DNA of 56,064 bases from Oscillospiraceae bacterium (GTDB lineage: Bacteria > Bacillota > Clostridia > Oscillospirales > Ruminococcaceae). A program made the translations under genes and the position numbers. Numbering within the stretch: the stretch's first letter is position 1; every line of letters begins with the position of its first letter. The stretch spans positions 1 to 56,064 of the forward strand of contig JAFTZY010000076.1 in assembly GCA_017460955.1 (NCBI GenBank). The letters are read 5' to 3'. Of this stretch, positions 1-56,064 are shown one piece after another. The notes beneath the pieces were generated by a model that did no database searches, had not been told where the DNA came from, and was given only the letters and a program-made list of their open reading frames with translations.

Positions 1-1859
1 ACCAGAACCAGAATCAGAATCAGAATCAGAACCGCCAGGGCGGACAGGGACGCCGCCGCTACACCGTGCGCAGACCCGCCCGCAAGCCGAAGAAGTCGGA
101 GCAGGCCATGCTCCTGCAGGCCCAGCAGAATGCGCAGCAGCCTGCACAGAAGTCCCGCTCCCATCAGAACCAGAACCAGAAGGGACGTTCCGGCAGCCGC
201 CGCACGCCCGTGCGCATCATCCCGCTCGGCGGCCTCGGTGAGATCGGCAAGAACATGACCGTGTTCGAGTGCAGCAACGATATGTTCATCCTCGACTGCG
301 GCCTTGCCTTCCCGGATGCCGAGATGCCCGGCGTGGACATCGTCATCCCGGACTTCACCTATGTCGAGCGCAACCAGGATAAGCTGCGCGGCATCGTCAT
401 CACCCACGGACATGAGGACCATATCGGCGGCCTTGCCTACCTGCTCAAGAAGGTGAATGCCCCCGTGTACGGCTCCGGCATGACCATCGGCCTGATCAAG
501 CACAAGCTCGAGGAGCACGGACTGCTCGGCAAGGTCTCCCTGAATGTCGTCGAGCCGCGCAAGACCGTGAAGATGGGCTGCATGGCCGTGGAATTCATCA
601 AGGTCAACCACTCCATCCCGGGCTCGATGGGCATGGCCATCCATACCCCCGCCGGCATCCTTGTGCATACGGGCGACTTCAAGGTGGATTTCTCCCCCAT
701 CGACGGCGGCCCCATCGATCTGGCCCGCTTCGGGGAGCTCGGCAGCAAGGGCGTGCTTGCCCTGATGGCGGATTCCACGAATGCCGAGCGTCCGGGCTAT
801 ACGCAGTCCGAGCGCAAGGTCGGCGAGAGCTTTGACAAGCTCTTTGCCAGAGCCGGCAACCGCCGCATCATCATCGCCACCTTCTCCTCGAACATCCACA
901 GAGTCCAGCAGATCATCAATATGGCCTCGGCCTGCGGCAGAAAGGTCGCCGTGCTCGGGCGCAGCATGATCAACGTCATCTCGACTGCACTGGAGCTCGG
1001 GTACCTCGAGGTCCCCAAAAACACCATCATCGACATTGAAACGGTCAATCAGTATCCGCCCGAAAAGCTTGTGCTCATCACCACCGGCAGCCAGGGCGAG
1101 CCGATGTCCGCACTGACCCGCATGGCCATGCATGACCATAAGAAGGTCAATATCACGCCGATGGATTTCATCATCATCTCGGCCACCCCCATCCCCGGCA
1201 ACGAGAAGCACGTCACCCGCGTGGTCAATGAGCTGCTCAAGTCCGGTGCGGAGGTCATCTATGAGTCCATGTACGAGGTCCATGTCTCCGGCCATGCCTG
1301 CCAGGAGGAGCTCAAGCTCATGATGACCCTGACAAAGCCGAAGTTCTTCCTGCCGATGCACGGCGAGTACAAGCACCAGGTCAAGAACCGCGGACTTGCC
1401 ATGGAGCTGGGCATCCCGAAGGAAAACATCCTCATCGCCTCCATCGGCAACATCATCGAGACCGACGGCCAGAAGCTCCAGATCGTGGGGCAGGCTCCCT
1501 CCGGACGCACCCTCGTGGACGGTCTGGGCGTGGGCGATGTCGGCTCGGTCGTGCTGCGTGACAGAAAGCACCTTGCCGAGGACGGCCTCATCATCATCGT
1601 GGTCGGTGTCAACAAGTCCACCGGCGAGGTCGTGGCAGGCCCCGACATCATTTCAAGAGGCTTTGTCTATGTGCGCGAGGCCGAGGAGCTCATGGTCGAG
1701 GCAAGACAGCTTCTGTGCCATACCCTTGCCGAGTGCTCCGTGTACGAGCTCAAGGAATGGAATTCCCTCAAGGGCAGGCTGCGTGATGCCCTGAGCGACT
1801 ATATCTTCGGAAAGACCAAGAGAAGCCCGATGATCCTCCCGATCATCATGGAGGTCTGA
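1..1859 (+). CDS. rnj: Ribonuclease J, 5'-truncated by window edge
   Basis: Metallo-beta-lactamase/beta-CASP ribonuclease with 5'-3' exo- and endonuclease activity in mRNA decay and rRNA maturation. The frame is open from base 3, so the true start is upstream. A GTG at 66 is the first possible start inside the window, but 21 in-frame codons before it continue the same low-complexity sequence. Counting from that GTG, the core begins near residue 47, the zinc motif HGHEDH is at 114-119, and beta-CASP and C-terminal parts follow, including SGHACQEE and a family-typical end. Ahead of the core lies a basic tail of at least 67 residues made of Gln-Asn repeats and Arg/Gly-rich stretches; B. subtilis RNase J1 lacks such a tail. 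gdpP follows 35 bases downstream. Identity is secure; the tail's role is unknown. Confidence 0.95.
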   Translation, partial: QNQNQNQNQNRQGGQGRRRYTVRRPARKPKKSEQAMLLQAQQNAQQPAQKSRSHQNQNQKGRSGSRRTPVRIIPLGGLGEIGKNMTVFECSNDMFILDCGLAFPDAEMPGVDIVIPDFTYVERNQDKLRGIVITHGHEDHIGGLAYLLKKVNAPVYGSGMTIGLIKHKLEEHGLLGKVSLNVVEPRKTVKMGCMAVEFIKVNHSIPGSMGMAIHTPAGILVHTGDFKVDFSPIDGGPIDLARFGELGSKGVLALMADSTNAERPGYTQSERKVGESFDKLFARAGNRRIIIATFSSNIHRVQQIINMASACGRKVAVLGRSMINVISTALELGYLEVPKNTIIDIETVNQYPPEKLVLITTGSQGEPMSALTRMAMHDHKKVNITPMDFIIISATPIPGNEKHVTRVVNELLKSGAEVIYESMYEVHVSGHACQEELKLMMTLTKPKFFLPMHGEYKHQVKNRGLAMELGIPKENILIASIGNIIETDGQKLQIVGQAPSGRTLVDGLGVGDVGSVVLRDRKHLAEDGLIIIVVGVNKSTGEVVAGPDIISRGFVYVREAEELMVEARQLLCHTLAECSVYELKEWNSLKGRLRDALSDYIFGKTKRSPMILPIIMEV

Positions 1860-1894
1860 GCGCTTCTTGAACGTTTCCTGAAGGAGGTGAGAGG

Positions 1895-3841
1895 TTGAAG
1901 CCAAGATCCCATTTTCTGGCGGCGGCACTGGTCGTGCTGCTGGTGCTTGCCACGCTGCTGCCCGGCATCGCCCTGATGCTCCGGGGGGAGCGCTACGGAT
2001 GGTGCTACTGCGTACCGGCGCTGGCCTTTGCAGCCGCCGTGGCACTCGTTGCCGCCTATGCGGACCGGCACCGCGTCCGCTATGTTGCCAAGCTGTCCGA
2101 GAGCTGTGATAACGCAAAACTTTCGGCCCTGCAGCAGCTGCCCGTGGGCCTGTGCGTGGTCAACGAGAACGGGCTCCTCGTGCAGCAGAATGAGTTCTTC
2201 CGCGAGGACGTCCTGTCCGGACGGGATCTGTTCGGCCGCAGCCTCTATGCGCTGATCCCCGTGGATCCCGCCCTTGACGAGCAGGAGATCCAGTGGCAGC
2301 AGCGCTGCTACCATGTCTCCTCCATCCCCTATGAGCAGGACGGGGCACGCCTGACCGCCTTCCTGTGGCAGGACGTGACCGAGCTCGAGCAGCTGCGGCA
2401 GGACTATGTGAATACCCGCCCCTGCGTGCTGCTTCTGGTGGTGGACAATTACGAGGACCTGATCCAGAACGCCAAGGAGAGCGTCAAGCTCGAGATCAGT
2501 GTGGCCATCGAGAAGCTTCTGGAGAATCTGCTTACCCAGACGGGCGGCGTGATGCGCCGGCTCAAGAATGACCGGTTCTTCATCGTGATCGAGGAGCAGC
2601 ATGTGCAGCGGCTCATTGCCGGAAAGTTCAAGCTGCTCGATGATGCCAGGAGCATCCGCGTGGATGAGAAGAACTGCGTGACCTTCTCGATCGGCGTGGG
2701 CTCGGGCGCGATGACGCTCCAGGACAGCGAGCGCTATGCCGTGCAGAGCCTGGATATGGCGATCGGACGCGGCGGCGACCAGGCCGCGGTCAAGACGGAG
2801 AACGGCTTCCGCTTCTTCGGCGGCGTCTCCAAGGGCGTGGAAAAGAAATCCCGCGCCAAGACCCGTATCATCGCCGGTGCCGTGCAGGAGCTGATCCTCA
2901 ACAGCCGCAATGTGTACCTCATGGGCCATCGCTTCGGGGATTTCGATTCCATCGGCGGCTGCTGCGGCTTAGCAGGAGCCGTGCGCCTGATGGGCGTGCC
3001 GGTCCATGTGGTGGTCGATCCGGAGAGGAATCTGTCCGGCCAGCTCATCGATCTGGTCCGGGAGGAGGCCGGGGAGGAGCTGTTCATCACCCCCCAGCAG
3101 GCCCTGGAGGGGATCACCGAGAACACCCTGCTCATCATCGTGGATACCCATAACAAGGACATTCTTGAGAGCCCGGCACTGTACCAGGCTGCCAAAAAGG
3201 TCGTGGTCATCGACCACCACCGCAAGAATGTGAACTATGTGGACAATGCACTGGTGTTCCACCACGAGCCGTATGCCTCGAGTGCCTGCGAAATGGTCGC
3301 AGAGCTCCTGCAATATTTCCGGCTGCGGGAAACACCCGATTCGCTGTATGCGGATTGTCTGCTTTCGGGCATCATGCTCGATACCAAGAATTTCATCATG
3401 CGCACGGGCGTGCGGACCTTCGAGGCAGCGGCCTATCTGCGCCGGATCGGTGCGGATACGGTCCGGGTCAAGGGACTCTTTTCCGGGTCGATCGAGGCCT
3501 ACCGCAGCCGCACGGAGATCGTCAGCTCCGCACAGCTCACCGGGCGCTATGCCATTGCCATTGCCCCGGAGGGCGTATCGGATATCCGGCTTGCAGCCCC
3601 GCAGGCAGCCGATGAGCTTCTGAGCATCAGCCATGTGGAGGCAGCCTTCGTGATCTACGCCGTGGGCGATGCGATCTCCATTTCGGCACGCTCCCTCGGT
3701 GCGGTCAATGTGCAGGTCATTATGGAACAGCTCGGCGGCGGCGGTCACCAGACCATGGCCGCCACACAGATCACCGATGTCACACCCGGGGAGGCCAAGG
3801 AACGCCTCCTGCGGGTGCTTGAGGAACAAAGCAGCGAATAG
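1895..3841 (+). CDS. gdpP: c-di-AMP phosphodiesterase GdpP (GGDEF/DHH-DHHA1)
   Basis: Membrane phosphodiesterase that hydrolyses c-di-AMP to pApA. The TTG start at 1895 is chosen because AAGGAGGTG lies 7 to 15 bases upstream. The 648 residues contain two N-terminal membrane helices (about 5-25 and 32-50), a PAS-like region, a degenerate GGDEF domain (about 170-300) lacking a true GGDEF signature, and a DHH/DHHA1 module. Visible metal-site motifs are [18 protein letters not shown] and IDHHRKN near residue 438; GGGGH near the C-terminus marks DHHA1. Length and order match B. subtilis GdpP (659 residues). gdpP-rplI-dnaB is a conserved Firmicute cluster and the spacing to rplI is 26 bases. The matching synthase CdaA is encoded at 34220-35095. 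Confidence 0.95.
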
Positions 3842-3867
3842 CTGCCATATCGAAAGGACGGATCATC

Positions 3868-4314
3868 ATGAAGGTCATTTTCACACAGGATGTCAAGGGC
3901 TCGGGCAAGAAGGGTGAGGTCAAGAACGTCGCCGACGGCTATGCCCGGAATATGCTCATCAAGAAGGGACTTGCCGTGGAGGCCACCCCGGAGAACATCA
4001 ACCACCTCCAGGGCCAGCAGGCCTCGGCACAGCACAAGGTCGATGTCGAGCGTCAGAACGCCATGGACATCAAGGCAAAGATCGACGGCAAGACTGTCAA
4101 TGTCCCCGCCAAGGCAGGTGCCGGCGGAAAGCTCTTCGGCTCGGTGACGGCCGCACAGGTCGCCTCGTGCCTGGAAAAGCAGTACGGCACAGCCGTGGAT
4201 AAGAAGAAGATCACCCTCGGCTCGGAGATCAAGGCCTTCGGGACCTTTTCCGCCGAGATCCGCCTGTATACGGGCGTGAGTGCTTCCGTGACCGTGGAGG
4301 TCACCGAGGCGTAA
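3868..4314 (+). CDS. rplI: 50S ribosomal protein L9
   Basis: Two-domain large-subunit protein that binds 23S rRNA near the L1 stalk. The 148-residue length is normal. The N-terminal domain begins with [19 protein letters not shown], contains [17 protein letters not shown], and is followed by a long Lys/Gln-rich connecting helix and the C-terminal domain ending VTVEVTEA. Start is the ATG at 3868 after AAAGGACGG. It sits between gdpP and dnaB, as in Bacillus. A GC-rich hairpin with a weak T-run separates it from dnaB. Confidence 0.97.
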
Positions 4315-4327
4315 GAACACATCCGAT

Positions 4328-4364
4328 AAGCCGCCCCCTGCACGGACCGCAGGGGCGGCTTGTT
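4328..4364 (+). terminator. Hairpin between rplI and dnaB
   Basis: AAGCCGCCCCCTGC and GCAGGGGCGGCTT pair with one bulged C around a seven-base loop, followed by GTTT. The short T-run suggests a leaky terminator that lets some transcription reach dnaB. Confidence 0.65.
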
Positions 4365-4386
4365 TCGCCGGAGAGGAGGAAACCGC

Positions 4387-5736
4387 ATGCCGGGACAAGC
4401 CGATTATCATGATATGGACATGCCCTACAGCCTGGAGGCGGAGCAGACCGTGCTCGGTGCCGTGCTCATCAATTCCGATGTGCTCGGGGTCGTGCTCGAG
4501 CGTGTCCGGCCGGAGTGCTTCTACATCGACCAGCACCGGGCGCTGTTCACCATCATGGTGCAGATGTTCACCGCCGGCAAGAAGGCGGACATCATCACCG
4601 TACTCAACGAGGCCGTGGCTGCCGGGATCTTTGAGACCGCTGCCGAGGGCCGCAATTATCTGGCCAATCTCATCAATATGGTGCCCGCCGTGTCCAATGT
4701 CGGCAGCTATTGTGAGATCATTGTCAACAAGTACTACATACGCACGCTCGCCGAGATCGCCAAGGGCATCCTGTCGGATGTGGTGAGCGGCGAGACTGAT
4801 GCGGGGCTCCTGCTCGATGCCGCCGAGCAGCGCATTTTCGACATCCGGCAGGGACGCGAGGTCACGGGCCTGGTCCCCATCCGGGAGATCGTCGCACAGA
4901 CCTACAACCACATCGGGCAGATGGCCGGCCCCGACCGGGAGGCCTACCTTGGCACGAGCTCCGGCTTTACGCACCTGGATGCCGTGACCTCGGGCCTGAA
5001 CAAGTCCGACCTCATCCTCATCGCTGCGCGTCCCGCCATGGGCAAGACCGCCTTTGCGCTGAACATTGCCCAGAATGTCGCCAAAAACAACCGGGAGAAG
5101 GACATCTGCATCTTCTCGCTCGAGATGCCCCGGGAACAGCTCGTGTCCCGTCTGCTCTCGTCGGCCGCGCAGGTGGATTCCCATAAGCTGCGCAACGGCC
5201 GTCTGACGGGGGATGACTGGGTGCGCCTTGCCTCCGGTGCCAGCTACCTGTCGGAAATGCCGCTGTACATCGACGATACCGCCAGCATCACCGTGCAGCA
5301 GATCAAGGCAAAGCTCCGGCGCATGAAGAACCTCGGCCTTGTCATCATCGACTACCTCGGCCTCATCCAGACGACGCTGCGCACCGAGAACCGCGTGCAG
5401 ATCGTCGGCGAGATCACCCGGCAGCTCAAGATCATGGCCAAGGAGCTCAATGTGCCGGTCATCCTGCTCTCCCAGCTCTCCCGCGGACCGGAGAGCCGTA
5501 CCGACAAGCGCCCGATGCTCTCGGACCTGCGTGAATCCGGCTCCATCGAGCAGGATGCGGACATCGTACTCTTTCTCTACCGCGATGCGTACTATAATAA
5601 GGAGAGCAAGACGCCGAACGTGGCAGAATGCATCGTTGCCAAGAACCGCCACGGCGAGACCGGCACGATCAATCTGATCTGGGACGGCCAGTTCACGCGC
5701 TTCACCACCATGGAAAAATCCGATGCGCCCGCTTGA
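4387..5736 (+). CDS. dnaB: Replicative DNA helicase DnaB
   Basis: Hexameric helicase of the replication fork (called DnaC in B. subtilis). I chose the ATG at 4387 because GAGAGGAGGA ends 6 bases before it; the frame is open a little further upstream, but that stretch lies in the terminator hairpin. The 449 residues begin with the primase-interacting N-terminal domain (PYSLEAEQTVLGA), then the RecA-like core with Walker A in ARPAMGKTAFALN, Walker B in LVIIDYLGLI, and the LSQLSRGPESR and SDLRESGSIEQDAD motifs. The 3' end overlaps tilS by 14 bases, which implies translational coupling. Confidence 0.97.
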   Translation: MPGQADYHDMDMPYSLEAEQTVLGAVLINSDVLGVVLERVRPECFYIDQHRALFTIMVQMFTAGKKADIITVLNEAVAAGIFETAAEGRNYLANLINMVPAVSNVGSYCEIIVNKYYIRTLAEIAKGILSDVVSGETDAGLLLDAAEQRIFDIRQGREVTGLVPIREIVAQTYNHIGQMAGPDREAYLGTSSGFTHLDAVTSGLNKSDLILIAARPAMGKTAFALNIAQNVAKNNREKDICIFSLEMPREQLVSRLLSSAAQVDSHKLRNGRLTGDDWVRLASGASYLSEMPLYIDDTASITVQQIKAKLRRMKNLGLVIIDYLGLIQTTLRTENRVQIVGEITRQLKIMAKELNVPVILLSQLSRGPESRTDKRPMLSDLRESGSIEQDADIVLFLYRDAYYNKESKTPNVAECIVAKNRHGETGTINLIWDGQFTRFTTMEKSDAPA

Positions 5737-7057
5737 TGCCGCAGCACGGTTCTTCCGGGAGCACGGCATCCATGATGCCCGTGTGACCTGTGCGCTCTCG
5801 GGCGGCGCGGACAGCGTCGTGCTCCTGCACTGCCTGATGCAGCTGCGGGAGCGCTTCTCCCTCAGTGTCGATGCCGTCCATGTCCAGCATGGCCTGAGAG
5901 GGGAGGAGAGCGACCGGGACGAGGCCTTCTGCCGCACGCTTTGCGCATCCCATGGGATCGCGCTCACCGTGCAGGCCGTGGATGCGGCGGGCACGGCAGG
6001 GGCGCGGGGGATGTCCCTCGAAACGGCGGCCCGGGAATGCCGGTATGCCGTATTTGCGCAGTTCCCGTGCGTGGCGACCGCCCACACTGCCTCCGACCAG
6101 ACCGAGACCGTCCTCCTGCATCTTGCACGCGGGACCGGCCTGCGCGGATTGTGCGGCATCCCGCCGGAGCGTCCGGGCGTGATCCGACCCCTGCTGCACT
6201 CGACCCGTGCGGAGGTGGAGGCCTATGCCGCGCAGGAGGGTCTTGCGTTTGTGACCGACTCGACCAATGCCGATGTGCGCTTTTCGCGCAACTATATGAG
6301 GCAGTGCGTGATCCCGCCCCTGCGGGAGCGCTATCCTGCCATCGAGCGCAGCATCACTGCCATGACACAGCTTTTGCGGGAGGAGGAGGACTATCTCACC
6401 CAGCAGGCCGATGCCGCCTACCGCGCTGCCCTGCAGCCGGACGGCTCCCTGACGGGACTGGGGTCTCTGCATCCGGCCATGCAGCGGCGGGTCATCCGGC
6501 GGTTTCTTGCGGCGCACGGTCTGCATGATGCCTCCGCACAGGTCCTTGCCGTGCAGGCGCTCCTGCAAGGGGGCGGCAGACTTGAGCCCGAACGGGACGG
6601 CAGATGGATCTGTGTGAGCCGGGATACCCTGTGCCTTGTGACGCCGGGAGCCCCGGAGGAGACGGTGCTGCAAATGGGGGACAACCGGGTGTTTCCCGGG
6701 CTAACCGTCCGGGCCGCGCTCGTGACGCGGGAGGATCCGCAGGAATTTTCAAGAATTCACACAATGTTTGCAAATTCCGTGCTCGATTATGATATAATAA
6801 AAGGGTGTGCAGTGCTGCACGGACGCAGACCGGGACTCCGGATGCGGCCCGCAGACAGGGCGCATACCGTGCAGATCAAGAAGTGGCTCGGCACGCTCCC
6901 GCCCAGGGAGCGGCCCTTTGTACACTTCCTCTCCGATGACGAGGGACTCCTCTGGACCGAGGGGCTTGGTGCTGCGCTGCGGTGCGCCGTGACACCGGCC
7001 ACACAGAAAATGCTGGTACTCACTGTTTGTCACAGAACATACACAGAATGCACATAA
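5723..7057 (+). CDS. tilS: tRNA(Ile)-lysidine synthetase TilS
   Basis: Modifies C34 of the CAU-anticodon tRNA(Ile) with lysine and ATP so that it reads AUA. The 444-residue protein has the PP-loop SGGADSVVLL near residue 28, HGLRG and the conserved SLETAARECRYAVF region, then TilS substrate-binding and C-terminal domains (GRRPGLRMRPAD, IKKWLGTLPPRERPFV). The ATG at 5723 lies inside the end of dnaB. As in Bacillus, ftsH follows, although hpt, often found between them, is missing. An AT-rich patch near 6750-6805 contains an extended -10 promoter-like sequence within the gene. Confidence 0.93.
   Translation: MRPLDAAARFFREHGIHDARVTCALSGGADSVVLLHCLMQLRERFSLSVDAVHVQHGLRGEESDRDEAFCRTLCASHGIALTVQAVDAAGTAGARGMSLETAARECRYAVFAQFPCVATAHTASDQTETVLLHLARGTGLRGLCGIPPERPGVIRPLLHSTRAEVEAYAAQEGLAFVTDSTNADVRFSRNYMRQCVIPPLRERYPAIERSITAMTQLLREEEDYLTQQADAAYRAALQPDGSLTGLGSLHPAMQRRVIRRFLAAHGLHDASAQVLAVQALLQGGGRLEPERDGRWICVSRDTLCLVTPGAPEETVLQMGDNRVFPGLTVRAALVTREDPQEFSRIHTMFANSVLDYDIIKGCAVLHGRRPGLRMRPADRAHTVQIKKWLGTLPPRERPFVHFLSDDEGLLWTEGLGAALRCAVTPATQKMLVLTVCHRTYTECT
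6768..6798 (+). promoter_or_regulatory. Possible intragenic promoter inside tilS
   Basis: An extended -10 element, TGATATAAT (6790-6798), stands in an AT-rich island of otherwise GC-rich coding sequence, with TTGCAA at 6768-6773 and a 19-base spacer, longer than ideal. It could provide a second promoter for ftsH. It may also be chance, since the codons make sense for TilS. Confidence 0.3.
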
Positions 7058-7076
7058 GCTCATCACATAGGTGGTG

Positions 7077-7120
7077 TATACTAAAGCATCAAATTAGCAG
7101 TCAGAAAGAGAGAGTGCTAA
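7077..7120 (+). promoter_or_regulatory. ftsH promoter -10 and CIRCE (HrcA) operator
   Basis: The two arms TTAGCAGTC (7094-7102) and GAGTGCTAA (7112-7120) are separated by exactly nine bases. The family consensus is TTAGCACTC-N9-GAGTGCTAA, so only one base differs. A -10-like TATACT lies at 7077-7082, placing the operator over or just after the start site, where HrcA normally represses. No good -35 is visible at 17 bases. This marks ftsH as a probable member of the HrcA heat-shock regulon. Confidence 0.85.
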
Positions 7121-7155
7121 TTTTTTGAAATATAAAAAGATAAGGAGTGGATGAT

Positions 7156-9075
<1,920 letters not shown>

Positions 9076-9086
9076 TGCTTTATCGT

Positions 9087-9121
9087 ATGCAGCACCGGAT
9101 CCTCCCGGTGCTGCATTTTTG
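9087..9121 (+). terminator. Intrinsic terminator of ftsH
   Basis: ATGCAGCACCGG pairs perfectly with CCGGTGCTGCAT around a six-base loop, followed by five T. Confidence 0.92.
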
Positions 9122-9142
9122 TGCAGGACTCACTGCAAAAAA

Positions 9143-9183
9143 CATGAAAAGGACATATGAAGGATACATCCGTTTGCTATACT
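9143..9183 (+). promoter_or_regulatory. Promoter of the two-component operon with 11-bp direct repeats
   Basis: TATACT at 9178-9183 is a good -10. In place of a consensus -35 there are two tandem 11-base direct repeats, CATGAAAAGGA (9143-9153) and CATATGAAGGA (9154-9164), with 8 of 11 bases identical. Direct repeats one helical turn apart at the -35 are typical of OmpR-family sites, so the regulator may activate its own operon. Confidence 0.5.
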
Positions 9184-9219
9184 GAGCTCACAGGAGAACA
9201 CAGAAGGGAGGCACGGGCT

Positions 9220-9894
9220 ATGGAACGCATCCTGCTCATCGAGGACGATCCGGAGATCTGCGAGGTCATCACGGAATACTTTGCCGGCCGCGGTACGCGG
9301 GTGGATGCCGTGCAAAGCGGCGGGGAGGCGGAGCTCCTCATCGTGCAGGGACTGGATGCCTACGCGCTCGTGCTGCTCGATGTCATGCTCCCCGGCGTGG
9401 ACGGCTTTACACTGTGCCGGAAGATCCGGCGGCGCTCGGAGATCCCCGTGATCTTCATCACCGCACGCGGCCGGGAGGAGGACATCCTCTACGGCTTCGA
9501 TCTCGGCTGCGATGACTATGTGGTCAAGCCCGTGCTGCTCTCGGCGCTCCATGCCCGGTGTACCGCCCTTGTGCGGCGTGCGCAGGGCTGCGTGCGGGAT
9601 ACTGTGCTCACCTGCGGAAGGATCCGGCTCGATGTCCGGCGTCTCACCTGCGAAGCGGACGGACGGGAGATCGAGCTTGCACCGAAGGAATTCGCCGTTC
9701 TGCGCTATCTTCTCGAGCACAAGGGCTGGGCGGTCAGCCGGGAGGCGCTGCTCACCCGCATCTGGGGGACGGACTACTTCGGGAGCGACCGGGTCGTGGA
9801 CAATCACATCCGCAAGCTCCGTGCCGCCCTGGGCAGTGCCGGCGGACAGATCCGCACGGTCGTGGGCAGGGGGTACAGGCTTTCGGAGGAATAG
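9220..9894 (+). CDS. OmpR/VanR-type response regulator
   Basis: DNA-binding response regulator, 224 residues. The ATG at 9220 follows AGAAGGGAGG at a good distance; the frame is open further upstream without a ribosome binding site. The receiver domain (1-117) has the acidic pair in IEDDPEICEV, the phosphoacceptor Asp in LLDVMLPG near residue 54, and the conserved Lys in DDYVVKPV. The C-terminal winged helix (about 128-222) contains ELAPKEFAVLRYLLEH and VDNHIRKLRAAL. The kinase gene starts 10 bases after the stop. The signal is unknown; nothing nearby identifies a target operon. Confidence 0.95.
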   Translation: MERILLIEDDPEICEVITEYFAGRGTRVDAVQSGGEAELLIVQGLDAYALVLLDVMLPGVDGFTLCRKIRRRSEIPVIFITARGREEDILYGFDLGCDDYVVKPVLLSALHARCTALVRRAQGCVRDTVLTCGRIRLDVRRLTCEADGREIELAPKEFAVLRYLLEHKGWAVSREALLTRIWGTDYFGSDRVVDNHIRKLRAALGSAGGQIRTVVGRGYRLSEE

Positions 9895-9904
9895 GGGGTA
9901 TCCT

Positions 9905-11587
9905 ATGAAACGCAGAAAGAAAAGACGGTATCCGAGCTTTGCCCGCAGGCTCACCGGCAGCATTGCAGCGGCACTCATCGTGTCCGGCATCTTCGCGGGA
10001 GGACTGTTCGAGTACGGCAGGAGCTACATCTTCACACAGACACAGAAGCTCATGCAGGAGCACCATTCGGTCATCCTCAGCTCCATGGCAGGTCCGGAGG
10101 CGGATACGGGTAAGCTTAACATGATGCTGCGGGCATGGGGGGAATATGCGGTCGCTGTCGCGGGCGGGCATATCCAGCTCGTGTCGGGTCTGACACCGGG
10201 ATGTACCTCGACCCATCTTGTGTGCGATCCGGACGGGCGCATTGTCTGGTCGGGCGAACGGGCGCTCATGGCGCTTCTCAAGGACGATGAGAAGGTCTAC
10301 CGGGGCTTTGTGCAGTGCGATACGGGCGGCACCGTCATCCCCGAGCTCGATGCGGCAGAGAAGGCCTATGCCGCCTACTATGCGCAGGCGGATGCGAACA
10401 CCTACCCGCAGGTCACGATCGACAGCGCATGGGTCGAGCCGCAGACGCACCGTTTCCTCCCCCGGTCGATCACTGTTTCGCAGATGCACCTGCTCGCAGG
10501 GAACGGTGAAGCACTCGGCGAGGAGGAGGTGCTGGAGGAGCAGCACTTCACGATCCCCGATCCCGGATGGGACGGCTTTACGCTGGTGGAATTTGAAGAG
10601 GGCGACATCCATGTCTCCCCCCGTATCATGCTCGACAATTTTTACGGCACCCCGCCGGAGGAATATGCAGCGCTCTTAGAGGCGCCGTATGTCTCGGAGC
10701 TTCTGACCGATGACAGCACGGGCGGCACGGGCGGCTTCTGGGGCGGCAGCAGTACGTCCAACTACTACTACGAACGCTCACCCATCTATGTGGACGGCAC
10801 CGCCTACAGGCTTCTGAGCATCTACCGTGTCGAGGCCTGGAACAGCCATACAAAGCCGCTGTATTTCACGCTCGTGGGTGCCTTCACCATGCTCGCGCTC
10901 CTCATTGCCGCCGTCGCCGCAAGGCTTCGGTATCTCAGAGAGAAGGCCGATGCGGACTTTGCCGCCTATCAGCGGGCGCTGACAAACGATCTGGCGCACG
11001 ATCTGAAAACGCCCCTCATGGCGATCGGGGGCTATGCCGAGAATGCCATGGCAAAGCCGGAGAATGCACAGCGTTATCTGGAGGGGATCCTCCGGAACGT
11101 TTCCTACACCGATGCCATCATCAGCCGCACGCTCGAGCTCGGGGCGCTCGAGGAGATCCGCAAGCCTCTGCGGGAGAAGGTCTCCCTGCATCCCGTCGCC
11201 GAGGAGCTCCTCGAGAAATACGCCTGCCTCCTCGATGAGCAGGACATTACCGTGGGGATCGAGGGGGAGGCACAGGTCACGGCCGATCCCCAGCTTCTGC
11301 GCACCGCACTGGAGAATCTGCTCTCGAATGCCGTGCGCTATACCCCCCGCGGCGGGACGATAAAGCTCACCATGGCGCCGGGGACCTGCACGGTCACCAA
11401 CACCGTGGAGAACCGTGTGGAAACGCAGGACCTGTGCCGCCCCTTCAAAAAGGGCGATGCCGCCCGCAGCGGCAGGCAGGGCAGCGGCCTGGGACTCTCG
11501 ATCGCACGGGCCGCCATGGACGGCTGCGGCGGTGATCTCGTGCTCTCCTGCACGGATACGGCGTTTACAGCCGTGCTCCGGTTCTGA
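9905..11587 (+). CDS. Sensor histidine kinase
   Basis: Membrane sensor kinase partner of the preceding regulator, 560 residues. The start is ATG 9905 after an AGGGGG stretch; the same frame is open upstream but overlaps the regulator gene. TM1 is at about 16-36, a large extracytoplasmic sensor region at about 37-315, and TM2 at about 318-342. The DHp domain carries the phosphoacceptor His in LAHDLKTPLMAIGGY near residue 365. The ATPase domain has the N-box ALENLLSNAVRYTP and G-box GSGLGLSIARAAMDG. The sensor region includes a Gly/Ser-rich stretch before TM2 and matches no sensor fold I recognise. No clear T-rich terminator follows; several hairpins do. Confidence 0.93.
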   Translation: MKRRKKRRYPSFARRLTGSIAAALIVSGIFAGGLFEYGRSYIFTQTQKLMQEHHSVILSSMAGPEADTGKLNMMLRAWGEYAVAVAGGHIQLVSGLTPGCTSTHLVCDPDGRIVWSGERALMALLKDDEKVYRGFVQCDTGGTVIPELDAAEKAYAAYYAQADANTYPQVTIDSAWVEPQTHRFLPRSITVSQMHLLAGNGEALGEEEVLEEQHFTIPDPGWDGFTLVEFEEGDIHVSPRIMLDNFYGTPPEEYAALLEAPYVSELLTDDSTGGTGGFWGGSSTSNYYYERSPIYVDGTAYRLLSIYRVEAWNSHTKPLYFTLVGAFTMLALLIAAVAARLRYLREKADADFAAYQRALTNDLAHDLKTPLMAIGGYAENAMAKPENAQRYLEGILRNVSYTDAIISRTLELGALEEIRKPLREKVSLHPVAEELLEKYACLLDEQDITVGIEGEAQVTADPQLLRTALENLLSNAVRYTPRGGTIKLTMAPGTCTVTNTVENRVETQDLCRPFKKGDAARSGRQGSGLGLSIARAAMDGCGGDLVLSCTDTAFTAVLRF

Positions 11588-11848
11588 GCTTTAAGACGCA
11601 GCATACCCCCGCAGGAACGTCCTACGGGGGCATGGTATCGGAAAGCAGAAAGCCTGCTTTCCGACTGTGAAGCGGGCTCCTCTGCGGACACCTCCCTCAG
11701 CGGGGGTGCCACCCCCTTGCGCGGTAAGCATTTTTTCTGCTGGTTATAGTTTATGCAGAAATCCGGATTTTGCAACTGGTAATCTATGGGACATGCATGT
11801 GCCTTAAATAAACTTTGAAAATTTTTTGAATTTTTTTTGAATTTATGA
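11588..11848. other. Intergenic region with a cluster of hairpins
   Basis: About 260 bases without a gene before the next promoter. It holds three inverted repeats: an imperfect one around CCCCCG/CGGGGG (11615-11640), a perfect 10-bp stem CGGAAAGCAG/CTGCTTTCCG (11639-11663), and GGGGGT/ACCCCC (11702-11716). None is followed by a classic T-run except a T6 at 11731-11736, 14 bases beyond the last arm. The rest is AT-rich. It could be a rho-independent termination zone or a short intergenic repeat. Confidence 0.5.
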
Positions 11849-11877
11849 TTGCTTTTTCCGGTAAGGTGTGCTATAAT
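11849..11877 (+). promoter_or_regulatory. Strong extended -10 promoter
   Basis: TTGCTT (11849-11854), a 17-base spacer and TATAAT (11872-11877) preceded by TGC, giving an extended -10. The region upstream is A/T-tract rich, like an UP element. It drives the small membrane protein at 11911. Confidence 0.8.
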
Positions 11878-11910
11878 GGGTGTACAGAAACATGAAGAGG
11901 AGGCATTCAC

Positions 11911-12288
11911 ATGCAATTCACATTAGGGATCGGGATCATGATCGCCGGAGGTCTGCTGGCGCTGCTGGGCGCACTGCTGCTGTTCAATCACAACGGTGTG
12001 GCCAAGATCGTGCTGGGCATTCTCCTGGCCGTAACGGGTGTGGGCGGCCTCGTGGTCGGCTACAGCTTGGACCAGTTCTCGGAGACGGAGTACACGGTCT
12101 CCGACATCCAGGAGCTGACAGCGCGGGACACCAACCAGTACTACCGCGTCACACTCAAATATGACGGCGGCGAGACATGGGTCTATGCCGACAGCGATCA
12201 GATCTTCCGCTTTGAAAAGGACAGCACGATCGTCTTGAAAAAGAGCGAGCTCAAGCGCCTGCGTGACGAGAGCAACCGGACGAGCTGA
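11911..12288 (+). CDS. Small membrane protein of unknown function
   Basis: A 125-residue protein with two closely spaced N-terminal membrane helices (about 4-24 and 30-50) separated by a short basic turn, then a soluble, charged C-terminal domain (about 55-125) ending in a basic helix rich in Lys, Glu and Arg. The ATG at 11911 follows AAGAGGAGG. I recognise no family. It is monocistronic, with its own strong promoter and terminator, and sits between a sensor kinase and purA. A role in membrane stress is possible but unsupported. Confidence 0.8.
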   Translation: MQFTLGIGIMIAGGLLALLGALLLFNHNGVAKIVLGILLAVTGVGGLVVGYSLDQFSETEYTVSDIQELTARDTNQYYRVTLKYDGGETWVYADSDQIFRFEKDSTIVLKKSELKRLRDESNRTS

Positions 12289-12299
12289 TAGAATGAAGG

Positions 12300-12336
12300 G
12301 AACGGACATCCGCTATAGGGTGTCCGTTCGCTTTTG
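12300..12336 (+). terminator. Intrinsic terminator
   Basis: GAACGGACA pairs with TGTCCGTTC, with extra wobble pairs at the top of the stem, followed by GCTTTTG. It ends the small membrane protein transcript. Confidence 0.8.
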
Positions 12337-12366
12337 GGTGCGCGGCAGAAATATTTGAAAAAACAC

Positions 12367-12395
12367 TTGCAATGCAGCAGGGAATCTGCTATAAT
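12367..12395 (+). promoter_or_regulatory. purA promoter
   Basis: TTGCAA (12367-12372), a 17-base spacer, and TATAAT (12390-12395) with the extended TGC. The leader to the purA ATG is about 60 bases and shows no obvious purine riboswitch. Confidence 0.85.
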
Positions 12396-12460
12396 ATAGT
12401 TGTGTGTCGTTTTGCTGCGTTGGTAAAGCGATGAAATCTATCAAGAAAAGAGGAACTATC

Positions 12461-13735
12461 ATGCCTGCAAATATCGTGATCGGCACCCAGTGGGGTGATG
12501 AGGGCAAGGGTAAGGTCATTGACATCCTGGCATCCCGTGCTCAGGTGGTCGTCCGTTCCCAGGGCGGCAACAATGCCGGCCATACCGTTGTCAGCGGCGG
12601 CGAGGTCTACAAGCTGCATCTGGTACCCTCCGGCATCCTGTACCCGGATACCCAGTGCCTGATCGGTGCCGGCGTCGTGCTCGATCCGAAGGACTTCATC
12701 GGCGAGCTCGATGATATGGAGCGCAGAGGCGTTTCCACGAAGAACCTGAAGATCGATCCCCGCGCCCATGTGGTGATGCCCTGGCATATCACACTCGACG
12801 GCCTGTCCGAGGCCTTCCGCGGCGGCAATGACATCGGTACGACCAAGCGCGGCATCGGTCCGACCTATATGGATAAGTACGAGCGCTGCGGCATCCGCAT
12901 CTGCGACCTTGTCGATCCCGCACTCTTCGAGCAGAAGGCACGCTCCACGGGCGAGCTCAAGAATAAGATCATCACGGCCGTCTACGGCGGCAAGGCCCAT
13001 GACCTCGATGCCGTCATTGCCGAGTACAAGGCCTACGGGGAGCGTCTGCGCCCGTATGTGGCCGACGTCTCCGTGCTGACCTATGAGGCGTACAAGGCCG
13101 GCAAGACCATCCTGTTCGAGGGCGCACAGGCAACATTGCTCGACATCGACTTTGGCACCTATCCCTTCGTGACCAGCTCCCACCCGCTCTCCGGCGGCGT
13201 GTGCGTCGGCACCGGCGTGGGGCCGAAGATGATCGACAACATCATCGGCGTGGCCAAGGCCTACACCACCCGCGTGGGCAAGGGACCGTTCCCGACCGAG
13301 CTCTTTGACGAGACGGGCGATACCATCCGCAACAAGGGCGGGGAATTCGGCACCACCACCGGCCGTCCGAGAAGAACGGGCTGGTTCGATGCCGTGATCG
13401 TGCGCCATTCCGTGAGAGTCAACGGCCTGGACGGGCTGGCCATCAACAAGCTCGATACCCTGTCCGGCATCGGGGACCTGAAGATCTGCACGGGCTATGT
13501 CAAGCCCGACGGCACGACGCTCCGCGATTTCCCCTCGAGCCTCGAGGAGCTTGCCGAGTGCGCACCGGTCTATGAGGAATTCCCGGGCTTTGATGACGAT
13601 ATCACCGGCTGCCGCAGCTTTGAGGAGCTGCCGGAGACCTGCCGGAAGTACATCGAGCGCCTGGAGGCGCTGTGTGAGTGCAGGATCTGCATGGTCGGTG
13701 TCGGCCCTGACAGGGACCAGATGATCGAACGATAA
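12461..13735 (+). CDS. purA: Adenylosuccinate synthetase
   Basis: Forms adenylosuccinate from IMP, aspartate and GTP, the first committed step to AMP. The ATG at 12461 follows AAAAGAGGA by 7 bases. The 424 residues carry the P-loop-like IGTQWGDEGKGK at the N-terminus, then NNAGHTVV, GTTKRGIGPTYMDK, FEGAQATLLDIDFGTYPFVTSS and the C-terminal GVGPDRDQMI. Length is normal (about 425-430). Other purine genes are not nearby. The next gene starts 30 bases downstream with no terminator between, so the two are probably co-transcribed. Confidence 0.97.
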   Translation: MPANIVIGTQWGDEGKGKVIDILASRAQVVVRSQGGNNAGHTVVSGGEVYKLHLVPSGILYPDTQCLIGAGVVLDPKDFIGELDDMERRGVSTKNLKIDPRAHVVMPWHITLDGLSEAFRGGNDIGTTKRGIGPTYMDKYERCGIRICDLVDPALFEQKARSTGELKNKIITAVYGGKAHDLDAVIAEYKAYGERLRPYVADVSVLTYEAYKAGKTILFEGAQATLLDIDFGTYPFVTSSHPLSGGVCVGTGVGPKMIDNIIGVAKAYTTRVGKGPFPTELFDETGDTIRNKGGEFGTTTGRPRRTGWFDAVIVRHSVRVNGLDGLAINKLDTLSGIGDLKICTGYVKPDGTTLRDFPSSLEELAECAPVYEEFPGFDDDITGCRSFEELPETCRKYIERLEALCECRICMVGVGPDRDQMIER

Positions 13736-13765
13736 GTACAGAAGAAGAACAAAGAGGTGACTGCA

Positions 13766-14860
13766 ATGCCGGATTTGGAGAAGCTCCCGGAGGGTTTCGA
13801 GGAAACGACCGGATATAAGGAAGAAGAAAAGCTCGGCGCACCGAAGATCGATGCCTCCGAGCTGGAGGGACTGCTCGGTGACGAGCCGGCAGTCTGGACG
13901 GGCAGCGGTGCCGAAAAGCGCGGTGCGCCCGTTCTGGAGGAGCAGGTGGAGCTCGATGCGCCGGAGATGAGCTGGCAGCAGGACACGGCGGCGGCCCCCC
14001 ACGGTGCGCCCGTACTCGAGGAGAGCGCGGCGGATCTGCTGGGCGAGGAGCCGGCGGCCTATGATCCGGTGGCGGATTTCTGCGAGAAGCTCCAGTTTGA
14101 CGAGGCACTCAAGGCCAAGTTTGTGACGCTCGATGCCGAGCAGCAGATGCAGGTCGTAAAGATGCGCGCACAGGGCCTGGGGATCCCGGAGCCCATGATC
14201 CCGAATGAGCTGCGTCCGAAGATCGAGGAGGCGCTCCCCGAGGCCGAGGAGGTCGCTCTGGAGGAGGCACCCGTACAGGAGGAATACGTTCCGCAGTTCA
14301 AGGACGAGGATGCCGAGCGTGCCAAGGAGGAGGCCAAGAAGCCCCGTGCCTACCAGCCGCCGCAGCAGGAGCTGACGGAGGAGCAGAAGCAGGAGAGCCG
14401 CCGGATGATGGCGCAGCTGCGTGAGGAGCGTGAGCGTGAGCTGGCTGCGAAGGGCTTCAAGACGCTGATCATCATGGCCATTGTCGGCGTGGTCGGTGCG
14501 ATCTGCTTTTCGATCTTCTTCTCCGGTGCCTTCGGACTTTCCTACAAGATGGAGGAGGAGCTGGGCTGGATGAAGCACATCAAGTCCTATGCACCCTTGC
14601 TGGGCATTGCCATCGGACTGGGCTCCGTGGCGCTCATCGCACCGGTGCCGGCACTCAAGGGCGTGTCGAAGTTCCTGGACGGTCTGGGCTTTGTGCTGAT
14701 GCTGTTCCCGGGCATCCCGCTGCTTCTGCAGAAGGACGGCCACGGCCTGCTCAACGGCCTGTTCTACGGCATTGCCATTCTGGCACTGGCTGCAAGCGTT
14801 TTTGTCCTGACGACCAGCGATTCGGTCGCCGCCTATAATAAACACGGCAATGCCGGTTAA
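13766..14860 (+). CDS. Unknown four-helix membrane protein with repetitive acidic N-terminus
   Basis: A 364-residue protein of no family I recognise. I chose the ATG at 13766, with AAAGAGGTG 6 to 14 bases upstream. Residues 1-110 are acidic and contain imperfect repeats: LGAPKID with LLGDEPA, then twice GAPVLEE, the second followed by LLGEEPA. A helical, Glu/Lys-rich middle (about 110-230) contains FCEKLQFDEALKAKFVTLD and QQMQVVKMRAQGLGIPEP. Four membrane helices follow at about 231-253, 272-292, 302-320 and 331-351. The repeats look like short binding modules on a cytoplasmic tail. It probably shares the purA transcript. Confidence 0.8.
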   Translation: MPDLEKLPEGFEETTGYKEEEKLGAPKIDASELEGLLGDEPAVWTGSGAEKRGAPVLEEQVELDAPEMSWQQDTAAAPHGAPVLEESAADLLGEEPAAYDPVADFCEKLQFDEALKAKFVTLDAEQQMQVVKMRAQGLGIPEPMIPNELRPKIEEALPEAEEVALEEAPVQEEYVPQFKDEDAERAKEEAKKPRAYQPPQQELTEEQKQESRRMMAQLREERERELAAKGFKTLIIMAIVGVVGAICFSIFFSGAFGLSYKMEEELGWMKHIKSYAPLLGIAIGLGSVALIAPVPALKGVSKFLDGLGFVLMLFPGIPLLLQKDGHGLLNGLFYGIAILALAASVFVLTTSDSVAAYNKHGNAG

Positions 14861-14897
14861 AAAAGAGAGCTGCATGTTCCCGCATGCAGCTCTTTTG
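14861..14897. terminator. Bidirectional terminator between the membrane protein gene and cdd
   Basis: GAGCTGCATG and CATGCAGCTC form a perfect stem extended by A/T pairs, with TTTT on the plus side and six T on the minus side. It serves the rightward gene ending at 14860 and the leftward cdd. Confidence 0.92.
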
Positions 14898-14909
14898 CTT
14901 TGTCCGGCG

Positions 14910-15311
14910 TTACACAGGGCCGTCCTCCGGCACATCAAACCGCACCGGCAGGAGCGCACCGAGCGTATAGTGCCCGTCCTGTAAGACAATGCGCAGATCA
15001 TCCTCCCCGAACTGCGCCAGGATCTGCCGGCAGGCACCGCACGGCGGACACGGCTGTGTGGGGACCTCCCCCGCAGCGCCGCCGCAGATGGCGACCGCCG
15101 CAAAGTCCCCGCGCCGGTAGCCCTCCGAGACCGCCTTGCAGACCGCCGTGCGCTCCGCACAGGTACACAGCGGATATGAGGCGTTCTCCACATTGCAGCC
15201 CGTAAAAATACGCCCGTCCTTCATCAGGACCGCGGCTCCCACGGCAAATCCCGAATACGGGCAAAATGCCTTCTCCCTGGCCTCCATGGCCTTCTGCATC
15301 AGTGCATCCAT
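14910..15311 (-). CDS. cdd: Cytidine deaminase
   Basis: Zinc enzyme that deaminates cytidine and deoxycytidine in pyrimidine salvage, 133 residues, normal for the homotetrameric class. The ATG at 15311 is preceded by AAGGAGG on the minus strand; the longer open frame upstream lacks a site. Visible motifs are FCPYSGFAVGAAV, the CAERTAV zinc/catalytic Glu box, and PCGACRQ supplying two zinc-binding Cys. It reads leftward into the strong terminator at 14861-14897. ackA lies upstream in the same direction behind its own terminator. No convincing minus-strand promoter was found for cdd. Confidence 0.96.
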   Translation of the reverse strand: MDALMQKAMEAREKAFCPYSGFAVGAAVLMKDGRIFTGCNVENASYPLCTCAERTAVCKAVSEGYRRGDFAAVAICGGAAGEVPTQPCPPCGACRQILAQFGEDDLRIVLQDGHYTLGALLPVRFDVPEDGPV

Positions 15312-15377
15312 TCTGTCCTCCTTCCCGCCGCCGTTTTCCACAGCAGCGGATTTTTTGTGGAAACTTGCCGGAATCCC

Positions 15378-15406
15378 TTGCATTCGCACGATAAACATGC
15401 TATAAT
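15378..15406 (+). promoter_or_regulatory. Consensus-like promoter with no sense gene downstream
   Basis: TTGCAT (15378-15383), a 17-base spacer and TATAAT (15401-15406) with extended TGC, on the plus strand. Transcription would start near 15413, run first through the ackA terminator hairpin, then antisense into the 3' end of ackA. No plus-strand gene follows until tmcAL at 16819. Confidence 0.6.
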
Positions 15407-15407
15407 G

Positions 15408-15443
15408 GAAAAGCGGGGGCACTGCCCACAGGACAGCACCCCC
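15408..15443 (-). terminator. ackA terminator
   Basis: Read on the minus strand, GGGGGTGCTG pairs with CAGTGCCCCC, with two G-T wobbles, and is followed by GCTTTTCC. Confidence 0.8.
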
Positions 15444-15453
15444 GGCCGGTTTC

Positions 15454-16653
15454 TTACTTCGAAATCAGTGCCAGTGTATCACGGGCGATGAGCAGCTCCT
15501 CATTGGTCGGTACCACCCAGATCTCCACCTTGGAGTCGGAGCGGGATACCTTGCAAAGCTTGCCGCGCACGCCGGCATTGGCGACCGTGTCGATCTTCAT
15601 GCCGAATACGTCCATATCCGAGCAGACCTGCTCGCGGACATCCGGTGCATTCTCACCGATACCGCCGGTGAAGAGGACGGCATCCAGACCGTTCATCGCA
15701 GCTGCAAAGGCACCGATGTACTTCTTGATCTGGTATACCAGCATCTCTTTGGCAAAGATCGCTCTCTGGTTGCCGGCATCGGCAGCCGCCGTCACGTCAC
15801 GGTTGTCCGAGCCCACGCCGGATACACCCAGGAAGCCCGACTTCTTGTTCATATAATCGGACATCTGCGCCGGTGTGAAGCCGTGCTTTTCCATCACGAA
15901 GGTCACAGCGGACGGATCCACGCTGCCGCATCTGGTGCCCATGAGTACACCGTCAAGGGGTGTAAAGCCCATGGTCGTGTCCACGGACCTGCCGCCGTCC
16001 ACAGCAGTGATGGACGAGCCGTTGCCCAGGTGGCAGGAGACGATCTTCAGATCCTTCGGGTCCTTGCCCATGGCCTTGGCCAGTGCAGCGGAAACAAAGC
16101 GGTGGGAGGTGCCGTGGAAGCCGTACTTTCTCACATGCAGCTCCTCATAATCCTCATACGGCAGGCCGAACATGTAGGCCTTGGCCGGCATGGTCTGATG
16201 GAAGGCAGTGTCAAAGACAACCGCCTGCGGAACATCGGCGGGCATGACCTTCTTGCAGGCACGCAGCGCCAGTGCATGGGCATGGTTGTGGACCGGGGCG
16301 AGCTCGCGCAGCTCGTCGATCTTCTCGATGACCTCATCGGTGACAAGCGTTGTCTCGGAGAATACCTCGGCACCCTGCACGATGCGGTGGCCGACAGCGG
16401 AGATCTCGCTCATGTCCTTGATGACAGCGGCATCGCCGGTCGTCAGGACCTCCACGAGCTTCATGAATGCCTCGGTGTGGGTCGGGAAATCGCAGTCTGC
16501 CTCGAAGCTTCTGCCGTCAGCGGTCTTGTGTGCCACATGACCGTCGATGCCGATGCGGTCACAGTTGCCCTTGGCAAGGACGCTTTCGTCATCCATGTTC
16601 AGGAGCTGGTACTTCAGCGAGGAGCTGCCTGCGTTTACGACTAAAATCAACAT
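15454..16653 (-). CDS. ackA: Acetate kinase
   Basis: Interconverts acetate + ATP and acetyl phosphate + ADP, the final ATP-yielding step of acetate fermentation. The 399-residue length is normal. Motifs include N-terminal LVVNAGSSSLKYQLL, GHRIVQGAE, FGLPYEDYEELHVRKYGFHGTSH with the catalytic His, MGTRCGSVDPSAV, and FTGGIGENAP. Start is the ATG at 16653 after GAAAGGAA. The usual partner pta is not adjacent. It is divergent from tmcAL, whose product also consumes acetate and ATP. Confidence 0.98.
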   Translation of the reverse strand: MLILVVNAGSSSLKYQLLNMDDESVLAKGNCDRIGIDGHVAHKTADGRSFEADCDFPTHTEAFMKLVEVLTTGDAAVIKDMSEISAVGHRIVQGAEVFSETTLVTDEVIEKIDELRELAPVHNHAHALALRACKKVMPADVPQAVVFDTAFHQTMPAKAYMFGLPYEDYEELHVRKYGFHGTSHRFVSAALAKAMGKDPKDLKIVSCHLGNGSSITAVDGGRSVDTTMGFTPLDGVLMGTRCGSVDPSAVTFVMEKHGFTPAQMSDYMNKKSGFLGVSGVGSDNRDVTAAADAGNQRAIFAKEMLVYQIKKYIGAFAAAMNGLDAVLFTGGIGENAPDVREQVCSDMDVFGMKIDTVANAGVRGKLCKVSRSDSKVEIWVVPTNEELLIARDTLALISK

Positions 16654-16714
16654 TTCTTTTCGTTCCTTTCAGATGGGATATTTGTCGTTCCTGCAATGGG
16701 AACACTACATATAT

Positions 16715-16742
16715 ATTATACCGTATTTTGCAAAAATTGCAA
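16715..16742 (-). promoter_or_regulatory. ackA promoter
   Basis: On the minus strand, TTGCAA (16742-16737), a 16-base spacer and TATAAT (16720-16715). The region around it is AT-rich with repeated TTTTTGCAAAA-like segments. Confidence 0.75.
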
Positions 16743-16779
16743 GCCTTTTTGCAAAAAATTCACAGTTTTTGTTCAAAAA

Positions 16780-16796
16780 TATGCCCGATGGGCATA
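16780..16796. promoter_or_regulatory. Perfect inverted repeat ahead of tmcAL
   Basis: TATGCCC, three bases, then GGGCATA: a 7-bp perfect inverted repeat 7 bases before the tmcAL ribosome binding site. It may be an operator or a small 5'-UTR hairpin. No clear tmcAL promoter was recognised. Confidence 0.4.
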
Positions 16797-16818
16797 CAAA
16801 AGAGAAAGGAGAACCACC

Positions 16819-18015
16819 ATGAAGATCAGTGCCATTATCTGCGAATACAATCCGCTGCATAACGGACATGTCCACCACATCCGCGAAACGCGCCGCCACG
16901 GCTGCACCCATCTGATCGCCGTTCTGAGCGATAATTTTGTGCAGCGCGGGGATGTTGCGCTGCTGGGGAAATTCGACCGCGCAAGCCTTGCCATCCAGGC
17001 GGGGGCGGACTTGGTGCTCGAGCTGCCCGTGGCATTTTCGTGCGGTGCGGCCGAGGTGTATGCGACCGGTGCCGTCTCGCTCCTCAATGCCCTGGGCGTG
17101 GTCGATGAGCTGTCCTTTGGCTCCTCGAGCGGCAACCTCGAGGTGCTCGAGCTCCTGACCGAGGCCTCCCTGTCCACCACGCGCACCTATCAGAAGCAGA
17201 TCCGGCAGCGGATGCAGGAGGGGGATTCGTACCCGGCCGCCGTGTGGGAGATCATCAAGGAGCGCTACGGCGCCAAGGTCGCCGGGATGATGCGCGACCC
17301 CAACAACCTCCTGGCCGTGGAATACCTCAAGGCCATGCACCGCTCGGACTCCCGCTTCTCGGCCTACACGATCCCGCGCCGCTGCGTGATGCACGACAGC
17401 ACCGAGACGAGCGGACAGTTTGCCTCCGCCAGCTTCATCCGCAAATCCGTGGCCGAGGGGGACAGCTCCTACCTCGACTTCCTGCCGCCCTATGCCGCAA
17501 GACTCCTGGCCGACCGCCTGCGCTCGGGCGGCACGGCAACCGTCTCCCAGCTCGAGCGCGTGGCACTCTACCGGATGCGCACGATCACGGAGGAGGAGCT
17601 GCTGCTTTTGCCGGACGTGAATGCCGCGCTTGCCGGACGCTTCTATGCGGCCCGCAATGCCAACAGCCTCGAGGAGCTGTTCGGTGCCGTCAAGACCAAG
17701 TGCTACACCATGTCCCGTATCCGCCGCATCGTCATGAGCGCACTCATCGGCATCCGCCGGGAGGACCTGCAATGCGAGCCGCCCTATGCCCGGGTGCTTG
17801 CGCTCAACGCACGCGGCAGCGAGATCCTTGCCAAGGCCAAGGGACGTGCGGGCATCCGGATCGACACCTCGCTCTCCCGTCTGCGCGCAGCCGGCGGCGA
17901 TGCCGAGCGCTTTGCACGCCTTGAGGAGCGTGCGGCACAGGTCTACGGGCTGGCCCAGGGGGAGATCAGCTCCGCCGAGCAGGACTACCGCGCCCGGATC
18001 GGACTGGAGGCATGA
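16819..18015 (+). CDS. tmcAL: tRNA(Met) cytidine acetate ligase TmcAL (YlbM family)
   Basis: Nucleotidyltransferase-fold enzyme that activates acetate with ATP and acetylates C34 of elongator tRNA(Met). The ATG at 16819 follows AAAGGAG; the open frame upstream is AT-rich non-coding sequence. The 398 residues begin with IICEYNPLHNGHVHHI (the HNGH nucleotide-binding motif), then LSDNFVQRGD, GADLVLELPVAFSCG, FASASFIRKS, and the C-terminal RIRRIVMSALIGI and ARVLALNARG regions. The divergent neighbour is acetate kinase, consistent with an acetate link. Its stop overlaps the HAD gene by 4 bases. Confidence 0.93.
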   Translation: MKISAIICEYNPLHNGHVHHIRETRRHGCTHLIAVLSDNFVQRGDVALLGKFDRASLAIQAGADLVLELPVAFSCGAAEVYATGAVSLLNALGVVDELSFGSSSGNLEVLELLTEASLSTTRTYQKQIRQRMQEGDSYPAAVWEIIKERYGAKVAGMMRDPNNLLAVEYLKAMHRSDSRFSAYTIPRRCVMHDSTETSGQFASASFIRKSVAEGDSSYLDFLPPYAARLLADRLRSGGTATVSQLERVALYRMRTITEEELLLLPDVNAALAGRFYAARNANSLEELFGAVKTKCYTMSRIRRIVMSALIGIRREDLQCEPPYARVLALNARGSEILAKAKGRAGIRIDTSLSRLRAAGGDAERFARLEERAAQVYGLAQGEISSAEQDYRARIGLEA

Positions 18016-18674
18016 AGCGTGTGATCCGCGCCGTGATCCTCGATATGGACGGCACGCTCCTCGATTCCATGCCCATCTGGCCGGAGATCGACCGGCGATT
18101 TTTCGAGGAGAACGGCCTTATGATGCCCGAAGGCCTGTCCGAGACGGTCAGCACAATGTCCATGGAGGAATGGGCGGCGTACTTCATCCGCGAATTCCAC
18201 GCACCCTACACGGTGCAGGGGGTGATCCGGCGCATTGAGGAGATGGCCGCGGAGTACTACACGTCGAGCATCCCCTTAAAGCCCCATGTCCCGGCATTTC
18301 TCGATGCACTCGATGTACACGGCATCCCCTACGGCATCGCCACGGCGACCTACCGCAGCTCCGCACGGGCGGCGCTCGGAAGGCTCCAGATCCTCTCCCG
18401 GATGCGCTTTGTCCTCACCGGGGAGGACGTCCCGTCCGGCAAGCGGCACCCGGAGATCTATCTGGAGGCGGCAAGGCGCTTGGGGAGCCCGCCGGAGGAG
18501 ACGCTTGTTGTGGAGGACTCGCTGCACTGCGTAGAAACCGCCGTGCGGGCGGGCTTTCCCACCGCCTGTGTGTTTGACCGGAGTGCCCCGCCCGGGGACT
18601 GGGAACGGATGTGTACACTGGCGGATCTGTCTGCACAGGACCTGGCAGAGCTTCGCACACAGCTTTTCCCGTAA
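18012..18674 (+). CDS. HAD-superfamily phosphatase (beta-phosphoglucomutase-like)
   Basis: A 220-residue HAD hydrolase with a C1 helical cap. The catalytic motif DMDGTLLDSMP lies at residues 11-21. Motif II is the TYRSS segment, motif III the Lys in SGKRHPEIYLEAARRLG, and motif IV is ETLVVEDSLHCVETAVRAGF. This pattern fits phosphoglycolate or sugar phosphatases and beta-phosphoglucomutases, and the substrate cannot be told from sequence. It overlaps tmcAL by ATGA, so translation is coupled. Confidence 0.88.
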   Translation: MKRVIRAVILDMDGTLLDSMPIWPEIDRRFFEENGLMMPEGLSETVSTMSMEEWAAYFIREFHAPYTVQGVIRRIEEMAAEYYTSSIPLKPHVPAFLDALDVHGIPYGIATATYRSSARAALGRLQILSRMRFVLTGEDVPSGKRHPEIYLEAARRLGSPPEETLVVEDSLHCVETAVRAGFPTACVFDRSAPPGDWERMCTLADLSAQDLAELRTQLFP

Positions 18675-18711
18675 AAATGCCCCTGAACGGAGTCAAGCCG
18701 TTCAGGGGCAT
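18672..18711. terminator. Convergent terminator
   Basis: ATGCCCCTGAACGG and CCGTTCAGGGGCAT form a perfect 14-bp stem with a seven-base loop. Five T follow on the minus strand, where it ends the hydrolase gene; on the plus strand it follows the HAD gene. Confidence 0.93.
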
Positions 18712-18718
18712 CGTGTTG

Positions 18719-19795
18719 TTAGTCGGACAGGTGTGCGTCATAGAATGCCAGAAACGTGTCAAAGAGCGACGTGTCGAGCATGTGGGACCAGCGGGTGCGG
18801 TCCAGGTTGGCATGGATGTAACCGGCCTTGTCGGCGATGAAGCGGTCCTTGTTTTCCGGGGCATTGTAGTCATACTCGAGGGTTTCGAGCCATTCGTCAA
18901 AGCCGGCGTTGAATTCGTTGATGTAGTCCCTGTTATCAAAGACGTAATTATGCCCGCGGTCCTCCAGGCGCAGGAAGGTGAAGCGGGGATCGTCCTTGTA
19001 GGCGGCATAGTACCGGTCAAAGCCGTATCCGATCGGGACGACCTCGTCATCCGCACTGTGGACGGCCATGACGGCCGCGTCGCTCGCGGCAAATCCCCCC
19101 ATGGCCGTGGCCCCGGCATATTTTCCGTAGCGGATGCGCTCGTGCAGCCGGATGAAGGGCATCATCGTGTAGATGACATCTCCGGCCTGTGCCTTGCCGC
19201 CCGCCTCGAACAGATCGGAGGAGCGGTCACAGCCGGATACCTCGATCACGGCCTTCACCTCGGGATGGTAGTTCAGTACACTGCATACGCTGTAGCCGCC
19301 CCAGCTATGGCCGAACAGCACGATCGGCAGTGCCGGGAATTCCCCGCTCTCCTCCACATAGGAGATGGCATGGTCCAGGTCGATCACGCCCTGCGGGATG
19401 CCGCCGACACCCTCGCCTTCGCTCTCGTCATTGCCCGTGGCATCGTAGGCGAACACCAGATAGCCGTGCTGCGTAAAATGATCCGCACAGGACATGTAGG
19501 AATTGTGTCCGGCACCCAGGCCGTGCGCAAGGATGACGATCCCCCTGGGGTCCTCCTCCCCGGCACGGTAGAGATAGCCCGTGAGCATCTGCCCCTTGTC
19601 GGAGGGGAAGCGGTACTGCTCCCGTGTCAGGTCCTCATAATCGTCCGTATACAGCAGATACGGCTCGTAGCTCTCGAAGCGCTTGTTGAAATTCTCGTTG
19701 TAGATGCTCACGCAGAGGGCGTAGTAGCCGATGAGCAAAAGAAGGATGAGGACACAGATGATCGTCAGGATGATGCGGCGTTTTTTGGACTTCAT
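18719..19795 (-). CDS. Membrane-anchored alpha/beta hydrolase
   Basis: A 358-residue serine hydrolase with a basic N-terminus and one membrane helix (about 8-30), so the catalytic domain is probably outside the membrane or membrane-attached. The nucleophile elbow is GHSWGG, the oxyanion segment VILAHGLGAGHNSYM, the acid probably Asp in HSADDEVVP, and the catalytic His lies in EDRGHNYVF. An acyl-peptidase/lipase-like role is likely; the substrate is unknown. Start ATG 19795 follows GGAGG. It heads away from a block of envelope-related genes but is separated from them by a hairpin. Confidence 0.88.
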   Translation of the reverse strand: MKSKKRRIILTIICVLILLLLIGYYALCVSIYNENFNKRFESYEPYLLYTDDYEDLTREQYRFPSDKGQMLTGYLYRAGEEDPRGIVILAHGLGAGHNSYMSCADHFTQHGYLVFAYDATGNDESEGEGVGGIPQGVIDLDHAISYVEESGEFPALPIVLFGHSWGGYSVCSVLNYHPEVKAVIEVSGCDRSSDLFEAGGKAQAGDVIYTMMPFIRLHERIRYGKYAGATAMGGFAASDAAVMAVHSADDEVVPIGYGFDRYYAAYKDDPRFTFLRLEDRGHNYVFDNRDYINEFNAGFDEWLETLEYDYNAPENKDRFIADKAGYIHANLDRTRWSHMLDTSLFDTFLAFYDAHLSD

Positions 19796-19823
19796 TTTGA
19801 TACAGCCTCCGTGATCTGTAAGA

Positions 19824-19849
19824 GCACCCCCGCCATGCAGCAGGGGTGC
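19824..19849 (-). terminator. Hairpin after the UPF0104-like gene
   Basis: GCACCCC and GGGGTGC pair around a 12-base loop just downstream of the leftward gene ending at 19859. The T-run is weak (TCTTA). Confidence 0.55.
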
Positions 19850-19858
19850 CCGTGTGTG

Positions 19859-20869
19859 TTACTCGTTTGCCTGGATCTGCTTTCTCTTGCGCACTGCCTT
19901 GACGATCTGGTTGACCACAAAGGCGCCTGCGACGAGCAGGATCTCAGCGACTGTCTGCCAGATACGGGAGATGACCGAGATGGTCACCGCGTATTCCTCC
20001 GGCATGATGAGCAGCAGTCCCGCCATCAGGATGCCCTCCCGCACGCCAAGTCCGCTCGGCGTGAAGAGCGCCAAGATGCCGATGATGGTCGAGAGCCCGT
20101 AGATGCCCCCGATGTACAGCCACTGCGAGGCCGGCACCGGATAGATCGCATGCACCAGCATGTAAAAGCCCGAGCCTGCCACCAGCCAATTGCAGATGAA
20201 GAACAGCACCACCCGCAGCATGTCCGGATAGGTCATCGGGATGGACATGTCTTTCTTCATGAGCTTGCCGAGGATCCCTAAGAAGAAATTGATGATCTTC
20301 GGGTTGATGCAGATGAAGAACGCCGCGATGAGCAGGATCGTCACCCACATGTACTTGTCAAGCAGATCGTTCGGGAAGAAAAAGAGCGAGATGAGGAACA
20401 GGAACGCCGCACCCAGCAGCGTACAGATGTTCTCGAGCAGAAAGCATACCGTCACCGTGCGCAGCGGCTTGCCCTGCCGCTCATAGGGCGGGAAGCGGGC
20501 GGCCAGCATGAACACCTTGCCCGGGATGTACTTGCCGGGAATGGAGTAGATGTAGGCGATGACCGCATCAAAATGCCCGATGCCGATGCCGCACAGCTTG
20601 GTGATATAGTGCCAGAGTGAGGCAAGCGTGATGATATAGGCAAAGTAGAACACGAACGAGAGCACGATGCTCATGGGATCGATCGACCAGTCCATCGTGC
20701 GGATGGTGTCCCAGTTCTCGTAGAAATATTTTCCCAGGAAGTAAAAGACCAGGATGAGGAACACGGCCTTGAGCGCCGTCATCAGGTGCCCACGCAGACC
20801 CTTCTTCTTGCCGGCAGCTTCCTCCTGCACGGCAGCCTCCTCCGGTACGACTGTTTTCTTTTCCTCCAT
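19859..20869 (-). CDS. UPF0104/AglD-like lysylphosphatidylglycerol synthase transmembrane protein
   Basis: A 336-residue integral membrane protein with a Glu/Lys-rich N-terminal tail and about eight helices. Signature motifs of the flippase-like UPF0104 family (also the N-terminal domain of MprF) are IPGKYIPGKVFMLAARF and PSGLGVREGI. Such proteins are thought to move or modify lipid-linked substrates. The ATG at 20869 overlaps the glycosyltransferase stop as TGATG; a longer frame exists but starts inside that gene. The pairing with a polyprenyl-phosphate-type glycosyltransferase supports a lipid-linked glycan role. Confidence 0.85.
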   Translation of the reverse strand: MEEKKTVVPEEAAVQEEAAGKKKGLRGHLMTALKAVFLILVFYFLGKYFYENWDTIRTMDWSIDPMSIVLSFVFYFAYIITLASLWHYITKLCGIGIGHFDAVIAYIYSIPGKYIPGKVFMLAARFPPYERQGKPLRTVTVCFLLENICTLLGAAFLFLISLFFFPNDLLDKYMWVTILLIAAFFICINPKIINFFLGILGKLMKKDMSIPMTYPDMLRVVLFFICNWLVAGSGFYMLVHAIYPVPASQWLYIGGIYGLSTIIGILALFTPSGLGVREGILMAGLLLIMPEEYAVTISVISRIWQTVAEILLVAGAFVVNQIVKAVRKRKQIQANE

Positions 20870-21825
20870 CAGTCCTTCTCCCTGTCCGGATCGCATTCCA
20901 TCTTGCGGATGCGGTACTGCATATCCTCCATGATCTTGCGGTTGGCGGCGATGGTGTCACCGAGCAGACCGATCGTGATGGTCTGGAAGCCCGTCATGAG
21001 CAAAATGGCCGTGAGGATGAGGGACTGCACATGCCCGTCCCCGTCACCGAGTGCCATAAAGATCAGGAACCGCACGCCGATGACCGCGCCGATGAGGAAG
21101 AGGAGGAGTCCCACGATGCTGAAAAAGCGCAGGGGCTTGTACATCACGAAGGAACGGGTGATGACCACGGCCGAGCGCTTCATGTAGCGCCACATGCTCG
21201 AGAAAAGACGGGAGGGTCTTGTCTCCGCATTCGTGCGGATCGGCACGGAGGTCATGGCGATCTTGTTGTGGCCGGCCTGGATGATGGTCTCCAGTGTGTA
21301 GGTGTATTCATTGACCACGTTCATGCGCAGGGCCGCATCCCGGGAGTACGCACGGAAGCCCGAGGGCGCATCGGGGATGTCGGAATTCGAGGCCACGCGC
21401 ACCACCCAGCTGCCCAGGTGCTGGAACTTCTTCTTCTTCCAGGAGAAGTGCTCGGTCTGGTCGATCGGACGCTCACCGATGACGATGTCGGCCTTCTCAT
21501 CGAGGATCGGACGCACGAGCTTTTCGATATCCGCACCGCAGTACTGGTTGTCCGCATCGGTGTTGACGATGATGTCCGCCCCCAGGTGCAGACAGGCGTC
21601 CAGACCTGCCATGAAGCCCTTGGCAAGGCCCTTGTTCTGCTTGAAGGAAACAATGTGATGGAAGCCCAGCTCCCGTGCCTTGGCGACGGTGCCGTCCTTG
21701 CTGCCGTCGTTGATGATGAGGTATTCGATGGTATCGATGCCGTCGATGTAGCGGGGCAGGTCGTTGTAGGCCAGCTCCAGGGTCTCTTCTTCGTTATAGC
21801 AGGGGATCTGGATGATGAGCTTCAT
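20869..21825 (-). CDS. Family 2 glycosyltransferase with C-terminal membrane helices (DPM1/GtrB type)
   Basis: A 318-residue protein. The N-terminal GT-A domain starts LIIQIPCYNEEETL, has NDGSKDGT, and a DxD site in NTDADNQY; this class normally moves a sugar from a nucleotide donor to dolichyl or undecaprenyl phosphate. Conserved PSGFRAYSRDAAL follows. Two membrane helices lie near 231-256 and 268-290. Start ATG 21825 follows GGAAG on the minus strand. It is the middle gene of a leftward operon with an ABC-2 permease upstream (39-base gap) and a UPF0104 protein downstream (overlapping). Confidence 0.92.
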   Translation of the reverse strand: MKLIIQIPCYNEEETLELAYNDLPRYIDGIDTIEYLIINDGSKDGTVAKARELGFHHIVSFKQNKGLAKGFMAGLDACLHLGADIIVNTDADNQYCGADIEKLVRPILDEKADIVIGERPIDQTEHFSWKKKKFQHLGSWVVRVASNSDIPDAPSGFRAYSRDAALRMNVVNEYTYTLETIIQAGHNKIAMTSVPIRTNAETRPSRLFSSMWRYMKRSAVVITRSFVMYKPLRFFSIVGLLLFLIGAVIGVRFLIFMALGDGDGHVQSLILTAILLMTGFQTITIGLLGDTIAANRKIMEDMQYRIRKMECDPDREKD

Positions 21826-21864
21826 GGGGGTACTTCCTTTCTTTTGTTATCTCTTCTGTTTGAC

Positions 21865-22644
21865 TTACAGCTCTTCCGCAAAATGCTTTTGCAGGCGGTT
21901 GAATACCACCCAGCCCAGCACTAAGAACAGCACACCGAGCAGGAAGGCGGAGAGGAGCGAGGAGAGCTGCGGGATGCTCTTTTCATAGAGCACCGCACGG
22001 TAGCACTCGATGACATGGGTCATGGGGTTGATGTTGAAGATGGGCTGCACCTGTTCGGGAACGATGGATTTATCGTACATGATGGGGGTCAGGTACATCC
22101 ATGCCATGGAGACGATGCCGAGGATGTGCTCGAGGTCCTTGAAATAGACCGTCACGGCCGAGGAGAGCAGCGCCATGCCCAGCGCCATGATGTATTCGAC
22201 GATCATGATGACCGGCAGGCACAGGACGGCCAGGAAATTCATGCCGATGCCGGACACGAGCACGACAATGAAGATGACGATGAAGCACAGGAGCATGTTC
22301 ACAAAGCAGCTCGTGACATAGGAGATCGGGATGACCTGGCGGGGAAAATAGATCTTTTTGACCAGGTCCTTCTGCGCGATGATGCTCGAGGCACCGCCGG
22401 TGATGGACGAGGAGAAGAAGATCCACGGGATGAGCGCGACGAACAGGTAGAGATAGTACTTGTCGATGCCGCTCTTCAGGATGTAGGAAAAGACGATGGT
22501 ATAGACGATGAGCTGGAACAGCGGATTGATGAAGGTCCACAGAAAGCCGAGCACGCTGCCCTTGTAGCGGCCGCGCAGGTCCTTCCTGACCAGACTGATG
22601 ATCATCTGCCGGTAGGCATACAGCTCCTTGAGTTGACTTACCAT
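21865..22644 (-). CDS. ABC-2 type polysaccharide export permease
   Basis: A 259-residue six-helix permease of the Wzm/TagG type. The N-terminus ISLVRKDLRGRYKGSVLGFLW and the motif KKIYFPRQVIPIS are characteristic of polysaccharide/teichoic acid exporters. The matching ATPase (Wzt/TagH) is not encoded in this window, which is unusual because the two are nearly always adjacent. ATG 22644 follows AGAAGGAG. It is the first gene of the leftward operon with the glycosyltransferase and UPF0104 protein. Confidence 0.92.
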   Translation of the reverse strand: MVSQLKELYAYRQMIISLVRKDLRGRYKGSVLGFLWTFINPLFQLIVYTIVFSYILKSGIDKYYLYLFVALIPWIFFSSSITGGASSIIAQKDLVKKIYFPRQVIPISYVTSCFVNMLLCFIVIFIVVLVSGIGMNFLAVLCLPVIMIVEYIMALGMALLSSAVTVYFKDLEHILGIVSMAWMYLTPIMYDKSIVPEQVQPIFNINPMTHVIECYRAVLYEKSIPQLSSLLSAFLLGVLFLVLGWVVFNRLQKHFAEEL

Positions 22645-22712
22645 AACTGCTAACGCTCCTTCTCTTTGTTCGGAAAAAACGCATCGGCACAGCTGCCGGT
22701 GCAGACACTACC

Positions 22713-22741
22713 ATTATACCCCCGGGCGCTTTAAAAGTCAA
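22713..22741 (-). promoter_or_regulatory. Promoter of the glycan export operon
   Basis: Minus strand: TTGACT (22741-22736), a 17-base spacer, TATAAT (22718-22713). Confidence 0.8.
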
Positions 22742-22783
22742 GGAAATCCCGTGCCTTTTGGAGCTATGAGCATAAATGTGAGC

Positions 22784-22823
22784 GGCGGTCACTTTATTTT
22801 TGTGAGAAATGGATATGACCGCC
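22784..22823. repeat. Inverted repeat upstream of the export operon promoter
   Basis: GGCGGTCA (22784-22791) and TGACCGCC (22816-22823) are perfect 8-bp arms 24 bases apart, between the export promoter and the glgA terminator. It may be a regulator site or a secondary hairpin. Confidence 0.35.
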
Positions 22824-22840
22824 CGTCAGCCGGCGCTGTC

Positions 22841-22877
22841 AAAACGGCGGAGCGCACCGAAACCGGTGCGCTCCGCC
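22841..22877 (-). terminator. glgA terminator
   Basis: A perfect 14-bp stem, GGCGGAGCGCACCG with CGGTGCGCTCCGCC, has a four-base loop and GTTTT downstream on the minus strand. Confidence 0.92.
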
Positions 22878-22922
22878 AGCAGGATATAGGAAATGGAGAC
22901 AAATTGCAAACGTTTGGACGGA

Positions 22923-24374
22923 TCAGCCCTTGCCGACCAGCCACTCGTACATGCCCTCGTACTGTCCTGCGGAATTGTTCCAGGAGAAGTCCTTGTGCAT
23001 CCCGCGCACGAGCATGTCGTTCCAGTTGTCACGGAAATTAAAGTATACGGATTTTGCATAATTGACTGTATTGAGGAAATCCTCGGAATAGAACGGGCCG
23101 AAGGTGAAGCCCGTACCGGTCAGCTCGTACTCGTTGTACGGCTCGACGGTATCCTTCAGGCCGCCCGTTTCCCGCACGAGCGGGATGCTGCCGTAGCGCA
23201 GGGCAATGAGCTGTGTCAGGCCGCACGGCTCGAACTTCGAGGGCACGAGCATCATGTCCGCACCGGCATAGAGCTTGTGCGCAAGCTCGTCATTGTAGCA
23301 GATGTTGGCGGACACCCTGTCCGGATAGCGGCCGGCATAGTACCGGAACATGTTCTCATACCCCGGCTCGCCCGTGCCGATGACCACGAACTGCGTGTGC
23401 TCATCCAGGAAGCGCTCGAACACATCACCCAGCAGGTTCAGACCCTTCTGGTCGGTCAGACGGGAGATGATGCCGATGAGCATCTTGTGATCGTCCTGCG
23501 GCAGACCCAGCTCCGCCTGGAGCTGACGCTTGTTCTCGGCCTTGCCGGAGACCGCATTGTCCGCATTGTAGGTGCAGTAGATCTTCTTGTCACGCTCGGG
23601 GTCGAAGATGTGGTAGTCGATGCCGTTGACGATACCGCGCAGGGAGGCCGATCTTGCGGAGAGCAGACCGCCCAGGTTCTCACCGTATTCCGGCGTCTTG
23701 ATCTCCTCGGCATAGGTCTCGCTCACGGTGGTGATATAGTCGGCATAGACCAGGCCGCCCTTGAGCATGTTGGCATCCCGGTGGAATTCGAGCTTGTCCG
23801 GCGTGAACATGTAGTCGGGCAGCTCGGTGTTGCGCTGGAATTCGTCAATGCTCCATACGCCCTGGAAGCGCAGGTTGTGGATGGTCATGATGGACTTCAC
23901 ACCCTGGTAGAACGGATGCGTGGCAAAGGTCGAGTGCAGCAGCACCGGGATCAGACCCGTCTGCCAGTCGTGGCAGTGGATGATCTCCGGGTGGAAGCCG
24001 ATGACCGGCATCATGGCCAGCACGGCCTTGCAGAAGAAGGTGAAGCGCTCGATGTCCCAGCGCATGTCGCTGCTGTAGGGTGATTCGCCGTTGAAGTAGT
24101 ACTCGTTGTCCACGAAGTAGAACTTGATGCCGTCAAACTCGTACTCCATGATGCCCACATGCTCCTGCCGGCCGGCATAGTCCATGTAGAAATGATGCCG
24201 GTAGTGGAAGAAGTTGCGGTACCTGCCGGGGATGCAGGTGTAGTACGGAATGATGACACGCACGTCAAAGCGGGATTTATCGAGATTTTTCGGGAGCGCA
24301 CCGACCACGTCGGCCAGACCGCCGGTCTTGACAAAGGGTACGCATTCGGAAGCTGCAAACAGAATGTTGGTCAA
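22923..24374 (-). CDS. glgA: Glycogen synthase (ADP-glucose, GT5)
   Basis: Extends alpha-1,4-glucan from ADP-glucose. The start is the TTG at 24374, with AAGGAGG about 9 bases upstream on the minus strand; the longer frame has no such site. That gives 483 residues, the normal bacterial length. Motifs: N-terminal ILFAASECVPFVKTGGLADV (the KTGGL substrate loop), HCHDWQTGLIPVLLH, a second domain with IGIISRLTDQKGLNLL, and LVPSKFEPCGLTQLIALRYGSIPLVRETGGL with the catalytic Glu. glgB, glgC and glgP are not nearby, so it stands alone with its own promoter and terminator. Confidence 0.97.
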   Translation of the reverse strand: MTNILFAASECVPFVKTGGLADVVGALPKNLDKSRFDVRVIIPYYTCIPGRYRNFFHYRHHFYMDYAGRQEHVGIMEYEFDGIKFYFVDNEYYFNGESPYSSDMRWDIERFTFFCKAVLAMMPVIGFHPEIIHCHDWQTGLIPVLLHSTFATHPFYQGVKSIMTIHNLRFQGVWSIDEFQRNTELPDYMFTPDKLEFHRDANMLKGGLVYADYITTVSETYAEEIKTPEYGENLGGLLSARSASLRGIVNGIDYHIFDPERDKKIYCTYNADNAVSGKAENKRQLQAELGLPQDDHKMLIGIISRLTDQKGLNLLGDVFERFLDEHTQFVVIGTGEPGYENMFRYYAGRYPDRVSANICYNDELAHKLYAGADMMLVPSKFEPCGLTQLIALRYGSIPLVRETGGLKDTVEPYNEYELTGTGFTFGPFYSEDFLNTVNYAKSVYFNFRDNWNDMLVRGMHKDFSWNNSAGQYEGMYEWLVGKG

Positions 24375-24408
24375 GGGTAATCCCTCCTTATGGTTTTTAT
24401 TTATTCTT

Positions 24409-24437
24409 ATTATACTCCATTTCTCCGCATTCGTCAA
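24409..24437 (-). promoter_or_regulatory. glgA promoter
   Basis: Minus strand: TTGACG (24437-24432), a 17-base spacer, TATAAT (24414-24409). Confidence 0.82.
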
Positions 24438-24648
24438 GAGAATTTTTCACATTTTTTCTGTATGTTTGTGAAAATTGGCCAAGGTACGCAGCATTCCTCG
24501 GCGATGCAGCATCTTTGCAGGACGGGGAAAGTGCGCCGAAAACATCCCGAACAGGCGGTATTTCGGGAAATCTATGCACTCTTTTGCTAAAAAAGCCTTC
24601 CCTGCGGACGGTTTTCTTGTGTTAAATGCAGAAAATCTGCGATTTTCA
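24438..24648. other. Intergenic region between divergent promoters of glgA and the SCP2 gene
   Basis: About 210 AT-rich bases with short open frames that have neither ribosome binding sites nor family similarity. The one clear structure is an inverted repeat, TTTTCACA (24444-24451) and TGTGAAAA (24467-24474), right behind the glgA -35. It has the geometry of a regulator site. Nothing else was recognised. Confidence 0.5.
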
Positions 24649-24677
24649 TTGACGAATAGCCAATTATCCTGTATAAT
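24649..24677 (+). promoter_or_regulatory. Promoter of the SCP2/AT-hook gene
   Basis: TTGACG (24649-24654), a 17-base spacer, TATAAT (24672-24677). The leader of about 65 bases has a possible small hairpin, GGCAG/CTGCC. Confidence 0.85.
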
Positions 24678-24752
24678 GGAACCGTAAACCAAATCCATGG
24701 CAGAGTTGCTGGTGCACGGCTGCCTATGAATGAAAAGAAAGGTGAGTTAAGC

Positions 24753-25250
24753 ATGACATATCAGGAATTAGTGAAAAAGGTCCAGACCGCACTTGCTAAG
24801 GCTGATGCTTCCAAGATCGCTGATCACATCGCTGTTCAGGTCAACGTGACCGGCGAGGCTGAGGGCGCCTTCTACATGGAGGTCGCTGGCGGCGTTCTCT
24901 ATGTGGCTCCGTATGATTACAATGACCGTGACGCTCTGCTGACCGCTGACGGCAAGGACATCCTGGCTGTCGCACAGGGCAAGAGCACGCTTGAGGCTGC
25001 TGTTGCCGAGGGCAAGTTCGCTGTAGAGGGCAACTATGACAAGGTCCTCGCACTTGCAGGCACCATCCCGGCTGCCAAGAAGAAGGCGCCTGCCAAGAAG
25101 GCTGCTGCTGCCAAGGCTGAGGAAGCTCCTGCTGCCGAAAAGCCCAAGAGAGGCAGAAAGCCCAAGACTGCCGTGGCTCCGGCCGAGGAGAAGGCTGCAG
25201 AGAAGGCACCGGCCAAGAAGAAGGCGCCTGCCAAGAAGGCTGCCAAGTAA
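24753..25250 (+). CDS. SCP2 sterol-binding-fold protein with histone H1-like, AT-hook tail
   Basis: A 165-residue two-part protein. Residues 1-105 resemble the SCP2 lipid-binding fold (MEVAGGVLYVAPYDYNDRDALL, then GKSTLEAAVAEGKFAVEGNYDKVLALAG). From about residue 107 the sequence is almost only Lys, Ala, Pro and Glu, with repeated KKAPAKKAA units like histone H1 or Hc1, and an AT-hook-like core KRGRKPK. I chose ATG 24753 after GAAAGGTGAG rather than the upstream in-frame ATG. Strong promoter and terminators and GCT-rich Ala codons unlike the neighbours suggest high expression. An abundant DNA- or RNA-binding protein is a reasonable inference; a role in lipid binding is not shown. Confidence 0.85.
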   Translation: MTYQELVKKVQTALAKADASKIADHIAVQVNVTGEAEGAFYMEVAGGVLYVAPYDYNDRDALLTADGKDILAVAQGKSTLEAAVAEGKFAVEGNYDKVLALAGTIPAAKKKAPAKKAAAAKAEEAPAAEKPKRGRKPKTAVAPAEEKAAEKAPAKKKAPAKKAAK

Positions 25251-25268
25251 TCGGATCACTGACATGCA

Positions 25269-25302
25269 AAGCGCCCTGCGGCTGTCCGGCTGCGGGGCGC
25301 TT
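25269..25302 (+). terminator. First hairpin after the SCP2 gene
   Basis: AAGCGCCCTGC pairs with GCGGGGCGCTT with one wobble around a 12-base loop. No T-run follows, so it may mainly protect the 3' end. Confidence 0.5.
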
Positions 25303-25320
25303 CGTGAGCCCTGAAGCAAC

Positions 25321-25356
25321 GAAAAAGGCATGCCGTTCGACCGGCATGCCTTTTTC
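25321..25356 (+). terminator. Strong terminator of the SCP2 gene
   Basis: GAAAAAGGCATGCCG pairs perfectly with CGGCATGCCTTTTTC around a six-base loop, with T5 in the descending arm. Confidence 0.93.
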
Positions 25357-25538
25357 AGCAAAAATAAGAGAAAGAGGTTAGAAATCATTTTCTATTTTTT
25401 ATTATAGCAGAAAAACTGCTTCTTGACAAGGGCTTTTTTCAAAAACTCAATTTTTGTATGGATGCACAAAAGTGCCGTCTGCATTTTCGTTATAATGCAC
25501 AAAAACTGCGTTTTTCGCAGGAAAAAATCCCGGAGCCC
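25357..25538. other. AT-rich intergenic region before the SRP RNA promoter
   Basis: About 180 bases with no gene recognised. It is AT-rich with runs of A and T and a few short TGCACAAAA-like repeats. Nothing with a clear function was seen apart from the promoter at its right end. Confidence 0.4.
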
Positions 25539-25567
25539 TTGCAATCGGGACGGATCTGTGGTATAAT
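25539..25567 (+). promoter_or_regulatory. Promoter of the SRP RNA (and probably dnaX)
   Basis: TTGCAA (25539-25544), a 17-base spacer, TATAAT (25562-25567). The start site would be near 25574, about 30 bases before the SRP RNA helix. Confidence 0.85.
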
Positions 25568-25603
25568 AATGTGTGTTCGGTCATGCGGAGAGATCCTGCA
25601 TGG

Positions 25604-25735
25604 GCTTTCGGAATATAGGTGTGCGGGCCCTGTGCAATGAAGCACTGTGAACCATGTCAGGCGGGGAACCGAGCAGCATTAAGCGGATCGTTTCATGTGC
25701 CGCAGCAAGCCTGCACACCTATGTTCCGAAATTTT
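25604..25735 (+). ncRNA. ffs: Signal recognition particle RNA (4.5S-like)
   Basis: RNA core of the signal recognition particle that binds Ffh. The conserved helix 8 region reads GAACCATGTCAGG, then a short GGGGAA loop, GAGCAGCATTAAGCGG and CATGTGCCGCAG, closely matching Bacillus scRNA. The outer stem is nearly perfect: TTTCGGAATATAGGTGTGC (25606-25624) pairs with GCACACCTATGTTCCGAAA (25713-25731). I see no room for a Bacillus-type Alu domain, so this is the short form. TTTTATT after the stem may end it. It lies just upstream of dnaX, the same place as in B. subtilis. Exact ends are uncertain by several bases. Confidence 0.9.
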
Positions 25736-25772
25736 ATTGGACCTGCCCGGTGCAGGCAAGGAGGTGCTCGCT

Positions 25773-27347
25773 GTGTATCAGGCGCTTTACCGGAAATGGC
25801 GTCCGGAGACGTTTGACGATGTACTCTCGCAGCCCGTTGTCACCCGTACCCTGATGAACCAGCTGCGCACGGGGACCACGGCGCATGCCTACCTGTTCAC
25901 CGGCTCACGGGGCACCGGCAAGACCACATGTGCCCGGATCCTTGCCAAGGCGGTCAACTGTGAGCACCCGCGGGAGGACGGCAACCCCTGCCTCCGATGC
26001 AGCATCTGTAAGGATGCCGAGGCCGGTGTGCTCTCCGATCTTATCGAGATCGACGCCGCCTCCAACAACAGCGTCGAGGACATCCGCGATCTGCGGGAGG
26101 CCACGGTCTACACGCCCGAGCGCTGCAAATACAAGGTCTACATCATCGACGAGGTCCACATGCTCTCCCCGAGCGCCTTCAATGCGCTTCTGAAGATCAT
26201 GGAGGAGCCCCCGCCCTATGTCAAGTTCATCCTCGCCACGACCGAGATCCATAAGGTACCGGCCACCATCATTTCCCGGTGCCAGCGCTTTGATTTCCGG
26301 CGCATCCGCCAGGAGGATCTGGTGGAGCGGCTGCGTTTCATTGCAGGGGAGGAGAAGATCGACCTTGCCCCCGATGCCGCACAGCTCATGGCAAGGCTGT
26401 CCGACGGCGGTATGCGCGATGCCATTTCGCTGCTCGACCGCTGCTCGGCCTACGGAGAGACCATCACCGCCCAGCTCACCGCGGAGGCCGCGGGTGCGGC
26501 GGGACGTGAATACCTCATCCGGATGCTGGAAGCCCTCCACAGGGGCGATGCCGCATCACTGCTCGGGGATGTGGCGGCACTGCACGACAGCTCGAAGGAT
26601 CTGTCCCGGCTGTGCGAGGAGCTCATCCTCCTGCTTCGGGACGAGATGCTGCTCAAGGCCACCGGCGACACGGGACTCCTGCGCTGTATGGCCGATGAGA
26701 TCCCGGCGCTCCAGAAGCTTGCCTCCGGCAGTGATATGGAGACGGTCATGGGGATGCTCGATGTTATGCAGTCGTGCCGGGAACGGATGGGACGTGCCAT
26801 TGACAAGCGCGTGGAGCTTGAGATGACGCTCATCCGCCTGTGCAGCCCGAAACGGCAGAGGACGGCGGATGCTGCCGACAGTGAACAGGTCCGCGCCCTG
26901 ATGCAGCGCATCGAACAGCTTGAGGCCGGTGCGCCTGTGAAGCCGGCGCCGGCTGTCCCCCAGGCACCGCCCGCTGTGTCCGAGCCGACACCGGAGGTGG
27001 ATCTGAAAACCGCGAAGATGGCGGATTTCAAGCCCCTGTCCCAGTGGCCGGAGATCCTGGAGGAATGCGGGAGACGCAATCCTGCCGTGCGCGGCACGCT
27101 TGCCGGATCCCAGGCGGTGGTCAATGCCAATGTCATCCTCATCGTTGCGGAGAACCCCTTCTTCCTAACGATGTTCAAGGACAAGCAGAATGCCCAGTCC
27201 CTCGGCGATGCCGTGGAGACGATCATGGGCAAGCGCTATGTCATCCGCGCCAAGTGCTCGGCGTCCGCATCCAAGCCGCGGCCCGTGGAGGAGATGCTCG
27301 AGAAGGCAAAGAATGCCGGCATCAGCACCACACAGTCGCAGAATTAG
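25773..27347 (+). CDS. dnaX: DNA polymerase III subunits gamma/tau
   Basis: Clamp-loader ATPase of the replisome. The GTG at 25773 is chosen because AAGGAGG (25758-25764) lies 8 bases before it; the open frame continues upstream into the SRP RNA. The 524 residues have YQALYRKWRPETFDDV, Walker A FTGSRGTGKTTCARILAKAVNC, the zinc Cys set (CLRCSIC plus an earlier Cys), Walker B YIIDEVHMLS, and ATTEIHKVPATIISRCQRFDFRR. A Pro-rich linker near 405-435 leads to the tau-like C-terminal domain. No obvious slippery frameshift site was seen. ybaB and recR follow, as in most Firmicutes. Confidence 0.96.
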   Translation: MYQALYRKWRPETFDDVLSQPVVTRTLMNQLRTGTTAHAYLFTGSRGTGKTTCARILAKAVNCEHPREDGNPCLRCSICKDAEAGVLSDLIEIDAASNNSVEDIRDLREATVYTPERCKYKVYIIDEVHMLSPSAFNALLKIMEEPPPYVKFILATTEIHKVPATIISRCQRFDFRRIRQEDLVERLRFIAGEEKIDLAPDAAQLMARLSDGGMRDAISLLDRCSAYGETITAQLTAEAAGAAGREYLIRMLEALHRGDAASLLGDVAALHDSSKDLSRLCEELILLLRDEMLLKATGDTGLLRCMADEIPALQKLASGSDMETVMGMLDVMQSCRERMGRAIDKRVELEMTLIRLCSPKRQRTADAADSEQVRALMQRIEQLEAGAPVKPAPAVPQAPPAVSEPTPEVDLKTAKMADFKPLSQWPEILEECGRRNPAVRGTLAGSQAVVNANVILIVAENPFFLTMFKDKQNAQSLGDAVETIMGKRYVIRAKCSASASKPRPVEEMLEKAKNAGISTTQSQN

Positions 27348-27457
27348 TTGACAGAAGAGCGATGCTCCTTTTGCTGCACCGCTCCTTCATGTGACCTCTC
27401 CGGGATCCTCCGGGCAGGTCCCTATAAAAAACAAAGAAAGCCAAAGGAGAAATCGTT

Positions 27458-27805
27458 ATGAAAGCAAGAGTACCGAAGGGTATGGGCGGCGGCGCCCAGA
27501 ACATGAATTCCATGATCCGCCAGGCACAGAAGATGCAGGACCAGATCACGGAGCTGCAGGATGATATCGAGGCACGCGACTTCACTGCCACTGCCGGCGG
27601 CGGTGCTGTGGAGCTGGTGATGACCGGCAAGAAGACCATCAAGTCCCTGACGCTCAAGCCCGAGGTCGTGGATCCCGAGGACATCGAGATGCTCCAGGAT
27701 CTCATCATCAGCGCTGTCAATGAGGCAGTGACCCAGATCGAGACGGTCACCGAGGACGAGATGAGCAAGATCACCGGCGGCGTTTCCCTGCCGGGGCTGT
27801 TTTAA
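27458..27805 (+). CDS. YbaB/EbfC-family nucleoid-associated protein
   Basis: A 115-residue DNA-binding protein forming a tweezer-like dimer. It has the Gly/Met-rich start GMGGGAQNMNSMIRQAQKMQ, the long helix and ARDFTATAGGGAVELVMTGKK, all family-typical, and a C-terminal LPGLF. ATG 27458 follows AAAGGAGA. It sits between dnaX and recR, its classic position, and its stop overlaps the recR ATG (TAATG), so recR translation is coupled. The 110 bases after dnaX hold no clear terminator. Confidence 0.95.
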   Translation: MKARVPKGMGGGAQNMNSMIRQAQKMQDQITELQDDIEARDFTATAGGGAVELVMTGKKTIKSLTLKPEVVDPEDIEMLQDLIISAVNEAVTQIETVTEDEMSKITGGVSLPGLF

Positions 27806-28407
27806 TGGCTAAGGCAGATGCACTGCCGCTTGTCGTACTGACGGAACAATTCGCAAAGCTGCCGGGTATCGGAATGAAGTCCGCTGCCCGGCTTGCGTAT
27901 CATGTCATGTCGATGGAGACGCAGGAGGTCGAGGAATTTGCCGAGGCGCTCCTCAATGCCAAACGCACCGTCCACTACTGCAAGTGCTGTGAGAATCTGA
28001 CCGATCAGACGCTGTGCCCCATCTGCGAGGATGAGGAGCGCGATCACGGCACGGTCTGTGTCGTGGAGAACCCCAAGGACATCACGGCATTCGAGCGCAC
28101 CGGAGAATACCGGGGCGTGTACCATGTGCTGCACGGGCTGATCTCCCCCATGCATGGGGTACTGCCCGATGATCTGCGGATCCGTTCGCTCCTGGCGCGT
28201 GTCCAGGCAGGCGGGATCCGGGAGGTCATCATGGCGACCAATCCCACGGTGGAGGGCGATGCCACGGCGGCATATGTCTCCGCGCTGCTCAAGCCCCTGG
28301 GCGTGCAGGTGACGCGGCTGGCATTTGGCCTGCCCGTGGGCGGGATCCTCGAGTATGCCGATGAGGTGACGCTCTATAAGGCGCTGGAAAACAGAAATGA
28401 GATGTAA
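27805..28407 (+). CDS. recR: Recombination protein RecR
   Basis: Forms the RecFOR or RecOR ring that loads RecA at gaps. 200 residues, standard length. An N-terminal helix-hairpin-helix (KLPGIGMKSAARLAYHVM), a four-Cys zinc finger (CKCCENL with CPIC), the Toprim domain (VCVVENPKDI, YHVLHGLISPMHGV, EVIMATNPTVEGDATA) and the C-terminal LAFGLPVGGILEYADEVTL are all visible. Start overlaps the ybaB stop. Confidence 0.97.
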   Translation: MAKADALPLVVLTEQFAKLPGIGMKSAARLAYHVMSMETQEVEEFAEALLNAKRTVHYCKCCENLTDQTLCPICEDEERDHGTVCVVENPKDITAFERTGEYRGVYHVLHGLISPMHGVLPDDLRIRSLLARVQAGGIREVIMATNPTVEGDATAAYVSALLKPLGVQVTRLAFGLPVGGILEYADEVTLYKALENRNEM

Positions 28408-28411
28408 GACA

Positions 28412-28439
28412 CCGCCCTCCCTTCGGGGGGCGGCTTTTT
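28412..28439 (+). terminator. recR terminator
   Basis: CCGCCCTCCC with TTCG tetraloop and GGGGGGCGG, followed by CTTTTTG. Confidence 0.9.
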
Positions 28440-28448
28440 GCGTCCGCT

Positions 28449-28562
28449 TCACAATTTGGTAAAGACCACTAAAAAACTGCTTCAAATTTCTACATCCGGA
28501 ATCCGGAAAATTCATAAATTTAATAGAATATTCACAAATTCGGTGGGTAAATATGCTATAAT
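28449..28562 (+). promoter_or_regulatory. Promoter region of the dockerin protein gene, with repeated TTCACAA motifs
   Basis: Extended -10 TGC-TATAAT at 28554-28562 without a consensus -35. Upstream the related words TTCACAATTTGGTAAA, TTCATAAATTT and TTCACAAATTCGGT occur near 28449, 28511 and 28531. They could be activator sites that replace the -35, as expected for a regulated fibre-degradation gene. The leader after the start site is about 70 bases. Confidence 0.45.
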
Positions 28563-28639
28563 AATTCTGTACAGATGCACGGTACTTTTGTGAACTGTGC
28601 TGTGTATGACACCTAATGATATGAAAGGAAGAGGTAAAA

Positions 28640-31024
28640 ATGATTTCTAAAGCAATGAGCAACCGTATGAAGGCTGCTGCCATCGCTGCACTGATGGCAC
28701 TGTCCGTTGCCGGCATGACCGTTCCCGGCATGATGACCGCATCGCTGCAGGCGGACGCCGTCGAGATCACCGACTGCGATGATCTGATCCCGTCCAAGCG
28801 CTCCGGCGTTGCAGGCTCGGAGACGTACAAGGGCGCGACCTGTGCGATCGCATCGAGCGGCATCGAGACCATCACCTTCACCGTTCTGCCCGATTACACG
28901 GGCTCCTTCTCCTGGGGCTTTGGCATCAACACCAATGATGATCCGGATTACTGGGCAGAGGTCGCCGAGGGTGAAGTGAAGAGCGTCGAGGAGGATGTTC
29001 CCTTCGAGGTCACCATCGATGTGTCCGATATCAATGTGCAGTACAATCCCGTCGGCTCCCAGTGGGAGTCCCACTATGAGTTCCGCAACTACTACAGCGG
29101 TGCGGACGGTTCCGTCAAGGTGATCGCAGCCGTGGCCAACAGCGGTGAGACCGAGGAGCCCACCGGCGCGTCCGAGGATCCGACCGATGTACCGAGCGAC
29201 ACTGCCCTCCCCTATGACGTAGAGGCTGACGGCGGCGTATATCTGGGCTATACCGCAGACCTTGCCGAGAGCGGCATCAAGAACATCACTATAACCTTCA
29301 CGGCCAACTTCACCGGCTCCGTAGCTGTCGGCTTCGGTATCGGCCTTGCCAAGGATCCGTACTGGAACGAGTACGATGCCAATGACGGCTTCAAGGAGGG
29401 CGGCGAGGGTGCCACCATCGCAGCCAAGACCCTGAACGTTGTCGAGGGCGAGGAGTATGTGGTCAAGTACGACACCTCCAAGCTGACGCTTTCCTACAAT
29501 CCCTCCACCGACCAGTATCCCGGCAAGTTTGAATTCAGAAACTACAGCAAGGACGGCTCCATCACCGTGACCGCTGTGGAGGCCAACAGCACCAAGCAGG
29601 AGTCCGAGACCGGCGCTGCCGAGGATCCCAATGCCCATGCCAACCATGACGGCTGGAAATCCGCGAACCGCACCAGCGGCTCCTGGGGCTTCACCGACAA
29701 CGGCGACGGCACCGGCGAGATCTGGAGCACCCAGGCCCGTCAGGTCGAGTTCCCCGACGAGCCCCTGACCCTGACCAAGGGCTATGATGATGACTACTAC
29801 CTGCTCAACGAGGAGCGCCATGCCATTGAGGGCGAGGATCTCATCAACAGCCACAAGTTCAGCTTCATCAATGACTTCGGTCTGGGCGATGTCGGCGGTA
29901 CGCAGACGATCGAGTCCCTGACGGCCACCATCCAGAGTGCGACCGATGTTGCCGCATTCATGTACGGCGGCGGTGTGAATGTCACCAGCGGCTCCCCTGC
30001 CGATACCGAGACAGCCAAGGCACTCAAGGGCCAGACCATTGACCCGAAGGCCGGCTACTGGTACAATGACATGGGCTATGACACCTATGAGGCAATGGTG
30101 GATGCCGGCGTGGAGTTCGGCGTCACACCCGGCTACGGCTATTATCTGACGTCTGAGGACGGCCAGCTCGGCGGCTACTTCAGCGTGGTATGGGATGTTC
30201 CCGAGGAGGTACAGCCCTATGTAACGCCCGGCGATGTTTCCTTCCAGTACTGGTACGGTACCGACAATGCCGAGGAGCCGGCCGAGATCGAGGCAGTGGA
30301 CCTCGTCGGCGGTGCAGTGACCTACACCGAGACCCGCACGATCGATTACACCGGCAGCAAGGTCGTGGATGTGGCCAAGTCCCTGACAGCCGGCGATGAC
30401 AGCACCAACAGCATCAACCTGAGCATTGCCGACGATCTTGGCATCAAGGCAAACCAGGATGTCCAGGCCCTGGTATTCACGCTCGATACCGGCAGTGCGC
30501 TTGACAAGCTCGTATACGGCATCGGCGCTTCCGTTGGCGATGACTTCAAGATGTTCTCCGATGCCGAGGCCGGCGACAACTGGAACTTCGTAGTCCTGAA
30601 TGCGGACAGCGAGACCGTTGAGATCGCATGGATCGTTCCTGCTACCGCAGATCTGAACGAGGAATACGGCAACATCCTGTTCGGCTACTGGTACGGCGAT
30701 GCAGCAGGCAAGCAGGCCGACACGATCAACCTCAAGTCCGTAGAGGTATTCTACGCTGAGGTCGAGGAGCCGACGGAGGAGCCCACACAGGCCCCCACCG
30801 AGCCGCTGAAGGTCACCCTCTGGGGCGATGCCGATGTGGACGGCGACTGCGATATCATCGACGTTATCTGCGTGAACAAGGACCAGCTCGGTTCCTTCAC
30901 CCTGACTGCACAGGGCGTTGTCAATGCCGATGTGGACCAGAACAATGTGATGACCTTCTCTGACGGCGTCAACATCCTCAAGTCCCTGGTAGATCTGGTA
31001 ACGCTCCCTGTATCGGGATCCTAA
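28640..31024 (+). CDS. Secreted multi-domain dockerin protein (cellulosome-type)
   Basis: A 794-residue exported protein. A signal peptide (basic start, hydrophobic core, likely cleavage near ADA, about residue 40) precedes two homologous beta-rich domains (about 45-165 and 190-320) sharing SGI.I..F....TGS...GFGI and FEFRNY-type motifs, two larger related beta domains (about 330-555 and 560-705) sharing QYWYG/GYWYGD, a Thr/Pro/Glu linker, and a C-terminal type I dockerin (about 728-794). Its two calcium loops are DADVDGDCDIID and DVDQNNVMTFSD. No glycoside hydrolase catalytic motif was recognised; carbohydrate-binding modules are the best guess. A perfect terminator follows. Confidence 0.85.
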   Translation: MISKAMSNRMKAAAIAALMALSVAGMTVPGMMTASLQADAVEITDCDDLIPSKRSGVAGSETYKGATCAIASSGIETITFTVLPDYTGSFSWGFGINTNDDPDYWAEVAEGEVKSVEEDVPFEVTIDVSDINVQYNPVGSQWESHYEFRNYYSGADGSVKVIAAVANSGETEEPTGASEDPTDVPSDTALPYDVEADGGVYLGYTADLAESGIKNITITFTANFTGSVAVGFGIGLAKDPYWNEYDANDGFKEGGEGATIAAKTLNVVEGEEYVVKYDTSKLTLSYNPSTDQYPGKFEFRNYSKDGSITVTAVEANSTKQESETGAAEDPNAHANHDGWKSANRTSGSWGFTDNGDGTGEIWSTQARQVEFPDEPLTLTKGYDDDYYLLNEERHAIEGEDLINSHKFSFINDFGLGDVGGTQTIESLTATIQSATDVAAFMYGGGVNVTSGSPADTETAKALKGQTIDPKAGYWYNDMGYDTYEAMVDAGVEFGVTPGYGYYLTSEDGQLGGYFSVVWDVPEEVQPYVTPGDVSFQYWYGTDNAEEPAEIEAVDLVGGAVTYTETRTIDYTGSKVVDVAKSLTAGDDSTNSINLSIADDLGIKANQDVQALVFTLDTGSALDKLVYGIGASVGDDFKMFSDAEAGDNWNFVVLNADSETVEIAWIVPATADLNEEYGNILFGYWYGDAAGKQADTINLKSVEVFYAEVEEPTEEPTQAPTEPLKVTLWGDADVDGDCDIIDVICVNKDQLGSFTLTAQGVVNADVDQNNVMTFSDGVNILKSLVDLVTLPVSGS

Positions 31025-31039
31025 AGTAACCGATCATAA

Positions 31040-31085
31040 CACAAAAAAGCATAACGGCCGCATAGGCCGTTATGCTTTTTTTGTG
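31040..31085. terminator. Convergent terminator overlapping the DUF1836 stop codon
   Basis: CACAAAAAAGCATAACGGCC folds onto GGCCGTTATGC-T7-GTG around GCATA. It works in both directions. The stop codon of the leftward gene (31070-31072) lies inside the stem. Confidence 0.95.
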
Positions 31086-31633
31086 TCATCGGATTGCGCC
31101 GCAAAGCGCTCGGCAAGGTTCTTGGTAATGCTCGCGGAAACGCCGACCTGCATCACCAGATCATGGATGCGCTCGGAGATGTGCTCGGACTCCTGGAGCA
31201 GCGGGATCGCCACGCTGTCAATGTTGTCGGCCACAAAATGATAGGCCTTGACCTGGTTGGCCACAAAGGCGTTGTACCGCTCCTGCAGGAGCGCCCCCTC
31301 CATCCCAGGCGGGAACATCTGCCCGATCACTGACATGCTCAGTGCCTCCTTGAGCAGGCAGATCACGATCAGATACGCCAGATGTGCCCGCCCGTACTTC
31401 TTCCTGACCGGCGGCGGCATCATCCGCATCTTGACATAGTTGTTGATCATCGAGGCCGTCACCTCCTTGCCCGTGCCCCCCACGGGACTCAGGTAGCGGT
31501 TGATGAGCACGATCATCTGGTCCATGTACAGCTCCAGATCCGGCAGCTCCTCCCAGGACGGCAGCACAAAGCACCGCAGCGTGTCCGATGCCCGGCGGTA
31601 ATCCTCCGAAAAGGCGTCCTTGTCATATTGCAT
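31070..31633 (-). CDS. DUF1836 protein, MerR-like helix-turn-helix
   Basis: A 187-residue cytoplasmic protein. The N-terminal half has the DUF1836 pattern LPSWEELPDLELYMDQMIVLINRYL, MINNYVKMRMMPPP and YGRAHLAYLIVICLLKEALSM, which resembles a winged-helix DNA-binding region. The second half is helical and of unknown function. ATG 31633 follows GGGAGGTG on the minus strand, with its own promoter. Its target is unknown. Its last four codons lie in the shared terminator. Confidence 0.88.
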   Translation of the reverse strand: MQYDKDAFSEDYRRASDTLRCFVLPSWEELPDLELYMDQMIVLINRYLSPVGGTGKEVTASMINNYVKMRMMPPPVRKKYGRAHLAYLIVICLLKEALSMSVIGQMFPPGMEGALLQERYNAFVANQVKAYHFVADNIDSVAIPLLQESEHISERIHDLVMQVGVSASITKNLAERFAAQSDDTKKA

Positions 31634-31656
31634 GCCCGCACCTCCCTTCTGTTCCT

Positions 31657-31685
31657 ATTATAACATGTTCCGGCGAATTTGTAAA
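31657..31685 (-). promoter_or_regulatory. Promoter of the DUF1836 gene
   Basis: Minus strand: TTTACA (31685-31680), a 17-base spacer, TATAAT (31662-31657). Confidence 0.75.
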
Positions 31686-31746
31686 GCCCCCTCCCTCGCC
31701 GCAGGACCTGTTTTTTGATAAAAAGATGAAAATTTCAGAAAACCAC

Positions 31747-31773
31747 TTGACAAAATCCGATAAATGATATAAT
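31747..31773 (+). promoter_or_regulatory. degV promoter
   Basis: Consensus TTGACA (31747-31752) and TATAAT (31768-31773) with extended TGA. The spacer is only 15 bases, shorter than the usual 17. Confidence 0.65.
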
Positions 31774-31868
31774 ATAGTATTAGATACCAGATATGAAGAT
31801 GAACAAAACCGTGTATAAACAGGAAACACATTGCCCATACTGCGGATGAAGCACAGAGGAGGGAGATC

Positions 31869-32741
31869 ATGGGTGAGTACAGAATTTTTACGGACGGGGC
31901 CTGCGATCTGAGCGAGGCCTATTGCCGGGAGCACCGGATCGGTGTGATCCCGCTGTATTACAGTCTGGCGTCGGCGGTGCCGGTCGCCTATGCGACGGGG
32001 CGGCGGTTTGCGTCGAAGGCCTACTACGATCTGCTGCGCGCGGGGACGCCGGTGCGCACGTCGGCGCCGAGCATAGAAGACTGCAAGGATGCGATGCGCC
32101 CGGTGCTCGAAGCCGGGATGGACATACTGTATGTGGGATTTTCCTCGCAGCTCAGCGGCGCGTACAATACGGCACGTCTGGCAGCGCTGGAGCTTTCGGA
32201 GGAATTCCCGTCGCGGACGGTCACGGTGATCGATTCGCAGTGCGGATCCCTGGGACAGGGGCTGCTGGTCATGGAGCTGGTCAAGCTGCGGGAACAGGGA
32301 ACGGGGCTTGTACAGGCTGCCGCACAGGCACAGGTACTGCGGCAGCACATCCGGCATTATTTCACGGTGAGCGACCTGATGTACCTCAAGCGCGGCGGCC
32401 GGATCAGCGGAAGCACGGCGGTCGTGGGGACGGTATTGCAGATCATGCCGCTGATGCAGCTCGGGGAGACCGGTGCGCTCGAGCTGTGCGGGAAGATCCG
32501 CGGCCGCAAAACGGCACTGCGGGAGATCGCCGACCGTGCCGGAAGGGCGGCAAAGCCGGGGACGACCGTGGCAGTGGGACACTGTGATGCACCGGAGGAA
32601 GCCGCCTTTGTCAAGGACATCCTGCGCAGGAAGTACGGCGTGCGCTCCGTGCTCGTCGGGGACATCGACCCGATCGTCGGCGGACACGGCGGCCCCGGTG
32701 CCGTGGCAGCGTTCTGCATTGACGGCGGCGGCTCCCGGTGA
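31869..32741 (+). CDS. DegV family fatty-acid-binding protein
   Basis: A 290-residue two-domain protein. DegV (FakB) proteins bind a fatty acid and present it to FakA kinase for phosphorylation and phospholipid synthesis. Visible family motifs: FTDGACDLS, the fatty-acid pocket loops RTSAPSIEDC and GFSSQLSGAYNTA, the long region DSLC-like DSQCGSLGQG, and LKRGGRISGSTA with the conserved Arg. ATG 31869 follows GAGGAGGGAG. No fakA is nearby. Confidence 0.93.
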   Translation: MGEYRIFTDGACDLSEAYCREHRIGVIPLYYSLASAVPVAYATGRRFASKAYYDLLRAGTPVRTSAPSIEDCKDAMRPVLEAGMDILYVGFSSQLSGAYNTARLAALELSEEFPSRTVTVIDSQCGSLGQGLLVMELVKLREQGTGLVQAAAQAQVLRQHIRHYFTVSDLMYLKRGGRISGSTAVVGTVLQIMPLMQLGETGALELCGKIRGRKTALREIADRAGRAAKPGTTVAVGHCDAPEEAAFVKDILRRKYGVRSVLVGDIDPIVGGHGGPGAVAAFCIDGGGSR

Positions 32742-32779
32742 CCGCAGACACATGCATCTTCTTGCTGTAGCAACAAACT

Positions 32780-32809
32780 AAAAATGCCCCCAAAACGGGG
32801 GCATTTTTT
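32780..32809. terminator. Convergent terminator of degV and the cdaA-cdaR operon
   Basis: AAAATGCCCCC and GGGGGCATTTT with a five-base loop, A/T-flanked on both sides. The cdaR stop (32808-32810) touches its edge. Confidence 0.93.
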
Positions 32810-34223
32810 ATGTGGTGCTTTCTGTTGCAGCGGTCGTTTCGGTATCATGGGCGATGCTGTCGATGGCGATCTTGTACGAGCCGACTGCCCATAGGTGCTC
32901 TTCGTTGTAGAACGAGATGCTCGCGTCCTCCGTGAAGGACATGCTCTGGGTGATCTCATGGTTCTGGAGGTCCACCGCAACGATGATGTCCTTGGCATTG
33001 AGCTCCTCGAGCTCCTCCTCCGGGCCGATCACCGTGACCGTCAGGCTCTTGGTGACCACGTCGAAATCATAGCCGCTCGGGACATTGATGACATTGATGT
33101 TGTCCCGCGTGACCGCCAGATCCCGGGAGGCAAGTCCCTCATTGTCCAGCGTGAGCGTCACCTGCTGGAGGTTGCTGCGGTTGATGAGCTCCTCGCCCGT
33201 GTCGATCGTAAAGGTGTTGCTGTAGTCCAGACCGATGTCGTCAAGCTTCGTAAAGCCCACGTTCCAGTCCTTCTGGCTGGCAAGGGCGGTGTTGGTCTTG
33301 GAGGCCAGCGTGATCGAATCCTCCGAGAGCGTCAGGCGCTCGCGCAGCCAGTCCTCATCAAAGGTCGTGGGGGCATTGCGGATCGTATAGGTCAGCGGCA
33401 GCTCCATCTGTGTGAGGATGGGGATGTTGATCTGGAAGCTCGTGGCAGGGATCTCGTAGGTGTCCGTATCCAGGATGGCACCCTCGTCGGTGTAGAGATT
33501 GACCTTACTTGCATAGAGCGAATAGGTGCTGTCGAGGGACAGGGACTTGTCCGTGTAGACCTCCACCCGGCCGATCTCGTCGAGCTGTGTGGCGGGGCCC
33601 GTGATGTTGATGGTGGGCGGCTCACAGGTGATCTCATCCTCCGCCATGGCATGTCCGGCGGTGATGGAAATATACGGGAAGGCGGCGGTGACATCGTAGG
33701 GGCGTGTCTCGATCTTGTCCAGACTGACCACGGCATGCGCCGGACTGATGCTCTCGGCCGTGAAGGCGATGCCGTTTTCGGTGCGCAGGACGATGTCGAG
33801 CGTGTATTCGCCGCTCGTGCTGATGTTGCCGAGCTCCGCATAGGCGGTCAGGTCCTTGTTCGTCAGGATGCCGACCTCGGAACGGTTGCCGGTGATGACG
33901 GCATTGACTGTGTCCAGATCACAGGAGACCACGCTCAGTCCTGCGGCCTCCGCTGCCGTGCCGGTCAGCTCGACCTCCACGGGGATGTGGTTGACGGTGA
34001 CATGGGTGGTCTTGTAGACCGTGACTGAAATGGTGAACCAGATCAGGACCGCTGCCAGGACCGAGAGGGTAATGAGTACCGGACGCCGGCGCAGCAGTCC
34101 CTCCATAAAGAGCTGGAAGCCGTGGATGGGCTTGCGCACCGTGCGCAGTGCCGCATGCAGCGGTGAGGTATGTGCCGACTCCTCGGGCGCGGTATCGGGC
34201 CGTTTGTTCAGATCCTCGTTCAT
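32808..34223 (-). CDS. cdaR: YbbR-domain protein CdaR
   Basis: Membrane-anchored regulator of the diadenylate cyclase CdaA, 471 residues. One membrane helix (about 48-70) follows a charged cytoplasmic tail; the rest is extracellular with repeated YbbR-like beta units, seen in recurring patterns such as VNHIPVEVELTGTAAEAAGLSV, PPTINITGPATQLDEIGRVEVYTD and INVPSGYDFDVVTKSLTVTVIGPEEEL. The C-terminus is Thr-rich. Start overlaps the cdaA stop by 4 bases (ATGA), as in the conserved cdaA-cdaR(-glmM) cluster; glmM is not here. Confidence 0.9.
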   Translation of the reverse strand: MNEDLNKRPDTAPEESAHTSPLHAALRTVRKPIHGFQLFMEGLLRRRPVLITLSVLAAVLIWFTISVTVYKTTHVTVNHIPVEVELTGTAAEAAGLSVVSCDLDTVNAVITGNRSEVGILTNKDLTAYAELGNISTSGEYTLDIVLRTENGIAFTAESISPAHAVVSLDKIETRPYDVTAAFPYISITAGHAMAEDEITCEPPTINITGPATQLDEIGRVEVYTDKSLSLDSTYSLYASKVNLYTDEGAILDTDTYEIPATSFQINIPILTQMELPLTYTIRNAPTTFDEDWLRERLTLSEDSITLASKTNTALASQKDWNVGFTKLDDIGLDYSNTFTIDTGEELINRSNLQQVTLTLDNEGLASRDLAVTRDNINVINVPSGYDFDVVTKSLTVTVIGPEEELEELNAKDIIVAVDLQNHEITQSMSFTEDASISFYNEEHLWAVGSYKIAIDSIAHDTETTAATESTT

Positions 34224-35095
34224 TTGGCCTCCTTCCTCCTGCTCCGGCGCTTGTGGGATGCAGTCTCCGCAGGCTCCTCACGCGGGATGAGCTGACGGGT
34301 CAGCTCGGCACGGAGCTTGTCCTCCGTATAATTGCGGGTAAGTGTGCCGTTGTCGGCGATGGAGATCTGTCCGGTCTCCTCGGATACGACAATGACAATG
34401 GCATCGGAATTCTCGCTCATGCCGATGGCGGCACGGTGACGGGAGCCGAGATTCTTGTTGATGAGCTCCTCCTTCTGGGGCTTGGGCAGGAAGCAGCCCG
34501 CCGCTAAGATCATGCCGTCGCGCATGATGACCGCACCGTCATGGAGGGGGGCTTTGGTGTAGAAGATGTTCCCGAACAGCTCCCTGCTCGGGGTGGCATT
34601 GAGGATGGTGCCGCTCTCGATCTGTTCGCCCAGGCGCGTCTGCCGCTCGATGACGATGAGCGCACCCGTACACGAGGCACTCAGCTCCACGCAGGCCGCA
34701 CAGATCTCATCAATGGCCGTCTGCCAGCGGACGACGGTCTCGTCACTCGGCGCCACAAGGCCGAGCGCCTTGAGGCCGAACCGGGAATGGCCGAGCTTTT
34801 CCACCGCACGGCGGATCTCCGGCTGGAACACGATCATCAGTGCGAGCAGGCCGATGTTGAAGATGTGCTCGAGGATCCATTGGATGGAGTTGAGGTGGAC
34901 GAAGCGGCTGATCGCATAGATCAGGAGCAGGAACAGGATGCCCTTGAAGAGCTGCCCGGCACGGGTCTCCTGGATGAGCTTGAACAGGTAGTAGATCACA
35001 TAGCTGAGCAGGGCAATGTCCAGGAAATCGAAGATCGTCATGGTCTGGACAACACTGTAGATGGATTCGAGCATTTCATTGAATGACAGCAGCAT
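34220..35095 (-). CDS. cdaA: Diadenylate cyclase CdaA
   Basis: Makes c-di-AMP from two ATP at the membrane. The 291 residues hold three N-terminal helices (about 20-40, 48-65, 72-95) and the DAC domain with the catalytic motifs LHDGAVI and GSRHRAAIG and the segment FQPEIRRAVEKLG. A basic C-terminal tail (KRRSRRKEAK) is added. ATG 35095 follows AGAGGAAG. It is first in an operon with cdaR. The hydrolase GdpP for the same messenger is at 1895-3841. Confidence 0.96.
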   Translation of the reverse strand: MLLSFNEMLESIYSVVQTMTIFDFLDIALLSYVIYYLFKLIQETRAGQLFKGILFLLLIYAISRFVHLNSIQWILEHIFNIGLLALMIVFQPEIRRAVEKLGHSRFGLKALGLVAPSDETVVRWQTAIDEICAACVELSASCTGALIVIERQTRLGEQIESGTILNATPSRELFGNIFYTKAPLHDGAVIMRDGMILAAGCFLPKPQKEELINKNLGSRHRAAIGMSENSDAIVIVVSEETGQISIADNGTLTRNYTEDKLRAELTRQLIPREEPAETASHKRRSRRKEAK

Positions 35096-35164
35096 CGGCT
35101 CACTTCCTCTCTTTGACAGGGTGTGCCTTGCCGGAAGGATCCGCTCCGGCAGGGCTTACCCTTT

Positions 35165-35193
35165 ATCATACCACAAAACGCAGCATTTTGCAA
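35165..35193 (-). promoter_or_regulatory. cdaA promoter
   Basis: Minus strand: TTGCAA (35193-35188), a 17-base spacer, TATGAT (35170-35165) preceded by TGG as an extended -10. Confidence 0.75.
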
Positions 35194-35208
35194 GTGTTTG
35201 CACAAAAT

Positions 35209-36357
35209 TTATTCCGCGCTGCCTGATTTTTCCTTCTGCACGAGCTGCCCGATGGCATGGCAGAGTCCCGTCACGCCGGCGGCATCGGAAAAGGCGGAGG
35301 GGGCAAAGCGCACGGTCCCGTCGGGGGTGCCAAGGTGCCGGTGAGCAAGGGGTGCGCAGTGCAGGCCTGCACGCAGGCAGTACCCGAGTACACCGAGCCG
35401 GGCGGCGGCCTCCTCGGAGGGGATCCCCGGCAGATTGAACGACACGAGCGGGACGTAGTCCGCGCCCGGCGTCCGATAGACCCGTGCGCCCTCCACCGTG
35501 TTCAGGTACGCGATGAGCTTTTGGCACAGCGCCTCCTCATGGCGCCTAAGGTGTGCCATCCCCCGATGCTGCACAAAGCGGATCCCCGCATCGAGCGAGG
35601 CGATGCCGATGACACCGAGCGTGCCGCATTCGAGTGCATCGGGGAGATGCCCGGGCATATCCGGCAGGTTCGAGAGGCTCCCCGAGCCGCCCTGCATGAG
35701 GGGCGGGAGCGGATAGCGGCCGTTTGTGAGGAGCATCCCGGTACCGGTGATCCCGTAGAGTCCCTTGTGGCCGGCACAGCACAGGATGTCGATGCCGTCG
35801 GAGAGCTTTACGGGCAGGATGCCGCAGGCCTGTGCTCCGTCCGCAACAAAGCAGATCCCGTGCTGCCGGCACAGCGCACCGATCTCCCGCCAGGGGAGGA
35901 TCTGTCCGGTGACATTCCCGGCGAGCGTACACACGACGGCCCTGGTATCCGGCCGGAGCAGCGCCGCAAACTGCCGCACGGTCTCCTCGGGGGAGGGGCT
36001 CACGCGGGCGATGCTGTAGCGGATGCGTCCTGCCTTGGCGAGGGCATAGAGCGGACGGATGACGGAATTGTGCTCGATGCTGCTTGTGATGAAATGGCCG
36101 CCGTCACGGGCAAGACCCTGGATGGCCAGATTGAGCGCATGGGTGCAGTTCTGGGTGAACACCACATGCTCCGGCTCGGTGCCGAAGAAGGCAGCCGCCG
36201 TTTCCCGTGTGCGGTACACCAGATCCGAGGTGTAGGCAGCCAGCGGATGCCCGCCCCTGCCGGCACTGCCGCAGCGGGCGAGTGCCTTCTGCACGGCAAG
36301 CCGCACCTCCGGGGGCTTGGGGTAGGTGGTGGCGGCGTTATCGAAATTGACCGTCAT
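35209..36357 (-). CDS. Class V aminotransferase, cysteine desulfurase-like (EF2568 type)
   Basis: A 382-residue PLP enzyme. MTVNFDNAATTYPKPPEV at the start, SSIEHNSV, ADGAQACG, the PLP Lys in CAGHKGLYGITGTG and the Cys in AGLHCAPLAHRHLGT match the desulfurase subgroup found with orphan SelD and selenium-dependent molybdenum hydroxylases. The Cys could take sulfur or selenium from cysteine or selenocysteine. It overlaps the DUF3343 gene by 4 bases. No selD, yqeB or molybdenum hydroxylase gene is nearby, so whether this pair acts in selenium chemistry or general sulfur transfer is open. Confidence 0.85.
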   Translation of the reverse strand: MTVNFDNAATTYPKPPEVRLAVQKALARCGSAGRGGHPLAAYTSDLVYRTRETAAAFFGTEPEHVVFTQNCTHALNLAIQGLARDGGHFITSSIEHNSVIRPLYALAKAGRIRYSIARVSPSPEETVRQFAALLRPDTRAVVCTLAGNVTGQILPWREIGALCRQHGICFVADGAQACGILPVKLSDGIDILCCAGHKGLYGITGTGMLLTNGRYPLPPLMQGGSGSLSNLPDMPGHLPDALECGTLGVIGIASLDAGIRFVQHRGMAHLRRHEEALCQKLIAYLNTVEGARVYRTPGADYVPLVSFNLPGIPSEEAAARLGVLGYCLRAGLHCAPLAHRHLGTPDGTVRFAPSAFSDAAGVTGLCHAIGQLVQKEKSGSAE

Positions 36358-36575
36358 GGCCCCCCACGCTCACTTGTGATGCGCCGCACCGGGATCCCGG
36401 CACGTCCGAGCAGGTCCGAAACGGCCTCACAGCTCCCGACGACACGCAGCCCGAAGGTGCAGCCCTCCCGGGAACCGGAGGCACGGATGATCTCACTTAT
36501 CAAGCCATTTGCCGCAAGGACCCTGTGCGCCTTGTGCGCATAGGTCTCCGAGGGCAGAACGACTCTGCATACCAT
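36354..36575 (-). CDS. DUF3343-like small protein
   Basis: A 73-residue protein resembling DUF3343, which often accompanies the EF2568-type aminotransferase. It has the pattern VLPSETYAHKAHRVLAANGL and a Cys in GCTFGLRV that could receive a persulfide. ATG 36575 follows GGAAGGGG on the minus strand, and the ribosome binding site lies in the loop of an inverted repeat whose arm includes the start codon. Translation runs into the aminotransferase through an ATGA overlap. It is 80 bases behind ispF in the same direction. Confidence 0.7.
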   Translation of the reverse strand: MVCRVVLPSETYAHKAHRVLAANGLISEIIRASGSREGCTFGLRVVGSCEAVSDLLGRAGIPVRRITSERGGP

Positions 36576-36605
36576 AGTATCACCCCTTCCAGATTGTGAT
36601 ACTAT
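36574..36605 (-). promoter_or_regulatory. Perfect 10-bp inverted repeat over the DUF3343 start
   Basis: Arms ATAGTATCAC (36574-36583) and GTGATACTAT (36596-36605) are perfect, 12 bases apart. On the minus strand the loop holds the ribosome binding site and one arm includes the first bases of the start codon. A TATAGT (-10-like) overlaps the outer arm. It could be an operator or a translation-controlling hairpin. Confidence 0.6.
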
Positions 36606-36614
36606 AGTCTATGC

Positions 36615-36651
36615 GGGGAGGGGGTGGGGGGTGAACATGCGGGGAAGGGGG
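36615..36651 (+). other. G-tract cluster (possible G-quadruplex)
   Basis: Five runs of 4, 5, 6, 4 and 5 G on the plus strand within 37 bases, between ispF and the DUF3343 gene. Loops are 1, 1, 9 and 2 bases. The plus strand is the template for the flanking genes. Confidence 0.5.
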
Positions 36652-36655
36652 CGTC

Positions 36656-37135
36656 TCAGCCCTCCCGCATCAGCAGTGCTACACAATGCGCCGAGATCCC
36701 CTCCTGCCGTCCTGTGAAGCCAAGGCGTTCCTCGGTGGTGGCCTTCACGGAGATCTGCGAGATGTCCGCACCCAGATCCTCGGCGATGTTCTGCCGCATG
36801 GTGTCGATGTAGGGACGCAGCTTCGGTGCCTGCGCAATGACAATGGCATCGAGGTTGCAAAGGGTGTACCCCTGCGCCCGCACGAGTGCCATACATTCGC
36901 GCAGCAGCACCCGGCTGTCCGCGCCCTTGTAGGCAGGGTCCGTATCGGGGAAATGCTTGCCGATGTCCCCCAGGGCCAGTGCGCCGAGAAGCGCGTCCGA
37001 GACCGCATGCAGCAGCACGTCCGCATCCGAATGCCCTAAAAGGCCGAGGGTGTGGGGGATCTCCACGCCGCCTAAAATCAGGGCGCGGTCCTCGACCAGC
37101 TTGTGAACGTCATATCCGTGTCCGATCCGCATCAT
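36656..37135 (-). CDS. ispF: 2-C-methyl-D-erythritol 2,4-cyclodiphosphate synthase
   Basis: Fifth step of the MEP isoprenoid pathway. 159 residues, normal. Metal ligands are in [10 protein letters not shown], and [39 protein letters not shown] and [21 protein letters not shown] are all family signatures. Start overlaps the ispD stop by 4 bases, so the two enzymes are translationally coupled. ispE, which acts between them, is not in the window. Confidence 0.97.
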
Positions 37136-37803
37136 AGCAATACCTCCGCAATGGCCCGGTCCTCGGGCGTTGTGATCTTGATGTTGGAGTAATCCCCCGG
37201 TGTCATGTACACCTTGCCGCCGATGGCCTCCACGAGCTGGCAGTCATCGGTGAAGTCGAGCCCGTGCTCGAGGGCAAAGTCCACCGCCTCGAAATACAAA
37301 CGCTTCCGGAACACCTGGGGCGTCTGGGTGATCCAGAGGGAGGCGCGGGGCGGGGTGTCGGTGATGAGTCCGTCATCGACCGCCTTGATGGTGTCCTTCA
37401 CGGGCACGCCGAGCGTGGCGCCGCCAAAGACTCTCGCGTCCTTGATGACCGCAGCGATGTGCTCCGGGCGGACCAGCGGCCTTGCCCCGTCGTGGATGGC
37501 GATGTACGCCGCCTCCTTCGGCACAAGACGCAGTCCCTGCATGACGGACTGCTGCCGGGTCTCCCCGCCCTCGGTGACGTCCCGGAGCTTGGTGATCGAG
37601 AGCGCCCGGGCCGTGACCCGGATGGCGTCGAAGAACTCGGGCTTGGTCACGACGATGATGTCGGAGATGTCCGGACACGCTTCAAAACGCATCATGCTGT
37701 GTCCGACGACATTGGAATCCCCCAGGGGCATGAGGATCTTGTTGATCCCCTGCATCCGGGAGGCGTTCCCGGCGCATACGAGAATGGCAGCAGTATCGGC
37801 CAT
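37132..37803 (-). CDS. ispD: 2-C-methyl-D-erythritol 4-phosphate cytidylyltransferase
   Basis: Third step of the MEP pathway, attaching CMP to MEP. 223 residues. The N-terminal CTP loop is [23 protein letters not shown], slightly off the usual AGxGxRM; then [21 protein letters not shown] and [10 protein letters not shown] are standard. ATG 37803 has GGAGGGATC upstream on the minus strand. The promoter overlaps the end of the flippase gene. Confidence 0.95.
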
Positions 37804-37835
37804 GGTGATCCCTCCTGTGATAAGATGTTACTATC

Positions 37836-37865
37836 AGTATAACATAAGGGAGGAGGGGTTGTCAA
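37836..37865 (-). promoter_or_regulatory. ispD-ispF promoter
   Basis: Minus strand: TTGACA (37865-37860), an 18-base spacer, TATACT (37841-37836). The TGA within TTGACA is the stop codon of the upstream flippase gene. Confidence 0.75.
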
Positions 37866-39469
37866 GCTTGCACCGCGGGGCTTTTCAGGCGGGACAGCTC
37901 CCGTCCGGCACACAGAAGCATGCACAGGACGTACACCCCCGCACCGGCACAGACGGCCAGCAGATAGCCTGCATGAAACGGCAGCCGCCCTTGCAGACAG
38001 CGGCACGAGAGCCATGCGGCTGCGGCACACATCACGCCGCTGTAGAGCATGCACACAAGGGGCCGCCCCAGATGCAGCGGCACGCCGAGCACCCGGCGCA
38101 GGCACACCAGCGACAGCGCGAGGATGAGCACATACCCCGCACTTGTGGCCAGCCCCGCTCCCGCTGTCCCGTACCGGGGGAGCAGCAGGAGATTGAGCAC
38201 GAGCTTGACGGCCGCGCCCGGCACGAGGAGCTTCACCGGCAGGTCCGCACGCCCCGCTGCCTGGAGGATGCTGAAGATCCCCGAGGACAGGCACAGGCAG
38301 ACCATCCCGGGTGCCAGGCACACAAGGCTCCCGGCAGCGGCACGGATCTCGCCGATGCGTCCGGCAAAGAGAAATGCCAGTGTCTCCTCCCCCAGCACGG
38401 CGATGCCGCAGCCGGCGGGGACGGCGGCCAGTGCGGCCAGCAGCAGGACCTGCCGGGCATGGAACGCCGTCCCCTCCCGGTCCCCGCGGCAGAAGCACTG
38501 TGCCGCACACGGCAGGGCGCTTTTGCCAAGACTGCCCGTCAGGGACGGCACCAGATTGAACACCGTCACCGAAAGCCCCATATAGGAGCCGTAGGCAAAG
38601 GACGCCGCCTCCTCCGGCGGGATCTCCGGGGCAATACGGGCCGCGGCATAGAAACGCTCCGGGTCCTGCATGAGCTGCCCGGAAAAGCAGCGCATGACCG
38701 TCACAAGGTCAATGAGCGACGTCAGATTGGTGACCAGCGCCCCCACCGAGACCGGCAGCATCAGCCCGAAGAGCAGCCGCAGGATCCGCCGGGGCGGGAG
38801 ACTCCCGTCGGGCCTGTGACGGGTGCGCAGGCTGCATCCCCACAGGTACACAAGGCTGCCGAGTGCGCCGAGCGTGACGCCGCACACCGCCCCGAACGCG
38901 CCGTTTGCCGCCGGGGAGAGCGCCGGCAGGGGCGGGTGTGCCATGCAAAAACGGCACAAAAGCAGTCCGAGCACGCACCGGAGCGCCGCCTCGACCGCCT
39001 GGGAGAGGGCCGTCGGTGTCATCGAGCACAGGCCCTCGTAATATCCCCGCTCCACCGCCGTCAGACAGCACACAAGCACGGCCGGGGCAATGGCCAGCAC
39101 CGCCGGGAGCGCCTCCGGAGAGGCACCCGTGTGATGCAGGAAGGGGGAGGCAAGCACACACGTCAGGAGGCTGCCGATGAGCCCGAGCAGGAGAAAGCTG
39201 CGCCTTGCCGTGCGCCGGATGCAGGCACACGCGCCGGGGCGTCCGAGGGCGGCGTACTGCGCGACGGGCCTTGCCACGGCGGTGGACATGCCCGTGACCA
39301 GCACGGCATACAGCGGCAGGAACAGCCCGTAGGCGCTGCTGAAATACCCGAGCCCCGTACCGCCGAGCATGGCCGTCAGCGGCAGCTTGAAGAGGGCACC
39401 GAGGACCTTCGCGGCAAGGGCGGAGAGCGTCAGCAGGAGGGATCCGCGCAGGAAGCTTTGTCGTTTCAT
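37862..39469 (-). CDS. SpoVB/MATE-like lipid-linked oligosaccharide flippase
   Basis: A 535-residue membrane protein with about 14 helices of the MOP superfamily (SpoVB, YtgP, MurJ relatives). Start ATG 39469 follows AAAGGAGC; a longer frame has no site. Family marks are the N-terminal KRQSFLRGSLLLTLSALAAKVLGALFKLPL, TAVERGYYEGLCSMTPTALSQ and the C-terminal RYGTAGAGLATSAGYV. It is Ala/Leu/Cys-rich. It may move peptidoglycan or spore-coat precursors; the substrate cannot be decided. No clear promoter was found. Confidence 0.88.
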   Translation of the reverse strand: MKRQSFLRGSLLLTLSALAAKVLGALFKLPLTAMLGGTGLGYFSSAYGLFLPLYAVLVTGMSTAVARPVAQYAALGRPGACACIRRTARRSFLLLGLIGSLLTCVLASPFLHHTGASPEALPAVLAIAPAVLVCCLTAVERGYYEGLCSMTPTALSQAVEAALRCVLGLLLCRFCMAHPPLPALSPAANGAFGAVCGVTLGALGSLVYLWGCSLRTRHRPDGSLPPRRILRLLFGLMLPVSVGALVTNLTSLIDLVTVMRCFSGQLMQDPERFYAAARIAPEIPPEEAASFAYGSYMGLSVTVFNLVPSLTGSLGKSALPCAAQCFCRGDREGTAFHARQVLLLAALAAVPAGCGIAVLGEETLAFLFAGRIGEIRAAAGSLVCLAPGMVCLCLSSGIFSILQAAGRADLPVKLLVPGAAVKLVLNLLLLPRYGTAGAGLATSAGYVLILALSLVCLRRVLGVPLHLGRPLVCMLYSGVMCAAAAWLSCRCLQGRLPFHAGYLLAVCAGAGVYVLCMLLCAGRELSRLKSPAVQA

Positions 39470-39534
39470 GGAGGCTCCTTTCGGGCAGCGTGCGAAAAAA
39501 ATGTCCGTCATAGGAAGTTTTTTCAAAATCTGTA

Positions 39535-39563
39535 TTGCAGAACGGAAAAAAATGTGGTATAAT
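39535..39563 (+). promoter_or_regulatory. Promoter of the aminotransferase operon
   Basis: TTGCAG (39535-39540), a 17-base spacer, TATAAT (39558-39563) preceded by TGG. The leader is about 65 bases and GC-poor. Confidence 0.85.
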
Positions 39564-39633
39564 AGTAGAGGTTTCCTTCCGGCGCTCCGGAAGGGCCGCT
39601 CACAGTCAATTTTATGTAAAAGGAATGAGACAT

Positions 39634-40827
39634 ATGAATTATGTATTTTCAGAAAAGGTGTCCCACCTTCAGGCCTCCGCCATCCGTGAGATCCTGAAGT
39701 TCACCGCGGACCCCGAGGTCATCTCCTTTGCGGCCGGCAATCCCGCCCCCGAGGCCTTCCCCGTGGACGCCGTCCGGCAGATCACGCAGGAGCTCATGGC
39801 CGAGGAGCCGATCAGTGTGCTCCAGTACGGCATCACCGAGGGCTATACCCCCCTGCGGGACCTGATGAAGGCACGGATGCAGGCGGCCGGCAACTTCAAG
39901 CCGGAGACGGAGGACCTCATCATCACCTCCGGTGCCCAGCAGGTCATGGAGCTTGCCTGCAAGTCCCTGTGCGACCCGGGCGATACCCTCATCGCCGAGG
40001 CACCGAGCTTCATCGGCTCGCTCAATGCCTTCAAGTCCTACAATGTGAACCTGGTCGGCGTGCCGCTCGATGACGAGGGCATGATCCCCGAGCAGCTCGA
40101 AGCCGCCCTGAAGGCCAATCCCAATACCAAGCTCATCTACATCATCCCGAATTTCCAGAACCCCACGGGCAAGACCACCTCGCTGCGTCGCCGCAGAGAG
40201 CTGTATGCGCTTGCACAGAAGTACGATACCATCATACTCGAGGACAACCCCTACGGCGATCTGCGCTTTGCAGGGGAGGATGTTCCCACCATCAAGAGCA
40301 TGGATACCGACGGGCGTGTCATCTACGCCGGCTCCTTCTCGAAGGTGCTCTCCCCGGGCATCCGTGTGGGCTATGCCATCGCCCCCGCCGAGGTCGTCTC
40401 CAAGATGGTCGTGTGCAAGCAGGTGTCCGATGTCCAGACCAATAACTTCGGACAGATGCTCGCCTACCGCTTCATGCAGAAGGTGGATTTCGATGCGCAC
40501 CTTGCAGGCCTGCGTGCCATCTACAGGCAGAAGGCAGAGCGCATGATGCGCGGCATGGAGGAGACCTTCTCGAAGAAGATCGCCTTCACCCGTCCCGAGG
40601 GCGGTCTGTTCCTGTGGTGTACCCTGCCCGACGGGTGCGACATGATGGGCTTTTGCAAGAGAGCCGTGGCCGAATACAAGATCGCCGTTGTTCCCGGCAG
40701 TGCCTTCATGATCTCCGAGGACGATGTGACGTATTCGTTCCGCATGAATTATTCCACCCCCACCGATGAAGCCATCGACAAGGGCGTGGAGATCCTGGGC
40801 CGCCTGACCCGGGACATGTTTGACTGA
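39634..40827 (+). CDS. PLP-dependent class I/II aminotransferase
   Basis: A 397-residue cytoplasmic aminotransferase of the 2-aminoadipate/kynurenine (AAT-II) type, related to the C-terminal domain of MocR proteins but without a DNA-binding domain. ATG 39634 follows AAAAGGAATG; the longer open frame runs through the promoter. Visible: ISFAAGNPAPEAFP, LQYGITEGYTPLR, TSGAQQVMELACK, PNFQNPTGKTTS, LEDNPYGDLRF, and PLP Lys in YAGSFSKVLSPGIRVGY. The substrate is not predictable. It is first in a rightward series reaching rqcP. Confidence 0.93.
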   Translation: MNYVFSEKVSHLQASAIREILKFTADPEVISFAAGNPAPEAFPVDAVRQITQELMAEEPISVLQYGITEGYTPLRDLMKARMQAAGNFKPETEDLIITSGAQQVMELACKSLCDPGDTLIAEAPSFIGSLNAFKSYNVNLVGVPLDDEGMIPEQLEAALKANPNTKLIYIIPNFQNPTGKTTSLRRRRELYALAQKYDTIILEDNPYGDLRFAGEDVPTIKSMDTDGRVIYAGSFSKVLSPGIRVGYAIAPAEVVSKMVVCKQVSDVQTNNFGQMLAYRFMQKVDFDAHLAGLRAIYRQKAERMMRGMEETFSKKIAFTRPEGGLFLWCTLPDGCDMMGFCKRAVAEYKIAVVPGSAFMISEDDVTYSFRMNYSTPTDEAIDKGVEILGRLTRDMFD

Positions 40828-40853
40828 CACACAACAGAAAGGAAAGAATCACT

Positions 40854-41381
40854 ATGGCTATCACAAGACGTTCGCCGCTCGATCCGTATGCGGTGACCCC
40901 CGAATATCTCGCGACCAGAAACGCTGCCCTGCACATCCCGCCCGCACAGTTCAAGAACATCAAGTTCAAGTCCGATGAGGTCTACGGCATCGTGGTGGAC
41001 ATCCCCATGGGGCCGTCCATCCTGACGACCATGGTGTGCTTCATCAACGGCGCGGCCAACCTGTACTTCAATGCCGGCGGCGAGTACACCGGCGCCTCCA
41101 CCCGCTACAAGGGCGTGGTCCAGGCAGCCCGGAACCTCGTGGTCAATTCCAATCCCCTCAAGGAGATCTCCAAGCGCACCAGCTCCTTCCCGCTGCCCAC
41201 CACGGGTACGCACTATGTCTACATGCTGACCAAGCGCGGCGTGTTCAAGGCAGAGATCGAGCCGCGGAACATGACGGAGGATGACAAGGAGAAGCGTGTG
41301 GTCTACTACCTGTACCAGCAGGTGATGAGCGCACTGCGCACCGCACAGATGAAGGATGCACAGGGAGGCGCACAGGCATGA
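40854..41381 (+). CDS. Conserved hypothetical protein
   Basis: A 175-residue soluble protein, family not recognised. It begins MAITRRSPLDPYAVTPEYLA, has a predicted alpha/beta body with VYGIVVDIPMGPSILTTMVCFINGAANLYFN split over two beta strands, a conserved-looking TGTHYVYMLTKRGVFKAEI segment, and a charged C-terminal helix. It has no signal peptide or membrane helix. ATG 40854 follows AAAGGAAAGA. It sits 26 bases after the aminotransferase and overlaps trpS by 4 bases. Confidence 0.8.
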   Translation: MAITRRSPLDPYAVTPEYLATRNAALHIPPAQFKNIKFKSDEVYGIVVDIPMGPSILTTMVCFINGAANLYFNAGGEYTGASTRYKGVVQAARNLVVNSNPLKEISKRTSSFPLPTTGTHYVYMLTKRGVFKAEIEPRNMTEDDKEKRVVYYLYQQVMSALRTAQMKDAQGGAQA

Positions 41382-42385
41382 GTGACGAGAAGAAGCTGAT
41401 CCTCAGCGGCATCCAGCCCACCGGCACCTTCACGCTCGGCAATTACATCGGTGCCGTCCGCAACTGGGGACCGCTCCAGGACGAATGCCGCTGCTTTTAC
41501 TTCATCGCCGACCAGCATGCCATCACCGTGAAGATCGAGCCGGCCCAGCTGCGGCAGAAAACGCTCGAGGCCTATGCACAGCTCATGGCGTGCGGCATTG
41601 ACCTGAACAAGTCCCTCATCTTCATCCAGAGCCATGTGCCGACCCATGCCCAGCTCTCGTGGGTGCTCAACTGCTCGACGCAGTTCGGTGAGCTCTCGCG
41701 CATGACACAGTTCAAGGACAAGAGCCGCAAGCATCCGGATGACATCAATGCGGGTCTGTTCGATTATCCTGTGCTGATGGCGGCGGATATCCTCATCTAC
41801 AATGCGGACCTTGTGCCCGTGGGTGTCGATCAGATGCAGCATCTTGAGCTTGCCCGCACCATTGCAAGGCGCTTCAACGGCCGCTACGGCGAGACCTTCA
41901 AGATCCCGGAGGGCTATGTGCCGCCCGTGGGTGCCAAGGTCATGAGCCTGCAGGAGCCGACCAAGAAGATGTCCAAGTCCGACGACAACCCCAACGCTGT
42001 GATCCTCATCCTCGATGACAAGGACACCATCATCCGCAAGTTCAAGCGTGCCGTCACCGACAGCGAGTCGGAGATCGCCTTCCGTGAGGGCAAGGACGGC
42101 ATCAACAATCTGCTGACCATCTATTCTGCCGTAACGGGCAGGACCATCGAGGAGTCCGTCCGGGAATTCGACGGGCAGGGCTACGGTACCTTCAAGCTGG
42201 CTGTCGGTGAGGCAGTGGCCGATCACTTGGCACCGGTGCGTGAGGAATATGCCCGCCTGATCGCCGACAAGGCCTATCTCAAGGAATGCTACACCCGCTG
42301 CGCAGGGGAGGCACTGCGGTATTCGTACCGCACGCTCAACAAGGTCTACAAGAAGGTGGGCTTTGTGCCGACCGAGCTGCGCTGA
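41378..42385 (+). CDS. trpS: Tryptophanyl-tRNA synthetase
   Basis: Charges tRNA(Trp). 335 residues, normal for the bacterial class Ic enzyme. The HIGH-equivalent is PTGTFTLGNYIGAVRNW, the Trp pocket region includes YFIADQHAIT and ADILIYNADLVPVGVDQMQHLELAR, and the KMSKS loop is TKKMSKSDDN. ATG 41378 overlaps the previous gene by ATGA. There is no T-box leader, because the gene is internal to the operon. Confidence 0.97.
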   Translation: MSDEKKLILSGIQPTGTFTLGNYIGAVRNWGPLQDECRCFYFIADQHAITVKIEPAQLRQKTLEAYAQLMACGIDLNKSLIFIQSHVPTHAQLSWVLNCSTQFGELSRMTQFKDKSRKHPDDINAGLFDYPVLMAADILIYNADLVPVGVDQMQHLELARTIARRFNGRYGETFKIPEGYVPPVGAKVMSLQEPTKKMSKSDDNPNAVILILDDKDTIIRKFKRAVTDSESEIAFREGKDGINNLLTIYSAVTGRTIEESVREFDGQGYGTFKLAVGEAVADHLAPVREEYARLIADKAYLKECYTRCAGEALRYSYRTLNKVYKKVGFVPTELR

Positions 42386-42406
42386 CCCCACAGGAGGAGA
42401 GCACCC

Positions 42407-43222
42407 ATGGTATCGTATGAACAAAAAGCGCATTACGGCATTGAGGACCTGCGGGAGATCGTGAAGCTCCTGCGCTCCCCGGGCGGCTGTCCGTGGGACA
42501 AGGAGCAGACCCACACCTCCATCCGGAACGACTTTCTGGAGGAGGCCTATGAGGCAGTCGAGGCGATCGACCTGCTCGACATGGACCTGATGCGTGAGGA
42601 GCTCGGCGATGTGCTTTTGCAGGTGGTGTTCCACTGCACACTTGCCGAGGAGGAAGGGGCATTCGGCTTTGAGGCCGTGTGCGATGAGATCTGCAAGAAG
42701 CTCATCGTGCGCCATCCCCATGTATTCGGGGATGTGAAGGCGGAGGATACGGATACCGTCCTGAAAAACTGGGATGCCATCAAGAAGGAAACGAAGGGCC
42801 AGGAGACGTATGCGGATACGCTGAAAAGCGTTGCCAGGTCCCTGCCGGCGCTCAGCCGGGCCCAGAAGGTGGGCAAGCGTGCGGCAAGAGCGGGGATGGA
42901 TTTCCGGGATGCGAAATCCGCCTTTGACTGTGTACGCGCCGAACGCGCCGAGCTCGATGCCGCCATCAGTACGGGCGATACCGCGATGATGGAGGAGGAG
43001 CTGGGCGATCTGCTGTTCTCGTGTGTGAACACGGCACGGCATTTAGGGATCGATGCCGAGCAGGCCCTGACGAAGGCAACGGAGAAATTCACGCAGCGCT
43101 TTGCACAGACCGAACAGCTCGTGGCAGCCGACGGGAAGGATATGCCCGAGCTGCCGATCGAGGAGCTCGATCTGTATTGGGACAGAGCCAAGAAGGCCCA
43201 GCGCGAAGCGCCGACGGAGTAA
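42407..43222 (+). CDS. mazG: Nucleoside triphosphate pyrophosphohydrolase MazG
   Basis: Hydrolyses NTPs and dNTPs to monophosphates, a house-cleaning enzyme. 271 residues with two MazG domains. The first has CPWDKEQTHTSIRNDFLEEAYEAVEAI and REELGDVLLQVVFH with the metal-binding Glu/Asp set; the second has REEL-like EEELGDLLFSCVNTARHLGI. ATG 42407 follows AGGAGGAGAG. The mazG-HU-rqcP order is common in Clostridia. Confidence 0.94.
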   Translation: MVSYEQKAHYGIEDLREIVKLLRSPGGCPWDKEQTHTSIRNDFLEEAYEAVEAIDLLDMDLMREELGDVLLQVVFHCTLAEEEGAFGFEAVCDEICKKLIVRHPHVFGDVKAEDTDTVLKNWDAIKKETKGQETYADTLKSVARSLPALSRAQKVGKRAARAGMDFRDAKSAFDCVRAERAELDAAISTGDTAMMEEELGDLLFSCVNTARHLGIDAEQALTKATEKFTQRFAQTEQLVAADGKDMPELPIEELDLYWDRAKKAQREAPTE

Positions 43223-43235
43223 GGAGGAATAGGCT

Positions 43236-43520
43236 ATGACAAAATCCGAGCTGATGGCATTGTATGCCAAAAAGCGTGACCGCCGCAAGAAGGATGCACA
43301 GGAGGATGTGGATTTCATTTTCGACACCATCCGCGAGGTGCTGGCAAGCGGAGAAAAGGTCGTACTGACGGGCTTCGGGACATTCGATGTCCGGGAGCGC
43401 AGTGAAAAGCGCTGCCTCAATCCCCGCACCCGTGAGCCCATGCAGCTCCCCGCCGGCAAGGCCCCCGTGTTCAAGCCCGGCAGAGCCCTCAAGCAGGCTG
43501 TCAACGGGGAAGAGGAGTGA
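43236..43520 (+). CDS. hup: HU-family DNA-binding protein
   Basis: A 94-residue histone-like protein. It has VDFIFDTIREVLASGEKVVLTGFGTFDVRERSEKRCLNPRTREPM with the DNA-binding beta arm, then KAPVFKPGRALKQAV. The N-terminal part is more charged (KKRDRRKKD) than typical HU. ATG 43236 follows AAGGAGGAA. Its stop overlaps the lipoprotein GTG (GTGA). Confidence 0.93.
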   Translation: MTKSELMALYAKKRDRRKKDAQEDVDFIFDTIREVLASGEKVVLTGFGTFDVRERSEKRCLNPRTREPMQLPAGKAPVFKPGRALKQAVNGEEE

Positions 43521-44311
43521 GACGCCGCACACGCGCACACCTGGCAGCATGGCTGCTCCCCGCGATGCTGCTGACAGGGTGTGCAGCAACGGAGAACACA
43601 CCGCCCCCGGAGACGCAGGCGGCACCGGAGACGCAGGCACCCCCGGAGACAGAAACGCCCCCGGAGACAGAAACGCCCCCGGAGACACAAGCGCCTCCGG
43701 AGACGGATGCGCCTTTGGAGGATGTGCAGCAGGAGACGCTGTGGGATTTTTCCGGCGAGCAGCACAATGCATGGAAACAGGCCTACCGGGATTTTCTGTG
43801 GGGAAGCGAGTATACAACGGTTGTTGACAGTGACTACAAGGATTACAAGTTCATGCTGCTGTGTCTGGATGACGATGACATCCCGGAGCTGTGCATCCGG
43901 GGGGATTTCACAGCAGCACTTTACTGGTACAATGAAGAGACCGGAGAGGTCGTCTTTGTGGACACCTTCCCGGCGGATGGGTATTATCAGGATCCTAACA
44001 GCATCCTGCCCGGCGGCTGTGCGATCGCTTCACTGCAAGGCTCGGTGATGGGAGAAGGTTCCTATCTGCTGATCAAGACCTATGAAAGGCAGGAGGACGG
44101 ACTGCATCCGTTGCATACCTACGAGGTTTCCAGACGCGAAAGCTCAGAGATCGCCGGGGATCCTTACACAGCGGATGATCTGCTGGCCCTGCATATGGAC
44201 TACATCGATGGCGACTATGAACTGAACCGCGCCGATTGGGTGTACGATCATGAACTGTACCGGCCGTTAGAGCGCGATGTCTTTAACGAGTGCTTTGATA
44301 CCCGCCCTTGA
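43517..44311 (+). CDS. Lipoprotein with PPET-repeat stalk
   Basis: A 264-residue predicted lipoprotein. The GTG at 43517 overlaps the HU stop. A short signal peptide ends in the lipobox LTGC (Cys near residue 22). Residues about 30-70 are a stalk of repeated PPET(E/Q)(T/A) units, with an 18-base unit repeated at DNA level (around 43645-43685). The folded part (about 75-264) is acidic and aromatic, with DDDDIPELCIRGD resembling the D-N-D-G-PEL motif of the large lipoprotein at 52452. Base composition of the folded part is less GC-rich than the neighbours. It interrupts the usual HU-rqcP adjacency, which suggests an insertion. Confidence 0.82.
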   Translation: MRRRTRAHLAAWLLPAMLLTGCAATENTPPPETQAAPETQAPPETETPPETETPPETQAPPETDAPLEDVQQETLWDFSGEQHNAWKQAYRDFLWGSEYTTVVDSDYKDYKFMLLCLDDDDIPELCIRGDFTAALYWYNEETGEVVFVDTFPADGYYQDPNSILPGGCAIASLQGSVMGEGSYLLIKTYERQEDGLHPLHTYEVSRRESSEIAGDPYTADDLLALHMDYIDGDYELNRADWVYDHELYRPLERDVFNECFDTRP

Positions 44312-44326
44312 CTGAAAGGAGCTCCC

Positions 44327-44569
44327 ATGCGTCTGGACAAATACCTGAAAAATTCCCGTCTCATCAAGCGGCGCACCATTGCCAACGAGGCATGCGATGC
44401 CGGCAAGGTGACGGTCAACGGCAAGGTGGCAAGAGCGTCCTACGACGTCAAGCCCGGCGATGTCATTGAACTCCAGATGGGCACCCGCCCCGTGAAGGTG
44501 CAGGTGGTCACGGTTGCCGAGCACGCCACCAAGGCGGACGCCGCACAGATGTACACGGTGATCGGATAA
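44327..44569 (+). CDS. rqcP: S4-domain ribosome quality-control factor RqcP
   Basis: An 80-residue S4 RNA-binding protein (YabO/Hsp15 type) that helps RqcH add poly-Ala tails on stalled 50S subunits. MRLDKYLKNSRLIKRRTIANEACDAGKVTVNGKVA is the classic S4 start. ATG 44327 follows AAAGGAG. rqcH is not here. A strong terminator follows. Confidence 0.93.
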   Translation: MRLDKYLKNSRLIKRRTIANEACDAGKVTVNGKVARASYDVKPGDVIELQMGTRPVKVQVVTVAEHATKADAAQMYTVIG

Positions 44570-44574
44570 TACAC

Positions 44575-44602
44575 AAGCCCCCCGGAAAACGGGGGGCTTT
44601 TT
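44575..44602 (+). terminator. rqcP terminator
   Basis: AAGCCCCCCG, loop GAAAA, CGGGGGGCTTTTTG. Confidence 0.94.
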
Positions 44603-44625
44603 GTTTGCGGGGGGAGGGGAATGCC

Positions 44626-46095
44626 TTAGGAGTACTTCGGCTCGCAGGTGAGGTTCACGCCCAGGCGCTTGAAGATGCGCTCATCGACGGCCGAGAGGAT
44701 GACGGTGGAGTGTACCTCGCAGCCGCGCAGACGTCCGATCTGCTCCATGGCAAGGCGGGCATTCTCGTCCGTGTTCGCACAGATGGCCAGTGCCAGCAGC
44801 GTCTCGTCCGTGTGCAGCCGGGGATTCTGGTTGCCCAGGTGCTTGACCTTGAGCGCCTGGATGGGCTCGATGACATGGGGGGACATCAGCAGGACCTCGT
44901 CCGGCAGGCCCGCAAAATGCTTGAGCGCATTGAGCAGAAGCGCGGACGACGCGCCCAGCAGCTCCGAGGTGCGGCCGGTGAGAAGGGTGCCGTCGGGCAG
45001 CTCCATGGCGGCTGCCGCATCGCCCGTCTCCTGCTCCCTGGCAAGCGCTGCCGCCGCCACACGGCGGTCCTCCGTGGACACGCCCGCCTGCTTCATCAGA
45101 AGCTCGAGCTTGTACAGCTCCTCCTCCGAGGCATTGCCCTTGCGGTGCTCGCACAGTGCCACATAGTACCGCCGCACGATCTCCTCACGGGCGGCCTCCT
45201 GCACGATAGCATCGTCGATGATGCAGTTGCCGGCCATGTTCACACCCATGTCCGTCGGGGATTTGTAGGGGGACTCGCCCAGGATCTTCTCGAACATCGC
45301 CGAGAGCACCGGGAAGATCTCCACATCCCGGTTGTAATTGACCGTCGTCTTGCCGTAGGCCTCGAGATGGTACGGGTCGATCATGTTCACATCGTTGAGG
45401 TCCGAGGTGGCTGCCTCGTAGGCCAGATTGACCGGATGGCGCAGCGGGATATTCCAGATCGGGAAGGTCTCGAACTTGGCGTAGCCCGCATTGATGCCGC
45501 GCTTGTGCTCGTGGTAGAGCTGGGAGAGGCACGTCGCCATCTTGCCGCTGCCCGGACCGGGTGCGGTGACCACGACCAGACGGCGGGTCGTCTCGATGTA
45601 ATCATTGCGCCCGTAGCCCTCATCGCTGATGATGAGCGGGAGGTTGGACGGGTAGCCCTTGATCTGGTAGTGGCGGTAGACCTTCACATGCAGCGCCTCC
45701 AGACGGCTCTGGAAGGCGTCGGCGGACGGCTGGCCCTCATAGCGCGTGAGCACGACACTGCTCACATACAGACCGATCTTCCGGAACTGCCCGAGCAGGC
45801 GGATCACGTCCACATCGTAGGTGATGCCAAGGTCGCTGCGGACCTTGTTCTTTTCAATGTCCGCGGCGTTGATGACGATGACGATCTCCGCATCCTCCTT
45901 GAGCTGCAAAAGCATTTGCAGCTTGCTGTCCGGCCTAAAGCCCGGGAGCACACGGGAGGCATGGAAATCATCGAAGAGCTTGCCGCCGAATTCCAGATAG
46001 AGCTTGTCACCGAAATGGGCGATGCGCTCACGGATATGGGCGGACTGCATTTTCAGATACTTTTCGTGGTCAAAGCCAATTTTTCCTGAACTCAT
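44626..46095 (-). CDS. DUF1846 (UPF0371) protein
   Basis: A 489-residue cytoplasmic protein of a widespread but uncharacterised family. Recognisable are the start GKIGFDHEKYLKMQSAHIRERI, FGGKLFDDFHASRVLPGF, a P-loop-like TAPGPGSGKMATCLSQLYHE, DLNDVNMIDPYHLEAYGKTTVNYNRDVEIFPVL and YKSPTDMGVNMAGNCI. Length is typical. ATG 46095 follows AGAAGAGG-like sequence. Its promoter is clear; pyrG upstream is separated by a short palindrome. No function should be assigned from sequence. Confidence 0.92.
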   Translation of the reverse strand: MSSGKIGFDHEKYLKMQSAHIRERIAHFGDKLYLEFGGKLFDDFHASRVLPGFRPDSKLQMLLQLKEDAEIVIVINAADIEKNKVRSDLGITYDVDVIRLLGQFRKIGLYVSSVVLTRYEGQPSADAFQSRLEALHVKVYRHYQIKGYPSNLPLIISDEGYGRNDYIETTRRLVVVTAPGPGSGKMATCLSQLYHEHKRGINAGYAKFETFPIWNIPLRHPVNLAYEAATSDLNDVNMIDPYHLEAYGKTTVNYNRDVEIFPVLSAMFEKILGESPYKSPTDMGVNMAGNCIIDDAIVQEAAREEIVRRYYVALCEHRKGNASEEELYKLELLMKQAGVSTEDRRVAAAALAREQETGDAAAAMELPDGTLLTGRTSELLGASSALLLNALKHFAGLPDEVLLMSPHVIEPIQALKVKHLGNQNPRLHTDETLLALAICANTDENARLAMEQIGRLRGCEVHSTVILSAVDERIFKRLGVNLTCEPKYS

Positions 46096-46129
46096 GAAAC
46101 ATCCTCTTTCCTGTAGAGATTACCTTTCT

Positions 46130-46158
46130 ATTATACCATAGATCGGATGTCCATGCAA
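46130..46158 (-). promoter_or_regulatory. Promoter of the DUF1846 gene
   Basis: Minus strand: TTGCAT (46158-46153), a 17-base spacer, TATAAT (46135-46130). Confidence 0.82.
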
Positions 46159-46164
46159 GGGGGA

Positions 46165-46181
46165 CGGGAAAATTTTTCCCG
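46165..46181. repeat. Palindrome between pyrG and the DUF1846 promoter
   Basis: CGGGAAAA-T-TTTTCCCG, a perfect 8-bp inverted repeat 4 bases after the pyrG stop and 6 bases before the next -35. It may be a minimal terminator for pyrG or an operator for the next gene. Confidence 0.45.
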
Positions 46182-46184
46182 GTG

Positions 46185-49197
<3,013 letters not shown>

Positions 49198-49249
49198 GAA
49201 GATGCCATCCTTTCCTTTTCTTTCTCTGTGCATCGATTTTCATCTGTTA

Positions 49250-49278
49250 ATTATAACACATTTTTAACTAAAACGCAA
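49250..49278 (-). promoter_or_regulatory. Promoter of the ROK regulator
   Basis: Minus strand: TTGCGT (49278-49273), a 17-base spacer, TATAAT (49255-49250). Confidence 0.7.
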
Positions 49279-49364
49279 CCGGATTTCACAACCTTCCAAA
49301 ACTCTGTAGGCTTGCACAAAAACCGGTGCGGCTTTTTTGGATTTTTGATAGAATCGGAACAGGG

Positions 49365-49401
49365 AAGCGGCCCCGGGATCCTCTCCGGGGGCCGCTTTTT
49401 T
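49365..49401 (+). terminator. GC-rich hairpin after the LRR-dockerin gene
   Basis: AAGCGGCCCCGG pairs with CCGGGGGCCGCTT (one bulged G). The T6 run is on the plus side, although the adjacent gene reads leftward, so for that gene the hairpin lacks a T-run and may work as a 3'-end barrier. Confidence 0.7.
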
Positions 49402-51146
49402 CAGTTCTGCTGCGTGAGCACCTGCTTGAGCAGGCACAGGTCCAGGACGTTGAGACAAGCATCGTCGTTCATATCGGCATTGCGCCAGTAGGGAAGTGCA
49501 TCGGCGGCCGTCAGGAGCCGCTTCTGGAGCAGCACGGCATCGGCCACCGTGACAGCGCCGTCAAAGTTGACATCGCCCTTGACAGGGGCCTGTACCCGGA
49601 TGCATCCGTCCTGGGTGCGCATGTCGATCTGCGCCCCGTCAAGACTTGCGGCACTTGCGCTGACCGTGAGCGGATAGTCCCCTGCCTTCTCGGGCACGGT
49701 GAAGAACACGGAAAAGAGCGCCCCCGTGTTCGTGGTGGCCTTGCCGGTGTCCACGAAGCTGATCCACCCGGCGGACTGGTTGACGGTCGCGATGTTGCTG
49801 CCCGTCAGTGCCGCAGGACCGCTGATCGTGTAGGCACCGTTTGCGACCCCCGACTCCTTGCGCACGGCCAGGGAGGGACCGAACTGCATGGTCAGGGAGA
49901 TCGTGTCATAGCCGGGATTGCGCTCGACGAAAACCGGGCAGCGCACGGTCTCGCCGGGGGCTGCATACAGCGTGGGGATGTACAGCCGCACCTGTGCGGG
50001 CAGGGGGGAAAAGAGTCTGCAATAATAACCGGAGCTCCCCGCACTGCCGCCCGCGATCACAGCGTAGGTGCCGTCGCCGCTGATGCAGGTCTCCAGGTCC
50101 TCGTCGGTCACCCAGCCGTAGCCGTTCCGGAGGGCCATCTCCTCGGTGATGCTGCCGGTCTGCGGTCCGACACGGAGCAGCTCGAGCATGCCGCAGTTTG
50201 CAAAGACATCCGTCTTATCGGATACGCGGTCGAGCGCAAAGGCGTCCAGATCCACGGTGCGCAGCAGGGTGCAGCCGTCAAACATGTGCGCCATCGTGAC
50301 CAGGCTGTCCGAGCGGAATGTGCTCAGATCCAGCTCCTGGAACGACCCGCAGCCGCGGAACATCCCGCTCATATCCGTGACGGCGGCGGTGTCAAGGACC
50401 ATCTGCTCCAGATCGGAGAGGACGGCGCAGTCCCGGAACATCTCACGCATATCCGTGACAGCGGAGGTATCAAAGCCCGTCAGATCCAGTCGGCTAAGGG
50501 AAGCGCAGCCGCGGAACATCCCGCTCATATCCGTGACGGCGGAGGTGTCAAGCCCCGTCAGCTCCAGATCGGAGAGGACGGCGCAGTCCCGGAACATCCC
50601 CGCCATCGTCCGCACCGCGCCGGTATCCATTCCGCCCGTGTAGAGGAAGAGCAGGGAGGTGCAGCCGTAGAACATGCCGCTCATGTCCTCGACGCTGTGC
50701 GTATCCCATCCGTACAGCTCGATGTCGGGGAGTGCAGTGCAGCCGCGGAACATCCCGGCCATGGTCACGACATGTCCGGTGTCAAGCTCGTCCAGCGTGA
50801 CCGTATGCAGGGAGGTGCAGCCGCGGAACATCTCACGCATATCCGTGACGCGGCTCGTGTCGGCAAGGGATAGGTCGATGCTTTGGCAGCTTGTAAAGTC
50901 CGCAAACAGGGTGGAGCAGTCCTCGGGGAACACGGCCGTGTCCTCTGCCCAGATGGCCTCGACGGCCTCCTTCTGCGCAAATCCGGTGATCTCCTCGGCT
51001 GTCACCTCCCCGCTGATCTGGAGCACGCTCCCGTCCTCGATGAAGCGGCAGCACGTCCCCTCGGCGCGTGCGACCGGCGGAAGTCCTCCGCTCATGCCGC
51101 ACAGCAGCACCGCAAGCGCACCTGCCATGAGCTTTCGGATCCTCAT
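49401..51146 (-). CDS. Secreted LRR-cohesin-dockerin protein (candidate adaptor scaffoldin)
   Basis: A 581-residue exported protein. Signal peptide about 1-28 (ends ARA). Eight exact 26-residue BspA/DUF285 leucine-rich repeats plus the start of a ninth: the (D/T)MxxMFxxC motif begins at residues 102, 128, 154, 180, 206, 232, 258, 284 and 310. A beta-sandwich at about 385-518 looks like a cohesin (PGETVRCPVFV, ISLTMQFGPSLAV, GALFSVFFTVPEKAGDYPLTV). A type I dockerin (about 524-581) has calcium loops DVNFDGAVTVAD and DMNDDACLNVLD. The protein could therefore dock onto one scaffold and bind another dockerin. ATG 51146 follows GGAGGGGAT. Confidence 0.85.
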   Translation of the reverse strand: MRIRKLMAGALAVLLCGMSGGLPPVARAEGTCCRFIEDGSVLQISGEVTAEEITGFAQKEAVEAIWAEDTAVFPEDCSTLFADFTSCQSIDLSLADTSRVTDMREMFRGCTSLHTVTLDELDTGHVVTMAGMFRGCTALPDIELYGWDTHSVEDMSGMFYGCTSLLFLYTGGMDTGAVRTMAGMFRDCAVLSDLELTGLDTSAVTDMSGMFRGCASLSRLDLTGFDTSAVTDMREMFRDCAVLSDLEQMVLDTAAVTDMSGMFRGCGSFQELDLSTFRSDSLVTMAHMFDGCTLLRTVDLDAFALDRVSDKTDVFANCGMLELLRVGPQTGSITEEMALRNGYGWVTDEDLETCISGDGTYAVIAGGSAGSSGYYCRLFSPLPAQVRLYIPTLYAAPGETVRCPVFVERNPGYDTISLTMQFGPSLAVRKESGVANGAYTISGPAALTGSNIATVNQSAGWISFVDTGKATTNTGALFSVFFTVPEKAGDYPLTVSASAASLDGAQIDMRTQDGCIRVQAPVKGDVNFDGAVTVADAVLLQKRLLTAADALPYWRNADMNDDACLNVLDLCLLKQVLTQQN

Positions 51147-51220
51147 TTGCGATCCCCTCCTTCATAAAAGTCAATGTGCCTTACACTCCCGCCTCCGGGT
51201 CCCACCGGAAGCTTTCCTCC

Positions 51221-51249
51221 ATTGTACCATAATCCTCGCGGATTGTCAA
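51221..51249 (-). promoter_or_regulatory. Promoter of the LRR-cohesin-dockerin gene
   Basis: Minus strand: TTGACA (51249-51244), a 17-base spacer, TACAAT (51226-51221). Confidence 0.82.
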
Positions 51250-51270
51250 CAGTTTTCTGCATAATGCACA

Positions 51271-51302
51271 AAAATGGGATGCTGCACACATTGCAGCACC
51301 CC
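51271..51302 (-). terminator. AEC gene terminator
   Basis: Minus strand: GGGGTGCTGCA and TGCAGCATCCC around a five-base loop, followed by ATTTTTG. Confidence 0.85.
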
Positions 51303-51310
51303 GGGCACGT

Positions 51311-52240
51311 TCAGCGGATCCCGGCTTCCATGAGCTCATAGAGGACCATGACGCCGGGCATGGTGGCGACGGAGAAGAGGGTGGTCACGCCGAAGAGCTC
51401 GGAGGCATAGGCGGCATTGCGGTTGTAGTTGATGCACTGCATGGTGCAGATGGCAGCGCTCGGTGCGGCGCAGGCAGCCAGGACCGTCATTTCCATGGTG
51501 CGGTCGAAGGGGAAGAGGAGGAAGAGCCCCGCCGCAGCAAGGGGGATGACCAGGAGCTTGATGAGGCAGATATAGTACACCCGGGGCTTGCGCAGCACGG
51601 CGGGCAGGTCGGTCTGGATGATGGTGGCGCCGGCCACGAGCATGGCCAGGGGGGTGTTGAGCTCCCCGACGCTCGAGAGGGTGTCATGCAGCAGGGGCGG
51701 CAGGGTGATGCGGCAGAAGAAGAGCACCATACCGGCAGCAATGGCAAGGATGGCGGGGGAGAGGAGCACGCGCACAAGGGAGCGCAGGGAGCGCTGTCCG
51801 GACATCTGCATGACGCCGTGGGACCACACGAGGAAATTGAAGCAGATGAGGAAGGCGGTGAGGTAGAACACGCCGTCCTCGCCGAACATGGCGTTGACGA
51901 GCGGGATGCCCATGAAGCCGCAGTTCGAGTAGATGCACGAGAAGCGTTCAATGACGGTCTCACGGCCCTCCCTGTCCCGGATGCCAAGGTAGGCAGCCAG
52001 GAAGCTGACCGCATATGCTGCGGCGGAGAGCACGAAGGTCCAGCCGAGATTGGCGACGAATGCAAGCTTGAATTCCCGCTGGTAGGCCAGCAGGATCACA
52101 ATGGGATTGACGACCTTGAGGACGAGTGCGGAGATCTGTTTGGTACTCTCCTGTGTGAGGATGTGTGCCTTGAAGCAGAAGGCACCGAGCAGAATGAGCA
52201 GGAACATCATGACCGCCTGCCGCAGAACAATGATAGCCAT
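51311..52240 (-). CDS. AEC-family (auxin efflux carrier) transporter
   Basis: A 309-residue integral membrane protein with about ten helices. The start is the ATG at 52240 after GGAAAGGGG; the longer frame has no site. AEC traits are LLGAFCFKAHILTQESTKQISALVLKVVNPIVIL, YSNCGFMGIPLVNAMFGEDGVFYLT and MECINYN-like TMQCINYNRNAAYASELFGVTTLFSVATMP. Bacterial members export or import organic acids and related anions. The substrate is unknown. It is monocistronic. Confidence 0.9.
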   Translation of the reverse strand: MAIIVLRQAVMMFLLILLGAFCFKAHILTQESTKQISALVLKVVNPIVILLAYQREFKLAFVANLGWTFVLSAAAYAVSFLAAYLGIRDREGRETVIERFSCIYSNCGFMGIPLVNAMFGEDGVFYLTAFLICFNFLVWSHGVMQMSGQRSLRSLVRVLLSPAILAIAAGMVLFFCRITLPPLLHDTLSSVGELNTPLAMLVAGATIIQTDLPAVLRKPRVYYICLIKLLVIPLAAAGLFLLFPFDRTMEMTVLAACAAPSAAICTMQCINYNRNAAYASELFGVTTLFSVATMPGVMVLYELMEAGIR

Positions 52241-52271
52241 ATTTGACCCCTTTCCTTTTTTTCCGGATACT

Positions 52272-52300
52272 ATTATAGCACATATGGAGGGTATTGTCAA
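52272..52300 (-). promoter_or_regulatory. Promoter of the AEC gene
   Basis: Minus strand: perfect TTGACA (52300-52295), a 17-base spacer, perfect TATAAT (52277-52272). Confidence 0.88.
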
Positions 52301-52327
52301 ATCCCCGGGCGGGGCCGCACTAAGAAG

Positions 52328-52374
52328 AGAAAAAGCCCCCTCCCGCTCCCGCGTCAGCGGGAGAAGGGAGGGGG
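52328..52374 (-). terminator. Terminator of the large lipoprotein gene
   Basis: Minus strand: CCCCCTCCC, then CTCCCGC-loop-GCGGGAG nested inside, then GGGAGGGGG, followed by CTTTTTC. The two stems stack on each other. Confidence 0.88.
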
Positions 52375-52387
52375 ATGGGTTACGTCG

Positions 52388-52418
52388 CCCCGGAAAGGAA
52401 GTCCGTCCTTGTCCGGGG
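52388..52418 (-). repeat. Extra hairpin in the lipoprotein 3' UTR
   Basis: CCCCGGA/TCCGGGG with an inner AAGGA/TCCTT pair, between the tandem repeat and the terminator. Confidence 0.5.
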
Positions 52419-52422
52419 ACCT

Positions 52423-52457
52423 TCTAACCTCTAACCTCTCACCTCTAACTTCTAAAA
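52423..52457. repeat. Five-copy 7-bp tandem repeat
   Basis: Units TCTAACC, TCTAACC, TCTCACC, TCTAACT and TCTAAAA run head to tail. The last unit overlaps the lipoprotein stop codon at 52452-52454. Confidence 0.8.
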
Positions 52458-54350
52458 GTTCAGCGCTTCGATGGCATCCTCCGTAAAGGGGTGGAACTCG
52501 GGGGTGATCTCCTTCCCGTCACCGAACAGGCTCTTGTGCCAGGTCTCAAAATCCTCCGCATCCATCGGCTCGGTCTCCGAACCGTCCATGGCCGTGTCCA
52601 CATAGTACACACGCCCCGTGCCGCTCGTGTCCGCTTCCTCCGGATACCCGTCGGGCTCGAGCGCCTGTTCCCATGCGCTCACGGCAGCGGTCTGCGTGTA
52701 GGTGTCCGTGCTGCTGTCATAGGTGTAGAGCATGTACGGCCAGAGATCCCCGGACGGTCCCTGGTTGTGCAGCCAGTCCGCCGTCACCGTGCCGCCCTCA
52801 TAGAAGGTCAGATGGGGCGTTGCCGTCAGCTCCACATGCAGTCCGCCGTCCGCATCCTCACCGTAGACCACACCGATCATGCTGGCAGCTGCGGTCGTCG
52901 TGACCTTCACGATCAGCTCCTGCGCACCGTCACCGTCCACGTCACAGAGCGCAAATTCGTTCCCGGAAATATCCCCGTCGGTCAGGATCTCCAGATCCAC
53001 TCCCTGCAAATATCCGCCGTAGTAGAACGATTCCACGACCTCCCGGAACGCCTCGGGGAGCTGTGCTGCCGGCTGTGCGTCATCCTCGTTCTCCGCCGCA
53101 GGGGTCCCCGCAGCTGCCGTTTCCGGATCGAGGGCGGCTTCCTTCGTCAGCGGGATCTCCCGGCCAAGGGTGAGCGCCTCGCCCGTCACAAAGCCGTCGA
53201 GCATGGCACGGTAGGCCTCCCCGGTGACCGGCTGTCCGGCCAGCTTGTACATGGGCTGCTCGTCGGAGTCCGGATCGACCGCACCCTCGTTGTCCTCATA
53301 GGTAAGCACCTCCTGAAGGACCAGATCCTCCCCGAGCGCCAGGTACGAGCCCGTCGTGTAGCCCATGCCCGAATAGGTGCTCAGCAGGCGCTTCTGCACG
53401 GGAAAGTATGCGACCTCGCCGTAGCTGCCGAGGTGGCCCAGACTGCGCAGGCCGTCCCGGTAGGTGAGGATCTGCACCCCGGCGGCATGGTACAAGCCCT
53501 GCGAATAGAAGAGCTCCGGGGTACCGTCGGCATTCAGATCGTAGAGGGAGAAGGCGGGTCCCCACTCGGGGTCCTCCTGCTCCTCCGGGAGTTGGCTGAT
53601 GAGGAAGGCACTGTAGGCGTCCGCCCACGGGAGGTCCTCCCGGAGGACGGCATCGACAACGGCATCGTCGAGCGGAAAATCCTCCCCCAGGTATTTGGAA
53701 AAGCCCCCGGAATACTCGTAGAAGGCATCGTAATAGGTATCCGCATCCACGGACTCGTCGTCGAGCTCGTAGGAGGATTCATCCCCCGCCCAGATGGTCT
53801 TGAGAACATGGTCCGGCGCGAAGGTGTGATCGGAGCGGAGCTTTGCAAAATAGAGGCAGGATGCACCGTCCTCCTCGCCCTGGAGCAGGAGGTGTCCGGA
53901 GTCGGTCAGAAGGCTCATGCTGCTGTAATCATCGGCGGGGATCTCCACGCCCGCACCGTTCGCAAAGGCGTAGCAGACATGGCTGCCCTTGGTCCAGGTG
54001 CCGTCAGAGAGGATGAGCTCCGGGGTGCCGTCGGCATTGAGATCGTCAAGGGAAAAGAGGGCATCCGCGTTGTGGTCCTGCCGGTAATCGGCGATCAGCT
54101 GCCGGTAGACGTCATGCCAGTCCCCGCTCGCCGGTGCCTCGGTACCGTCCTCGGAGGTGGGCTCGGTCTCCTCCGGCAGGGCCTGTGTCGGGGCATCCTC
54201 CGCCTCGGTCGCCTCCGCCTTGCCCTGTGTTTCCTCCTCTGCCGCGGACTGCGTTTGCTCACGGGACTGCAGCAGGGAGGCAGCCAGTCCGCAGCCCGTC
54301 TGTGTACATAGTAATGCGGCGATACAGCCTATTGCGATCTGTTTTTTCAT
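52452..54350 (-). CDS. Large acidic lipoprotein with D-x-N-x-D-G-x-PEL repeats
   Basis: A 632-residue predicted lipoprotein. I chose the ATG at 54350 because AGGAGG is 8 bases before it; an ATG two codons earlier is too close. The signal peptide ends in the lipobox TQTGC (Cys near 20). An acidic Glu/Thr/Pro stalk (about 30-75) leads to a large extracellular body with three calcium-loop-like repeats, SLDDLNADGTPELILSDG, SLYDLNADGTPELFYSQG and ALCDVDGDGAQELIVK. These resemble EF-hand or integrin-type calcium loops in beta-propeller proteins. No enzyme motif was recognised. The first repeat resembles the lipoprotein at 43517. Confidence 0.82.
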   Translation of the reverse strand: MKKQIAIGCIAALLCTQTGCGLAASLLQSREQTQSAAEEETQGKAEATEAEDAPTQALPEETEPTSEDGTEAPASGDWHDVYRQLIADYRQDHNADALFSLDDLNADGTPELILSDGTWTKGSHVCYAFANGAGVEIPADDYSSMSLLTDSGHLLLQGEEDGASCLYFAKLRSDHTFAPDHVLKTIWAGDESSYELDDESVDADTYYDAFYEYSGGFSKYLGEDFPLDDAVVDAVLREDLPWADAYSAFLISQLPEEQEDPEWGPAFSLYDLNADGTPELFYSQGLYHAAGVQILTYRDGLRSLGHLGSYGEVAYFPVQKRLLSTYSGMGYTTGSYLALGEDLVLQEVLTYEDNEGAVDPDSDEQPMYKLAGQPVTGEAYRAMLDGFVTGEALTLGREIPLTKEAALDPETAAAGTPAAENEDDAQPAAQLPEAFREVVESFYYGGYLQGVDLEILTDGDISGNEFALCDVDGDGAQELIVKVTTTAAASMIGVVYGEDADGGLHVELTATPHLTFYEGGTVTADWLHNQGPSGDLWPYMLYTYDSSTDTYTQTAAVSAWEQALEPDGYPEEADTSGTGRVYYVDTAMDGSETEPMDAEDFETWHKSLFGDGKEITPEFHPFTEDAIEALNF

Positions 54351-54394
54351 GGACATCTCCTCCTGTCATACAGCATTCGGCCGCTGCTTCTATG

Positions 54395-54423
54395 ATTATA
54401 GCATATACGGCGAAGGTTGTCAA
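54395..54423 (-). promoter_or_regulatory. Promoter of the large lipoprotein gene
   Basis: Minus strand: TTGACA (54423-54418), a 17-base spacer, TATAAT (54400-54395). The leader is about 35 bases. Confidence 0.88.
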
Positions 54424-54444
54424 ATGGGAAATCGGCCCCCGCAA

Positions 54445-54484
54445 GAAAAAAGAAAAGCCCCCTCCCGTATCGGAGGGAGGGGGC
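54445..54484 (-). terminator. Terminator of the CobW/DUF1980 operon
   Basis: GCCCCCTCCC and GGGAGGGGGC form a 10-bp stem with an eight-base loop; TTTTCTTTTTTC follows on the minus strand. The multi-hairpin element lies between it and the gene it ends. Confidence 0.85.
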
Positions 54485-54501
54485 AGAACGGACTTTGCCG
54501 C

Positions 54502-54677
54502 TTATACCAATTCTCGTTCAAACGATTGATCACATCCATCGTTTGATAGCCGCCGCAGGCGGCGTCGAGAATGGCATGAGACGGATCTTGTGACGCTTTG
54601 CGTCACAAAATAGCGGGCGCGTAAGCGCACGCTTCTAATCAAGCTATTTCAATAGCTTGATTAGAAATTAGTATTAA
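54502..54677. repeat. Multi-hairpin intergenic element with near-terminal inverted repeats
   Basis: A 176-base non-coding element with ends ATACCAATT (54504-54512) and AATTAGTAT (54666-54674), inverted with one mismatch that becomes a G-U pair in minus-strand RNA. Inside are five hairpins: CAAACGAT/ATCGTTTG (54519-54545), GCCGCC/GGCGGC (54549-54563), TTGTGACGC/GCGTCACAA (54588-54608), GCGGGCGC/GCGCACGC with one mismatch (54613-54632) and a perfect 14-bp stem (54633-54666). ATTCTCG and CGAGAAT (54510-54516, 54566-54572) enclose the first two. It sits in the 3' UTR of the CobW/DUF1980 gene and contains its stop codon. It could be a MITE or REP-type repeat, or a structured RNA. Confidence 0.75.
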
Positions 54678-55639
54678 TAGAACGTGGCCACTTCCTGTGC
54701 GGGTGCCTCGGTGAGGACGGCAGCCTCCACATGCAGGACCGGACCCTTGCCCTTGTAGAGCTTGTGGCGCTGGATGGAGACCTTGCCGGTCAGGCGCACC
54801 CATTGCCGGGTGTCGAACATCTTCGCCTTGTCCCATTCGCAGACCAGCCAGCAGTACTGGATGTCCTCCACACAGCAGGTCATGACATGACGGCCGGAGG
54901 CAAAGACATTGTCCGGGAATTTCCGGTCACGGGCGACCACGCCCCGGAAGGTCAGGGTCTTGCCGTTGTACTTGTCCGGCTCCTCCATGATGTCCCGGTA
55001 GAAGAGCGCATAATCCTCATCCTTGATCTCGATCTCGTCCGCATTCACATCGAACGGCAGCGGGTCCTCAATGTCATCATAGGCCACCTCGCCGTCCGTG
55101 GTCTCGTAGGCGATCTGGGTGCGGCGGCTCACACCCCGCACGATCTTATGGAATTCTACCTGGTCCATCGTCTGTGTGTTGAAACGGTTGAATACCACCA
55201 GCTCACTGACGTTGATCTTATCGACCACCAGGCTGCGCATGTTGGCATTGTAGCTCAGGAACGTGTTCGAGTCCACGAAGCACATCGCCTGGTAGACCGC
55301 CCACTCCACGGGAAGCTGCTCGAACAGGTTCTGGATCGTCCACATACCGTTGTATTCGAGCACCACGCGGGTCGCACCGCACTCCTTGAGGAGCTTTTGC
55401 AGGTTCTGCGGATTGAAATCCTCCTCGTCCTCGATCACACGCTGATAGACGTTCTTGCTCGGGAAGCGGGAGGGGTCGTATTCTTCCTCGCCCTCCTCAC
55501 ACAGCAGCAGGAGCGTCTTTTCGCCGTTGTTGAAGCGCTGATCCTCCAGCGTCTCCTGAATGAATTTGGTCTTGCCGCTCTCCAGGAAGCCGACAAAGAG
55601 ATAGACCGGGATGTCCTCCACGGGTTGGTTCATGGGCAT
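54674..55639 (-). CDS. CobW-type GTPase fused to a DUF1980/YcgQ-like OB domain
   Basis: A 321-residue two-domain protein. The N-terminal G3E GTPase part (about 10-165) has the P-loop GFLESGKT at 17-24, EYNGMW and the guanine-site segment VVFNRFN in place of a canonical NKxD. The GCxCC metal motif of CobW/ZNG1 chaperones is missing; LLCEEGEEEYD stands there. The C-terminal part (about 205-315), GKTLTFRGVVARDRKF, VMTCCVEDIQYCWLVCEWD, WVRLTGKVSI, matches the soluble domain of YcgQ (TIGR03943), which acts with a YcgR permease. ATG 55639 follows AAGGAGG. It is 23 bases behind a His-rich CobW protein. A joint role in metal transport is inferred. Confidence 0.8.
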   Translation of the reverse strand: MPMNQPVEDIPVYLFVGFLESGKTKFIQETLEDQRFNNGEKTLLLLCEEGEEEYDPSRFPSKNVYQRVIEDEEDFNPQNLQKLLKECGATRVVLEYNGMWTIQNLFEQLPVEWAVYQAMCFVDSNTFLSYNANMRSLVVDKINVSELVVFNRFNTQTMDQVEFHKIVRGVSRRTQIAYETTDGEVAYDDIEDPLPFDVNADEIEIKDEDYALFYRDIMEEPDKYNGKTLTFRGVVARDRKFPDNVFASGRHVMTCCVEDIQYCWLVCEWDKAKMFDTRQWVRLTGKVSIQRHKLYKGKGPVLHVEAAVLTEAPAQEVATFY

Positions 55640-55662
55640 GGCAGATCCTCCTTATCGGTCAC

Positions 55663-56064
55663 TTATGCGACGCCAAAGAGCTTGGCGATGGCATCTTCCT
55701 TCAGTCCCGAGCCGATCACGCACAGACGGCCCGTTGTGGCCGCACTGCCCGTGCGGACATCCGGCTCGCCGGGAACATAATCATAATGGATCCAAGTGCC
55801 GTCCGCAGCCGGTACGATGCCCTTGGCACGCAGGACCACACCGTAGGTCTTTTCATCCTCGAGCTCCTCAAGTGCATGGGCGATCTCTTCGGACGTGAAG
55901 GTCCGGGCCGTCTCCATGCCCCAGCTCTGGAATACCTCGTCCGCATCATGATGGTGATGATGATGGTCGTGGTCATGGCAGCCGCAGGTGCAGCCCTCGC
56001 CGTGCTCGCCCTCATCATGGTCATGGTGATGATGATGCTCGTCCTCATCGTGGTCATGGTGATG
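55663..56064 (-). CDS. CobW/G3E metallochaperone, C-terminal part, cut by window edge
   Basis: The last 133 residues of a leftward gene whose 5' end lies beyond the window. The first visible part is an extreme metal-binding loop, two runs rich in His and Asp around a CTCGC segment (about 19 His among the first 39 residues). Then comes the CobW C-terminal domain: ARTFTSEEIAHALEELEDEKTYGVVLRAKGIVPAADGTWIHYDYVPGEPDVRTG and a short tail. This is the pattern of zinc metallochaperones (ZigA, YciC/ZagA and relatives). The GTPase domain cannot be seen. It runs into the CobW/DUF1980 gene and probably heads a zinc-responsive operon. Confidence 0.85.
   Translation of the reverse strand, partial: HHHDHDEDEHHHHHDHDEGEHGEGCTCGCHDHDHHHHHHDADEVFQSWGMETARTFTSEEIAHALEELEDEKTYGVVLRAKGIVPAADGTWIHYDYVPGEPDVRTGSAATTGRLCVIGSGLKEDAIAKLFGVA

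Follow-up and report, generated by a model that had tools for sequence, protein, structure and literature searches.

The gene at 49401–51146 on the reverse strand of a 56,064-nt contig from an Oscillospiraceae bacterium (JAFTZY010000076.1 of assembly GCA_017460955.1; this whole stretch of DNA is here called the window) raises the question of what a protein does that places a repeat array, a cohesin and a dockerin in a single chain. We conclude that it is probably secreted and serves a ruminococcal cellulosome as an adaptor scaffoldin with one cohesin. Sequence and predicted fold both point to a cohesin module, and sequence to a dockerin in the same chain. The apparent module order of LRR, cohesin and dockerin, with the LRR part assigned by predicted fold, is that of ScaI of Ruminococcus flavefaciens. 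The modules and their coordinates are listed in Table 1.

Table 1. Features of the gene and its upstream region in the window
Feature	Coordinates	Strand	Basis
Entire gene; 581-aa product (signal-like N-terminus counted) with PARCEL/LRR-like head, cohesin and dockerin	49401..51146	-	ORF list (ATG start) and Pfam/TIGRFAM profiles
Promoter-like site TTGACA-17-TACAAT	51221..51249	-	11/12 consensus matches, TG preceding the second hexamer
Probable signal peptide, residues 1-28	51063..51146	-	Sequence read by eye
N-terminal solenoid cap, residues 29-92	50871..51062	-	Alignment scores against nine other caps
PARCEL/DUF285 repeats, eight of 26 residues each (residues 93-300); solenoid predicted to be LRR-like	50247..50870	-	Profiles, model, structural matches
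Degenerate ninth repeat and linker, residues 301-379	50010..50246	-	Linker type common to sibling PARCEL-dockerin proteins
Cohesin module, residues 384-520	49587..49997	-	Sequence profiles and predicted fold
Most conserved cohesin block, residues 429-468; candidate partner-binding surface	49743..49862	-	24/40 columns invariant among four relatives
Dockerin module, residues 523-577	49416..49580	-	PF00404; crude sequence class also borne by the genome's GH43, pectate lyase and deacetylase proteins

The gene and its repeat head

A single promoter-like site was identified between positions 49200 and 51400, at 51249–51221, where shuffled sequences contain 0.5 on average (counts of consensus matches only), and the ribosome-binding sequence appears good by eye. 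The flanking genes encode a Mem_trans permease and a protein without a Pfam match at 1e-5, and the gene thus looks like a single-gene unit; the neighbours are the permease gene, a regulator-like gene and pyrG, the last two named by eye. Nothing suggestive of a mobile patch was noticed in these neighbours or in base composition, G+C content being 0.603 for the window, 0.639 for the gene and 0.660 for the cohesin. Also on the reverse strand are genes for a 430-aa protein (47941–49233) with a ROK-regulator-like helix-turn-helix start by eye and no Pfam match at 1e-5, and for a lipoprotein-like (by eye) 634-aa protein (52452–54356) in which an FG-GAP repeat is matched around residue 465. Pfam profiles were run on ten of the other ORFs of the window, some possibly in the wrong strand. 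The N-terminus of the window protein looks by eye like a signal peptide and would direct its export.

The repeat head contains eight MF-x-[DG]-C motifs over residues 93–300, with all seven intervals exactly 26 residues long, and a ninth, degenerate copy. The first-pass annotation had described eight exact 26-residue repeats of BspA type. Number and register stand, while the copies are not identical (mean identity between repeats 47% for protein, range 23–73%, and 58% for DNA, range 41–81%) and the BspA-type LRR_5 profile (PF13306) scores 22.6 bits on the window protein, under its cut-off of 27.7. The array matches TIGR02167 at 135 bits (cut-off 30) in six stretches and PF03382 at 152.4 bits (cut-off 25). 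By sequence family, the repeats are PARCEL/DUF285 repeats. Such repeats have been described from mycoplasmas and many other microbes, with a canonical period of 25 rather than 26 residues (PMC2996958), and the tandem arrangement is that of PARCEL/DUF285 surface proteins. In a term search, the main text of that paper proved to contain neither dockerin nor cohesin nor Ruminococcus.

The repeats are likened to LRRs through their predicted fold, a solenoid that resembles LRR proteins. When a single-sequence AlphaFold model of the mature protein was searched with Foldseek, no hit reached E <= 0.001, although the top four entries are all LRR receptors or LRR proteins. The C-terminal half of this model was not useful.

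DUF285 repeats are encoded in ten frames of the genome, and nine of these also encode a dockerin (it is absent from the frame on contig C75). None of the eight sibling PARCEL-dockerin proteins scores above 0.7 bits to either of two cohesin profiles. A cohesin as a common trait of PARCEL-dockerin proteins is ruled out, as only the window protein has one among the nine.

Cohesin and dockerin modules

The Pfam cohesin profile (PF00963) aligns with residues 390–518 over profile positions 5–139 of 139. On the full-length protein the score is 23.1 bits, narrowly below the 24.1 cut-off, and on the domain alone it is 27.4 bits. This near-threshold score fits PMC11557425, where Ruminococcus cohesins are called highly divergent and beyond the reach of the standard profiles. 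A profile built from six other cohesins scores 45.3 bits on the window cohesin, against 8.8 for the best shuffled sequence (912 reported of 1000). Five of the six come from multi-cohesin or cohesin-dockerin (Coh-Doc) proteins and one from an anchored-looking protein; the set is partly dependent, as three were found with the window domain as query. The other three, two from contig C52 and one from C69, entered via Pfam. Profile-profile comparison of the window cohesin with this set gave 97.9%, and a profile of the window cohesin and three relatives found, among PDB sequences, the ScaB cohesins of R. flavefaciens (1e-7) and ScaE (2zf9; 0.0025).

An AlphaFold model of the domain built from three rows has a pLDDT of 77.2 and a pTM of 0.71. 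Among the 50 Foldseek matches listed for it, the top 17 are cohesins or cohesin-bearing entries (E 4.6e-9 to 8.7e-6, TM 0.65–0.80 by query) and the other 33 are antibody-type chains (E 1.7e-4 and weaker, TM about 0.3); all 50 VIA-align matches listed are cohesins or cohesin-bearing entries. The first-pass annotation had called the cohesin its weakest link, to be refuted if residues 385–518 modelled as some other fold; model and structural matches came out as cohesin. Together, the profiles, the profile-profile comparison, the predicted fold and the structural matches rule out an artefact and support a single chain in which cohesin and dockerin follow an LRR-like array. The type is less clear: by sequence profile the domain is nearest ScaB, a type III cohesin, and by structure nearest type I and ScaC, and the deep branches of the cohesin tree are weak.

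We consider residues 429–468 the likely partner surface. Among four relatives, 24 of these 40 columns are invariant, compared with 24 of 99 elsewhere in the domain, a concentration reached by 21 of 10,000 column permutations. Counted against the adaptor reading is a pLDDT below 50 at residues 432–449, within this proposed docking block, which is the region of lowest certainty in the model.

A cohesin fold could also be kept as a structural or carbohydrate-facing module that binds no dockerin, which would leave a plain dockerin-borne LRR-like protein. The structural matches include cohesin-fold modules from outside cellulosomes (2xdh from Archaeoglobus fulgidus, 2jh2 and 2vo8 from Clostridium perfringens), the window cohesin is just 18–24% identical to the C52 and C69 cohesins of its own genome, and several suspected cohesins of R. 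flavefaciens are still unconfirmed according to PMC2930009. We nevertheless find this reading improbable, given the conservation of the 40-residue block above the rest of the domain, the many dockerins and other cohesins of this organism, and the place of related cohesins at the end of three-cohesin proteins.

A genome search for other cohesins and dockerins, suggested with the first-pass annotation as a check, returned at least 126 dockerin matches at E 0.001 (150 of 214 candidates scored) and, with PF00963 at E 0.1, six cohesin matches at three places: four on C52 (one above the cut-off), one on C69 within a Coh-Doc protein, and one on C20, where the cohesin is partial and interrupted by a TGA. 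The C52 scaffoldin extends past the end of its contig. The window's own cohesin was not listed by this PF00963 search, and the list of cohesins for the genome is thus incomplete. We count this omission, and the sub-threshold score in the full-length protein, against the adaptor reading. The C20 gene (129299–130435, reverse strand; L037) encodes a lipoprotein-like N-terminus, an acidic linker and a TGA-cut cohesin at profile positions 2–71 of 139; it may represent an anchoring scaffoldin in which the frame is interrupted or the assembly is at fault.

The dockerin matches PF00404 at 34.2 bits. Both calcium loops have the residues expected of the calcium-loop motif (D525-x-N-x-D529...D536 and D558-x-N-x-D562...D569), in agreement with the two intact loops initially described. 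Dockerins were sorted into classes by simple sequence patterns in 50 stretches, which represent only part of the 126 genome matches; class I has 24 members, counting the dockerin of the window protein, class II has 14 and class III three, and nine stretches remain unassigned, one of these nine (L122+144) being a false pattern match. In this crude scheme, the window dockerin is class I, as are those on GH43, pectate lyase, deacetylase and LRR_5 proteins of the genome. Class II includes the C52 scaffoldin's own dockerin and those of four of the eight sibling PARCEL-dockerin proteins, and class III those of the C69 Coh-Doc protein, the protein encoded at 28640 in the window and a GH10 protein.

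Two aspects of this distribution count against the adaptor reading. Enzyme dockerins are not solely class I, the GH10 protein bearing one unassigned and one class III dockerin, and the class III dockerin of the C69 Coh-Doc protein implies that adaptors here need not share one docking site.

Other dockerin proteins were also identified. A GH10 and CBM4_9 protein on C39 (L101:424-2589) ends in two tandem dockerin-like stretches of differing sequence classes. A 1269-aa frame on C9 (L118:222-4028) has dockerin as its only Pfam family at 1e-5, and its dockerin is among the two in the genome that score highest against the window dockerin. The window gene at 28640–31024 (forward strand) encodes a protein with DUF5620 in three stretches; its C-terminal dockerin is weak (PF00404, 10.5 bits), belongs to the WGDADxDGDCDIIDV class and closely resembles that of the C69 Coh-Doc protein. 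As a natural partner of the window cohesin this class III dockerin is unsupported, since nothing ties the two together, though it might bind.

Relatives and family history

A tblastn search of 396 family genomes with the linker and cohesin gave matches in 11 genomes at E 1e-5; among these, a close cohesin beyond the own genome was found solely in genome G056 (60%), and the others have a weak cohesin or the linker alone. With the cohesin at E 0.001, 8 of 38 genomes of the own genus match, these being the own genome and seven at 29–38% identity. Three of the four loci read among the seven have several cohesins per frame and the fourth, in G014, has one in the stretch seen; G001, G009 and G020 lie outside the four. 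Matches at E 1e-15 occur in 5 of 125 genomes from the genus to which G056 belongs. Within the own genus the close form is present in 1 of 38 genomes and within the other genus in 5 of 125, and two of the six copies look broken. The family is rare and patchy, which we count against the adaptor reading. A scan of viral contigs found no relative.

The G056 relative has PARCEL repeats, cohesin and dockerin in the order of the window protein, but differs in having two cohesins, an in-frame TGA within the repeat array and, after the dockerin, an extra C-terminal stretch matching the L7/L12 C-terminal domain (L067/L083). Its contig matches one of Ruminococcus sp. RGIG5122, a roe deer rumen MAG, that has the same gene (L083); a scan of genome contigs gave this locus alone. 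Its last cohesin is 58–60% identical to the window cohesin, and its cap is the closest among the nine compared (alignment score 184, compared with 94–132 for the eight sibling caps). Thus, the two PARCEL-cohesin proteins look related over their whole length.

Three other relatives (G453, G426 and G436, G426 being nearly identical to G453 by eye) have a signal-like start and the arrangement Coh-Coh-Coh-Doc, with repeats absent; Pfam identifies three cohesin stretches in each of G453 and G436. Their last cohesin, 47–49% identical to the window cohesin, and the dockerin correspond to the window pair, with two further cohesins where the window protein has the PARCEL solenoid. A fifth relative (G506, contig C6, about 18300–19160; L125) is in pieces across several frames, with a signal-like start, a PARCEL-type cap, a first-cohesin remnant, a last cohesin and a dockerin, and looks decayed. 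In addition, G223, in another genus, encodes two proteins that combine LRR_5 with cohesin-like and dockerin-like stretches, apparently as LRR_5-Coh-Doc (L068:755-2527) and Coh-LRR_5-Doc (L073:443-2023); their putative cohesins are 30–31% tblastn matches that Pfam does not call at E 0.1, and the L073 dockerin is below the cut-off.

In a cohesin tree of 22 rows (G426 and G506 left out; 2 of 19 inner branches starred), the window cohesin groups with the second cohesin of G056 and the third cohesins of G453 and G436 (87/97, below the starred threshold), and the first cohesin of G056 groups with the first cohesins of G453 and G436 (84/71, an open fork). Given this grouping, and relatives of both PARCEL-Coh-Coh-Doc and Coh-Coh-Coh-Doc form, heads and cohesins seem to have been exchanged within one small scaffoldin family. 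We tentatively suggest a lineage comprising Coh1-Coh2-Coh3-Doc, PARCEL-Coh1-Coh3-Doc and PARCEL-Coh3-Doc, in which an enzyme rack may have become a targeting adaptor, one that takes up an enzyme position and delivers a single dockerin partner to a surface it recognises. The change may have been either loss of cohesins or fusion of a head, and neither direction is favoured.

The cohesin-dockerin pair is kept in the other-genus relatives despite different front parts, and ends the three-cohesin proteins there. Such joint retention would also suit a cohesin that pairs with dockerins like the one in its own chain, and with that one too, to form chains, rings or a closed form rather than recruit another class. 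In R. flavefaciens, the ScaH dockerin did recognise its own cohesin; the ScaC cohesin, however, binds dockerins of groups 3 and 6, whereas the ScaC dockerin is group 1b (PMC5301203). We regard self-association as unlikely for the window protein and retain the adaptor reading, with a partner of a different class.

Proposed place in the cellulosome

The first-pass annotation had proposed a possible new adaptor scaffoldin with an unusual combination of modules, which is only partly right. Table 1 of PMC5301203 lists ScaI of R. flavefaciens FD-1 (ZP_06145744) as 'LRR-Coh-Doc', the same order of LRR, single cohesin and C-terminal dockerin; LRR-dockerin proteins are also common in R. flavefaciens, with 28 under 'Leucine-rich Rpt' in a table that covers 222 dockerin sequences (PMC2930009). 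The layout is thus already known, and the PARCEL identity of the head was not found in print in the full-text papers searched. Full-text searches returned no paper with DUF285 together with dockerin (subscription papers are mostly outside their scope), and for cohesin, dockerin and BspA only papers that are off-topic by title (beta-alanine synthesis in E. coli; L-lysine synthesis).

The window protein differs from the published description of ScaI in two other respects, its hydrolase-class dockerin and its tie to three-cohesin proteins. The ScaI dockerin, here compared by description only, is of group 4a; in ELISA it binds ScaE, roughly tenfold more weakly than do the CttA, ScaH and ScaF dockerins (PMC5301203). 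The window dockerin is in the class found on several hydrolases of its own genome. ScaC, ScaM, ScaO, ScaF and ScaH are Coh-Doc proteins without an LRR head (PMC5301203). Each R. flavefaciens strain has 5–11 proteins that combine a single cohesin with a single dockerin, and these have been proposed as adaptors (PMC4081043). In R. flavefaciens, group-1 dockerins, many of which belong to enzymes, are scored positive with the cohesins of ScaA and ScaB; group-1 dockerins are also present on several Coh-Doc proteins (PMC5301203, Table 1). By analogy, the window protein should occupy an enzyme position on a scaffoldin and hold one further partner. Counted against this reading, most dockerins of R. 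flavefaciens LRR proteins showed no binding to the cohesins tested on microarrays (PMC5301203).

As an adaptor, the exported protein would plug into the same scaffoldin cohesins as hydrolases with class I dockerins, and its cohesin would hold one partner with a dockerin of a different class, probably docking via the conserved block. The solenoid may offer a ligand-binding surface to a polysaccharide, the cell wall or another cell. One enzyme position would thereby be traded for one dockerin partner and a recognition head.

It is also possible, if rather unlikely, that the protein is chiefly an adhesin or sensor, with a PARCEL/LRR-like head that binds a host glycan or another cell and cellulosome modules that merely place this head. 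For placement alone the cohesin would be superfluous, and the dockerin is not class II, the type of the C52 scaffoldin and of half of the eight siblings. We prefer the adaptor reading. To our knowledge, LRR dockerin proteins have no established role.

Within the set of R. flavefaciens dockerin proteins, those with LRRs form a substantial group (PMC2930009). As the ScaI cohesin was insoluble when expressed (PMC5301203), the window cohesin and its relatives are alternative material. With a dockerin in nine of the ten frames that bear DUF285, this genome has PARCEL repeats built into a cellulosome.
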